Positions 1-64,000 of a stretch of DNA of 64,000 bases are shown here, in pieces. The DNA is from Oidiodendron maius Zn (lineage: Eukaryota > Ascomycota > Leotiomycetes > Myxotrichaceae). The position numbers and the translations under genes are program-made. The stretch lies in the NCBI GenBank assembly GCA_000827325.1, contig KN832877.1:1488001-1552000 (forward strand), written 5' to 3'. The notes under the pieces were generated by a model. That model saw nothing but the letters and a program-made list of their open reading frames with translations, searched no databases and was not told where the DNA came from. Numbering within the stretch: position 1 is the first letter of the stretch; every line of letters starts with the position of its first letter.

Positions 1-1713
1 CAAATTCTTCTTGCGTAGTATGAAAGGCATATTTCCGCCAAGCAAAATGAACACCTCATCCCCCTTGGCTACGTCAACCGGGCCCAAGCCTAGTAAACCG
101 GACTGGGTAATGAAGAAGCGATGATTGATCATCTTTGACTGAAAGTACGTCTGGCGCTGGTTGCCAGATCGGATCTCGCGGAGGCAAGCTGCAACTTCAC
201 TGGGAGCAATTCGCCGGCGGATGACACGATTCTCGGATCCGTCATAGTCTTCAACATAATCCAATGCCAAGACTCGCATGAGAGCTTCACTATAACTTCC
301 TGATCCAAGTGGGTAGTTCTCATCTGCAGGCACTGTCTCCTCCATGAGTTGCCTCCATTGTTTGTCAGGGAAGTGCATAAATATAGAGCTTTCTGGTGAT
401 GCCTTGAAAGCCTCTCGATCTTCGCAGGCGTAGCCTACCACTGCAATAGTGTCGACCTTGACGCCTGCTAAAACGAGTGTGTTAGCGGGGAAAGATATAG
501 CATTGCTATCACCAAATTCCGTCCTCCTACCACCACTAACATTGTGAAGATCCCAACAAGACCATTTAGAAATTGAAAGCTCTCGAATCCTGTGGCGATC
601 ATTTTTTGCTCTCCAGTCCGGTACCCATGATGGGAGATTGGGATTTCGGTCGTATTCCCGAGCGCGCAGTAATAGATCGAGGACTCTCGTTTGTCGAATT
701 AACTTCAAGGCCGTTTGGATAAATATCTCGGAACTAGACGCAGAGTAGTCGGCACTCAAACCAGCAGCAATTGTTAGACTAGAAGAGCTCGTAGCGCCAA
801 GAGCAAGCAACCCAAAGACTTTGTCTCTCGGGTCCGTAGAGTTTCTGTCTTGAAACTCTTGGAATATGCGATTCATATCCGTGCCGCTATCTGAGACCAT
901 CTCTCTACGTGTATCTTCAAGCTCCCTAATCTTGTTGTTGAATTCCTTAAGACTTGAGACTGCTCGGTTGCAGCACATCTTATAATGGTGCCTCCGAAAA
1001 TTCGTGGATGCTTGCACGAAAGTGGCCCACGGCAGTGTCAATGACCCGCACATTGCAACACAATATGGCGGCAGTATTGCTTCTTGAACTGTCCATATCC
1101 TATGCCACCATGTGAGTTTCATCAATGGGGCCAGGGACCCTTCTTCCCGGTTGCCAGGGCGTGTATAATGCTCATCACGAGCAAGGGACTCTATAAGAGA
1201 AAATGCTTTCTTAGCATCTGGTTCATATATGGCATTTGGGCTATAGTCTGGCTCGGTAGTAGTATCCCCAAGCCAAATCAGACAACAGCTTGCCATCGTG
1301 AATATTGATGCCATTAAATCAACTTGAGAAGCCTTCTCATTGAGGTCGCGCTGATTGATGCAAATGGCATCAGCCCAAATCAGTCGATCTCTATTTATCT
1401 CTATGGCTCTATGAAGTGCAGCCTCTAAGTTTGATGTGATATAGTGGAGATTATCATTGACATGTATCGGCCTAGCATCCGTCACATCCCCCCAGCAGTA
1501 TGAGAGAGCATGGTATTCATGACTGGCACAAGCGTCAAGATTGACGACTATAAGACGACATCTGATTGGTCTAGTGTCTACTTGGGAAGATTCGTCCCCT
1601 GGATCGAAACGAATGAGTCTCGTTTGGCGTGTTGGATCATCAAGTGGAGGGTATTGAAAACTAGAGATTGGGGGGTTTAGTGCCTCAGGGCTATGTTGCT
1701 GACTGGCAGCCAT
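1..1713 (-). CDS. HET (heterokaryon incompatibility) domain protein, 3' end off the window
   Basis: One uninterrupted frame runs leftwards from ATG at 1713 to the window edge (about 571 codons), so the stop is not seen. Near residues 65-80 it reads YHALSYCWGD, then LIWADAICINQ about 50 residues later and CCLIWLGD after that, the classic HET-domain blocks. DPRDKVFGLLALGA follows around residue 275 (the usual DxRDxVFGLLGL block), then a WVPDW motif. The last visible part (GLLGLGP, then VFILLGGNMPFILR) is the C-terminal region typical of large fungal HET proteins, so little is missing. HET proteins of this kind trigger growth arrest or cell death on nonself recognition between fungal strains; which partner this one senses cannot be told. 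It has no introns. Family assignment is firm, biological role inferred. Confidence 0.93.
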   Translation of the reverse strand, partial: MAASQQHSPEALNPPISSFQYPPLDDPTRQTRLIRFDPGDESSQVDTRPIRCRLIVVNLDACASHEYHALSYCWGDVTDARPIHVNDNLHYITSNLEAALHRAIEINRDRLIWADAICINQRDLNEKASQVDLMASIFTMASCCLIWLGDTTTEPDYSPNAIYEPDAKKAFSLIESLARDEHYTRPGNREEGSLAPLMKLTWWHRIWTVQEAILPPYCVAMCGSLTLPWATFVQASTNFRRHHYKMCCNRAVSSLKEFNNKIRELEDTRREMVSDSGTDMNRIFQEFQDRNSTDPRDKVFGLLALGATSSSSLTIAAGLSADYSASSSEIFIQTALKLIRQTRVLDLLLRAREYDRNPNLPSWVPDWRAKNDRHRIRELSISKWSCWDLHNVSGGRRTEFGDSNAISFPANTLVLAGVKVDTIAVVGYACEDREAFKASPESSIFMHFPDKQWRQLMEETVPADENYPLGSGSYSEALMRVLALDYVEDYDGSENRVIRRRIAPSEVAACLREIRSGNQRQTYFQSKMINHRFFITQSGLLGLGPVDVAKGDEVFILLGGNMPFILRKKNL

Positions 1714-2574
1714 TGGAGCGGGCTTGAGATGCCCGTCGATATTCACTGGAGCCGGTCAGTCTGAACAGGGCCGAAAAGTGTCGCCTCATTAAGGAAGTCT
1801 CTGCATATCTAAGAGAGGACATTGCACCGAAAGTGTAAGTGGCCACATACCGTGCTTTGGTTCGGTGTGGGGGAACTGCCTCGCATCCCTTACACCACGT
1901 CCTTGGCGCAGAATGTTCATTGGGAATGTTAGAGGCATCGTCCTAAAAGCGCAAGCTCCTTGGTAATGTGTTGATTTGGAAGGACAGTCACGAACTTCAG
2001 GCGAAGGCTGCGCCAAGCATTCCGAGTGCGGGGCATCGTGAGGCTGAAGTGGGGTTTATCATCCCGCGTGTCAGAAAGATCTAAAGGATGGACCAATTTC
2101 GGAGACGCAAAATATTCCCTAGTTATAACATAGCTGCTTCTATCATCGCTAAATCCGAGAGACACTACAGATATCGTGACTACAATAGCGCGTAGATCAT
2201 GACTACGCTTCTTAGGGATCGACATTTACTTTTCGTATTGCGCTGACACTGTTACGCGGATTCACATGTGGTTCCAGACCCAGCGGTTGTTACTCTGCGC
2301 TTAGATTATCGTCAACTGGCCGATCGCTTCCATTAACCCATCTGTCCGTTAATCAGGCTTTTGCCCTTACAACCCATGCCAGTGGGTTGGGAATTACAAG
2401 CAAGATTCCCATACCTAACTCCTAGCTTCTGCATAGCCTAGAGGGGTGGCAGGAACCAGCAGTAGGTCCACTACAACGAGTCATTTCAGGGGCAAGTTTG
2501 TTGCTATATTAACTCTCACAGACCTCTTGACACAAGAATGAATATCTTTTCTTGGATGAAAGCTTTACTTGATG
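1714..2574. other. intergenic, upstream of the HET gene and downstream of the AAA gene
   Basis: It presumably carries the HET promoter next to 1713. Short open frames exist (for example 98 codons on the minus strand, 1929-2225) but have no recognisable motif or splice continuation. I see no RNA gene or repeat. Confidence 0.5.
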
Positions 2575-5500
2575 CTAATTCACTGTCGGGTCGAACTCAT
2601 CGTCCCGAATTGCTTGCACCTTCGCCAGGGTTGATTCATTAAGTCCTCGGGTGCGAAGCAGATATTCTTTGAACAATCCCGACATTTTGACGACCTGCTG
2701 CAAATGTTTCCTTTGCAGTTCAATCTTTCCGGTCTTAGTCAGGCGTTTGCCATCCCTTGCATCCCACTCGGCGAGTGCAACCATAGTGTTAAACGCATTG
2801 CGTATCTCTCGGCCGTTCCAACCGAGCGATTTGATATCCTGGTGGCCATACGCATACTCGAGTATTCCCACCCCAAGCACTATATCTTTGCGCTCTTCAT
2901 TCAGCTTGCGGAAAGAAGTTTCCCATATTTGCTCTCGTTCGGCGTCGTTGAAACTTGGGAAATGCAAGACAATGTGAACCCGTGATAAGATCGCCTCATC
3001 GAAAGACCCCACCCGATTCGAAGTCAGGAATAATAGGCCTTGGTAATATTCTAAAGCGCGGAGAAAGACTGACACCAGCGTATTTCTCTCAAAATCGCCT
3101 TGCTGGCGAGATTCGAGGTAGACATCAGCCTCATCGAAGAGTAAAACTGCCTCCCATGTCGTTCCAAGACGCAACCAGTCATTAAGATTGTCCTCTACAG
3201 CAGTGGCTGTCGTTCCTAGATCACCACAGGTGATAGCAATGAGGGGCCGATGTGTGATTTCAGCCACACATTCGGCAGTGGATGTTTTGCCCACCCCAGG
3301 TCTACCATGGAGGAGAATGATCTGTCCATCACCCTTATTCTGGATAAAGTCTGCACTCCATCGTCCTCGTACGCTAGCCTCGTCTTTGGTGTCAGTCGAA
3401 ATGACACCTTTCTGGATGGCGTGTGTACTCGATAATGCCTGGATAAGTCTCTTTGCTTCATCAGATAATACAAGATCATCCATTATATTCTCATTGAATT
3501 CGCACGGTGTAATCTTTTCTACATCTAACAGCTCTAGATAACAATATTAGTAGGTTTATATAAATAGGCTGAGGATTCGTAAGAGAAGGCGCCAAGCAGA
3601 GCATAGATTTATCGGCTATGTTGAGAGCCGTGGAGATTCTGGCTCTAACAACCTTACAAGAGCATCATATTTTGAAACAGGCAGCTAGGCTATAGATTTG
3701 ATGGAGCATTGACTCACCCCATTTCCTCTCTTTCAATACATATCCATACACCTGACGTGGACAAAGCATATAAAGCTCATCCGACAGCGCGACTGATTGC
3801 TTTGGGTCTACTATTCTTGTATTTGACAAGGTGTCGGACCTCCGAGAGAAGTGATAGGCTGAATCTAATCTTTTCCTATAGGATGAGACATTTAGTGACT
3901 TTCGTGATCCAGGGGAGAATGAATATGAAGTATCTATGTATCGCGGTTCATCATATCGATATCGATGTCGTCGTCGCACGGGTACGTCGGATGAGGAAGA
4001 ATTGCTATCATCAGACTGGTCTCCAATCTCTTCGGGGGGCAGATGAAATCTGGGAATAAGTTCAGGACTGTATTCGCTATAATACGTCTCCGAATCAAGA
4101 ATTATGCGACTGTGTACCATTCGGCGAGGAGAGGACATGGTAAGCCCATGATACTGACAATGGGTCCGCTTCGTGTAAGAACAATATCTTTTCCCTCTTT
4201 CAATCATTCGATCTCTGACAGATTCATCATCCCAGAATTTTGCTGGAAATGCTGGAAGAGATTTGATGTCCTTTTCCCCCTCGAACGGCCAAATAGTTAT
4301 CTTCCGTATACGGCGGCCTAGATACGTCCCATCGTATTCCATGTGGCTGACGGTTATGACAACTGCTCTCAACTCATCCTTAAACTCTAAGTTCTTCTTC
4401 TTTTTCAACCTTCCTGGCTTAACAGAGGGCTTTTTCGTATTTTTATCGTAGTCCCATAACCCCTTGAGAGTGTGAGATTCTACAACACACGCCACCAGTA
4501 CGTTATCGTCCCAGGTGTAGACGAGTTCGCCTGGCTTGAACAAACGCCAACTCCATGCGTATGTACACGTGCGTGGTTCTTTCCGAAGACGCTCGTCTTC
4601 CTGACGGAGAGCCTTTGCGTAGCGATTCTCTACATACTCATACAGCATATCAATATGCAAACCTGGATCGGGAACCTCGTCTTCAAGATCGGAGCTTTCG
4701 GAGCTTTTAGACTCCGTACTCTTTGTATGCGCTCTATCTTGCAAATTGGCATCTCCATTGTCATGTTGAATTCGTTTCTCTTTTAAATCACTCCGTAGCT
4801 GGTCTCGGCGAGCCAAAATTTCGTCGCGGTAGTGGAACAGGACACAAAATGGTTCAGGAACAACTAGCTCATCACCCTCCCATACAAGATCATGGTAATG
4901 TTCGGCAACACTCCTGATGGCTTCGAGAATAATCTCAGATCCAATAGTTAACAGGACACCTGCCGCAACTCTGACCTGAATTGAATCGCCAGGCTTGACG
5001 GGTTCTGCAGTGGGTACTTTATCGTCATCCATCAGCCGGCGAAAGCCACCAAGAATATTATCTTTCTTTCCCCTAGCTGCGTCGTACATGGTGGTTATCT
5101 CAAAGATAGGTGCAGTGAGTAGTCGAGATGCTGGAACAACGTCAATCTCGGTTGTTTGCTCGTACATGCGGTCCAGTATGGCCTCTGGCTTCCGAGAGCT
5201 CGAATAGCGAGAGGATTCCCGGACACGATAAATCTCAGCTCTGTATAAGACTTGCAATTTATCCTGTGGGGCTTTCTTTTCGTTTTGCTGCCTACCTCGG
5301 GGAGCTCTATTTTCGTTTTGTATCTCGTCATCACTCTTGTTATCATCATGATTCTCTCGGACCTGAGATACAATATCTTCTTGTCCTCCAAAGCCTAAGA
5401 CTTCGGCCACCGCTTTTCCGACGAATTCCTCCCAAAGACCTACAAGTTTCCCAAAGTCAATGCCATCTGGATTAAACTTGAAGTCAGCCTTTCGTGGAGT

Positions 5501-5860
5501 CGGATGCTCTTTTTCCCAGCTTGCCTTCTGTTTCGTGAATTCCAACATTTGCCGTCCATATTGCGCTTCCCAAAACAGTCGTTCTGCTGGCTCCATCGTG
5601 TCCCACATATCACGGAGCCGATCTAACAATTCTTTGCCATCCGGAAGATCAATATCTTGTGATAGCTGCGGTGCCTTTTCTTTTGCAAATTGGTCAAAGG
5701 GCGGTAAGGGAAGAAGTGGAGGTCGCGTAGATATGGTATAAGAAGCGTCACTCCCTCTTCGTGAGCTCGTAGTGTCTTTCTCATTGTTACTGTCGGCTCC
5801 AGTCAAGATCTGGGATTCTTGTTCCAGCGGCCTCCCGGGTTCGTCGTCTATTTGGCTCAT
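2575..5860 (-). CDS. AAA+ ATPase with N-terminal DUF7025-like domain, two exons
   Basis: Exon 1 is 5860-3718 and exon 2 is 3533-2575. The 184-nt intron starts GTGAGT and ends CTAG, and the join restores frame (Trp-Glu-Leu-Leu-Asp), giving 1033 residues. The first 160 residues are charged and low in complexity. Residues about 380-680 resemble the DUF7025 region found before AAA domains in fungi: YTWDDNVLV, then ITIWPFEGEK, then RGKRYCSYTK with a following QYHG. The C-terminal AAA module has Walker A GRPGVGKT (791-798), Walker B LLFDEAD (845-851) and a sensor-1 Asn in LFLTSN (about 887). Proteins of this architecture are common in fungi but their substrates are unknown. It is divergent to the STAND-like gene at 6455 across 594 bp. 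Confidence 0.9.
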
Positions 5861-6454
5861 GTCGATTGAATCTAAGCTAAGCAGTCCTAATCATCTATCG
5901 CAAATGATCTGATGTATTTGAGAGAGTGCCTCAACGGTAAAAAGCTCAAATCATGGGTGCATTCGGGAGCCTGAAACTTGGGTTGCTGGCAAAATTAACG
6001 ACTAGCCACCAGCCACTATTTATTAGAATGGACCGAACACATCACGAGGCTAGCCCAATATGTACATTTCGTCGGCTGAATGTTGGTGAAACGGGACACA
6101 TTGCAGACGCCTCTTTTGCACAGCCTCACCAATTTCCCGCTCAGGATTTCGTTTGTTCGTATGCGAGTGGGTTGCGTACGGACACACTTCGACAGAGTCA
6201 CGTTATAAATAGTGGTTTCCTTAAGTGCTGCATAGCAAATCCTCTGGCTCTGATATCCTGATCTTTGTACGATATCGACGGGTTGTCAGGGATGGACTCC
6301 GACACTTCTTGGAGCCTTGCGAATCGTACACCTCCAGCGACTTCGGTAAACAGTGAACAAAATGTACAGGAAAAATATAAATGGATAGGCTTTTTTGCCG
6401 ATGACCAGGCTTCTAGGTAAGATGAGCTCGTAATAAACACCTCTTCAATGATTT
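5861..6454. promoter_or_regulatory. shared divergent upstream region of AAA and STAND-like genes
   Basis: This 594-bp interval lies between two start codons facing away from each other, so both promoters must lie here. I see no clear TATA box or known operator, and no other gene. Confidence 0.55.
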
Positions 6455-8251
6455 ATGATTAATCACACTACTAGCGTCGAAGAGCAGGCTCTTAATATAG
6501 AAGGCGACCAACTCTTAGCCGCAATCCGCAAGGCCTTCCCATCAGATTCGAAGGACACATGGACATATGAGGACTTTGAGACTGCGGTCAAACAAAGCCG
6601 AACTGACTGGGAAAATAAGGACCGACTCGCAGGAGGCAAAATTCAGAAACATTTCCATAACATTATGAGAAAGTTTGACGGACACTCAAATCTGTTTCAG
6701 CTACTTCCTCAAGGTGACAAATACACGTCTTTGTTGACTGGAGCGGCGGCGATTCTTGTCAAAGCCTCTGTTAACCATGTCAAGACTTCGGAGGAATTAA
6801 GTAATGCTTTAGAGGCTATCAACGAAGCTGCAGCCAGATGCAATGTTGAATCCGACCTTATTAAAAGCAAGACCATGCAACAGACTATCTCTAAGCTATA
6901 TGTTGCTATTTTCCTGTTCTTGAGCGATGCCATACTCTGGTACAGGTCCACAACTCGAGCGAAGGTACTTAACAGTCTTCAGAATAGTTTCTCGGAGAAG
7001 TTTAAACGCCCTCTTGCTAGTATTACGAGCCTATCACTTGATGCAAGACGTGTCGCGGATATGGGTACCGGAGCAGAGGTTCGTGTTGTTAGAATGGAGC
7101 TCGAGGAACTTCAATCCGAAGTTAATGATGCCCGTGCCGGGTTGACAGGAGAAATACGGCGCCTGGCGGAAATTACTCATGTACAACATGAGGAGAACCT
7201 CGAACAGCATGAGAGGACGCGACAAATTCTTAGTTTGGGTCAGGAAGAGATTGCTGGGAAATTGTTGTCGCAACTGGCGAGCTCCTGGAACGTAACGACA
7301 CTCCCCGAGCCAAGTGCGCCGACTCTACTTCTCACTTCTCTGCATCAGCCAACAGAATTGGATTCCGTTCCTGAACAATCTGCACAGCTTCAGCGTCTTA
7401 CAACGGCTAATAGACCTCCACGTCTACAAGTCCCACAGCCTGACATAACAAAAGCCTCGGAACAGAGGCTAACAAATCAGTCGATCAGAGATATCGTTTC
7501 TAAAAGGCTAGAAAGATACGACATATCCCACGAGCTTGGCTCTGCATTTCCTACCTTTTCGATATTCGAGGTGCAAAGTCAATCAATCAGCACACCGCTT
7601 AGTACTTGGTTGTCAAAAGATTCGTCAGATATCCTATACCTGGAATACTCCAGCATGGACAAGATGAGAAACCCGCTCACTTCTGCGGTCAATGAAATAA
7701 TCCGTTCGGCATATAAAAACAGTATTCCCATAATTGCTTTCTTTGAGAATGAGTCTCTCAATCTCTCAAATAAAGCAGACACTTTCGGCAAGGATGGCAT
7801 GACAGTGATGATACTCTCACTCGTGTATCAAATCTTCTCCCAACTTCCTCCACTTGACTTCCAGGAAGAATCATTCAACAAAACCATGTGTGAATCCGAT
7901 AGCTGGGAAGACAATATTTCTTTGCTCGAAAAAGCATTTGCAGTCCTCCCACCACTCCTCATCTGCATTCTTGATGGATTCCAAACATTCACTCGTGCCG
8001 ACGCATCGAAAGTAAAGGACTTTGTTCGTGTTCTTCGTAACGCTACCGATCAGAAAACTCGAACGTTGAAGACTCTTCTCACAAGTCGTTTTAGGTTATC
8101 TAAGCTTGTGTCAATGCTTTCATCCAGTGAAGTAAGAATTGTCAATGGATATGGAGGGACCCACTCGACGAAAAAGACTGCAGGGACGCCAGTGGCGTTA
8201 TTATCGCGGAACGTTCAAGGTTTAAGGAGGGGCCAAATGTCTGATTCATAA
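6455..8251 (+). CDS. STAND-like fungal protein: DUF7708-like N terminus, degenerate NTPase region without P-loop
   Basis: Single exon, 598 residues, from ATG at 6455. Residues about 75-200 (KIQKHFHNIMRKFDGHS, then GDKYTSLLTGAAAILVKAS) resemble the helical domain, DUF7708-like, that precedes NACHT/STAND modules in many fungal proteins. A coiled-coil-like stretch rich in Glu follows (about 215-275). Residues about 370-560 follow the layout of a fungal STAND NTPase: a WLSKDSSDILYLEY strand where the nucleotide loop would be, PIIAFFEN, and LLICILDGFQTF in the place of Walker B. There is no GxxxxGKS/T Walker A anywhere, so it probably does not hydrolyse nucleotide in the usual way. The C terminus ends soon after LLTSRFRL, with no WD40, ankyrin or TPR repeats. 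It may be a truncated or decoy relative. The domain calls are by resemblance only. Confidence 0.7.
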   Translation: MINHTTSVEEQALNIEGDQLLAAIRKAFPSDSKDTWTYEDFETAVKQSRTDWENKDRLAGGKIQKHFHNIMRKFDGHSNLFQLLPQGDKYTSLLTGAAAILVKASVNHVKTSEELSNALEAINEAAARCNVESDLIKSKTMQQTISKLYVAIFLFLSDAILWYRSTTRAKVLNSLQNSFSEKFKRPLASITSLSLDARRVADMGTGAEVRVVRMELEELQSEVNDARAGLTGEIRRLAEITHVQHEENLEQHERTRQILSLGQEEIAGKLLSQLASSWNVTTLPEPSAPTLLLTSLHQPTELDSVPEQSAQLQRLTTANRPPRLQVPQPDITKASEQRLTNQSIRDIVSKRLERYDISHELGSAFPTFSIFEVQSQSISTPLSTWLSKDSSDILYLEYSSMDKMRNPLTSAVNEIIRSAYKNSIPIIAFFENESLNLSNKADTFGKDGMTVMILSLVYQIFSQLPPLDFQEESFNKTMCESDSWEDNISLLEKAFAVLPPLLICILDGFQTFTRADASKVKDFVRVLRNATDQKTRTLKTLLTSRFRLSKLVSMLSSSEVRIVNGYGGTHSTKKTAGTPVALLSRNVQGLRRGQMSDS

Positions 8252-8698
8252 AAATATAATGATTTGGGTAAAGCAACTGCATTCTAGTATGCTTGGCCGA
8301 TTCTATCTTGGCACTTGCCTTTTGATTGAATTACGAGACTGTGCTGTGCGGAAATAAAGTCCAAGTCCAACTGCTGCCGCAAACAAGCAAATACTTTTTA
8401 TTTCGATCATAGGATACTCACTCACTTTTAAAGATACAGATTAATTTCCTCCTATTTGAAAGAACTTGGACAGTTAAAAGTCCCCATCCTATTTTAGCCA
8501 CTTGCCATTACCAGAGAAATATTTTTATCATTAGTCACGACAGAAGTTCCAAAAATGCAGGACTACTATTCCAGGTTGCAATTATTTAGTAGTCCACTGA
8601 GGAAACTAGCCTACACTATAATAAAAGAACTATAACCCGAGTAGCGTATCTCAGAGGACTATCTTTGATATTTTCCAAGTCGGGTGACCAGAGTATCT
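8252..8698. other. AT-rich convergent intergenic region
   Basis: Lies between the ends of the STAND-like and sugar-transporter genes. It is A/T-rich, consistent with 3' ends and polyadenylation for both. No gene is seen. Confidence 0.5.
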
Positions 8699-11007
8699 TC
8701 AGTCATCCTCAATCTTCTCTAGCACTCTACCATCGTTCTGGACAACGACCTTGTCCACGTGCTTGGAAGCCTTGACCGGATTAGGTTGTTGGTAAATCCA
8801 CTCCAGCTCCTCAATAGTACGGCCCTGGGCCTCGACACTATCGCACAACGAAGGTAAGCACAACTGCCTTACACATGATGTAAAGAGAAAGAGATCAAAC
8901 AGGTTATAGCTGGGACTCACCAAAATAGATACCAACAAGCGGACTCAAATACATCCCAGCCAACAAAAATCCAAATGTAGTTTGTCTGGAGGTTTTGAAG
9001 TCCGATTGGGCTGGCAAATTGATTGATAAAACTAATGAGAGAGACGATAAATCCTGAAAGAGCCAGACCCTTGGCACGTGTCGTTGTCTCCAAAGCCTCA
9101 GCAGGTATAATACCCTGGAGGGGAGTATATGTAAAGCCGTAAACAACATTAAAAAGATAGTAGAAGGCTATTGAAGTTTGAGCTCTTGTATGGGAGAGCG
9201 AGCCCGTCTTGGTCAACGGGAGAGCAACAGCAGCGAAAACACACATGCAAACTGCGCAACCTATTCCCCAGTAATGTCAATAAGTGAATTATTCAGCCAG
9301 CAACGTTTCAGAAACATAGTGAGAGATATCTGCAAGGAGGGGAGGGGGAGGGGGGTTGTCGGATAGAGCTTACCAAAGGTTCCGGGTACAAGGACTTTTC
9401 GACGCGGCATTTTGTCCGAAAGAGTAACTGCAGCCAACGCACCAGCAGCTTGAACAATTTGGGTGACAAGGTTCAAAAGGAGCTGCGTTCCACTGGAAGT
9501 ATAACCCATGATAGAATAGAGGGACGTATTGAAATAGCCAAGACCGTTTCCGGACCACTGACCGAAGATCGAAATCATCAGAACCTGAATAAACCGCCAC
9601 CGGCCGCTGTGCGTCAGGAAGAATGGTCTGTCTGTCTTGGTGTTAGAATCCATACTACCTAGGAGAAAGACCACGTGGATTGGAATGAATTCCCCGCTTG
9701 AATAATGCGGTACACTTACAATCCCACCATCTCTTATCAATTCCATCTTGACGGATCCCTTCCCTCATCTCGCCAATTTCGAGTTGGACAAGACGAGCGT
9801 TGGGGTCGCCATTTCCATGGTACTTTGCCAAGAATGCAAGGGCCTCCTCTTCGCGACCGTGGGTTAGAAGCCAGCGGGGCGACTCAGGAATAAACCAAAT
9901 AGAAACGATTACAATTAAGCATGTAAAGCATTGTAGGATTAGAGGAATGCGCCACGACCAGTTGTTGGTGATGTTATTGGTGCCATATGTAATAGCGGCG
10001 GCTGGAATCGAGCCACCAAACCAACCACAGTTGTAAAAGCCTTGAAATCGCATTAGCTGGGAGTCTCATTCGAAAGGATAAAATTCAAATTTCAAAGAGG
10101 GTGAACATACCAACAGCACGCCCACGCCATAGCGGTGGAGAGATTTCCACTGCATATGCTGGTGCCGAGACAACCATCACTTGAATACCGCAGCCGAGGA
10201 CGAATCGGCCGAAGACAAATTGGCCGTACGAATGGCCCGAAGCGGTCAGGATCGAACCGAGGATAATAATCCACGCACCGACAAACATACACTTGCGTCG
10301 ACCAAGCTTGTCAGAGATGGTGGCGCTAACGGGGAAGAAAACCATGGAGCCACTATAGTGATAAATGTCGTGTTAGTCTATTTATATACATAAAAGAGTG
10401 GATACCATTGTAGGGCCGTATGAGAGAAGAAGAGGTGACATACACGGCGTATAGTGAAGTAACCACAGAAAGTTTACTCCCTGTGGTACCGACATGGAAG
10501 ACGTCCTGAAAGGGTTTCATAGCATTAATCGCAGTCATCAGCGAGCCTGCCGTGCCGAAGAATTAGCAAAGTGAAGCCCTCTAAAAGTTATCTAAGTGGC
10601 TTGGGACTCACCATCGTATCCGTTGGCACAGGCGCAACAGAAGGAAACGAAGATGCAGACTGGATCCGCCAAAGGCTCTGTTAGCATCGTTGGCTTGGTC
10701 TGAAGGGCATCGACGGATAGTGCTCACAGTACAAATGGAGCGAATTCTTGCTCCATGTCTTAATTTCGGTCTCTTTAATTGCCGCGAAGAGCTCGGCCTA
10801 CTCCTCCGTAAGAACAGGGACCCCAGTTTATTCAGATTCGAGCGAAGAGCACTCTCGTGCGGAAGTACTGACATTGTAAACTTGCTTTATCTTCGCCCCT
10901 TCGCGTTTGGCTGCCAATCCATCGCCAACGGCAACAGTGTGCATGCCGCCTGGAGCGTTCTCAATGCCGTCAGACGTTGTTACGCCCTCGTTTTTGGTGT
11001 CCGACAT
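8699..11007 (-). CDS. MFS sugar transporter (lactose/hexose permease-like), multi-exon
   Basis: Exons read from ATG at 11007 to TGA at 8699. An early join is clear: SLHLY, then an intron with donor GTGAGC and acceptor ATCCAG, then FCIFVSFCCACANGYDG, the start of helix 1 in fungal sugar permeases. Further exons carry DKLGRRK (loop 2-3), FVFGRFVLGCG, PPLWRGRAVG, WRIPLILQ, PESPRWLLTHGREEEA (the sugar-porter signature), DKMPRRKVL and the C-terminal VEAQGRTIEELEWIYQ. At least six introns of about 45-90 nt are implied; the exon 1-2 boundary near 10880 is less sure (a GTTTAC or GTCAGT donor). About 520-540 residues with 12 predicted membrane helices at the plasma membrane are expected. It is probably a proton-sugar symporter. 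The substrate is not readable, but the nearby maltose-permease relic and GH31 gene suggest oligosaccharide use. Confidence 0.88.
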
Positions 11008-12536
11008 GATGGTGAATGCGTAGGCTGGCAGGACTCAGCTACTTACAGCAAACCCTTTTAAAAAAAAATATAAGAAGCAGATACCGATGAACGAGTATTG
11101 CAATATCGAAAAGGATTGTGTCGAAGAATGGCACGTTTATTATAGAGCTTACCTCCCGCGTCATCCGTTCTCGTGTCTCTTGTTGTTTCCGTAGGGCGTT
11201 TTGCTCGTGTACTCTATACGGTAAGTCGCGAGCTAGTACGTGAATGGTGGCGCTCGGTATCCGGAGAACCTGGCCGGACACCCGAATTCAGAGATGCGGA
11301 TGATGAGGCTCCGGTTGAGCCTAACACTGCAGAACCCCCTCCCGAAGCGGGCTTCTCTGGTGATGGTGTCCGATTGGTCGTCGAATAATAGAATCTTCAA
11401 ATGAGAATGGTTTTGGACACTGGCTTTTAAAGGGAGTAATGTTATTTTCTTCAAAACTGTGGCAGGATATACCTTTCTTTTTATTGTTGCAGGGACTCTC
11501 AAGAGTGAAATAAGTTACCAGGGAGTGTCCCTGCTCTCTTTCAAGGTACATATATTAAATATGCTAAAACATATGGAAAAGATATTAAGGATAGCCTGAA
11601 GCTGAACCCCCGGTCTCGGCGGATCTCGGTTGTCTGCAGTGTCTGATTCACGAGCAGAAAGAGTACTGTATTGTTTTAGGTATGCGCCTAGGTGGCGTAT
11701 CGGAGTTTTACTGGATGGGGATGAGCTGCAGTAAGATGGACGGTCACTTGGCGGGAAGAGAATTAGGTGGTCTTGCTTTTAGAACAACCCCTCTCGTAAC
11801 TTCCTCTCTTGCGTAGTACCAGTGGCGTGCGACGAAATTCTCATCAATGGCGAGATTGGACACTTTCCACGGCCTGTCCCGCTGTCAAGAAGCCATGTGT
11901 TATTTCGCACAGCAAGTTTATTCGAGCTATACATCGAAGCACGAGGACAAAAACAACACCAGACGGAAGAGATATCTCCTTTTGGGTTTCCGAGCGGGGA
12001 AATAAGTGGGATCTCGGTAGTCATTTAGTTTGGTTTCACATTTGAAAGCTTGATTCGACTGCTATATCCGTCGATGAGACGCAGGAAGGAAATGGGAAGG
12101 GCTTTGTTAAAAACAATACTGGCGTCAATAGTGGCATTGAAATCAATTCAGTGCTCAGGGGGGGCTGCTTTTGTCCTAAGTGAGAGGATTGGAAGTGCCG
12201 CCAATCTTACAGGAAGCGGGAAGATCATGTGACTAGATCTGACCTAATTGGTCCATTTTATGATTACTAATTTGCCATCATCTGAACTGGAAGAAGCTGG
12301 GATTTAAGAGGGATTATAGTCACATCACTGACCTTATTCTACTAATCATGTTAAGTACTTATCTCTATATTAAACATTTAGCGGGAAGGTCGTTCGGCTT
12401 GACACTGTCTCCCGAGCAAACTTCAGCACAAACACAAACAGCGAACTCATGTCAGGACCGGGAACTGTTTACGCAGGTGGGCATTGCACGACTAGTCCTC
12501 GAGATACTGGTCCGCGTCGAGCTCGATAATTGTAGC
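11008..12536. other. intergenic between sugar transporter and permease relic
   Basis: It includes the sugar-transporter promoter just above 11007. Several short open frames are present on both strands (for example 11173-11388 and 11809-12045), but none has recognisable motifs. The missing C-terminal part of the permease relic is not found here. Confidence 0.45.
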
Positions 12537-14728
12537 CTAAGTGATGCGCCCAAGGGCGACCGACTTATTTCTGAGACGGGTAGAGGAGGCTTCGGCGACG
12601 ATCGCGTAGCATACGGGGCCTGCGTTGAGGGTCAGCGTCGTTAACATTTTCACGGCTCTTTCACTCCCATTCTGTTTACTTTGCGAAACGCCTATGAGAT
12701 CAAGACACTGACTTACCGATGAATGCAGTGTAGCAGCTGTAGAAGATCATCTGGGTCACGGCCTGAGCCCATTTGGCCCAGGGCAGCTCTTTACCGCCGT
12801 CGCCGAGAAGAGCCTAGAAGAGCCCAGATGCCAATGATCAGGAGGAGGAAGTCGAGGATTGACAGACCTAACATGTACAGGGTTCTGCGGCCCATGATAG
12901 CGATAAACTAGCTGGAGTTTCCCGGGGTCAGCGAGATGTAACCCCTACCCAGAAAGTATTTCGAGGCGAGCACGGTTTGGGCGAGACTTACAAATTGACA
13001 AAGTTAGCAAGGAAGTGGATAGCCGATGCGCCCAGCCTTAAGTTGAATGCCTGGGACTGGGGGAAACCGGCCTGCTCAAAGACATAAGTCGTCGAGCCAG
13101 CAAAAATAACGCCGCAGGCATTTCGCACTATGTTCCCCGAATCAACCGTTCTTGCGCGGGAGACTCGGATGCACGGGAAGCCTACCGATCCACGCGACAC
13201 ATGTGATTTCAGTCCGCCTCAGGTCGCTGCCTTTGAACAACTCCAACCAGCTTGAGTTGCCAATAGCTTTGGCCTCCTTCTGCTCCAGTTTAGTGACACG
13301 TACCATGTTAGCCACCAACTCTGGTGCGCGCTTGGCTGATTCGGCCGAGCTCAAGCGACGGGCAGAGCGCTCCGCCTCGCCCAACCTGCCGTGTCTGACA
13401 AGCCACCAAGGGGATTCTGGTGCAAATATTATCGTGATCATCAGCGGGATAGGCCAAAACCCTATGACACTTCTGTTAGCGGGATACACGACCGCCTACT
13501 TCAGAGGAAAACGGGACGGGTCATGTGGGAAATGCGGAACGACTGGAATTCATCGTGTCAGCGTCTGCTGCGGAATGTGAGTCGCCAAGGAAATACCCAC
13601 ACAAGAGCTTTGGATTTTGTTTGTGCCCGTGGTGACACCCGTGGCGATGAGACCGCCCATGGACCAGCAGACGTTGATCCAGCCAGTCATTAACCCACGG
13701 AGAGAGATGGGGCAGATCTCAGATGCATAACTAACGCCGAGGACGGCGAAGCAGCCTGGTACTCGAGGTTAGTTCCGTCAGCAACGACGCTGATGAGTGA
13801 TTTCACGCAGGTGGGGATCCTTACCGAATGGTAGGTCGCAGAGGAGGCTTCCGAAGAGTAGCATGATCTTGTTCTGGGCCCACGATATAATTGCTGAACA
13901 CAAATATCAGAGTCATCCGCTTCGAAAAGAAAAGCACGAGCTACAGCAACAGTTATCCTTCCTGCCGCTTCCTCCATTGCACTTACCGATGAGGGGGATG
14001 ATGATGAGGTACCCGTCTATGAGCGTTCTCTTGTACCCAAACTTGTCTATCAGCCAACCAGAGATGAAGATGCCGATAATGACACCGCAATTGACCGACT
14101 GGCCCGGCCCGGCCTGCCATGCTGCGCTGACTTGGTACGACTGGGATTTCTCGTCCCATTGACCATAGTACTATTGAGATAGAATATGTTGGTAAGTCAA
14201 AGATGAAGATGGACAGCAGGAAGACGCTGAGCTACCTGGCGGAACTAGGAGAGGGCAAAGTTGCCGCCTCCAGCAACTGAGTTATCAAAACCTTCCATGA
14301 TGATGGACAAGGAGGCGATAAATGACCATAAAAGGGCCTGTGTCCATTGTCAGAGAAAATTTCCATTCGGCCTCGCACAGAGAGGAAGAACGCAAAGCAA
14401 AGACAAATGAACACACCTTTTTATAAGCCTTCATAGCCTGCCAGAGACCAAGTGAGTGCTCATACGCTTCCGCCTCGTTGGCCTTGGCACAGATCGCATG
14501 CCAGTCGGCCTTGATAACATCGCCATGAATATCGACGGCGGCTGGCAGGTCTGCCTCGCACCCTTTCTCAGCATATTCAATATCGGGCTGCCCCTCGTCG
14601 AGCTTCTTCGTCTTCTCCCTCTCGATAGCGGTCGATACCGACGAGATGATCGCATCGGGCCCTATGCCGGACGGGATTTGAGCCAGAGATGTCATTATGT
14701 GTTGATTCATCTCGGAGGGAGATCCCAC
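12537..14728 (-). pseudogene. maltose/alpha-glucoside permease (MFS, MAL type), decayed
   Basis: Starts at ATG 14728 and still shows the family's landmarks across several exons: LGLWQAMKAYKK, IASLSIIMEGFDN, GPGQSVNCG, APESPWWLVRHGRLGEAE, FEQAGFPQSQAFNL, MGRRTLYMLGLSIL and GPVCYAIVAEASSTRLR. The coding sequence is broken. An in-frame TAG (14245-14247) sits where a Gln codon is expected, just before a GTAGCT donor. A TAG (12908-12910) replaces the Trp of a WF pair. An almost exact 10-bp tandem duplication (12806-12825) shifts the frame within the loop after helix 9. The exon near 13490-13570 no longer matches the RIPFALQW block. The last two helices and the C-terminal tail are missing after a stop at 12537-12539. 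It is divergent to the GH31 gene, suggesting a former maltose-utilisation pair. Confidence 0.8.
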
Positions 14729-15152
14729 TCCTTACTTGGTCGAAATGTTAACTCGTGGCTGGCGATGGTAGTAATAATCCCTGGGACACAAATGTAACGA
14801 GAGGCGAGAAGAGTAGTAATAAGTAGCACAACCAGAGGTCCTTACCCCAATTCGTCCCTCATGACATCCTTAGATTCAAGCCTTGAACTGAATTTGGCCT
14901 GACTTCTCCCGGACATATGGACTGACCCCGAAATTACTTCCCCGCACTTCGTGATATGGGGTCACTACCGATCGGCAATGCTCAAGGGTCTGTAGAAAGA
15001 TTTCTTCTCATTAATTGGCTTGTAGCTCTAGGGATTCTAGTGCTGGGCCCAGTAACGTGGGATGGGATGGATATGTATATGAACTTGCATCTACAACCTG
15101 CATTCGGTGAAGCTCTGCTCCGAGCTCACAGGTTCGGGTAACCTGCTACCCC
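14729..15152. promoter_or_regulatory. shared upstream region of permease relic and GH31 gene
   Basis: A 424-bp divergent interval. Joint control of permease and glucosidase would be expected for such a pair. I could not identify a convincing regulator-binding motif. Confidence 0.45.
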
Positions 15153-18100
15153 ATGTCTGACACCTCAATCGGTCACCTTCCGACACCTCTAAACACAACT
15201 TTGGCTGCGTTGATGTCTGTTTGGTCTTCACTTTATTATATCTCAGGGGTTCAAATAATATCACTACCCCCTACACCAGTCTCAAATATGTCAGTTGTCG
15301 AGCGCGACCTAACCTTCTTTATCCTTCCATCCTCTCTCCAAGCCATCACGCCTGGATCCGAACTCAATTCGTTCTCACTTGTCTCCGGCCCGGACAGTCA
15401 CTTCCCAGGCTTTGGGTGGAAGATCGAGTTCCCGTTTCCCCAGGCGTACAGAGTCCTGTTGACAGGTCCGGACCGTCCTCGCCCACCACACGACAATGTT
15501 AACGCCCCTTCTAAATTCTGCACCTTCAAGCTCCTCTCACTGGACAAGGACTTATGTAGGGCAGTATTTGCTTTCCCCTCCCCTACAGCGCAGACGGGAC
15601 GGATCGCTGGACTCGACACGGAGAAGCTCGAGCTAAGGCTGTACTGGAAGTATAAATTGTTCTCCGAAATATGGCAAGTTGGCGACGGTGACGATAAGCT
15701 CGTGCTCTGTGACTTGCGTGCGAGGTCCTACGCGCTTACGGAGCACGGCATGATACGGCACTGGTCGCTCGATCGGACGCGTCTCCATCTAGGTCTAGGA
15801 GAGAAAGCAGCGCCCATCGATCTGACCGGCCGCAAATTTACACTCCATGCCACTGATGCAGCGTGGTACGACTCGTATCGCACCGATCCGCTCTATAAAC
15901 ACACCCCCTTCTTGATCTCCACTCCTAGACCGACGACAGATGGCAAACAGGGGCTCACTTATGCAATTTTCCACGGCACGAACAGCATTGCGACGTGGGA
16001 TGTGGGAGCGGAGATAGACTATCCAAGTGGCGGCTGGAGTAAGCGATTCATCCAGGACTGGGGAGGACTAGAAGAGTGGGTTATGCTTGGCAAAGGCGTC
16101 GAGGGGGTGGTCAAGACATTTGCAGAGATGGCCGGGAAGCCGAGGTTGGTAGGCAGGGACTGGTCCGGATATCTTGGTGCATCATTCCTAAAAGTCTAAC
16201 TGACAAAGTGCTGATTGCTGATTCTGACTCTCGATACGTAGGTTCGACCATGCTGCTATCAGACAAGGAGAATGCCCAGGAGCTGTTGTCGAAGTGGCCC
16301 GAAATGTGCCGCGAGCATGATATCCCCTGCTCCGCCATGCACGTAAGGTTGCAACTCAGATCCATGATGAACATATGCTCACAGGCAATCATTCTAGTTG
16401 TCTTCTGGATATACCGCGGACGAAAATAGCAATAATCGCTGGGTGTTTTATATGAACAAGAAGCGGTACCCGAACTTCAAGGCAATGGTCAAAGTTTTCC
16501 ATGAGGCAGGGATGAAGCTTATACCCAATGTTAAGCCTTGTAAGTAGAAGCTATACTAGGCCTGGCCAGTTCCTTTGCGTCTCTAGCGCAACATTGATAT
16601 GGTTCACAGATATGCTACTCACGCATCCAGCCTATGAACGGGTGAAGAATGGCGATGGGCTTTTCTTCGATCCCATCTTCAAGGGTCCATCCAAGCAGAA
16701 CCTCTGGTCTGCTGGAGAGGGTGAGAGCGGCGATGGTAGCTGGGTGGATCTCAGCGCATCGGAGGCGAGAAAATGGTGGTCCGAGGGCGTGCAAAGTTTG
16801 GTTGATCTGGGTGTCGATGGCATGTGGGAGTGAGTATATTGACGACGTAATCATGGAGAAAACAAAATGATGTACAATACTGACACCATGGCGACAGTGA
16901 CAACTCGGAGTACTTCACGCGTGACGACGAGCTGTTGTTCAAGAATGAGTTCGGACACAAGCGCGAAGTCCTGCTCAAAGGTAAGATCAAGACAGGTTTG
17001 ATGGGCAGAATCACAGGCAACGAGATGATGAATAAAGTCAGGTACGTGTTAGGAGTCATCCTATCGGGACCTTGTGCTTAAATTCTCTGATCCAGCAACG
17101 ACACGCTGCAAGCTGCTGCACCCGAACGGCGCACATTCGTCTTAACACGCTCCGGGAATCCGGCTTCCTTCAAGTATGCCTGCTCGACCTGGTCGGGCGA
17201 CAACCTAACTAGCTGGCATAATATGCGTGGCTCGCAACACATTCAACTCAACTCAGCGCTGTCACTCATGCAGAACACAGGAGCCGATGTTGGCGGGTTC
17301 TGCGGTGACGCCCCCACGCCAGAACTCTTTGTCCGGTGGGTTCAGCTGGGCGTCACGCATTCTAGGTTCTGCATCCATTCTGGAGCATATGATACGCATG
17401 GAAACGAAAAGTTTAGCACGCCTTGGATGGTGAGTACCTGCACTCCAGTAAGACCAGATCAGCTAGGAACTGATTGCTTCACAGTATCCCGAGATGCTAC
17501 CTATAGTCAGGGAGCAGATCAAGTGGCGATACCTCATTCTCCCCTTCATGTAAGTTTGATACCCATATATGCAGTCTACTTCAGCTCGAAGCTCGAAATG
17601 ACAGGTTCTTATTGTGTCCAGTAACAATCTCATGTGGCAATCTCACTTGTACGCTGATCCGCCCAATGCTCCCTTATTCTACGGTCCCTTTGCTACGGAC
17701 TCGACGCTCTACACTGACCGTATCCTCGAAGGTTTTGACGCGTGGATGGGCGTAGGGCAGATCCTCATCGCACCTCAGCTAGTTGAGGGAGGCCTGACAC
17801 GCGAGGTCTACTTCCCCATGGCTTCTCCTGATGACCACAGCCTGTATTTTGACCTACACGCACCGTTTGGGATGCACAAGGCTGGTGGGTGGGGAACCAT
17901 CGCAACGCCGATCGAGCACGGAGGCATGCTCGCTAGGGAGGGCGCCATCATCCCCATTGGAAAAGAAAAGGCGACTGTTACAGCCCTTTCGGGGCCCGCG
18001 AGAACACATAGTGACGGCGTTGAAGTGGTGCTCGAGAGCGACGGCGGGCAGGTCGGCGTTGATGACTGGAGAGGAGTTATGCTCTTCCCGGGCCATGAGG

Positions 18101-18351
18101 GCAAGACGTACGCCGGTCAGTGGGTTGAGGACGACGGAATCTCCGCTGTGCCTGGGACATCGACATTCAAGGTATCGTACTGCGGCAAGGCCAACATGGT
18201 CGAAGTTGACGTTAGCGTCGAAGAAAATGGATTCAAACCGCTGTGGGAGGGAAAGCTTCATGTTGTCCTACCCGTCGGGGATAGTAGAGAGGTCCTGAAA
18301 GGTAAGCAGATAACATGGAAGGACAGAGACGCCTGGGTGCTGGAACTATAG
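15153..18351 (+). CDS. glycoside hydrolase family 31 (alpha-glucosidase-like), multi-exon
   Basis: A long first exon holds the N-terminal beta-sandwich region (RVLLTGPDRPRPPHDN, then a WSLDRTRLHLGLGEK block). Short exons follow; the first join, GYLG|STML, uses donor GTGCAT. The catalytic barrel shows MKLIPNVKPY, then SLVDLGVDGMW joined to DDNSEYF, the region of the GH31 nucleophile Asp, and LTRSGNPASFKYACSTWSGDN, where the WSGDN Asp is the usual acid/base. GADVGGFCGDAPTPELFVRW follows, another GH31 block. The C-terminal exons (17614-18351) are beta-sandwich. Total length should be about 900 residues, normal for the family. No clear signal peptide is visible, and the true start could be a later Met near 15289. 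It hydrolyses terminal alpha-linked glucose or xylose residues; the exact specificity is unknown. Both catalytic regions look intact, unlike the neighbouring permease. Confidence 0.88.
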
Positions 18352-21187
18352 AGCAAGGTCATTACGGTTTGAAAGAGCCTAAAATACTCTAAGCCATCTT
18401 GATCTTGTAGTCCCTTGGGAATTAAGGATGTTTAAACGCCAATAATTCTTCGCTGAGCCCAATAAGCGAAATATAGAATGAAGATCAATCTTACTCTTTA
18501 CTGGATTTGTTAACAATCCTCTGACTTATTAAAATGCTTGAATCGTTGAAGTACTATATTAAAGGCTAGTGGCATTCTATGAATTTGACATGAATGAAAT
18601 ATATATTGCTGTATACTATGGCATGGCCGTGCTAGAAAGCAGGTTATAATACAAGGAAAGGAAGAAGAATAATTACAAATTAAGAAATTCAGGCATTTGA
18701 TGTGGCTGGCAATCGTGGAACTTTATTAGCCAGGCTGTAATCTCCATTGGGCCGGGTTGGCGGCGAGATACAAGGGCCAGGATTGCAGAGGAGCAAGAGA
18801 GTGTGGCTGTGGTAGCACGGAATACGATCTTATCAGGAAATTTGAACGCTGGTCCGGGCTGAGCACTGCCGACCAAGTGATAGCTTTCGCTAGAGTAGAC
18901 TAGGATATGTTGCAACAAGATTCAAAGTGGTTTTATCCTCTAGGATGGGGCTATACCTTTAAGGCAGATACTACTTAGCGTTCCCCCAGAGAGACCATTT
19001 CCATCCTCTTCTCTAGCATTTCCCCCTGTCTCTCAGCCATCGGGCTTAAACGTTCCGGTGTGCACAATGTCACCAAAGTCCGTGCGAAATGCCCAACCCC
19101 CTACTATTTTCATTAAATAATATTCGTTAAATAAGTCTTTTATACGCTTAAGAACATTATAAAAGATTATGTCATTATAAAGCTTTTACTGCTATAAATA
19201 TCTTCTTGTACAGTACTATATCTAAGCTTTAAACAGAATCGTAGTAAAAATTCGCATATATTTATTCCCGCTGCTTACTTGCTTTAATAAAAATATTAAA
19301 ATTTGAGTAATAATAATTAAAGAGCATGCATAAATTCTTTACCTACGTAGAAGGACTTATTTTTATTTTAAGAATTGTATTTAATAAAAATTAGGGTACA
19401 AGAGTGCGAGATCTGCGACAAGGGGCATTGAGCACAGACTTTTACAGACATACTGTAAGTCCCTCGAAACGCACTTCATTGGAGATTGGAGCTTGCCCTC
19501 CTTGTCCTCGAAACACTCCAAAGCCGAAACTGCCTCATAAGTGGAAACGAGTTGATGTCAAGCCTAGCTGGAGGGTGGGAGGACCATAACCGCTCGATTC
19601 ATTAGATACAGCCGGACGCAGAAATCGTATAGAAACCTTGCAGCTCAGTCATATCGAGGGAGCTTGACTGAACCAAGGATTGTCCCAACTCTTTTTTTTG
19701 TCTGGTGAATTGAGCAGTCTTATCATGCTTCACTAGCTTTCGACCCTCTGAGACTTCATCCGTCAGTCGCTCTTTTTCCCTCTTCCTTTCAAACTGTCGT
19801 TGCCGATCTGATACGCCCACTCTTCTTCATACTTATGACTGGTCTGGGAATTAGTATGTGCGAAACGAACTATGAGTGCCAATCCTGGATTTCACGAGGA
19901 ACCTGAAACTTTCCTCCGTTGGCCTCAAACGCTGCCAGTAGGCTTACTTGGCCGCTTCTTATATCTTGGCCTGCTCGAGACCTCGTAAAATGCTCTGGAC
20001 TTACTTTTATGGAGAGACAGTTGGCGCTTGCGAAGATTCCATACCTAGGTGAGAGGTGGGCAGTGATCCACGCAAGTAAGCAAGTAGTAGGGGCTTTCAC
20101 TGGCGCATCGATGGAGGCTTACTTCGGCTTGTGTCTGTCAAATGTAAATTAACTCGATGCGATGTGTCATGCTAAGATTGGGTGCAAATCAAACTCGCAT
20201 TGCATTTTGATAGCTGGGAAATACGTATGCACAGAGGAGGGTTCAATGTCGACTTCTGTTTCTCGTGCGAAGCGTTCAAGTTTCGTCCGGCGCCGAGTCC
20301 CTCTACAGGGTTGGATGGCACCACTCCAGGATGTATTTCGTACGCACAGTCGAACTCCTTAAAACAATCTGCTGGTCTTGCTTTCTAATCGCGGGATGCT
20401 AAATGGTGTGCTAAGCGCCACGAAGGCTTGACATTACTGATGGCGCAGCAGAAACGCCTTAACGCAAGTGTCGGGTCATAGCGTCGGCAATGGGGCGCAG
20501 ACGTGGGCACGAGCTTCAAGATAATGCTGGGACCATGCCGAGACACACAAGAAAGACTCAAGCAGGAGACAGTAAATCTGCTCACGGAGCCACAACATGG
20601 AGGGTTATGTAGATGGTTAGTATCATCACCCAGTGTCCCTCTCGTCCAGTTATTTCTGGGATTTAAGGAGAGTTCCAACATGGCCTTACCGATCAGTGGA
20701 ATGGGGCAGTGGGCCCGGGGCGCCACCCTAAAAATAGACGCAGGACAAATCATTGGATACTCGATTAGGTCTACTCGACGCAACTTAGCATGTGTTTTCT
20801 GGGGCCAGGGCTTATAGAGCCATTAGCAGTTACTCGCATCGCGCTTGGCGGGTCTTTGTGTACGACAATAAGCCTGCTGCGTATTAGTATAGGATTTGGC
20901 GCGCAGCATGACTTGCTCGCAATTAGAAAAGTGAGATCAGCTTTGAGAGTAAGCAGTGACATTTCCTTTGCACGCAGGTGAGAATAGATCGGCGATAAAA
21001 CAACTAAAGGAGTTGAGTGGCATTCTGTTTCAGGACTTCGTCATTATAAATTCTCTGTTCTCCCCGTATCGCTATCTTGTTCTACATCAAACGCATCTCA
21101 AGTCAAACGCATATAATTTCATTCCCCTTTCTTATCTCCGTACAGCCATATCCTTTCTACACTTCCGGTTTTCTATTTCCTTTCAGC
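18352..21187. other. long gene-poor stretch with an AT-rich island
   Basis: No gene could be supported over 2.8 kb. The part at about 19080-19400 is very A/T-rich with runs such as TTTTATTTTAAG, unlike the flanks, and may be a mutated (RIP-like) repeat relic, but no element end is visible. A 72-codon Lys/Arg/Glu-rich minus-strand frame (19602-19820) has no partner exon. The last 200 bp form the promoter of the gene at 21188. Confidence 0.5.
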
Positions 21188-22073
21188 ATGCTTTCGCTTC
21201 GCAATACTCTCTCGGCTTTCGCCTTATCATGGATTGCAACGCAGCCCGTTCTCGCAATCAACGGCCCAAATGGCAACAGCATTAACATCCCGGGAACACC
21301 CGCCAGTGCCGTCGGTTTGTTCTAACCTGGCTCTCTATCATACTAGCTGCTGATACTTCAAAGGCACAACCACCCTCTTGACCCCACCTTCCAACATGAC
21401 CATCAAGCACATCACTATTGGTCACGGCATTCAGAATTTCACCTGCGCATCTCCCAGTGCTACGCCCGTTGCCATTGGTGCCCTTGCCAACCTCTACGAT
21501 GTCACCAGTTTCGCACTCGCCAATGAAACAGGGCTTGCTGGAATCCCGCCAATCGCTGCCTTCCAACCCGTGGATTTCGCCTCCAATTCCAGTCTCACGA
21601 TTGCTGGTTTTGGCACGTTTCCCCGGATCGGTAATCACTTTTTCACCTCTGCTGGAGTGCCAACATTTGCCTTCCCTACTCTGAATGAGCTCCTCTCTGG
21701 GAAATCACTTGCTACCATTAACGCACCCGCGGGTTCAAACCCTGGCCCAGCGGGCACTGGCGCCACAACCTGGTTAGACTTAGGTGATAAGGGAGGAAGT
21801 ATAGGACTCTCCGGAGTTTACCGCATTCTAACTGCCGGTGGTCTTCCTTTTAAGACTTGCCAAGGGCAAAATTCAACTATCAGCGTTCCATATGCTGCAT
21901 CATATTGGTTCCTTGACCTGACTGACACTTCCAATACGCTGGCCGCTGGAGCCGCATCTCCATCTGCTAGTGCTAGCCCTGCGGTCCATACAAACATCGC
22001 ACCGCGCTTCCATGCTGCTAATATTTTTGTCGTGGCTTTGGTTACTTTTGGATTGAATGCGTGGTTAATGTAA
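21188..22073 (+). CDS. secreted, probably GPI-anchored DUF3455-like protein, two exons
   Basis: Exon 1 is 21188-21314 and exon 2 is 21364-22073; the 49-nt intron joins Val-Gly-Gly in frame, giving 278 residues. The N terminus (MLSLRNTLSAFALSWIATQPVLA) is a signal peptide. The body follows the DUF3455 pattern: IGHGIQNFTCA, IGALANLYDV, ATTWLDL, GGLPFKTC, VPYAASYWF. Near the C terminus a Ser/Ala/Pro stretch precedes a hydrophobic end (ANIFVVALVTFGLNAWLM) as in GPI-anchor signals. Several N-x-S/T sites are present. DUF3455 proteins are fungal extracellular proteins of unknown function. Start and intron are well supported by frame and consensus. Confidence 0.85.
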
Positions 22074-23122
22074 AATAGAAGACACATGATTTGAAGACAC
22101 ACCGTAATAGTACGAGTTATGCATCTAGACAAATAATTATAGAAATTTGAGTGTTTATATTTAACACCTAAAACCCTGGACTGCCTTGTGGATGTTCCAT
22201 GCAATTAGACTGATCATGTGCAACCCTCCTATGGTGGCCTAATGTATATGTTGAGCAAGGCTTTTGGGAGAAATTGCAGAAGCCTCGAGATCAGTACGCT
22301 TCGAACTACCCGCGGTCCAACGATCTGCAGCATCTAGGCCGGATGCTATTAAATAACGGCTCATTAGCTATTGGCTTATGTCTCGCCTTGAGCCTGGCGC
22401 AATCGGGTGCGCGATAGTATCGGGCATCACATGTAATAACCAGCCGCAAGAATCCCTGATTCGGGATCTTTTTTAATGCAGGAACCCCCTCAGGCAGTAC
22501 CTATAGACCAATTACCGGGAACTTCAGTTCTGATCTCGGGCTGGCCGCGATCCATGAGATCTGGGGTAGGATTCGGTGGTTCTTTTGGCTGCCATCTCTC
22601 GGCTGCGAGTTGTCGGCTGCGAGTATTCAGCTGCATGGGCTTGATACAACCCTTTTAAGTTGAGTGATTTGTACTGCGGGGTAAAAGGAAGCAACATGTC
22701 GCGCATCGGGCCATTTGGCCATTCAAAATCAACTGACTTATTCAAGTAGTAAGACTCATCGAGCCTTGTCCTCCGGGTTCCTACATTTCTTCATGCAAAA
22801 GATATATGGTAGCATCAACATAACGTTACGTCGGATCCTTCTTTTCTCGTCAGCTAAGGATGGCTTTCCATATTATTGCAGGTTCTTGTCAATGCCGTTC
22901 AGATCATTGTCCAATAAAACGTTCTCCACTATCAATTAGCAATTGCTCTAGGCCCTGATGGAGGGTACGGTTCTATCTTGTGTAGTAATAGACTCATGAA
23001 ATATATAAATGGTTGCAGATTTCAATTCTACTTTTGCTAGGCTTTTGTTCTGATCATTGTTCTCATAAACTCCTTCTTCTATCTCGGAACTTGAGTTTTA
23101 TTTCCTTCAACGTGACCTCGCC
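22074..23122. other. intergenic between two secreted-protein genes
   Basis: No gene is seen. A short direct repeat of TCGGCTGCGAGT occurs twice around 22600. The last 100-150 bp should hold the promoter of the gene at 23123. Confidence 0.5.
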
Positions 23123-26100
23123 ATGGCGCGTCTAACTGTACTCCTTCTACTTGCTGTGTGGCTATGGCAAGTCGCCTCCCGGAATTCCGGTAACTCCATG
23201 CTTCTGAACCCTATGACAGCTCCCGGGAACTTGACTGGCCCAACTCCTATGGTGATACAGGTACCCAATGTCCTTAACGCTATCAACAATCCAGCCTGGA
23301 ATGGAAGCTCAACAAACGAATCTATTTCACTTCAGCCAGCGCAGCAATTCTTATGGGGCTCTCATAATAGTAACGCCCTCTTCCATCCGTTAAGTAGGAA
23401 ATGCTAATCCTGTTTTCAGACTCAAAACAATCAACTGTGTTAAGCATGGTCATGTACAGTCAAGAAGATGAACTTATCGTTTCCATGGAGCGCTTTGCGC
23501 ATGATCTTAAGTCTGTGGAGTGCGACGAAAACATGTCCCTGACGTTCAAATCTAACCTCACCTTCGGCCTTGTCCAGAAAAGTTGGAATTGGGTCAATTT
23601 TAACGACTTGAGAACATTTGTCATGGTTGCTAACTTCCCTGGATGCGGCAAAAATCAATCCCGAGATCCATGGGTTGTCAGCAATGTTACGTTCGATTCG
23701 TCTTCCCTTACTGTCCATATGGGTGCCGTATTGAAGACGTGGAAAGATGTGGCACACACATATACCCTTGACTTTGGAGACTTCACTCCTTCAACACAAG
23801 CTGAAGAAAAGCGATTTTTAGATATCAGCTTCGACAAAAGTTTCACTGTTGACCTCACATCGACATTACCTACGGATATCTTCTCCATAACTAGTGACAA
23901 TGGCTTGAGGAATGTAAGCCTCGACATCAACTGCAATGATTGCGGCACAACTGGAGACATTGTATTTAGGGGTCATATTGAAGCAAGTTTGTTTGATGGT
24001 ATCACTGTTCTCCAACTCTCAGCTACACCCCATAATATATCGGCCAATCTCAACTTGACTTTTGAACTAGAAGGCATGTTAAATCTGGATATCACGGACC
24101 CCCTTCAAGTCAACAAGAAGCTATTAACAATTCCACTCCCTGGTGGTGGCTTCAGCATTCCGGATTTGATCACATTCGGCCCTAATGCTCAAGTCAGCGC
24201 AGGTTTAGCTCTGGATTCATTGGAGGGCCAGGCCAGTATAGGGTTCGGCATCCACGCTTCAATACCCGATACTGCAGTCGCTGTGATTGATCTTCACTCA
24301 AAGCAAAAAGTAAACATACATGGCTGGACTCCTGTTATTACTGTCGAACCCCTGAAGATCGAAGCGGAAATTGACGCAGAAGTTGAACTATATACTGAAA
24401 TAGCAATAGCTGTTAGCCTTCTGTTCTTTAGTAAGTTTGCCTCATCCATCCGTCGTTGATGGGCATTTACTAATATGCTTCAAAGATGACGATGGATTTC
24501 AAGTTGACCTCGGATTAAGAGTTCCTGATGTTTTTGTCACTGCTGAGACTGTATATGGTGAGCTTTTATACCGCGCCTCTATGATACGGCAGGTACAATC
24601 ATGCTAACAACAAGTAGATAGTGCAGGAGTTTGTAGTGGAAGTAACGATGAGCTTGGGGTCATCCTCGACGCAACAGTTGGCGTGAATTTGGCCGTCGAA
24701 GCTTATGCCGAGATTGATGGCGCTCTCGATGAGATCCTTAACATTCCGCTTTTCACTGATCCGGATATATTTGCCTTCCCCGAAATATGCATTCCATTTA
24801 CTGTTGAAGACACGAATGTTTGTCCTTTCGTCCCAGATTCGGACGATGAAGAGGAATACGAGGATGTTGAAGAACTAGCTGGAACTAAACGGGATATATC
24901 AGCCATGGAATCCACATTCAGAAAAGATCTCGGAAAGCGGCAAATACCGTGGTATTTGAGGAAGCGTGAACCTTATCTGCAAGCCTGTGATCCCAAACCG
25001 GGCATGTATCCAATCCAACTAGAGGCATATCCGTCTCCGACGGCTATAGTGGCTGCAACAACGGCCGTTCCAGTTATGAAGCCTGGTATACCTGGTGGTT
25101 GCACCAAAGACCTAGACTGCTCTGTGGGTAAATGGACACTCCAACGTATTCCGGGAACTCCAACGGCTATAAAAGAACCGACTTGGACATGGGCAGGTAA
25201 ATACTCGTCATTATTATAGTGCTCGCCAACTGTTCGCTAATCAGTTCTGATAGCTGAGCATATATACGAAGGCAATTGGGTGCGAGATTTCATAGATTAT
25301 ATGGACGTAACACACTTCGGCCAAGCAACCAATCCAACACCTACAGTCTGCCCTGCAGATGCTGTCACAGACTTCTTCAAGACTACGCCGACCAGTACTC
25401 TCGTTACCCCTGCTGGCAACCCTCCCAGTAACCAAATATCGCCTCCTCAGAACTACACCCAAGCACTCATGCAAAACCTTGCAACTTGGAACACATATCA
25501 AGACCTTATGGCAATACTCCCTGCTGAGCAAAATAGCAAGAAATACGTGGTGAGTTGTTCTCTTCCGTGTCCTCACATTTCTTTTAAGTGTTATCTTTCT
25601 AAGTAATTTTCAACTAGACTTTCTCAGGCAACAAGAATATCTACGCCCAATTCATGCAGACCAGTACATGTTCAAACTCCAAACAGAGTTGTCCTGCCAA
25701 TGATAACCACAATCGGTTTTGCTGGTTAGGTCGTATGGTATCGCTATGCCAATATTTAAATGATACTGAGATCCAAAGCCGTTTAGCCGCCACCATCACG
25801 GGAATCCACACTGTTCTGTTCGTCCTCCCCAATTCCCCATTCCTTCTACCATTTAACATCAGATGTAAGAAATCGAAGTAACCAAGGCTAATTAAATGTT
25901 CAGAGACGCGATGCAAGCCGACGTAGCGGTAATCAAGCCCACCAGCTCCAGCTTCACTACGTTCCGAGCCGCACATCAAACCTGGTTCGAGGGGTATTGG
26001 AATGCTGGCATTGAGAGACTGCAGAATCAGACACAGATTAATGCACAATGGATGTTGAGTAACCCGCAGCCAGGAGATGACAGCGTTACGCTGCAGGCAA

Positions 26101-26165
26101 TTGTGAACAACACCAAGGATGCAAGATTTTGTTATGTCCAGCCATTTGTATATCCTACGACGTAA
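23123..26165 (+). CDS. large secreted protein with DUF7029/DUF7223-like regions, multi-exon
   Basis: Begins with a signal peptide (MARLTVLLLLAVWLWQVAS). Exon 1 ends at 23369 and exon 2 starts at 23420; this 50-nt intron has donor GTAACG, branch GCTAAT and acceptor TTTTCAG. Exon 2 reads VECDENMSLTFKS, then W and Cys-bearing blocks as in DUF7029, followed by a beta-rich region resembling DUF7223 (IPLPGGGFSIPDLITFGP). Further exons give an acidic linker and several dibasic sites (TKRD, GKRQ, RKRE) around codons encoded at 24880-24975, then a Cys-containing C-terminal region (EHIYEGNWVRDF, YLNDTEIQSRL, FTTFRAAHQTWF). That last part resembles the tail domain of killer-toxin-like (subgroup C) fungal chitinases, but no GH18 domain is present. 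At least six introns are implied; the boundaries near 25610-25640 and 25860-25890 are approximate. The stop is at 26165. Confidence 0.75.
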
Positions 26166-26371
26166 CTCATTGAGGGAAGCTGGGATTCTGGGAAGGGCAT
26201 TTGAATATAGTGATGATAATTCAAAGGAACACTATCCATTTCATTCTGGCCCATAAGTATTTATAGAGATGTTATATTATATGTTACGATTGTATGAAAC
26301 ACTCCTCATCTCAAAGTAGGCACATATTCCCATCATTCGAACCCTCTTGCCTATCCATCCAGTAGCCCACA

Positions 26372-29300
26372 TCACTCACTTGCAGTGTTGTACAGGCAAC
26401 GATCAGCATTGCCATTGATATTATTACCCCACCACTGTGGAAACGGTCTGGCCTGGCCACTGGCACCCGCGACGGCAAAACTGAGGAGGAAAACCATGAC
26501 CTGGGTTCCACCATCCATGCCTGCGGAGACGAGGTAGTTCCACTTGATGAATTGCCGCGGGCGATACTTGCGGAAGTACCACTGGCCAATGTAGCCAATG
26601 ACGAAATAGATCCAGACAGAGGAGTTGACTCCGACTACGAGGTAGCCCATGTACCAGAAGATGATGGATAAGTTCAAATAGCTCCAAATCCATTGCTTAG
26701 GGAAGATTTTGTGCATGATGTAAAATGGGACAGGGAGGAGGAAGCCGAAGAAATAAGCTGCCGAGACCCATTGGTAACGTTGTCCAAATGAGAACATTTC
26801 AGGTGCCATAGCCCATGCGATGCCGTTGGAATTGATGGATTGAACCCACGCGCCGGACCAGATAGATGTTCCCTCGGCGGAGAGAAGAATAGGGGTTTGT
26901 GCTTTGACAATGCTAATATTACTGTCAGATCGCGTTTTGTAGATAAAAAGAATATAATGGCAGTTTACCTCTGCATCATAATGTAGTTGAGAACAGCTCC
27001 AAAGACACAGCCAATGACTTGAGTGGTGAAGGTACACTTTGGTGAAAGCTTGGCTTGCTGGGCAAGTTTCAGATCGCGCAGGAGGTATTGGCCTTGTTGC
27101 ATAGAGTTAAAGGTCAATACCAAAAAATACATGTTTGCTTCCAGCGATGTCAGCACAATTTCCATTCAGTAAAACAAGGGGAACATACCGATAGGGGCTC
27201 GCGGGAAACAGTAACCAGCGATCGTCTGCATGACATTCCCTACATTGAATTGGAATCCTGTTATAGCATATTGTGCACCAAAAAAGAGCATGAGAATCCA
27301 GAGATTAATAATGGCGAAAACGACACCCCACCAGGGCAGGGTAGACTTAATGACATACAAACAGGTCATCACGGTAATGAAACTGGCGAGGAAAGCGAAG
27401 AAGTACCAGCTAGATGGGCACTCGTCATAGTCATTCCGGATCATGACTTTGTAATGGGGGTCTATTTCCGGATCGTCCAGCAACGCTTGTTTTTCTTCAT
27501 TGGTTCGTTTGCCGCTGTTTCTCCAGAAAAAATAAGTGGAAGGTGTGAAAAGCCACTTAAGATTAGCGAGGTTAAGGTTATTCTTGATGCTAGTCAATGT
27601 GAAGAAGCTCCATCCGGTCTTGATCTCGGCGTAGTTCCAGAGGAACATATGAACAAAGTTCCCAGTGAAACCAGCGTTAGTTGTGATAAGGCTGAAAACG
27701 TAACCTAGACGGACGAGAAGTTAGTCATCTTCTAAGGGAGGGCGTTTGGTGAGCAAACGAAATAGAAGAAAATAATTAGTGAGAGTAAAGTTAAATAAAA
27801 CTAGAGCGCGTATGTTCAAAGAACTGGTCATCCTTACTAGCTGTGAGCCATGGGGCACCGTATAATTCAATAGCAGCATCATTGATGGTATTATCAGGGT
27901 TCAGGATTAGGGTCTGGTTGTAGACATTTTGGTTTGTCGGGCTTGCCCCTGTGATGTTGAAGAGTTCCTGAGACAGGAACGGGAAGTCCTGCGCACTCCA
28001 GATGTTTCCATAGTACAATGCCATGAACATGATGACACAGAAGCTAGAACGGACAACAGTCAATACAAATTCCAACGAGCGAGCACACCGCTATTATAAG
28101 CTAAGCATATGAGAAAATGAGTACTTACAGGGTGCCGATGAGAGAGTTGGTTAGAGTCTGAAGTGGTAACCAGAGAGGCGAGCCGAAACCAGCGATATAA
28201 TTCCAGTCAAGACAGATCGATAGGAATCCCAATCCCTCGTTTCCGTCCGTACCACCAAATAGGTTAGTGAAGAGAAGGCTATTCTGGTTTGCAAGGCAGA
28301 AGATCGAGAACCCGATAAGCATAGTAAATATGTACTATAAGCGATCAGAAAGAAGGTCCTTTTGTACATAAACAGATGCCTTACCTCGGGAAATATTTCC
28401 CACACTAGCAGAGTCGCGAAGATCATCCAGAAAACCTTCATTCGCTTCTTGTTGCCGGCCTTGTCTTTATGAAGAGTCTCAAGAACAGTGCTGATCGGGA
28501 GATTCTCAGGATACAGCATCTTTGTTGGCCAGAGCAGGGTTCTCCGCATCATTCCTGCCAGGCCATATCCGATGACTGCACTTGATCAGTACTGATAAGG
28601 ACTCCAAGGGGAAACGAATAGAATTTGCAACGAAAGCTGAGCACATACGTTGCGTAGCCATTGTGATGAAAACAGCACCCCCCTGGTTTGGATATCCACC
28701 ATAGTAGAGCTTTTGCGCCGCGATGACCAATGTACTAGTTGCACTGACAGAAGCAGATGAAGCCATAATGACTATTGCTGCATGTTCCTTCATGTTGAAC
28801 GGACCTGGGTTGAGAAATCGGCCAACGGGACCCCAACGAGGAATTAGCAGCGACATGGCTTCTCCTCCTGCCTGCAGGCTTGTTAGCAAATCAAACGGGA
28901 GGGGTCGGGGGTAAATCGACGGACATAGGCGACGACAGTCAAGAACACTGTGGTGCTTCGCATTAGCCTAGGTTCTAACCCGCAAGAATGGGCAGGGGAG
29001 ACCCACTGAGCGATACGTATATAACTTGAGGTTTGAAGTAGTAGATCTCCTCGAGAACGGCCCCGAAGCAAGAAAGGCCCATCCCTACGTGTGGTTAGAA
29101 GGGGAAGACAGCGTTTGAATCATCACGAAAGGTGGGCGGTACCTAGGAAAAACATTCGGAAGGTCCACGGGTTGATGGTTGGGTCATCATCGAGATCAAT
29201 GACCTGGGTTACGATGTCTTTAGCGGTCTCAAGATGGATTTCGCTTTCTTGGCCTTCCACATCAGAGTAGACGGGCACGTCATTGTAGAAACCAGCCTCT

Positions 29301-29401
29301 TTCTCCTTGCTCCCATCGTTTGAGTGGACTGAATGGGTCGGCCCAGTCTTTACATCGTCGTTCTGTTGGGGATCTTGTGCGCTGACTGTGTGCTCCTCCA
29401 T
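26372..29401 (-). CDS. oligopeptide transporter of the OPT family, multi-exon
   Basis: Reads from ATG 29401 (an in-frame upstream ATG lies at 29431) to TGA at 26372. The N terminus is acidic and cytosolic. IDLDDDPTINPWTFRMFFLG opens the transporter. Successive exons carry hydrophobic OPT blocks: WGPVGRFLNPGPFNMKEHA (the NPG motif of the family), then SATSTLVIAAQKLYY, LPISTVLETLH, GLGFLSICLDWNYI, HMFLWNYAEI, EIDPHYKVMIRND and VFAIINLWILMLFFGAQYAI. WNYLVSAGMDGGTQVMVFLLSFA lies near the end. About 14 membrane helices are expected in the plasma membrane, importing small peptides with protons. Roughly nine introns are implied. It is convergent with the secreted protein ending at 26165 (206-bp gap). 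Confidence 0.87.
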
Positions 29402-31159
29402 CTTTGCGGTTTGTCGAAGCAAGCCCGGCAATGGCGTCTTGGCTCGAGGATTGGCGAAAGCTTGACGGCGGGCGCCAAGGAACTTATACGCCCAGCCTTA
29501 TTCACGACCAATTTGGCATTTTGATAAGGAGCGCGAGCGATAGTAGGTGGGCTAACGTTGCATTGATGCTGCATTCCTCATTGGCCCAGGTTTCGAAGAG
29601 GAAGCGGGGGTTGATCGAGATAGGAAGCTCTGAAAGCTGGACCTATATTAAATGGGCCCTAGACAGGATCATCCGTTGGGGTCTCAGGTATCCTTGTGGC
29701 ACAACCTATGGCACAACATGCGCTCCACTGGCCGAGGGGAAACTCTATTGGATTTGGAAATTGTGACAGCCCGGGGCAGGTATAAGCTGTCCGGGCAGCT
29801 GGAACGCGCTGGCATGGTATACGATAAAGGTTGCGCGTGCAGAAAGCTTCTTTGCCGCGCTATCCCAAGCACAGCGATAACCATTTACCTTTCTATTTCG
29901 GCTATTGTCTGAACACCCACAGCGAGCTAGCTCATTGTAGTTAGCGATAAGCTTGGCTACTGCTGTACAATGGCATGCGATAAGTTTGAGAGTACGGGGA
30001 AGAAGGGTTGATTGGCTGAGTGTCAATTTGGTGGCCTCGTAAGCTTGGTCCGTAACCCAGCATATCTCCCCGGCTAGCGGGAAAGGGCTTGAGTATGGAG
30101 AGAAGCCATTCGCAGGCAAAGTAAGGGGCAACAATCCGTCTCCGAGGCATTAAATGCTTCTGGAAGGACGTAAAGTGTTGGGTATGATGAGGCTTAAGGG
30201 AGTGTGTTCAGCTGATACAAGACGAGTGAAGCTAAGATGAAGCGGTGCCTTGACGAGTCGCCCATTCCGCGGTGTCGGCGGTAGTGGTGTTGATAGATAC
30301 GACATGCATCGTGCTTTTCGATCCCGTCATTAATGCTGGAGTAGAGAACTGAGCGAGGAAAATGAACATAAAACATTGCAGCACAAGAAGGAGTAATGCA
30401 GCATTGAAACAGGTCGCATGCTGCATTCTGGTGCGATTTTTGATGCTTATCGCAACCCACCCCACTCTAGGTATCGTCCTACATAGAAGGATGGATGGCC
30501 GGTTTCCCCGCCTACTGTATCGCCGACAGGGAGACTTCTTCCCTGGTTCAGTAGTTTCGGTGACAGTACTACCTACAACGATGGATGGGCAGCAGATGGG
30601 CGACAGAATTTACATCACCTCATCTTGGACGTGATAGGTAAACTAAAATGGAAATATTGTGCATTCGACTTCCAACCCAGATGTGTATGCCGGAGATCGA
30701 CAAGTCTCCTTGTGCCGGCTGTGCATGCATGACCTTTCGCACCATTTGCCATATCTGTTCAATCTTGCAATGTGCTATTTCACTTCTTTTTCACTCATGT
30801 CGGCTTCGACAATTAAAATAGATTAGCAAACCGGGGCCGCGTTCCCTTCTCCATATGCGTAGGTCGCGCACAGATTATTATCGCGGTGTCACTTGACATT
30901 AGCTTGGAGCAGCCGCCGAGGCTGTGTTTGATTGCGAAGTTTTTAATTTTTCGGCGAAAATAGCAGAATATAAATGCTATAGGTATGAAGAGATGAAGAG
31001 GTTGGTTTAAAGTTTCTGATGGTTTGAGTCATTTATTGTATTTCTTGGTACTGACCCTGACCTGTCAGCCGGGACAAAGAATCTCCGCCCCGCCAACCAG
31101 AGTTCATTTTCAAACATGCTAGAAGATTTCAGGCTGTGCAGTAAATTATTCAATAGACT
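29402..31159. other. intergenic, upstream of the OPT gene
   Basis: It includes the OPT promoter. Overlapping short frames on both strands show no recognisable motif, splice continuation or repeat. It ends at the SINE target site. Confidence 0.5.
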
Positions 31160-31173
31160 ATTAATAGTAGAGA
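31160..31173 (+). repeat. left target-site duplication of the SINE
   Basis: ATTAATAGTAGAGA directly precedes the first base of the tRNA-like head and is repeated exactly at 31746-31759, right after the A/T-rich tail. Confidence 0.85.
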
Positions 31174-31745
31174 GGCCGGATGGCGCAGTGGTCGTGCGCC
31201 CGGCAGTCCCAAAAGTCATTTAACTTGATTGAATGTGAGGGTCGCTGGTTCAAGCCCAGCTCTGGCCGCCTCTCTTAGGCTTCACCCTAGGGGACGACTA
31301 CTGGCTTTTCATAAGCCAGTTCATTCTGGTTTAGCTACTCGCCATGGATTGAAAGAGTGCTCGGTCACAATACCGTTATTATTGCCCTCGGTTAGCTAGA
31401 ATTTGAAGGGTCTGCACGCCTTTACTATTTCTAGCTACCCCCACTTTGCCCTCTATAACCTTATATGGCAAAAACATCGAAACCGATAATTTCGAGACAC
31501 GCGCAGCCAACGAGAACTATTAGCAGCCGCGACCAGTCCAAGTAACGAAGCGACCAGTATAGCCTCTAGAACTGGGTGAGAGACAGGGAAAGGGGTTGTC
31601 ATATCACAGGGCCATTGGCCGAATACAGCAGCATATGGGTTTTGTCCAGCGGCAGGAGCGTCTGTGCCAGCAAGGTTTACCATGTGAATTAAAATCATAG
31701 GAGTACCGCGCCCCTTAGGCAAGCGGAGTATAAACAATAATAATA
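31174..31745 (+). mobile_element. tRNA-derived SINE, 572 bp, flanked by 14-bp duplications
   Basis: The first 95 bases form a tRNA-like head. The acceptor stem GGCCGGA (31174-31180) pairs with TCTGGCC (31261-31267). The D stem is GCGC/GCGC, and box A is TGGCGCAGTGG (31181-31191). The T arm GCTGG-TTCAAGC-CCAGC (31244-31260) contains box B GGTTCAAGCCC. The central part cannot form an anticodon stem, so this is not a working tRNA. A unique body of about 460 bp follows, with a perfect 8-bp hairpin (31300-31320) shortly after the head. The 3' end is an AAT-repeat tail (about 31733-31745). Perfect 14-bp duplications flank it. Long tRNA-derived SINEs are known from several ascomycetes; I cannot say which family this is. 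The exact duplications suggest a fairly recent insertion. Confidence 0.82.
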
Positions 31746-31759
31746 ATTAATAGTAGAGA
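31746..31759 (+). repeat. right target-site duplication of the SINE
   Basis: An exact copy of 31160-31173, directly after the AAT tail. Confidence 0.85.
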
Positions 31760-32452
31760 AGGTTATGGGTTAGAAAAAGCCGGTGCATTTAAAGTTATTA
31801 AGTAATTGCTCTGTACTAGTTAGGGGGTGTATCTTTGTTCATACAAATTCTACCAAATATGGAACCAGTAGACGATATATTGTGTGGCGGGTTAATAGCA
31901 ATCCCAAGGATGAAAGATTGACAAAACTGGATAGCAAGCGGGGGAGTCCCCGCTGTCACTGTTTATTTCCTAAACAATTACCAATCGTCCTTTTCCTCAG
32001 ATGGCAAAGTTCACCTTCTCTTACTCCGAGGTCGCTAGGTCAAGACAACTTTTGCTCGCCTAGAAACATTCGCGGCTCGTTGGATGCTGAGGCTGTTGAT
32101 GATAGAAGCTTTGGACCGGGTTCCTGGTCTCGGCATATTAGAGCTGCAAGACTCGCTGAACCCTTGGAGTTGTGAATGAATGAAGATCTTATCATTTTCA
32201 AGGCTGCGCCGAGGGAGAGAAGTCAAAGGCATTCTCTAGTCCTACTCAAATCTTAGTACATGAGATTGACTGAACAGTTTCATTTTTAGGCAAGCTCCAA
32301 AATCTAAAGAAATGAGTCCCTAAGTATAAAACTCCCTAAAAATTCTTTTAAGAATCTGTACTCGAAATCTGAAACACATTTTGATTTGGTCTTTAAAATA
32401 TTACATATGTCTTAAATGATAATGGCAACACCTGCCCTCACGTTCTTCAATT
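31760..32452. other. intergenic, downstream of the TPR-CHAT gene
   Basis: No gene is seen. A 130-codon plus-strand frame (31783-32175) has no recognisable feature. Confidence 0.5.
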
Positions 32453-35400
32453 TTAACCCAGCTGAAATTGCCACGCTCCTTGCACGAAAAATCCGGCCCA
32501 ATGATATGGGCTATCTCTAGTGAGCCCGTCGCTCTCTAGTTCCTCTCCATCAATCATCGCTACTACCGTCCTTCTGATCGCTTGTGCTACATTTACTAGT
32601 CCCTTCTTCCTTGTCACTTCTGTCTTCGCCTTGCTACTTGATATCAAGTCTTTATAAAACCTCTCTGAAAATCGCCTTCCATCCTCACTAGCAATTGCCC
32701 ACATCGTACCGACGACGCTCGTTGCTCCGGCGAACAGAAACGCAGACATGAGCCCCAACGGCTCGTCGCCGGCGCCGATATCCTGTTTTCCCGAATTGCA
32801 GGCTATGACTGTGACGAGTGAGGACCGTGAGCCTAAATTTAGTGCGAACAGAGAGGAGGCTGGAAGAGGCGTTTGGGAGGGAGAAAGTATTAGGGATTGC
32901 GTGGAGGGTGAGGAGGAGAAGGAGGCGTGGCCGTGGTAGTGGATTATGTCCGCGTTCGACGCCGCGGCGAGGAAGGTGGTAGGTGTTAGAAATGAGTTTT
33001 GAAGGAGTGTTGTTGGTGAGGCTATAGTGGTAGGTGTGGATGAGGTGGAGAGTAGCGAGCAAAGTGAGGAAGCATGCGACTTTACGAGGTCGATTTCTTG
33101 TTGCCATTGTGGGAGAATCTCTGAATCTGTGGCCGACAATATAAATTAGCAAACAATCATGGTTAAACTGCCGTAGGAGAATATTAGAAGACATAAATGA
33201 GGATGCAGGAGTACCATCTGTACTTTGAGGAGCTGAATCCTCGTCAAATTTGGACATTATGGCACTGCGGCATGGCTCTGTCCTGAACACTGATGCCTGT
33301 CGCCGAACGCATTCCTCAAGTATGCCAAGGGAGGGGCAGTAAACCACTGGATTCCGTTCAATTAATATCTTTTGCTCCTTCCTATCCTCATCATACCCTG
33401 GTAAAGCGTGTAAAGGAAATTCATGGAGGACATCAGTAGGGAGTAAGATCACAAGTTCCAACGGCCGCGCCCATTTCAATATGGGGGACACTAGAGGTTC
33501 GAGCTCCTTGACGCTCATGATCCAAAAGTCAAGTGGTTTGTAGATCTCTGTCGCAAGCTTTGTCCTTGTCCAATCCCGGACGAGCTTTGGAGTTAGATCT
33601 TTGACAATGTGCAGGCAGGGCGACGTTAGCTGGCCGCCGGATGCAAGCATGATGATCTGTCCCTCTACGAAGATATACTCGACAATTAAGATCTTCGTGT
33701 TGGAGAACCCTTGCAGTTCTGTGAAAATCTCCTGGTCAAGTGCAGCTCCATCACGGATATCCATCATAGCTTTCAATGAAGGATATTTGTGCATTTCTTC
33801 CCTGTGTTGTCCTAGGTTCTGCAAAGCGTCTATGCGGGCTCGAATTGGCTCAGGTTCAAAGACTGAGGCGTTGACGGCTGCTATTAGATTATCCTCTTCT
33901 TTCACTAAGCGCATTAGCGCCTCGTCTTCCTTAATCTTTGTCAAGAGAACGTTGGACTGGGTCCCGAAGCGACTCAGTAAATCTCTAAGTGAAGCGGCTT
34001 TATGTCTCTGGATCCAATCCCAAAATTGGAAAGCGCTCACAGGAGATGGATTACGCAGGTACTGCTCGATACATGCACGCAAAGCTACCGAGTAGGTGCG
34101 TTGGTAGATATCCGCTCCGACCACAGATCTCTTCGCTACAAGAACTTCGAAGCTTTCTCCCGGCAAAGAAGAAAGCTCAGATCGTTGATCTTCAAGTATT
34201 CGTCTGGAATTTTCCGCTGCAGTAACTGCATCAGCGAGAAACTGGCCTTTTGATCAACCGTGTGGTCACTCTTTGCAGTGTAGAGATCGAGATTGAGTTC
34301 GGCAGCCATGGTCTCGATTTCCGCTAAGATCTCAACACTATCGGTAGCCCCAATGTGCTCTGTGGCCATCTTGGTAAAAAACCGACTGGAATATACGTGT
34401 TTGACAGCGTTCTCTAGCCGAGATAATGGTCGTTCTGAGCTCATGCTGTACGCCCATTGTTCTAGATATGCACGGTACAGCTCCATGCTGCAGCCTAAAA
34501 GGATTGTATGCACAGTTTTAACTCCTGGATACATAACCATGGCGTACTGAAAGAATCCATGAAGCTTACTCAGCTCCGCGAGTGCCTTGTCAATGAAGTA
34601 TTCCCAAGTCTCTTCTTCATTTTCCTCTTTCTCGTGTTGCTCTGCTATTTTCCCCACACCCTTGCGGAGTAGAAGTACTATCGCACGTGCCTCATAGATC
34701 TCTGCTTTGACTTTGTTGATCTGCATTCGGCAGTATGGATACTCTTTTAGAGGGATTGCGAGTCTTAGAGTGCCCAGCTCACTTGCTTCTTCTGTCCCGT
34801 CAAGTCCAAGATAACTTTGCGCAAATCGATCGACTACCCCCAACATCTGAGCGTATTCTTGACCAAAACCAGAAAGCTTGGCCATTAGGAACAACTTTTT
34901 CATAAAGTTGATAATATTCCCGTGGTCTTTGTCGCGTTCTGTCGAGTCGTTCACTCTCTTTAAAAGGTCTTCTGGGATATCTCGATCTAATATATTCTTA
35001 CGATCTCTGAATGCAAGGATATCATCTTGTGTTCTCCCGAGGACCTCGCAAGAGAATCTTCTCAAAGCAACATTTGATATCTCTTCCTCCTTTCTCTCTT
35101 CTTCGTACAGTATAGAAAGATTTTCCCAGCACCTTTGCATCTCTTCAACTCGGCGCAACCGAGAGTACGCATACTCCAACATCTCAAAATATCGAATAAT
35201 AATTTTCGGATGCTTCCTTTCTCTACCATCTTTAAATGGCCAAAATTTGTCGATAAACTCCCTTGAAGCTCTAATGACCTCGCCAAAGCGCTCGCCTTTT
35301 AAGTAAACCCCTTCAAGTAGACTGCAAGTCATTTCATCTTTCCGATATTGGAGCCCGGAAGCTTGATAGACCTCAATTAACTGGCTGCCAACGTCAAAAA

Positions 35401-36901
35401 GTTTCCTGCCACCCTTTTCGTTTGCGTATTGTATCTGCTTCCAGTAGATCCGCAGGACTCTATATTGGCCTCTGGGCGAGTCGCACTTCTGGTAGTCTGG
35501 GAGCAATTTCTTTAGCTGAGAGGCAAGGTTATAATCGAAGAGCTTAGATCTAGAATAATGCTTTCCAGAGAGCATCTCAAGAGCCATATCTGCAGCCCCA
35601 TGTTCGTGTAATAACATTTTCACACACCACCATTGATTAATGCTCTCTGGAATAGTGCCCTGAGGAGCTGTCGCTTCTTGAATGAGAGTACGCAGCATCT
35701 TACTGCTTCCCGTGCCTGGGTCCTTGAGTATCATTTCTAGTGGTATTTCCTCAGAATATGCAGTACCGTAATTACGCAGCGTCTCCAACATCATTAGGAA
35801 TGCATGAAAGTAGCCTTGGTGAATAAGGGCGCCCAATAAGGGTCTAATATTGTTCTCATGACGTATTTGTCGCGTTTCAGATATTTCATAGTTTCCCTTG
35901 GACAGAAATGCCTCAATTTTGTGATAAGCAGACAATAATTTGATCTAGTGTTTGTTCAATCAGCGCAACTAAAATTAAATGTTCCAGGAAATTAGATACC
36001 TTTATTGGCGAGTATGGTCCTTCATGGAGGCTTTTGATCATATCCCACGCAAACGAATGCTGTAGCGCTAAGTTGAGCCTTGGTAATTTGGAGATTTTCA
36101 ACAAAATGTGTTCCAGCTCTAATTTCAAGCAAAGAGCTTGATAGATGGTTTCTTTGCAAAGCACCATTGTTCTAGTCTCCTCCAACCCCTTCGTTAGCAA
36201 ATCATTTGCTTTATTAAAATAGCCTTGGTCGAAGTATATCCCAGCCCCTTCACTGTAAGCCGCAAGTCTGCCCCTATTCCACAATGAACCATGCTGCAGG
36301 ATTGTCTGAATAATGAAAGTTGCAGCATTGTATTCGCCATGAATGTGCTTAAAGCAAGCAGACTTGAAGAGCTCTGCAAGATTCAAGGGAACACATGAAT
36401 GATTGAAGTCATCGCAAAATGGCTGAAACTTCGAATATAGGGCAGTCCTGAAAAGGTTCGCTCCATCAATGGTGTCGTAAAGTTCTCTAGCTTCCTTCAC
36501 ACCCTGAAAGTGAACTCCAGTCTCAATATCTACCATAGACCTTTAGTAATTAACAAAAATCTATAGAAACGAGCCTAGAAAGAAAGAAAAAGACATACTC
36601 CGCATATGTCTTTCAATATTCTCTATATTTTCCTGGCGCAGCTCATCTTTATCAGCTCCGCCTTCGCTGTCCAAGGTGCTATTCACCAAAATTAGTCGTT
36701 CCATCTCATCGAAGGAGTCTGGATATGGTTTAGCACAAAGCGGAGGGAAGCTCATGCATACAATCACTTACTTTGGATAGAGTTTTGTCTTTCTATTATC
36801 AAGTTGGGGATTGCGGCCACCTGTCCAGTTGGTGATGGCCGCAGTGCTGGAGGAACTGCGGCCTGGAAACCCCGCTGAAGAGTATCTTTGAGCTCATCCA
36901 T
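32453..36901 (-). CDS. TPR-CHAT protein (caspase-like peptidase domain), six exons, 1376 residues
   Basis: Exons: 36901-36772, 36718-36599, 36529-36000, 35944-34270, 34216-33215 and 33126-32453. All five introns have GT-AG ends, phases agree, and the sum is exactly 1377 codons. Residues about 70-800 are helical, TPR-like (many alternating Leu/Ala/Tyr helices). Residues about 880-900 read WDWIQRHKAASLRDLL, the helix that precedes CHAT in fungal TPR-CHAT proteins. The CHAT domain has its His region in HYHGHASF (about 1215-1222) and its Cys in VIACNSGKQD (Cys about 1262), then GDEPLGLMSAFLFAGATSVV and GTMWAI, all standard CHAT blocks, so the catalytic dyad looks intact. CHAT peptidases are caspase relatives, and several act in prokaryotic immunity and in cleavage of cell-death effectors. 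It is divergent to the gene at 37217 (315 bp between starts), which makes that protein a candidate partner or target. Regulation is unknown. Confidence 0.9.
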
Positions 36902-37216
36902 GTTTTCGCTACTTCTAAGAGATTGGAGATTCTTTTAATCTTTCCGCAATTTTCGAAGTCATCGTTGAAGAGATCTAAATTTTCAGCTGAAGTTCGGTAA
37001 CTTTGTGGCTTGGACACGCGCATCTAGTTCTAAGTGGTCGCTTCAGCTGCCTATCCGCATCTACAATGACTATCAGTGGCTTTTTAGCTTGCTCATGCGC
37101 ACCTTTACCTGATTGGTACGCAATTTGACTACAAATTCGACCGCGAGCCTAGCCATAATTTTAAGTAAATTGTGTCCAAGGTCGTGATCCCGTCTTCCCA
37201 TTGTCGAACTGTTGCA
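36902..37216. promoter_or_regulatory. shared divergent promoter of TPR-CHAT gene and its neighbour
   Basis: Only 315 bp separate the two start codons, so the promoters must overlap and co-expression is likely. No known operator is recognised. Confidence 0.55.
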
Positions 37217-38101
37217 ATGGCCGAAGAAGGCACCACCGTTATTATTACCGACCTAGACATTTCTGAACCAGCCTTAGCCCCTCAGCTGAAACATGAGCTG
37301 GATATCGCGCCCGCTTCTGCTGTAAAGGCCCTCTTCGCCCAAACTGCCGAGCCCTCAGCCAAAACCTCCTTCAGCACTGTCTTACGTACAATCCAATACG
37401 GACAGTACAGCTCCTGCCCAGCGTTGCTCCTAATCTTTGACGCGAACTGCCAGTATCCTGGCCAGAACCGCATCACTCAGGCTTTTTTAACCTTCTCCTT
37501 CCTACCACTCGACCCCAGCGAAGAAGAGATGGAAGCTGCGTACCCTGTCATAGTGCGTCGAGCGCCGGAAATTTTCCTCGGTGAAACTCTCTCCGAAAGT
37601 ATTGCACGGAATCTGAATCTTAGTTTGGGAGTTACCGGCGGGAACTTTGCGCAGGGAAGCGCGGCCTGGAGCCGTGGGAGCCAAGTTGAGAGGCTAAGAG
37701 CGACAAAGATCACGTCGAGTGTGAGGAGTGCGAAGAGGAAATTGCTTGGTACGCAGTCGAGACTGGCAATTTTGGTTGAGGAGAATGGACCTCAGAAGAG
37801 GGGGATTCCGCATGCGTTTAGCGGTGCTTGTATAGTGGTTTTGCCAGAAGGGGTAAAAGGGTGTCGGATGCAAATCAATGTTGAGGTGGAACTTCAGGGG
37901 GTTTTGAACAAGGAGGGTTTAGAGCGGCTTGTTTCGTTTTGGAGGAAGAGCAGGGTTGATCGGACGCCTATGTTGGAGTTCAAATTGGGCGAAGAGAAGG
38001 GGGTTTTAGAGACCTGGGCTGGTGGAGAAGACTGGGCAGATATGAAGTTAGGAGATTTGATTATGCCTTTGGAGATTCCGAAGTTGCCAGAGGGCTATTG
38101 A
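37217..38101 (+). CDS. protein of unknown function divergent to the CHAT protease
   Basis: Single exon, 294 residues, from ATG 37217; an in-frame GTG-initiated extension upstream is unlikely to be used. Residues about 55-100 (FSTVLRTIQYGQYSSCPALL, then FDANCQ and ITQAFLTFSFLP) look like paired beta strands. A basic middle (RLRATKITSSVRSAKRKLL) and ENGPQKRGIPHAFSGACIVVL follow, then another strand region (MQINVEVELQ) and an acidic tail ending in LEIPKLPEGY. From memory this pattern belongs to a widespread unnamed fungal family (ALLIVFEFRF-type strand, then an EN-x-x-QK-x-GIP block) that often sits near NLR or protease genes, but I cannot check this. There is no signal peptide, membrane helix or enzyme motif. 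Its close divergent pairing with a CHAT peptidase suggests a substrate, effector or regulator. Confidence 0.7.
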   Translation: MAEEGTTVIITDLDISEPALAPQLKHELDIAPASAVKALFAQTAEPSAKTSFSTVLRTIQYGQYSSCPALLLIFDANCQYPGQNRITQAFLTFSFLPLDPSEEEMEAAYPVIVRRAPEIFLGETLSESIARNLNLSLGVTGGNFAQGSAAWSRGSQVERLRATKITSSVRSAKRKLLGTQSRLAILVEENGPQKRGIPHAFSGACIVVLPEGVKGCRMQINVEVELQGVLNKEGLERLVSFWRKSRVDRTPMLEFKLGEEKGVLETWAGGEDWADMKLGDLIMPLEIPKLPEGY

Positions 38102-38269
38102 TTGCAATTGTAGAAAGACGGCTGATTTAAATTTTTGTCTGATTCGAAGGAAAAGATGCATTTTGTAGATGAAAGGAAGACACTCTCAAGGGTTGAACCC
38201 TAAAGGCATTTAACTACGCTACAGCTAAGCAGAAGCCAAGGAACAGGGTAATAGAACCACTCTAAACTT

Positions 38270-38747
38270 CTAGCTACCTGTCTTCACCCTCCTAGCCTCC
38301 TTATCTGACTTCCCCAGCCACCTTGTTTCATAACTACTACAGCACTCGTAGGAGAAGACTGCTTTCATGCCTAGGTTAACTAAGATGGAACAGGACAAGC
38401 AAGGGGTTAAGGCTCGTGGTAGTGACAATGTATCTATAGTAAAGCGAAATGGTGAGATAATGGGGGCCGAGGCACTTTCAACATCGCTGTAATCTCCAAG
38501 ATAGTCCAGCTCGACTTCAATGCCAAGTGGTTCAAGCTCTCCATCTACTAACAATTGGGCACCTCTCCTGCATACATCTAAATTCCATTGCTATACTTAC
38601 CTCTCTTGATTTCTAATGGAGTTTTGCTCGCGACAATCGCTGACGCAGGGATGTGGTGGAGGTGGAGAAAGGCACCCTGAATGTGTTGCTTAGCAACCTC
38701 AGGAATGCCCAAGCTTAGCTTCTCCAATAATATAATAACGCGGCCTA
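38270..38747 (-). CDS. possible two-exon gene or continuation of the adjacent membrane-protein gene
   Basis: A frame reading LLEKLSLGIPEVAKQ, then HIPASAIVASK, leads to a strong donor (GTAAGT at 38600-38595). The next exon begins at 38547 and reads VDGELEPLGIEVELDYLGD, with TAG at 38270. The splice phases agree. No ATG is found upstream in the first exon; instead its frame overlaps the end of the membrane-protein gene in the -1 frame. It could be the real 3' part of that gene, cut off by a frameshift, or a separate gene. Function is unknown. Confidence 0.35.
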
Positions 38748-39741
38748 CGAGATCTTCCCTTCCACATCCCCCTTCTCTAATCTCTCCCTGTGTGCTAACC
38801 TTGGTCTAAAAACCAATGATAGCACAACTAGGGACAGAATCTGAAACCCTATTGTTAACGGATTAACAATAACGAACCACTCCTCGAACTCAATCTCACG
38901 CATCACCAGAGCGCCATCCTTGATAAGCAACGTAGCGACCAAGTACAGTGTCTGCCACCGTGGACGTTTATTTCTGGCCGCTTTTGGGGCCATTATATGG
39001 GGGAAGGAGACCGCTACGGTTGTTGTAACTCCAAGTACTAGGGTACAAGCCATTGTGCTCAATATTACGTATTTAGTGTATTGGTGTGGGAGGAGAATAT
39101 TCTCAGGAATCCAGCCATGCAGATAGTCGATAGTCTACAAGTAGAAAATAGGGTATTAGTGAGGCCTAGATTGAATTGGATAAAGGACAGCCATACCAAA
39201 ATCCTCTCATGAAGCTTCCCCCTCACCCACCACTAGAGAATCCTAGTGTCAGCTTTATTTAGTTCAAAAACAGTCCCGACTTCTAGAAGTAGCAGATTGC
39301 TTCTAATGTCACACTACTCATAAAACACTATAGTTTGAATGTCCATTGCTCATAGGACATTGGCTATAGGGCAGAGACGACATGAGGATGTCCTGTACAT
39401 ACATGCTCTATATTGTTTCCCCAAAAAGCCGCAAGTCCGAAAATTTCCCATGAGAGACCGCATATGGTGCTTAGGAAGACGTGGAATGTGCGGGAGTATT
39501 CGAGTTCTAGGAGCCAGACGAGCTTGCAGTCGTGGCAGAGCTTATCGTCATGGAGGCATTCGCGGCAGAGGTACTTGTCGGTATCTGTGCGACAAAATTT
39601 TTGTTAGCTTCGATCATTCAATAAAGAAACAGGGGGGATGGTCTTACTGCAGCACTTGCCAGCCCCTATGCGTAGGCTGAGACTCTCTAAAGCTCTTCCT
39701 GCTCCGTGCAGCGAAGTCACTGTTCCTTCGATGAAGCGCAT
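38745..39741 (-). CDS. small membrane protein with N-terminal double CxxC zinc ribbon, four exons
   Basis: Exons 39741-39648, 39584-39403, 39232-39197 and 39134-38745 join in phase to 233 residues. The N terminus carries Cys pairs: GKCCN, then YLCRECLHDDKLCHDCKLVW (CxxC twice), probably a zinc-binding ribbon. A hydrophobic segment (FHVFLSTICGLSW) follows, then a short amphipathic piece (WWVRGKLHERIL) and a block reading HGWIPENILLPHQYTKY. Next come membrane helices (VILSTMACTLVLGVTTTVAV, then FQILSLVVLSLVF) and a charged tail. The 36-nt third exon and the 170-nt second intron are the least sure parts. I do not recognise a named family. See the adjacent 38270-38747 entry for a possible C-terminal extension. 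Confidence 0.6.
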
Positions 39742-40971
39742 GGCGGTGTTGCGATGCTTGCAGATTCTCCAATTTGTTAGAAGGGCCGATTGAGGCTCAT
39801 GAATGCGCTATGTGGTGAGAGTCTTGCAGTGTCGAGAGATCCATAGCTGAGGTCAAGTATTGTCACCATGTTGGAGATTCTGTTGGAGATTCAGTTGGCG
39901 GCAAGGCCATAAGGCATCCAGATTGCATGGTCTCAAAATAGAAATGTGGGTCCGGCTCCAAAGGTACCTCCCAAATCCTCTCACCTTCCGAAGTCACAAC
40001 TTCTCCAAATCCTCCGTACATTACAGCAATTATGAAGGTCATGACGTGCAATTGCTCTCCCTAGGCCACCTCTCTACAAGTGTGGGAACATGGGATCTCG
40101 GGCCGTTGATAGCTCTGTTCCCTTTGGGCTACCCGTCAGGGTCCATTTTGATTCCTAAGGCATCAACTCTGATTCGATTCCATTTCCCTACACGTGACCC
40201 TCACGAGAACGCAGATTAATTGGAGGAGGTATCAGCCTCAGCCAATGTGGTGATGGCCTATGATATAGCGCGCCCTGGCCGCCATAACACTAAGAATAAC
40301 ATTTTAGCATCGTGATAAAACTCGGAGATCTATACCTAATCGTTCCATAAGTTTAAGAGGCGAAAAGAGCTTAATGGTGGTGTCGTGGGTCGAGGGGTCC
40401 TATCACACGATAATAAGAGGCTCTTTATAATTCAGATGGGCGGCGACGACGCGATTAAAAATTTCGAAATTAATAAGTCATGAGTATTCAGGAAAGGCAT
40501 ACAACGTAACTAAAGTAAAATATATATTGAAAATTTGATATATTCACAGATTTAGAGTCGCTTGAAGTCGAAGTACCTACGATTTGTCTCGTTACAGGGT
40601 GCGTCTCGCTACGCAGGGACAGACGTTAGTAGTCTGTTCATATACGCGGCAACAACCAGCCTATTCATTCTAAAGGTAGGCAATTATTCAAATCAACTGT
40701 CCAAAATCTCCAAGGACAACCCATTACTTACTGCAACCAAAAAGTAACTTAATAAAATTTATACCATAATCCTCAAGAACTTTATCATCCATGGCTATAC
40801 CGATCAAGAGAAGAGATTATATATAAGACGCTAAGAAATGTTCTTAGAAGCATTTACGGTCCTATTTTCGCCCCTTCATGCCGACTCGTTTAGCCAGGCT
40901 GCCCCACGTTCCTAACACGTGGGCGGGCCAAACTGTGCGCTTCTGTTACAGAAGTCCTTCCAGTAATACTC
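39742..40971. other. intergenic, partly AT-rich
   Basis: No gene is supported. The stretch at about 40430-40860 is A/T-rich and includes the perfect palindrome AATTTCGAAATT near 40458. Both flanking genes are on the minus strand, so this holds one promoter (for 39741) and one 3' end (of 40972). Confidence 0.5.
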
Positions 40972-42099
40972 CTAATAGGGGAGGGTAAGCATGGGAACCT
41001 CCTCCTGCAAAAAACTTGCGGAAAACGTGGAGCTTGCGGGGTCGCGCAACGTACCTGTGCCAGCCAAGCGTAGTTGTCGTCGTTCAGCTTGGTCGCCCCC
41101 GGGGCATTTTTGCGGAGGGTTCGGGTCCCGCAGACGCCGTAGAACTCATCGCCAATGTCTATAATGGGGTTGTTCACCCCCTTTCTACACGATATGATGG
41201 ATTAGATTAGATCAGTTCGGATGGGATAGAGTGAGCCGGCAAAACTAGAGGATCACACCCCCCTATTTTCCGTCTCTAAGATTGGAGGTTCTTACGCATT
41301 CTCGCCAATTTCTTTAAGGTGTCTAAGTGACTTGGTCAGCAACCCTCCATTTAGGCGCGACGCGGGGATGGGATGGTGAACCACTGACAGGATTTCATGC
41401 AGCACTGCCCTCCCGAACGAGTCCATGGTTGCCTGACTGACCTGCCCTCCCAGGACCTTACAATTGCGGCGGGGAACGCTCATGTCTTTGATATCCCACC
41501 CGCGTTTGCAGATTACAATGTCCGAGTCGGCCCCTGACCCGGGACCGGTGGGTTTGTTGTAGGCAGACCAATCCGGATGCAGCTTGCAGAGTCCGTCTGT
41601 GTCTTCGTACTTGAAGAAGATCTTGCTAAGGTACTTATCGTTACCCGTCCCCATTTGGCTGCCAACGACGTTAGTAAAGACGTTGTCGACGCCTGCCGCG
41701 AGCGCTGGCGGGAAGTAGGCCAGGAACGGGGATGTGAAGACATTATGCAGAGCTTCCTGGCCAGCAGCCTGGCCATAGTAAGTGAGGATCAGAGCGTCAG
41801 TGAAGCCTCTTCTGATGCGGTCCTTGAGATCTTCAGCCGAGGCAGGCCAGTCGTCCCGGAAAGTGGGAGTTGTGATGTCGTAGATGGAGGTGTTGCTAGA
41901 CTTTAAAACATGCTGGAGCTCCTCGAGAATGTGGTCGGTTTGTTCGGTAGAGCGAGGACTGAGAAGGTTTTTCTGAGCTCAAGGTACCCGGAAATGAGGT
42001 CACTACTTACCCTAACGCTAATGCGTCTACTTTTGCAAATATGACGAGTAGAGATGCGGAAATAAGGCAAAAGTTTCGGGTGAAGGTAAACGGCGTCAT
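40972..42099 (-). CDS. secreted M35-like (deuterolysin-type) protein with degenerate zinc motif, four exons
   Basis: Exons 42099-42011, 41958-41296, 41184-41055 and 41004-40972 join in phase to 304 residues. Exon 1 encodes a signal peptide (NFCLISASLLVIFAKVDALA). The middle is Cys-containing (GLCKLHPDWS, IVICKRGWDI, RRNCKVLGG). Residues about 215-230 read GRAVLHEILSVVHH, at the place where related secreted metallopeptidases have HExxH. Then PIIDIGDEFYGVCGTRTL and KLNDDNYAWLAQ match the C-terminal part of that family (YG-x-C, then N-A-D-x-Y-A-W-like). Because the second zinc His of HExxH is not in place (HEILS), catalytic activity is doubtful unless the later His residues take over. It is extracellular. 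The family call is by resemblance. Confidence 0.68.
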
Positions 42100-45000
42100 C
42101 TTGACCTAGAGATTCTAAAAGACGAGTGCGTATTTTTGTAGCTGAACTGACTGTGAGCCATGAACACGAACTGCGTTTTCGGGTTTCGTTGGCCTTAATA
42201 GCAGGCGCAGATCGTGGACAACCCATTCGTAAGAATATCCGTGTCTGTTACGGCTGTGTTTTGTGGCTGCTCAGCAAGCAATTCGGGCTAGCTGAGAACT
42301 CCCCCGCGCGCGCCCCCTGGCGACAATAGAGTGCCTTTCCATTCGCACGCAAATTGTAGCGCCCTCGTTACAAGGCAGGGCAAATGGAGGTGATAGGTCT
42401 AGGTCAGATTTCCCTGCCCTGTTGTCTTACCACATCCACTATTTTTTATAGTCAGACGTGTAGAATCTACAGTTTGGTTCTAATCTGCATCCAACGAGGT
42501 TTATGGAGCTTGCGCCGGGGTGGCTGAGATGGATGCATCCTGCCCCGCGAACACACTTATTGTATAACCAAGGCGAATCGGATCGGGTCAACTTATATGG
42601 AATGGGTGAACAATACACCGGGAAAGCGAATATATTAATAGCAAGGCAGTAGCCTTACCTTTAGAACAATAACAACTAATTCAACCAACCTTTTTGACCC
42701 TATATTGCATATGCAGTATCACCGGAGTGATACAAACACTTATAATAAGTTATTCTGACTCGAGGTAACTACCACAGCTACCAGGATTCTTCGTGTTGCG
42801 TCGCGGCGAGCCAAATGTGGCGGCTGACCATCCAGCGGTATGCTGCAATGAGAATTGTTCATATCCACGAGAACGGTCCCCATTTTACCTAGTCCTTCCC
42901 ACCTTGGCAAAGCTGCCGCTACTTCCCCCTCGCCCCCTTCTCTCTCTTTAATTTTTTTATTTTTATTTTTTGAAATCTATACTCTTTTTGGTTGACCAAG
43001 AGACTATGTAGAGTTTCTATAGTGATATTAAGAGGTGAGGTCCAGCGCCCCGAATTCCTCATAAATGTCTGTCGTTACAGGTTCCGCCGCGAGGAGCCAG
43101 GTTAGCAACTCACTTTCGGCCGACTTCGAGAATCACATTGGCGGCGATCACCATGAGAAAAGATCGGAGGACAAGACAACTGTCCTCTTTTTAACTTAAT
43201 CAATTGCGCGTTTGAGAGCCTTAGGGGTAGAGGTTCGCCGAAATCAGTGATACTGTCTTGTAGCACTGTGGCGGGCATTTTTGTGGCCTGTGCGAGGATC
43301 ACGAACTGTCTTTTCGCATGTGGCAACAGCTAGGAAACCTATTGACAGTAAGCGGAGAATACGACAAGGTTGAAGTTAGTCGCAGCAGGTACCATGGATA
43401 TACCGTTTTCTGCAGTCCTTACAAACTCACGATTGTTATTACCGTGCAGCTCGGATATCCTGCCTAAGATTGGCGAAAAGCATGATTCTTTTCAATATAC
43501 CTCCGACAAACTTACAGGTAGCATTCACTCCGCCTGTGCAATCCATCACAATTCAAGCCGACTAGGCATTTAAGATCTCCCAGTTCTGCAGCTCAACAAG
43601 TGCCATATGCGTAGGTACCGGAATATCTTGCAGTGTGTTGGCAAGGTCCCTGGGCCAGCAGTGTGCAAGGATCTTCAGGGCCACGGAATTCAGGTACAGC
43701 TTCGACGCAGGCCAAATTAGACCCTTATATTGTTGGCGGCCAAGTATTGAAGTTGAACCGACCTGCAAATGTAGAGATACCCGACCCCGGAAAAGCGATG
43801 AAGTGTTTGCTATTCATTGTCTGGTTTGTGAGCGTTTGGGCGGTTTGATCCGAACTCTCGAATGGTTCGCAGCGCTCGTGAAGCTGTCAGCTTGTTGGTA
43901 TGTTACGCACACAGACGAAGTTTAACCCTCCCTACCTTTCAAAGCCCTCACCTACCGCTACACTTCAGCGCTAGGAGCCATCAGCTTTCTATCGTACTTA
44001 TTATTCATCTCCTAGCGTGCTGCAAGTGCGATCGTTCATCGGCTACACGATTTGCTACTTGTTTGACGGACAGGCTCGGAAACAACCCTGGAGAGGCGAA
44101 ATATCTATTCAGGGGGTTGACTTTCCGCCAAGGCCATGGAGGCGCAATCCCAAGAGGCTTCACAATAAGACTTGTGAGAGATCAAGCTAGCAGACATCTT
44201 TTGCCTGGGCCTGACATCAATATCGAGACGAGCTATAACTAGTCGAGTACTCCTCTTTTCTGGGTCGCGCGTTCCCTATACATGGGTCCCATTTCCTATC
44301 GCCTTACCGTTTACACCTCTCCACCGTTACGCTTTTCTCTGAACCTAGGACAATCACCACTGGCAATACTTTGGATACGGAATTTGCGCATAATGCTACT
44401 CGAAGGGACCGGAGGCGGATATGGCTTAGGCGCTATTCTACGGCTCTTGTCCAGTGCAGTTCTCACGTGACTATATGCTCGACTTTTTGGTAAAGGGTCC
44501 TGAAGATGGACGACACAACTCTTTACATCAATATAGAGGACTACATCCTGAAATCCTCCGCATTTGTTCAGGGCGAGGTACCTGCATTAAGATTTGTTAA
44601 ATCGCATAGACCGACCCTGGCCCCAAAATTATATACCTGGCTTGTATTTTTAATGTCTGCCTCGCGGTCGCGTGTGTTGGGCGCTCCCGTGCATTGTGCC
44701 AGTCGCCCCAGTAATATTGAACTGAAGTTCCTAAGCCGAGGCTATGGGAGGTAGCGGATGCGGCAGAGAGGCCTTGGGAGCTGCTTTAGTTATATATAGA
44801 TGAGGCTGTTGTGAATTATCGAAGGGTGTGGTGAGCTTCCATGATTGTTGGAACACCATTGTGATCCACTTTTTTGCAGGGCTTTTATTTCGCCGCGATG
44901 AGCAGAACCCAAGTCAAATACCACCAAGTCAAAGACGCCATATGCCCTTCTCTTCATACACATCCCTAATCTACTCCCCTCGTCTTCTTAATTAAAGAGG

Positions 45001-45932
45001 AAGATCAGTGTTTCAGTATTGGTATTTTCTGACGCTGAATTTTTGCAGCGGCCACATTCGAAAAGACAGCCCTCGCATAACCAAAACAAATCGAAATAAC
45101 TTTCTTAGCAATTAATATGCAATCTCCCATCTTTTTCAATTATATTTTTAGGCACCACCTTCACTTCTTGAACATAGCTACACAAATAAGTTTACAGATC
45201 GCGAAATGCGCCACAAGAAACATAAACCTGAATCTGACATTCGTCTACCACGGAGACATGCATCATTTGGAGCTTTGAGTAGCCTGGTTTTTCAGTGTTC
45301 AGCAGCGATATTAGTGATAGGAAAACATGAAGCGAAAGAGAAAGCAACAAAGCCTAGAGAGCGATTGAAAAACTTAACCTATACCCCGAATAGACACAAT
45401 TTAAGCCCTGAGCGGCCAGTGAAGAAAGGGGGGAGAAAGCAAGGGATATATGGCTAATCCATCGCCTAGTATATTATGGCAATAAAAGTAGTCTCTGGGA
45501 TGGCTAGATGCATTGGATCGAGAAACTCGGCAGTTTCAAAATTAGGGCCGGCGTAATTTCAGCACAACTTAAAATGTCTGATATATGAGCCAATATAATC
45601 AGAAGAAATATTAAGATTATCATTTTCTTACACCGGTAATTCGGCAAGCAGTGGTAGCAGGCAGGGAACTACGGGATGAGTTTTTTTTGGTGGGTTCGGG
45701 GGGGTGGTGTGGGCGGTGAAATATTTCCGTTTGTCTCGAAGTTGCGTTTCGCGATGTAGCGTACAAAAAGGCTGGACCAAGACTCTCATAACTATTGATT
45801 CCCAATGCTTACTCCTGGACAACCAAGCTTCTCCCTCCTTACTACACCAAGTTATATACTCCATCTAGAGACTCACGTAACTGAAAACCTGTAACGAGAA
45901 AAGCCATATAATTTCGACATCTGCACGCATTA
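42100..45932. other. 3.8-kb gene-poor region
   Basis: No gene is supported. Frames up to about 126 codons occur on both strands (for example 43862-44242 plus, 44506-44754 plus, 43102-43326 minus), but I find no conserved motif and no consistent splice joins. Base composition alternates between GC-rich and AT-rich segments (about 42650-43030 and 44990-45200 are AT-rich). A degraded gene or unrecognised transcript is possible. Confidence 0.4.
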
Positions 45933-47735
45933 TTATGTAAGAACAATTGCTTTGACAGTCATTCTACGCGACGTCCCATCACCGACATCTTCCTCAAGGC
46001 AAAACCCACGGCGCAAGACCCACGAAATCTTCCTCTCGTCATGGTCTGACTTCTGTTCGTCGTCCACGTTAGGTTCTTCATGGATATTCTTATCGAACTT
46101 ATCTCCTATAACGGGATGGCAAAGTTTTATTGATCCACCTACAGCTTCAAGGTATGACCACAATTCTATTGTCGACTTTATGATCGCAGCTCTCGTTGGA
46201 GACCAAAGCGGAATTGATATTCTCGTTCCAGTCAGGGGTTGTAAAAAGGCCTCTAATCTTTGGATTAAATTGGCTTGCAGCTCTGAGTTCTCGATAACGA
46301 TTTCTTTGAACTGGCCTCTGTGCCAAGTTCGCAATTGAATCTCTCTCAAGACCTGCCGACCCATCTTCCACCCTAATGATTCATTAGTCACAAGTTAATA
46401 AGTTTTCAAGAACACTGACTGGTATCTCCAAAGTTGGCCACCGCTGACATCATTATTCGCATAGGTTTCATATGCGGAAGTTCGTATAAATTTATTTCGT
46501 TGCTAAGAATATCCAGTACAAACCAGTATATGAGACTCATATGAACTCGAGAAAAGGGAATATTTTCCAATTCTGAGGAGATAGTCAGCTGTTTATCTGG
46601 AGGCGTTCTTAGAAGCTGCCTTAATGATGCAGTAATTGGCTTGTGGCTTGTCGAAGGGGCATTCGTGTAATCATTGAGGCGAAACCACTCGCTTCCTTCA
46701 GTAAGCTGGTACCCAACATCAATCGCCTCCCATTCTTCCAGTGGGTTCTTGATATAGGTGTTTTTGCCTTCACGCGAAAGTTGCCTTGCCCAGCATACTT
46801 CTCGGTCGTAATTGTAGATTGATTGATGAATCTCTTCAATAAGCGACACGATGATACTTTGCTCAAATCCTTGGAACTTCTCATCTCGTGTCAGAGGAAA
46901 CTGCGACAACACTGAGCCATCTTCAAGTTCGTATGCATGTTCGTCCAGACTAGGGATAGGGTTTTCAATCGCCAAAGGCTTATTATACCCGTACGCCGTT
47001 GGTATCGCTTCCAGCCCCTCTGATATCGCTTCCGGCCCAACGTTCATGCCGTTATTGGAGGCTTCGATAATATATTTGACATGCTTAATCTCGCGGCTAA
47101 CCCCATCAATATATTGATCACCAAGTGTATAAAGGCATTTCGTGCAGACGAAGTGGAAGTCTTTGGTCCCCATTTTGATAGAGAATAGTATGGACCGCCT
47201 ACGTTTCGTCGATATGATACATGATAAATGATACCATGTCTGGCATGTTCCAATCTCGCATTGCAACATTTGAGTATCGCATATTCCTCCAGACTTCCGC
47301 GTTATTTGGCGACAATTTCCGCAAGCCCCTGACGGTATCATTATGTTCGGCTGTTCAGGGTCTCCCAACAATACAGGCAGCGATTTTTCCGACGTGACAG
47401 CAGGAGTCATATCGGGGAGATTTAGCGACATGGTCGTAGATGAAGTCTCCCTGAAAGATGGAGGGGACCTAGAGGAACTTTTAGCTTTCGTTATGGTGAA
47501 ATTCAATGGTGTCCACAAACCTAAGAGGGTCATAATCAGAGTTCTCGTTCTTTCGTTTTGGCTCCTTTTTGGTCATCTCATTGGGCTTTCTGGGTAAACA
47601 TTTGCGACTTGACTTCAAGCAAGTATTACAAGTAGCCTGGTTTTCGTCAGAGAACTCGCATCGTCTCTTCCTCTCAAAACAGTCTTTGCATGCACGTCGT
47701 TTTACCCCTTTTTGGGAATAATCATTAAGGGTCAT
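45933..47735 (-). CDS. Zn2Cys6 plus PHD-finger-like nuclear regulator, three exons, 570 residues
   Basis: Exons 47735-47521, 47477-46420 and 46372-45933 join in phase. The introns are 43 and 47 nt. Residues about 15-45 are a Zn2Cys6 binuclear cluster: ACKDCFERKRRCEF, then CNTCLKSSRKC. Exon 2 holds a PHD-like Cys4-His-Cys3 unit: ACGNCRQ, MLQCEIGTCQTWYHLSC, FVCTKC. The remaining 370 residues are mostly helical with no named domain (REVCWARQLSREGKN, then IELWSYLEAVGG). An upstream in-frame ATG at 47894 would add 53 residues; I prefer 47735 because it leads directly into the zinc cluster. It should bind DNA and perhaps histone tails. It is divergent to the Hsp70-Zn2Cys6 gene (443 bp between starts), so the two are likely co-regulated. 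Confidence 0.85.
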
Positions 47736-48178
47736 TGCAGTTGCTACGGAGAGAGATAATATACAAGATTTTGACAAGAAAGGAGAGAGGAGAGGGGGGG
47801 GGGGCGCGGCGGGTAAAATTTTCCGCATACGCAAAGCTGTGCTTATTTTGTGTAACCACACTGTTTCAGCCACCCCTCTAGCTTCAAATTTCATTTGTTA
47901 TTATGCAGACATATCCTATCATGTGCAGAGTTGTAGGCAGGGTTACTGGTGATTTGACTGCTCATTGGCCCGGTGAGAGATCCGGTGAGAGAAATTGGAA
48001 TGCCTTGCGGAAAGCCCGCGCGGATTTAGTTGCTGACAGCTTTTTCCTGCTTTTTGTCTGCCCTTAAAACACAGCGAGACCACGAGCCTCGCGGATTTTG
48101 ATCACGGTCATCCTCCTAAAATATACCACTTGGACTATTTTGCCCGCCATACTTATCTAAGCTTAATTCTGTCTCTCT
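47736..48178. promoter_or_regulatory. shared divergent promoter of the two zinc-cluster genes
   Basis: A 443-bp interval between opposed starts. It contains a G/C run (about 47790-47812). Both products carry Zn2Cys6 clusters, so auto-regulation through this interval is possible, but no CGG-spacer-CCG pair stood out. Confidence 0.5.
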
Positions 48179-51100
48179 ATGATGCTAAGGAAGGGCTTGG
48201 TCATTGGTATTGATCTTGGCACTAGTGCCTCAACCGCGAGTTATTGTCTAACTCTCGATTCTCTTGACTCTCAGGGAAAGCTCAACAGAAAGAAAGCCAG
48301 CGAAGTACATGACGTGAAGGATTGGCCTGCGTCTAATATCCACAATGCCATTGGCAATCCTTGTCTGCCGACAGATCTAATTTACCGCAAAGATCTCAGA
48401 ACGATACTATACTGGGGGTTTGAGGCCCAGCAGTATCTCGACTCCACTTTCCCAGAGCCCTCCCGTGATGAGGTTTTCATCGTCGAAAATATTAAGCTAT
48501 TGCTTCCCGGGCCAAACGCTGTGGCAACTTCATCAACTGCATCGGAAAGGTACCGGTCAAAACGCGAAACACTGATTAACACGCTCTCGAAGCAACCTGA
48601 GGATGTCTTCGAGGACTTTATGAGCCTCCAGCTCAACCATGTTATTGGTAGTGCAATGGGTAAATACTACAGTGGACTCAATAATCTCCAGATCGAACTA
48701 GTCCTGGCGTTCCCCTCCGGCTGGGAAGACATTGTTCATACAAATGTCGCTCGGATTGGAAATAGAGCAATGAAAAAGGCACTCTCAGATCACAAACTTG
48801 AGAATGTAATCTTTGGACTGGAACACGTATATACAGTTTCTGAGACTATCTGTGGGGTTAAGGAATGGCTTCGGGAGACTGTTTCTGAATTTTCCGCTGT
48901 TGAGGATTCGGATTCTCTGCGAACTAATCTAGATGAGCTCCAGGCAAGTGTCCTATAGATATCAAGAGCGATATGCGCTGACTTTATGTTCTAGGATGGA
49001 GATTGCTTTTTGCCTGTTGACATAGGTGGAGGGACTGGATGCTTGACACCTTTGAAGCTTATTTCAAAGCGGCCCTTGGCCGTAGAACAGCTTGATAGAA
49101 CGCAGTGTACTTGTTCTATTCCCGAATGCCCGCTATTTTCTGACTATTCTTACAGCATTAGAAGTATCCGGAGAAGCGGTAGAAGCTGAATTTGAGAGGT
49201 GGTTGCGTCCACAAATCATAAAGACATACTACCCAGGGGATATCCCTCGACTCGTAAACCGGATCTGTCGAATGTTCAAAGAGGAAAAGAAGAGGTGCGG
49301 CTTGACTTCGGCTCCAGGCTCCACGTGGAGCTTTGAAGTGACTAAATTGAAAGTAAATCTGAGAAGGGGATGGGAAAAGGGCTGCATGAGGATCAAACGG
49401 TGAGTTATAAAACCTCTTAATCGAGAAGTCCTAATAGTTATACCTACCTAGCGAGGATCTCGATAAACAATTTGATCCTGCGATTAAAGTTCTAGAGGAA
49501 GAGATCAGGAAAATTCTAGTTAGGTTTCCTTCAATAAAGGTAATAAGATGGTCTACCACCTGAAAAACATGTACTAATGTCTCTTAAGGCAATAATTTTC
49601 TTAGGACAGTTCGGTGGCAGCTCAGCCTATCTAAAGAAGAAGATGCAACGGAGCCCTATTGCCGAGCAAGTGAAGATTAGACATAGTCAATCTGGCAAGT
49701 TAGATGTTGTGAAAGGTGCAATTTCCGAAAGACTGACTCTTGATGAACGTTTTGTGCGTCAGTATAAGACTTCCAAGAGTTACGGAACTCTTGTCACGTT
49801 AATCTATAGCGGTGCAGTGAAGAGGCTGTTTCCCAACCCCCAACAACAAGGAGCTGTACCCTTCGAAGAATCAGATGATGGCCCTCGACTGAAGGTTATA
49901 GAGTGGGCAATCCCAAAAGTAAGCATTTCTATCCGGAATAAATAACAAATCGCTATCACTCTCGAGAACGATCTATTGTCGTATGTTATATTGCGCTGAC
50001 ACGATTTTGTGGCAGGGAACCATGATACAGAATAGTAGAAGTGGTAGCATTGGTAAGGATGGCTGTAGATATCACACATGGCCAGTCAGCGAAAAAGATA
50101 TTGGATTCGAAGATATTATTGTGGTCTCAGACGAATGCACCCCAAAACCACAGCTCGATAAAACTTCATACACCTTGTGGACAACAGCCCATGAAAGAGA
50201 TAACCTTCATATCAATGGCGAGAGAAGTAATCATATTGTTCCCCGTTAATACGTCTGTAATCTAACCAAAACCGACAGTTCGAGTCCAGCAGATTCCTTT
50301 CGGCTGGGATCTCAGTATGTCTCAGAAAGTAGACTCAAGGGGAAATGTCCTTGGGCCATACTGTGAAGCCGATTTGGGCTGTATCATGAGTTCTCGAGGC
50401 AAACGTCCCCCACAAGATAGACAGCGAGTGCTTTACTATGACCTTATCTGGGATATTACGGAAATGCAAGTTAAGATTTACGTCCAGGCACAGTTCCCAA
50501 ACCTTGTAGGCCCGTTGACTTCACAGCTTGCCATAGAAAAAGTATTTGATCAAGACGAGAAAACCGCGGCAACAGAATCAAGATCAACGGCGCTCGAGAA
50601 AGATATCCAACTGACGCACAATGGACTCCTTGAGGAACATGAAGGACCACTCAGAGATAAGGACATAAGTGATGAGACAAATCGACCTCTAAACGGAATG
50701 CTTGGAGCCGGTGAGTTTCAACAGATCGGCAATGCCCTGGTCACAGAACCTCCGCGAGATGAAGGGATGCCCCAGCAGGCCATGGAACTGGATCAAGAAC
50801 ACCCCGCAGGACACAATGAGGTGTTCTCAACCCAGCAACAAGTACTCGCTCCATTTGGATCTCGGCCAACCTTTACGGCAGCTAATCAACAGCAATCCAA
50901 TGAGCATTTTCCAGTGATTGGTGTAGCGGGGGGCTCTCAGCAGCTGCCGGGTGGTCAAACTGAGGAAAATCTGAACCAGGTAAGTCTCTCTAGATCCTAC
51001 CACGATGTGCTAATCTGTGAAACTAACTCACGGAGCAGGAGATACGGCACGGTGACAAGGTAGTCAAGGATAGAAGACGCCGCAATGGTGCGTAGGCTCA

Positions 51101-51469
51101 GGTGCGCAAAGTAAAATATACCTACTGGAGATTCTAACCGAGGCAGGCTGTTTTACATGCAAAGATCGAAAGAAAAAGTGCGACTGCATATATGCCTACG
51201 ACCAAGTTACTCGCACGACCAAGTGTACAGCTTGCAGGAAGCACAATATTCGCTGCGACCTGGAGCAGCCTCCGGAATGGCTTGCAAACCCAATGCAAAA
51301 GCAGGCAGAGAAACTGGAGCGCAAGAGGCTAGTAAGGTTGGGGAAGAGGAAGTCGACGGCCGAATCCGATTCGTCGGATGTTGTCAGACACAGGTCGTTT
51401 ACTCTCCCGTCGGAAGAGGACATCAATTCGCGTCCCGCCGTCTACCCCTCGATAGAAAAGCCAGTATAA
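48179..51469 (+). CDS. Hsp70-like (HSPA12-type) ATPase fused to a C-terminal Zn2Cys6 cluster, nine exons, 940 residues
   Basis: Exons: 48179-48943, 48995-49106, 49156-49399, 49452-49539, 49589-49918, 50016-50226, 50279-50979, 51039-51087 and 51147-51469. All phases agree and the total is exactly 941 codons. Intron 1 is GC-AG (donor CAG|GCAAGT). The ATPase part shows phosphate-1 VIGIDLGTSAST (about 8-19), LVLAFPSGWEDI, phosphate-2 VDIGGGTGCLT (about 261-271), FERWLRPQI and IIFLGQFGGSSAYL (adenosine region, about 405-418). The Hsp70 fold ends near residue 660 (VKIYVQAQF). A Gln/Glu/Pro-rich linker follows (to about 817), then RRRRNGCFTCKDRKKKC and CTACRKHNIRC, with cysteines at 835, 838, 845, 859, 862 and 869, a complete Zn2Cys6 cluster, and a basic tail (LERKRLVRLGKRKS). 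The cluster lies at the C terminus instead of the usual N terminus. A nuclear, DNA-binding chaperone-like switch is inferred. Confidence 0.88.
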
Positions 51470-52225
51470 AATCAAGCTCCCCAAGGACCTTGGCACATGA
51501 TTGGGCATTTAGCAAACGTATGCCACGAAGTACGTTCAGCATAATCCGAGATGGGAAAGCTGGTTCGAAGAAGACCAGGCTAAGGTACATCTAAGTGAGT
51601 AGACAGTCACGTACTGAGCATAGTAGTTAAAAAAAATATTAATCGTATATTTGAGTTATAAGTTGATGATTATTTCTTACCACAGTAAAATTATAGCGTA
51701 GGCTAGTTTAAAATACCTCTGGATTTATGAATCGCTTCCATCTTCCTTTTGAAAAGTTATTAGTATTGCCGACTGGCCTAGCATCCTTCAGAAAAGGGTC
51801 GCTATTCTTTATGTCCATAAGGTTCTCTTGAAATTCCTGTAACTAAGAGAGGAAGGTTAGCTGTCGGCCATAGGTGCTCCTTGGACTCCCTGAATTATAC
51901 TATATTCTTAAATTTGGGCCATTCATCGATATGAGCTAAGGGCTATGATGCTGAGTTTCGCTGATGAGTACGCATCGGAACCCGCGCGGGTATCGTGAAC
52001 TCAGGATACGGGCAGCGAAATTTACGGTATGGCAGAACGGCGGATTTATATCAATTCATGCTAATATCTACGGTATGACAAGCCTCATGTTGAATGCCTA
52101 ATAGTCACCACTTATCTTACTTCCTAGCGCAGACACGAGGCGGGAATGTAACTGTTAGCGTGTAGGGATATCGCTTTCAGGGGATGGGCATCGCGAAGTT
52201 GTGAGCGTACAATTTTATCGCGGCT
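51470..52225. other. intergenic with a structured inverted-repeat element
   Basis: It holds the 3' region of the Hsp70-Zn2Cys6 gene, which is A/T-rich from about 51620 to 51720, and the palindromic element listed at 51951-52020. No gene is seen. Confidence 0.5.
51951..52020. repeat. nested inverted repeats able to form a hairpin or cruciform
   Basis: CTGAGTT (51951-51957) pairs with AACTCAG (51998-52004). Inside it, CGG-a-ACCC and GGGT-a-TCG (51976-51995) form a hairpin with a GCGC loop. TTTCGCTG (51956-51963) pairs with CAGCGAAA (52013-52020) as an alternative outer stem. The two outer pairings exclude each other. Confidence 0.55.
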
Positions 52226-52766
52226 ATGGAACAGAGACGAACACCAAAATCGGAATACTTCAAACCAATCCTGATCGCAGATGAGGAGATCGTGGCAAAA
52301 ATGAAAAGTCAGCTATCGATCACATTACCCTTGCGACATATAAGATTACCTATGAACTAATACTCCTGCTGCAGCAGCAAGTTAGACCACAACTGGGAAT
52401 TACTCTACGGCTCTTTAGACTACTGGAGCCATGAATGGCGGTCTCGGATTGCTACCCTAGAAGCTTTGCACGTCAAGATCCTATGCATGCACTGGTACTT
52501 TCAAGCGCGACCTCCTCGCTGAGAGCCAAGTAGAGGAACTTGCCATTTCAGGAAAAGATGTATGCCGGGTGATCCTAAATATGCCGCGAAAGACAACGCG
52601 ACCGGAGCAAGTGTCAACCAGCTTCAAGGTGTGGTTAGAAATACCCCAATACACCTCAGAAAAAGAGGGCCAGCCCGCATGTTGCCGACCGGGAGAAAAG
52701 TATCGACCGTGTTGTTCTGTGCTTCGACAAACACAGAAATTTCTTCGAATTAGAGACTGGTTTTAA
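52226..52766 (+). CDS. possible small or degraded gene of unknown function
   Basis: An opening frame (MEQRRTPKSEYFKPILIADE) from ATG 52226 runs into a piece reading KLDHNWELLYGSLDYWSHEW after about 90 nt that look intron-like (branch GAACTAATAC, acceptor GCAGCAG). A further frame reads VEELAISGKDVCRVILN, continues with Cys pairs (PACCRPGEK, PCCSVL) and ends at TAA 52764-52766. The pieces look protein-like, but the splice phases do not join cleanly in my hands, so the gene may be broken. Product not recognised. Confidence 0.3.
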
Positions 52767-53942
52767 AAATTAAGAACTCCGTGGTACATTATTGCGTATA
52801 CGGTCTGATTCATATAGCAGTGCCTTACCCTCTAATCGTCGCCAAGAAACCTGTTCCCAATTTCGCTTCATCCAGTTCGTATAAGGCTGATACAGCATCG
52901 AAATATCCAAGCGACACCTCCCCGCCTTCTGCGTACACAGCCAGGGGAGTCACTTGCCTCAAGACGCAAAACTACCAGATTGAATATTATTATTTCTCTA
53001 AGCCAAATCACTTGGGTTACGGCTGGAGTCTGTCGGGAGTTTTGCTGTGGTGTTCTCTTGGATCGACCATCTCAACTGCTGTCGCGTGCAACCGTAAAAT
53101 CGTGCATATCCCCCCTCTCCAACCTTCGTTTTAAATAAAAAATAGAGGCAGAGAGTGCTCACGATAAAAAAATTAATACACGCCCATTGACGAAAAGAGC
53201 CAAAAAAAACATACAACAATGGGAATTCGCTGGTGGTCACCCACCCAACTACTAATCCATCGATCTGAAGCTTATGTATGGCAGAGCGGACGGGATGCCC
53301 AGTTGTCTTCAGTCTGTGGTCGTATGTGACGGGAAAGTCCCTAAATGCATATATATAGATAGCTATAGATTTTGGGGTTCCGATTGTTGGTCCGCCGAGA
53401 CTCGCACCAGAACACTCCCACGTCGCTTCGGTCACGGCAATTCGTTCCCATCGTCCTTGTTCTCTGAAAGTCGAGCACATCGACTGCAGTGGTCCATTTG
53501 CCAACGGGCTCACCGCGCAGATACAAATAGACGATGATCACAGCCTATTTAGAAACGGTGGAAGAGGTATATTCGTGTAGTGTGATGCTTCTCTTGCTAT
53601 AAACCGCAAAGTTGACCTAGCAAGCAATGCGTCATTTCCAGCCTAGGGCTTATACTGGAGCCATTTCAATGGCATTAATATCAAATCCTCATACTGACCC
53701 GGCTAGCCAGTCGTACACAACTATGAGTCCAAATGGGATGTGGAAACATGAAGTAAACCAACATTATGTACTAGCATGAGGGAGAAACTTGCTTCGAACG
53801 ATCGATACAACAGCAATTGCGGGCGTGTGGGCACTCTTACTTAGGATTTAGTTTAGCTTAGCTTAGTCGGAGTGGGATATTCCCATTCTGCGTTACCCAA
53901 GGAATACAATAGCTTACACACACAGTTAAACAGGGCCGAAGT

Positions 53943-53988
53943 CACGTGCTTGTCACGTTGTTCGGGTCAATCACGTGTAGGGACCAAT
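53943..53988. promoter_or_regulatory. cluster of two CACGTG boxes and a CCAAT box
   Basis: CACGTG at 53943-53948 and 53972-53977, an incomplete GTCACGT between them (near 53952), and CCAAT at 53984-53988. CACGTG is the core for bHLH factors and CCAAT for the HAP complex in fungi. No gene starts within about 1 kb, so the target is unclear. Confidence 0.4.
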
Positions 53989-54215
53989 CATATTAGGGTG
54001 GCAGGTCGTGTGGGCAACTAAATTAGGCGTCACGGGCATTGCCGTTTTTCAGAGAGGAAGTCATCCCGTCGTTTTACCAGAAACGTTTTGTAAAGGAGAG
54101 GTATGAGAGAGGTAGAAACATTTACTAAACATTTACTTAGTGCGAGGCTAGTCCTAGGACAGTAAGTAAAGCATGTTTTTGTTGCATATCGTAAAATTAT
54201 AAATTGATTTTAAAT

Positions 54216-54233
54216 TGTTTACAAAATGTTTAC
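54216..54233. promoter_or_regulatory. pair of TGTTTAC (forkhead-type) sites 11 bp apart
   Basis: TGTTTAC occurs at 54216-54222 and 54227-54233, one helical turn apart, and related TTTAC repeats lie just upstream (54120-54140). This is the consensus core bound by forkhead factors. Functional use is inferred only. Confidence 0.35.
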
Positions 54234-55103
54234 AAAACAATTCTTTGAGCCATACCTTACAGACTACAGCCCGACCCTTGTCCATCGATTGCAACTGAAT
54301 GCCATCTAAATGACTGCAGCGGGGCAAATATCATAAATGGAAGGCACTAAAGTTCGGGGATAGCTTCTTTATATATTGAACTAGAGTTTAGGCAAGGTTT
54401 TCATAAAGAGACCAATCGTAGGCAGCTGAGCTTGAATAAGGCAAAGTGTTAAATGCACTCTAAGGTTGACGTTGTTCTGTGGCAAGATACTGGCAAGTTC
54501 TCGGCATACAGGGTTTCTTGCCTCGCAGGGAGGGAAAGCTGCAGGTAGATCCTATTTGCAGATGAGTTTGCATCCAAGGTTCTTCCGCGAACGTGGATCT
54601 AAATGTCAACGGATCTGTCTTTGGCACTGGTCCACACCGTTGGGTGGCACAACGGAAGGTGCGCTTTGATCCGCTTAACTTTTTGGGGACGTTGATGCCG
54701 GATGGATAGAAACTTATATGCATCTTTGATCCTCCGACCGGTCGAAATTTATGATACCTTCTCTTCGAATTGTTTGCTCTTGTTCCTTGATTGTTCGATA
54801 CACAGCTGAGTCGATAGCGAGGCTTGAAGCTGATTGCCGATCACAAAAATGTCGATTTCTCTAATCTGCATGACTCTCAAGGCGACGCTATTCCTGTTTC
54901 AATTAGCGGTCTGACACAGACTTGCGCTCGCATCTGCAACCAGGCAACTCTATTTTCTCTGACCGATGACCACGGAGCTGATGGTGCTCTCCATTGTTCA
55001 AACCACTCGATATCGAATCAATGCTATCCGTTTATAATATTAGAATTTTAACTAGGATTGCATTTACACTAAGATTCGCGGCCTCACCGCCCTGGGCCTC
55101 AAT

Positions 55104-57170
55104 ATGCGCACTCGACAAGGGATTTCTGGTGGCACTAAGAAGAGAGCATGTGTAGAGTGTAGGCAGCAAAAAGCTAGTAGCTCATGGCACTATGTTCCAT
55201 GATTGGGTATGCTAACCGTTATGCAAGTAGATGCGATGTGCGGATGGTTCAGAGGAGTCTGGGATGTCCTGTTCGCGCTGTAGGAGACAGAATATACCGT
55301 GCGTCTATTCAGCCCCATTCCATCGAGTGCACAAACGAAAGTAAGCATCCTCCTCCACCTTGTCTGACAAATCTCATTGCTACCAAGACGTATGCAAGAG
55401 CTCGAAGAAGAAGCTTCAGCCTTACGAAGAGAGCTGCGAGATGCTGCCACTCCGCCCATTACCGGTGAATATTGTTCTCCCACGTGTAAGATAGCTCTAT
55501 GACTAGCTAATATATCAAAAGTGACAAGAGCCCAAGGCACCCAAGACGACGAGATGACAGAGGCTAGATCAATTGATGGACTCGAGCTTAGCTCCGCTAT
55601 CATAGATCACTGCTTCGAGCTATTCTTCCGTGACTACCACCCCTTGCTTCCAGTTCTTGATCCTACAACTACGCCGAATCTCCTCTATGGAAAGTCTCTA
55701 GTCCTCTTTTGGGTTGTAGTCTCCATTGGCGCTCGAAAGAACTCGGCCCATCCAAATCTGATAACTGCTCTGTCCTCTCGAGTTTCTCCGCTCGTCCTGG
55801 CCTCGCTCAACACTCGAACTAAACCGCTTGAAGCAATAAAATCCATGCTGCTGCTTATGGAATGGCCATTCCCATTAAGCTCCTACCAGTATGAGCCCTC
55901 ATTTGTATTGAGCGGTGCGCTTATTCACATGGCAATGCAAAACGGATTGCATACCCCATATCTTAGCAAGGAGACACCAAAATTGGAAGCTCAGTCTAGC
56001 TTTGTCGAGTCTACCGCCGTGGAGAGGGCACAATTATGGACCTACGTTGTCATTGCCTACCAAAGGTAAATCTAACGCCCCAACTCAAGAATTCTAACGC
56101 ATAGCTACGCAGGTCTTGTTCTGGGTGCGGATATCCTCCTGTATTTTCTGTCGGTGCATATACCGAGCAAGAACAATTTAAGAGCATGTTGCTACAACTT
56201 CCCACCGACTTACAACTGCAACTTCAGCTTACCAATACTATGACGCGCGTACAGAAAACATTCACTCAATTCGGCTCAGAGAAACTAACCATACAGCAAG
56301 AGCAAGGGTTAGATTCCGTTTTGAGTATGGTAACCAGTCAATTTGACGTTTTAGAATTTACCACCTCTTCAAGTAGGTGTCATCAATCATAATACTTTTC
56401 AAAACCAGACTAACAAGCGCATGGACTGGGAAAAATTTCATGTGGCCATCTGTCGTTTAGAAGTACTTGCCATGCACTTTTTCAAACCATGGGAAAGCAT
56501 CGATGTACAGACTTGTCAATCGATCTTCGATACGACCCTTCACGTTTTCACCTTTATAAGCAAGCAGGAAACGAATCATAAGCTCAGCAGTTTCTGTCCG
56601 CGCTTCGTCATTTCCGCACTCAAAATGGGGCTAGCTCTTATGATTCGGCTACTCAAAGGACCCTTTGCAGTGTATATTGACGAAAAGACTGGGTCCTTAA
56701 TGTTCCATACAATGATCACTTTCATGAAATCTGTTTCTCTTGAAGACGGCGACAAAGTTCATAGAGAAGTAACAATCGTTGAACGGATGTGGGACGTCGA
56801 CGACATGTTCAAGGATGCCAAAGGAAATTGGAACATTGCATTGCGAATTAAACATAGGCTCTCTGCGAGTGTGGTCCACGATATAGCTATTTGCTGGAGA
56901 GAAAGGCATCTGAACATAGATAGACCTGGTGGTTTACGGCAAGATGCCGGTAAGTTCTTTGTTTGAAACAAGTATCATAAACGGCATGGGACTAATCATC
57001 TTGTTATAGCTGCCATGCCTGCTATCCATTCTGCTCAAATCGTTCCTAGCAATGAGCGAAATAATTTTATGGACTCTACAGGTGCGAATGCATGTACGGA
57101 GCCATTAAGCGGGTTTCTGAGGGAGTTTGACCTGGACCTAGACAACTTTTTCGACTCACAATTTGTCTAG
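55104..57170 (+). CDS. Zn2Cys6 fungal transcription factor, multi-exon
   Basis: Starts at ATG 55104 (MRTRQGISGGTKKR). Exon 1 (55104-55172) ends in ACVECRQQK and exon 2 (from 55231) continues MRCADGSEESGMSCSRC, then RRQNIPCVYS: a complete Cx2Cx6Cx10Cx2Cx6C cluster. This join needs a GC donor (AAA|GCTAGT) instead of GT. A short coiled coil follows (RMQELEEEASALRREL). The middle homology region reads DHCFELFFRDYHPLLPVLDP, then FWVVVSIGARKN, as in Leu3/War1-type fungal factors. The end is acidic (FLREFDLDLDNFF), a likely activation tail, with TAG at 57168-57170. The joins near 55360, 55495, 56070 and 56980 are clear; the join around 56365-56420 does not resolve to a clean GT-AG intron, so a small break or an unusual site there is possible. 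It is tail to tail with the Old Yellow Enzyme gene. Confidence 0.8.
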
Positions 57171-57433
57171 TACTAGTACCGCCACAGAAAATATTGTTCG
57201 TAAAATAAAACCCTCGAGAAATGAAACCGGTTTAATCAACACTGGCCATATATTGTGAGATAGGCGATATTGTTGGAATATTCCTACATATTGTGTTGGA
57301 AAAGCAGCTTCTAGACTTCAATTCAAGTTCTAATTCTCCAGCCCCGCACGGCCACAGATGAATAGCCATGGTTATAGTGACCAAGCCCACAAGGTATGAG
57401 TTTAAAGATAATTAATCTAAAATGGACCATATA

Positions 57434-64000: not shown

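Follow-up and report, generated by a model that had tools for sequence, protein, structure and literature searches.

The window analysed here is the whole 64,000-nucleotide stretch of Oidiodendron maius Zn contig KN832877.1. At 48179-51469 on its plus strand lies a gene predicted to encode an Hsp70-like module followed by a C-terminal Zn2Cys6-type cluster, and a second gene runs divergently from a shared promoter region (Table 1). The nine exons of the plus-strand gene join into 2823 nt of coding sequence for a protein of 940 residues, with no internal stop. Its eight introns are 49-97 nt long and all end in AG; seven of them start with GT, and intron 1, which opens with GCAAGT, is of the GC-AG type. 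In addition, a CTRAY motif starts 13-21 nt before the end of each of the eight introns, with a second copy at 29 in one of them (counts without a chance control).

Table 1. Exons of the Hsp70-zinc cluster gene, the intron ahead of the cluster and repeats in the divergent promoter. Positions are those of the window.
Feature	Position	Strand	Remarks
CGG[AT]GAGAGA copies (n = 3)	47747-47757, 47971-47981, 47983-47993		Divergent promoter; last two in tandem
Tandem CGGTGAGAGA repeat	47971-47993	+	Candidate CGG half-sites
Exon 1	48179-48943	+	Start codon; first phosphate motif IDLGTS; followed by the GC-AG intron
Exon 2	48995-49106	+	Second phosphate motif DIGGGTGC
Exon 3	49156-49399	+	
Exon 4	49452-49539	+	
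Exon 5	49589-49918	+	Adenosine-loop motif AIIFLGQFGGSSAYL
Exon 6	50016-50226	+	
Exon 7	50279-50979	+	End of the conserved Hsp70-like region (~residue 690); bulk of the poorly conserved linker
Exon 8	51039-51087	+	Basic stretch KDRRRRN ahead of the cluster
Phase-1 intron	51088-51146	+	Splits the Gly codon immediately ahead of Cys1
Exon 9	51147-51469	+	Zn2Cys6 cluster (residues 835-870), PxW motif, basic GKRK tail, stop codon

The gene model was fixed before the protein search, its length of 940 residues being already known from the first-pass annotation of this DNA. Protein database search returned a sequence, P0001, that is identical to the model over 940 of 940 residues (100% identity), and the spliced model together with this identity bears out the coordinates, motifs, nine exons and length given by that annotation. 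The P0001 cluster (source lgn) comprises six member sequences and four contigs, the longest of which is 3033 nt. As the unspliced gene spans 3291 nt, the P0001 contig must be spliced, and from the contig and gene lengths we infer that it is an RNA assembly. A retrocopy as the origin of the match was considered and rejected, since no second copy of the gene was found in the genome searched (45.9 Mb, 58 contigs). A single mRNA therefore covers both the Hsp70-like half and the zinc cluster, as had been supposed from the reading frame.

The divergent gene starts at 47735 on the minus strand, ~440 bp upstream of 48179. Its first reading frame (46409-47735, minus strand) contains a Zn2Cys6/PHD-like stretch, matching zf-PHD-like at an E-value of 8e-5 and Zn_clus at 0.016, and its next reading frame gives a weak PHD match, all of these matches being below the Pfam cut-offs. 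No paralogue of this neighbour was found in the genome at an E-value under 0.03. When up to two mismatches were allowed, a genome-wide search found one occurrence of the tandem repeat from the promoter between the two genes; having been picked after it was seen, it is a lead rather than a test. Elsewhere in the window, two reading frames with HET (heterokaryon incompatibility) domains lie near the ends, at 1-1755 (minus strand) and 60368-62425 (plus strand). The reading frame at 6452-8248 (plus strand) has a DUF7708 domain and a sub-cut-off NPHP3_N match and is possibly NLR-like, and the segment at 2578-5890 (minus strand) encodes DUF7025 and, in the next minus-strand frame, AAA and fungal AAA lid domains.

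The Hsp70-like first half and its active-site residues

Profile comparison revealed homology of residues 3-513 to five Hsp70-like proteins encoded elsewhere in this genome (L016, L017, L025, L027 and L046), with an E-value of 2.5e-31 over 450 columns (hhalign, 99.9%), the query profile being built from 21 family proteins. Restricting the comparison to residues 1-690 gave an E-value of 2.4e-31, against 0.21-0.86 for five column-shuffled controls and 0.51 for an unrelated transcription-factor alignment; these values refer to single comparisons rather than to a database search. The likeness to the five proteins consists of the ~450 aligned columns and the IDLGT, E (SET/TEP) and DxGGGT motifs, whereas the 940-residue protein adds the C-terminal cluster and has Cys for Asp and GQ for GG. 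When the genome was searched with the single protein sequence, the Hsp70-like loci L016 and L017 were found with E-values of 8.1e-7 and 2.4e-6, respectively, and the whole reading frames of both match PF00012 (Hsp70) above cut-off.

At E-values up to 1, PF00012 itself matched neither the 940-residue protein nor any of 14 family proteins. NCBIfam gave no match for P0001 or P0018, and a PDB sequence search with a family profile returned two chance-level matches, none of them to Hsp70. When a single canonical Hsp70 was the target, the E-value of the family profile was 0.052 over 26 columns, which is not significant, so that the link to Hsp70 runs via divergent proteins. Conservation continues beyond the nucleotide-binding part to about residue 690. 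Judged by sequence, residues 1 to ~690 constitute a divergent Hsp70-like module, made up of a nucleotide-binding-type domain and a further conserved region, which agrees with the Hsp70-like first half originally proposed. We call these divergent fungal Hsp70-like proteins HSPA12-like, and P0018 bears the UniRef name Heat shock 70 kDa protein 12B. In PMC2266713, homologues of HSPA12A/B are reported from vertebrates only among the genomes examined there, and the main text of a survey of Ascomycota Hsp70 proteins (PMC3879978) mentions neither HSPA12 nor zinc or DNA-binding.

Active-site residues were counted in a joint alignment of 17 of the 30 family proteins, the five HSPA12-like proteins and one canonical Hsp70. 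The Asp of the first phosphate motif is kept in 16 of the 17 family proteins (Gly in P0011), and both the Glu of EPxAAA and the first Asp of DxGGGT are kept in all 17. Of the 19 family proteins having the motif DxGGGTxD, 18 carry Cys in place of its second Asp and P0017 retains Asp, as do all five HSPA12-like proteins and the canonical Hsp70. At the adenosine loop, 15 of 16 family proteins have GQ and P0016 has GN, compared to GG in the canonical Hsp70 and in all four HSPA12-like proteins that extend to the loop. For the Lys of the K71 region of Hsp70, the joint alignment gave no convincing placement. In Hsp70, these residues have roles in nucleotide binding and hydrolysis. With the motif Asp and the adenosine-loop Gly replaced across the family, ATP hydrolysis may be weak or absent. 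These replacements, together with the non-significant match to canonical Hsp70, weaken the original proposal of an active ATPase.

The C-terminal zinc cluster and its probable source

Residues 835-870 have the spacing CxxC-x6-C-x14-CxxC-x6-C, with a 14-residue loop between Cys3 and Cys4, and this six-cysteine pattern occurred in none of 200,000 shuffles of residues 631-940. The Pfam family Zn_clus (PF00172) had no match in the 940-residue protein at E-values up to 1, and of 14 family proteins, four had a match at the same threshold, the best with 4e-4. Profile comparison with 14 Zn2Cys6 clusters encoded in the genome gave an E-value of 7.5e-12 (hhalign, 97.5%). Because six of these 14 had been found using this very protein, the comparison was repeated with the other eight, which were found by Pfam, and gave an E-value of 3.6e-9 (96.1%), compared to 0.027-0.62 for five shuffled controls. 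The profile of the eight Pfam-found clusters also reached P0008, P0004, P0001, P0009 and P0010 above the inclusion line, but not P0002 and P0003. Neither Fungal_trans, the middle homology domain of Zn2Cys6-MHD regulators (CeGAL), nor Fungal_trans_2 had a match in the 940-residue protein at E-values up to 1. Both halves of such a protein can thus escape a standard domain library; here they were identified through profile comparison and through relatives. The cysteine spacing and the match to the eight Pfam-found clusters establish, at the sequence level, that the C-terminal cluster is of the Zn2Cys6 type, as the first-pass annotation had it.

Yeast Ume6 resembles the 940-residue protein in its C-terminal Zn2Cys6 cluster and, to our knowledge, is without an Hsp70-like module. 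The C-terminal placement in Ume6 follows from the title of Anderson et al. 1995, as given among the references of PMC2447501. The earlier statement that such clusters normally sit at the N terminus holds as a general description, the zinc-cluster DNA-binding domain being "generally" N-terminal according to a passage of PMC10141177; given Ume6, however, a C-terminal placement is not unique.

Within the genome, the best match to the cluster is L018, with an E-value of 2.3e-4 over residues 833-913. L018 has a Zn_clus and a Fungal_trans_2 domain, and its cluster is likewise followed by a P-W motif and a basic stretch. Moreover, an AG that could serve as acceptor lies in the L018 gene just ahead of Cys1, at the same Gly codon that is split by the phase-1 intron described above. 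As the L018 reading frame has no Met ahead of the cluster, L018 presumably also has an intron just before Cys1. The shared P-W motif, basic stretch and AG position point to a gene fusion in which the opening coding segment of an L018-like gene was acquired, and a Fungal_trans_2-type transcription factor is thus the probable donor of the cluster. The two proteins differ in that the L018 cluster precedes the Fungal_trans_2 domain, whereas that of the 940-residue protein follows the Hsp70-like module and has the 14-residue Cys3-Cys4 loop.

Distribution of the fusion in Helotiales

In total, 30 family proteins were found, P0001 included; the family alignment comprises 21 of them, nine short pieces being left out, and the tree comprises 17 plus two outgroup rows. 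Nine of the 16 family proteins of at least 500 aa (P0001-P0005, P0008, P0009, P0014 and P0015) have all six cysteines, always at the C terminus, P0014 being a gene model that lacks the first part; the six-cysteine pattern is absent from the first 120 residues of all 30. The fusion is found in other genomes as well, in eight further proteins, and recurs in Helotiales. In P0006 and P0010, only Cys1 to Cys3 are present, a state that in P0010 is possibly a gene-model error. The gene models of P0007, P0011, P0016 and P0018 stop before the cluster region, and P0012, P0013 and P0017 (977-1030 aa) have no cluster. The CxxCKxRKKKC pattern is kept in P0001, P0002, P0003, P0004, P0008, P0009 and P0014; between Cys2 and Cys3 of P0005 and P0015, the RKKK run is replaced by MLLQTE and EKEGKL, respectively, with the six cysteines kept. 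As these two lack the basic run and three relatives lack the cluster, the family as a whole is not defined by DNA binding. The proteins come from 13 named species of fungi, of which the seven looked up all belong to Helotiales, in six families; the six-cysteine form occurs in five of these six and is absent from the two Coleophoma proteins (Dermateaceae).

Among six proteins chosen for their intact clusters, the mean identity at aligned positions is 54% for residues 1-690, 17% for the linker, 58% for the cluster and 37% for the tail; calculated over the longer sequence, the corresponding values are 53%, 13%, 52% and 32%. The rows with a cluster are not monophyletic in the tree and require five changes, a number as low being reached in 312 of 500 shuffles. 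The simplest reading would be one gain of the cluster and later losses, and we infer that some family members keep the cluster under selection, with decay or loss elsewhere. A search with residues 818-940 alone returned only the query among 81 candidates, which says nothing on absence, as it missed relatives known to have the cluster. An A-x-RGG motif was also observed at the C terminus of P0004, P0006, P0008, P0010, P0012, P0013, P0014 and P0017, but not of P0001; it is common to relatives with and without the cluster.

The UniRef names of P0002, P0004 and P0009 contain "Zn(2)-C6 fungal-type", so that the cluster is already machine-annotated in these three. Among the matches listed from titles and abstract openings of the openly licensed PMC literature, no description of an Hsp70-Zn2Cys6 fusion was found. 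Altogether, this is a real and recurrent domain combination that is apparently undescribed, in keeping with the earlier suggestion of a possibly undescribed class.

Possible functions of the fused protein

In yeast, Ssa1 represses Pdr3 and overproduced Ssz1 activates Pdr1, as reported in PMC3997011. These pairs resemble the present case in that a zinc-cluster transcription factor is the target of an Hsp70 protein; they are, however, separate proteins working in trans, whereas the 940-residue protein has both parts in one chain. The likeliest reading, which we hold tentatively, is that of a single-chain DNA-binding regulator in which the Hsp70-like module gates a zinc cluster acquired by gene fusion; its ATPase-switch part is weakened by the lost residues. 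Such a protein would be nuclear, and its Hsp70-like module would bind nucleotide and a ligand or client while turning ATP over slowly or not at all. The bound state of the module would then set whether or where the zinc cluster holds DNA, so that one chain would do what Ssa1 does to Pdr3 and Ssz1 to Pdr1. The yeast precedent (PMC3997011) supports this explanation, as do the full-length match on a contig shorter than the gene, the profile matches of both halves and the features shared with L018. In the six proteins with intact clusters, moreover, the cluster equals the Hsp70 part in conservation (58% versus 54%) across a linker of 17% identity. Against it stand the missing second Asp in 18 of 19 proteins and the E-value of 0.052 to canonical Hsp70, the three relatives without a cluster and the two without the RKKK run, as well as the 14-residue Cys3-Cys4 loop and the Zn_clus matches in only 4 of 14 family proteins, P0001 not among them.

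Other explanations divide the roles of the two halves differently. The cluster might be a fixed tether that brings an Hsp70-like chaperone or scaffold to chromatin, where the Hsp70 part would work on chromatin proteins and have no control over DNA binding. The 17% linker identity in six proteins does not suggest a tight allosteric connection, and the conserved region after the nucleotide-binding part is what would be expected of a binding module. However, the linker tells little about coupling when the protein is DNA-bound, and the motif changes make an active chaperone cycle less likely; overall we regard a tether as rather unlikely. A somewhat smaller chance is given to a cluster that, at least in part of the family, no longer reads DNA and has become a zinc-stabilised protein-binding or dimerisation module. 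This would suit P0005 and P0015, which keep six cysteines with MLLQTE and EKEGKL in place of the RKKK run, the three-cysteine state of P0006 and the clusterless P0012, P0013 and P0017. It fits poorly with the CxxCKxRKKKC pattern of P0001, P0002, P0003, P0004, P0008, P0009 and P0014, which is the basic pattern of transcription factors in the same genome, e.g., L018 and L021.

That the gene model wrongly joins two adjacent genes is hardly credible. Zn2Cys6 clusters are generally N-terminal (PMC10141177), a phase-1 intron lies just ahead of Cys1, and most of the other fusion proteins are probably gene predictions that could share one error. Nevertheless, P0001 matches all 940 residues on contigs of at most 3033 nt, and the order recurs in eight other proteins (the P0014 model lacking the first part), among them P0003 with 924 aa on a contig of 3073 nt. 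The spliced 940-residue match on contigs shorter than the gene led us to reject two joined genes.

Returning to the regulator with a gated cluster, a doubtful proposal is that an Hsp70-fold protein acts as a sequence-specific transcription regulator, its actin-fold module sensing nucleotide, ligand or unfolded client and making its own zinc cluster bind or release DNA. Such a sensor could be redox-responsive owing to the near-invariant Cys found in place of the second motif Asp. If this were true, proteostasis or the metabolite state would be read out directly at genes, with no separate partner involved. In a conserved single-chain version, the link from Hsp70 to zinc cluster would be directly testable with one purified protein, and it would show how a chaperone-fold sensor gets recruited into gene control.
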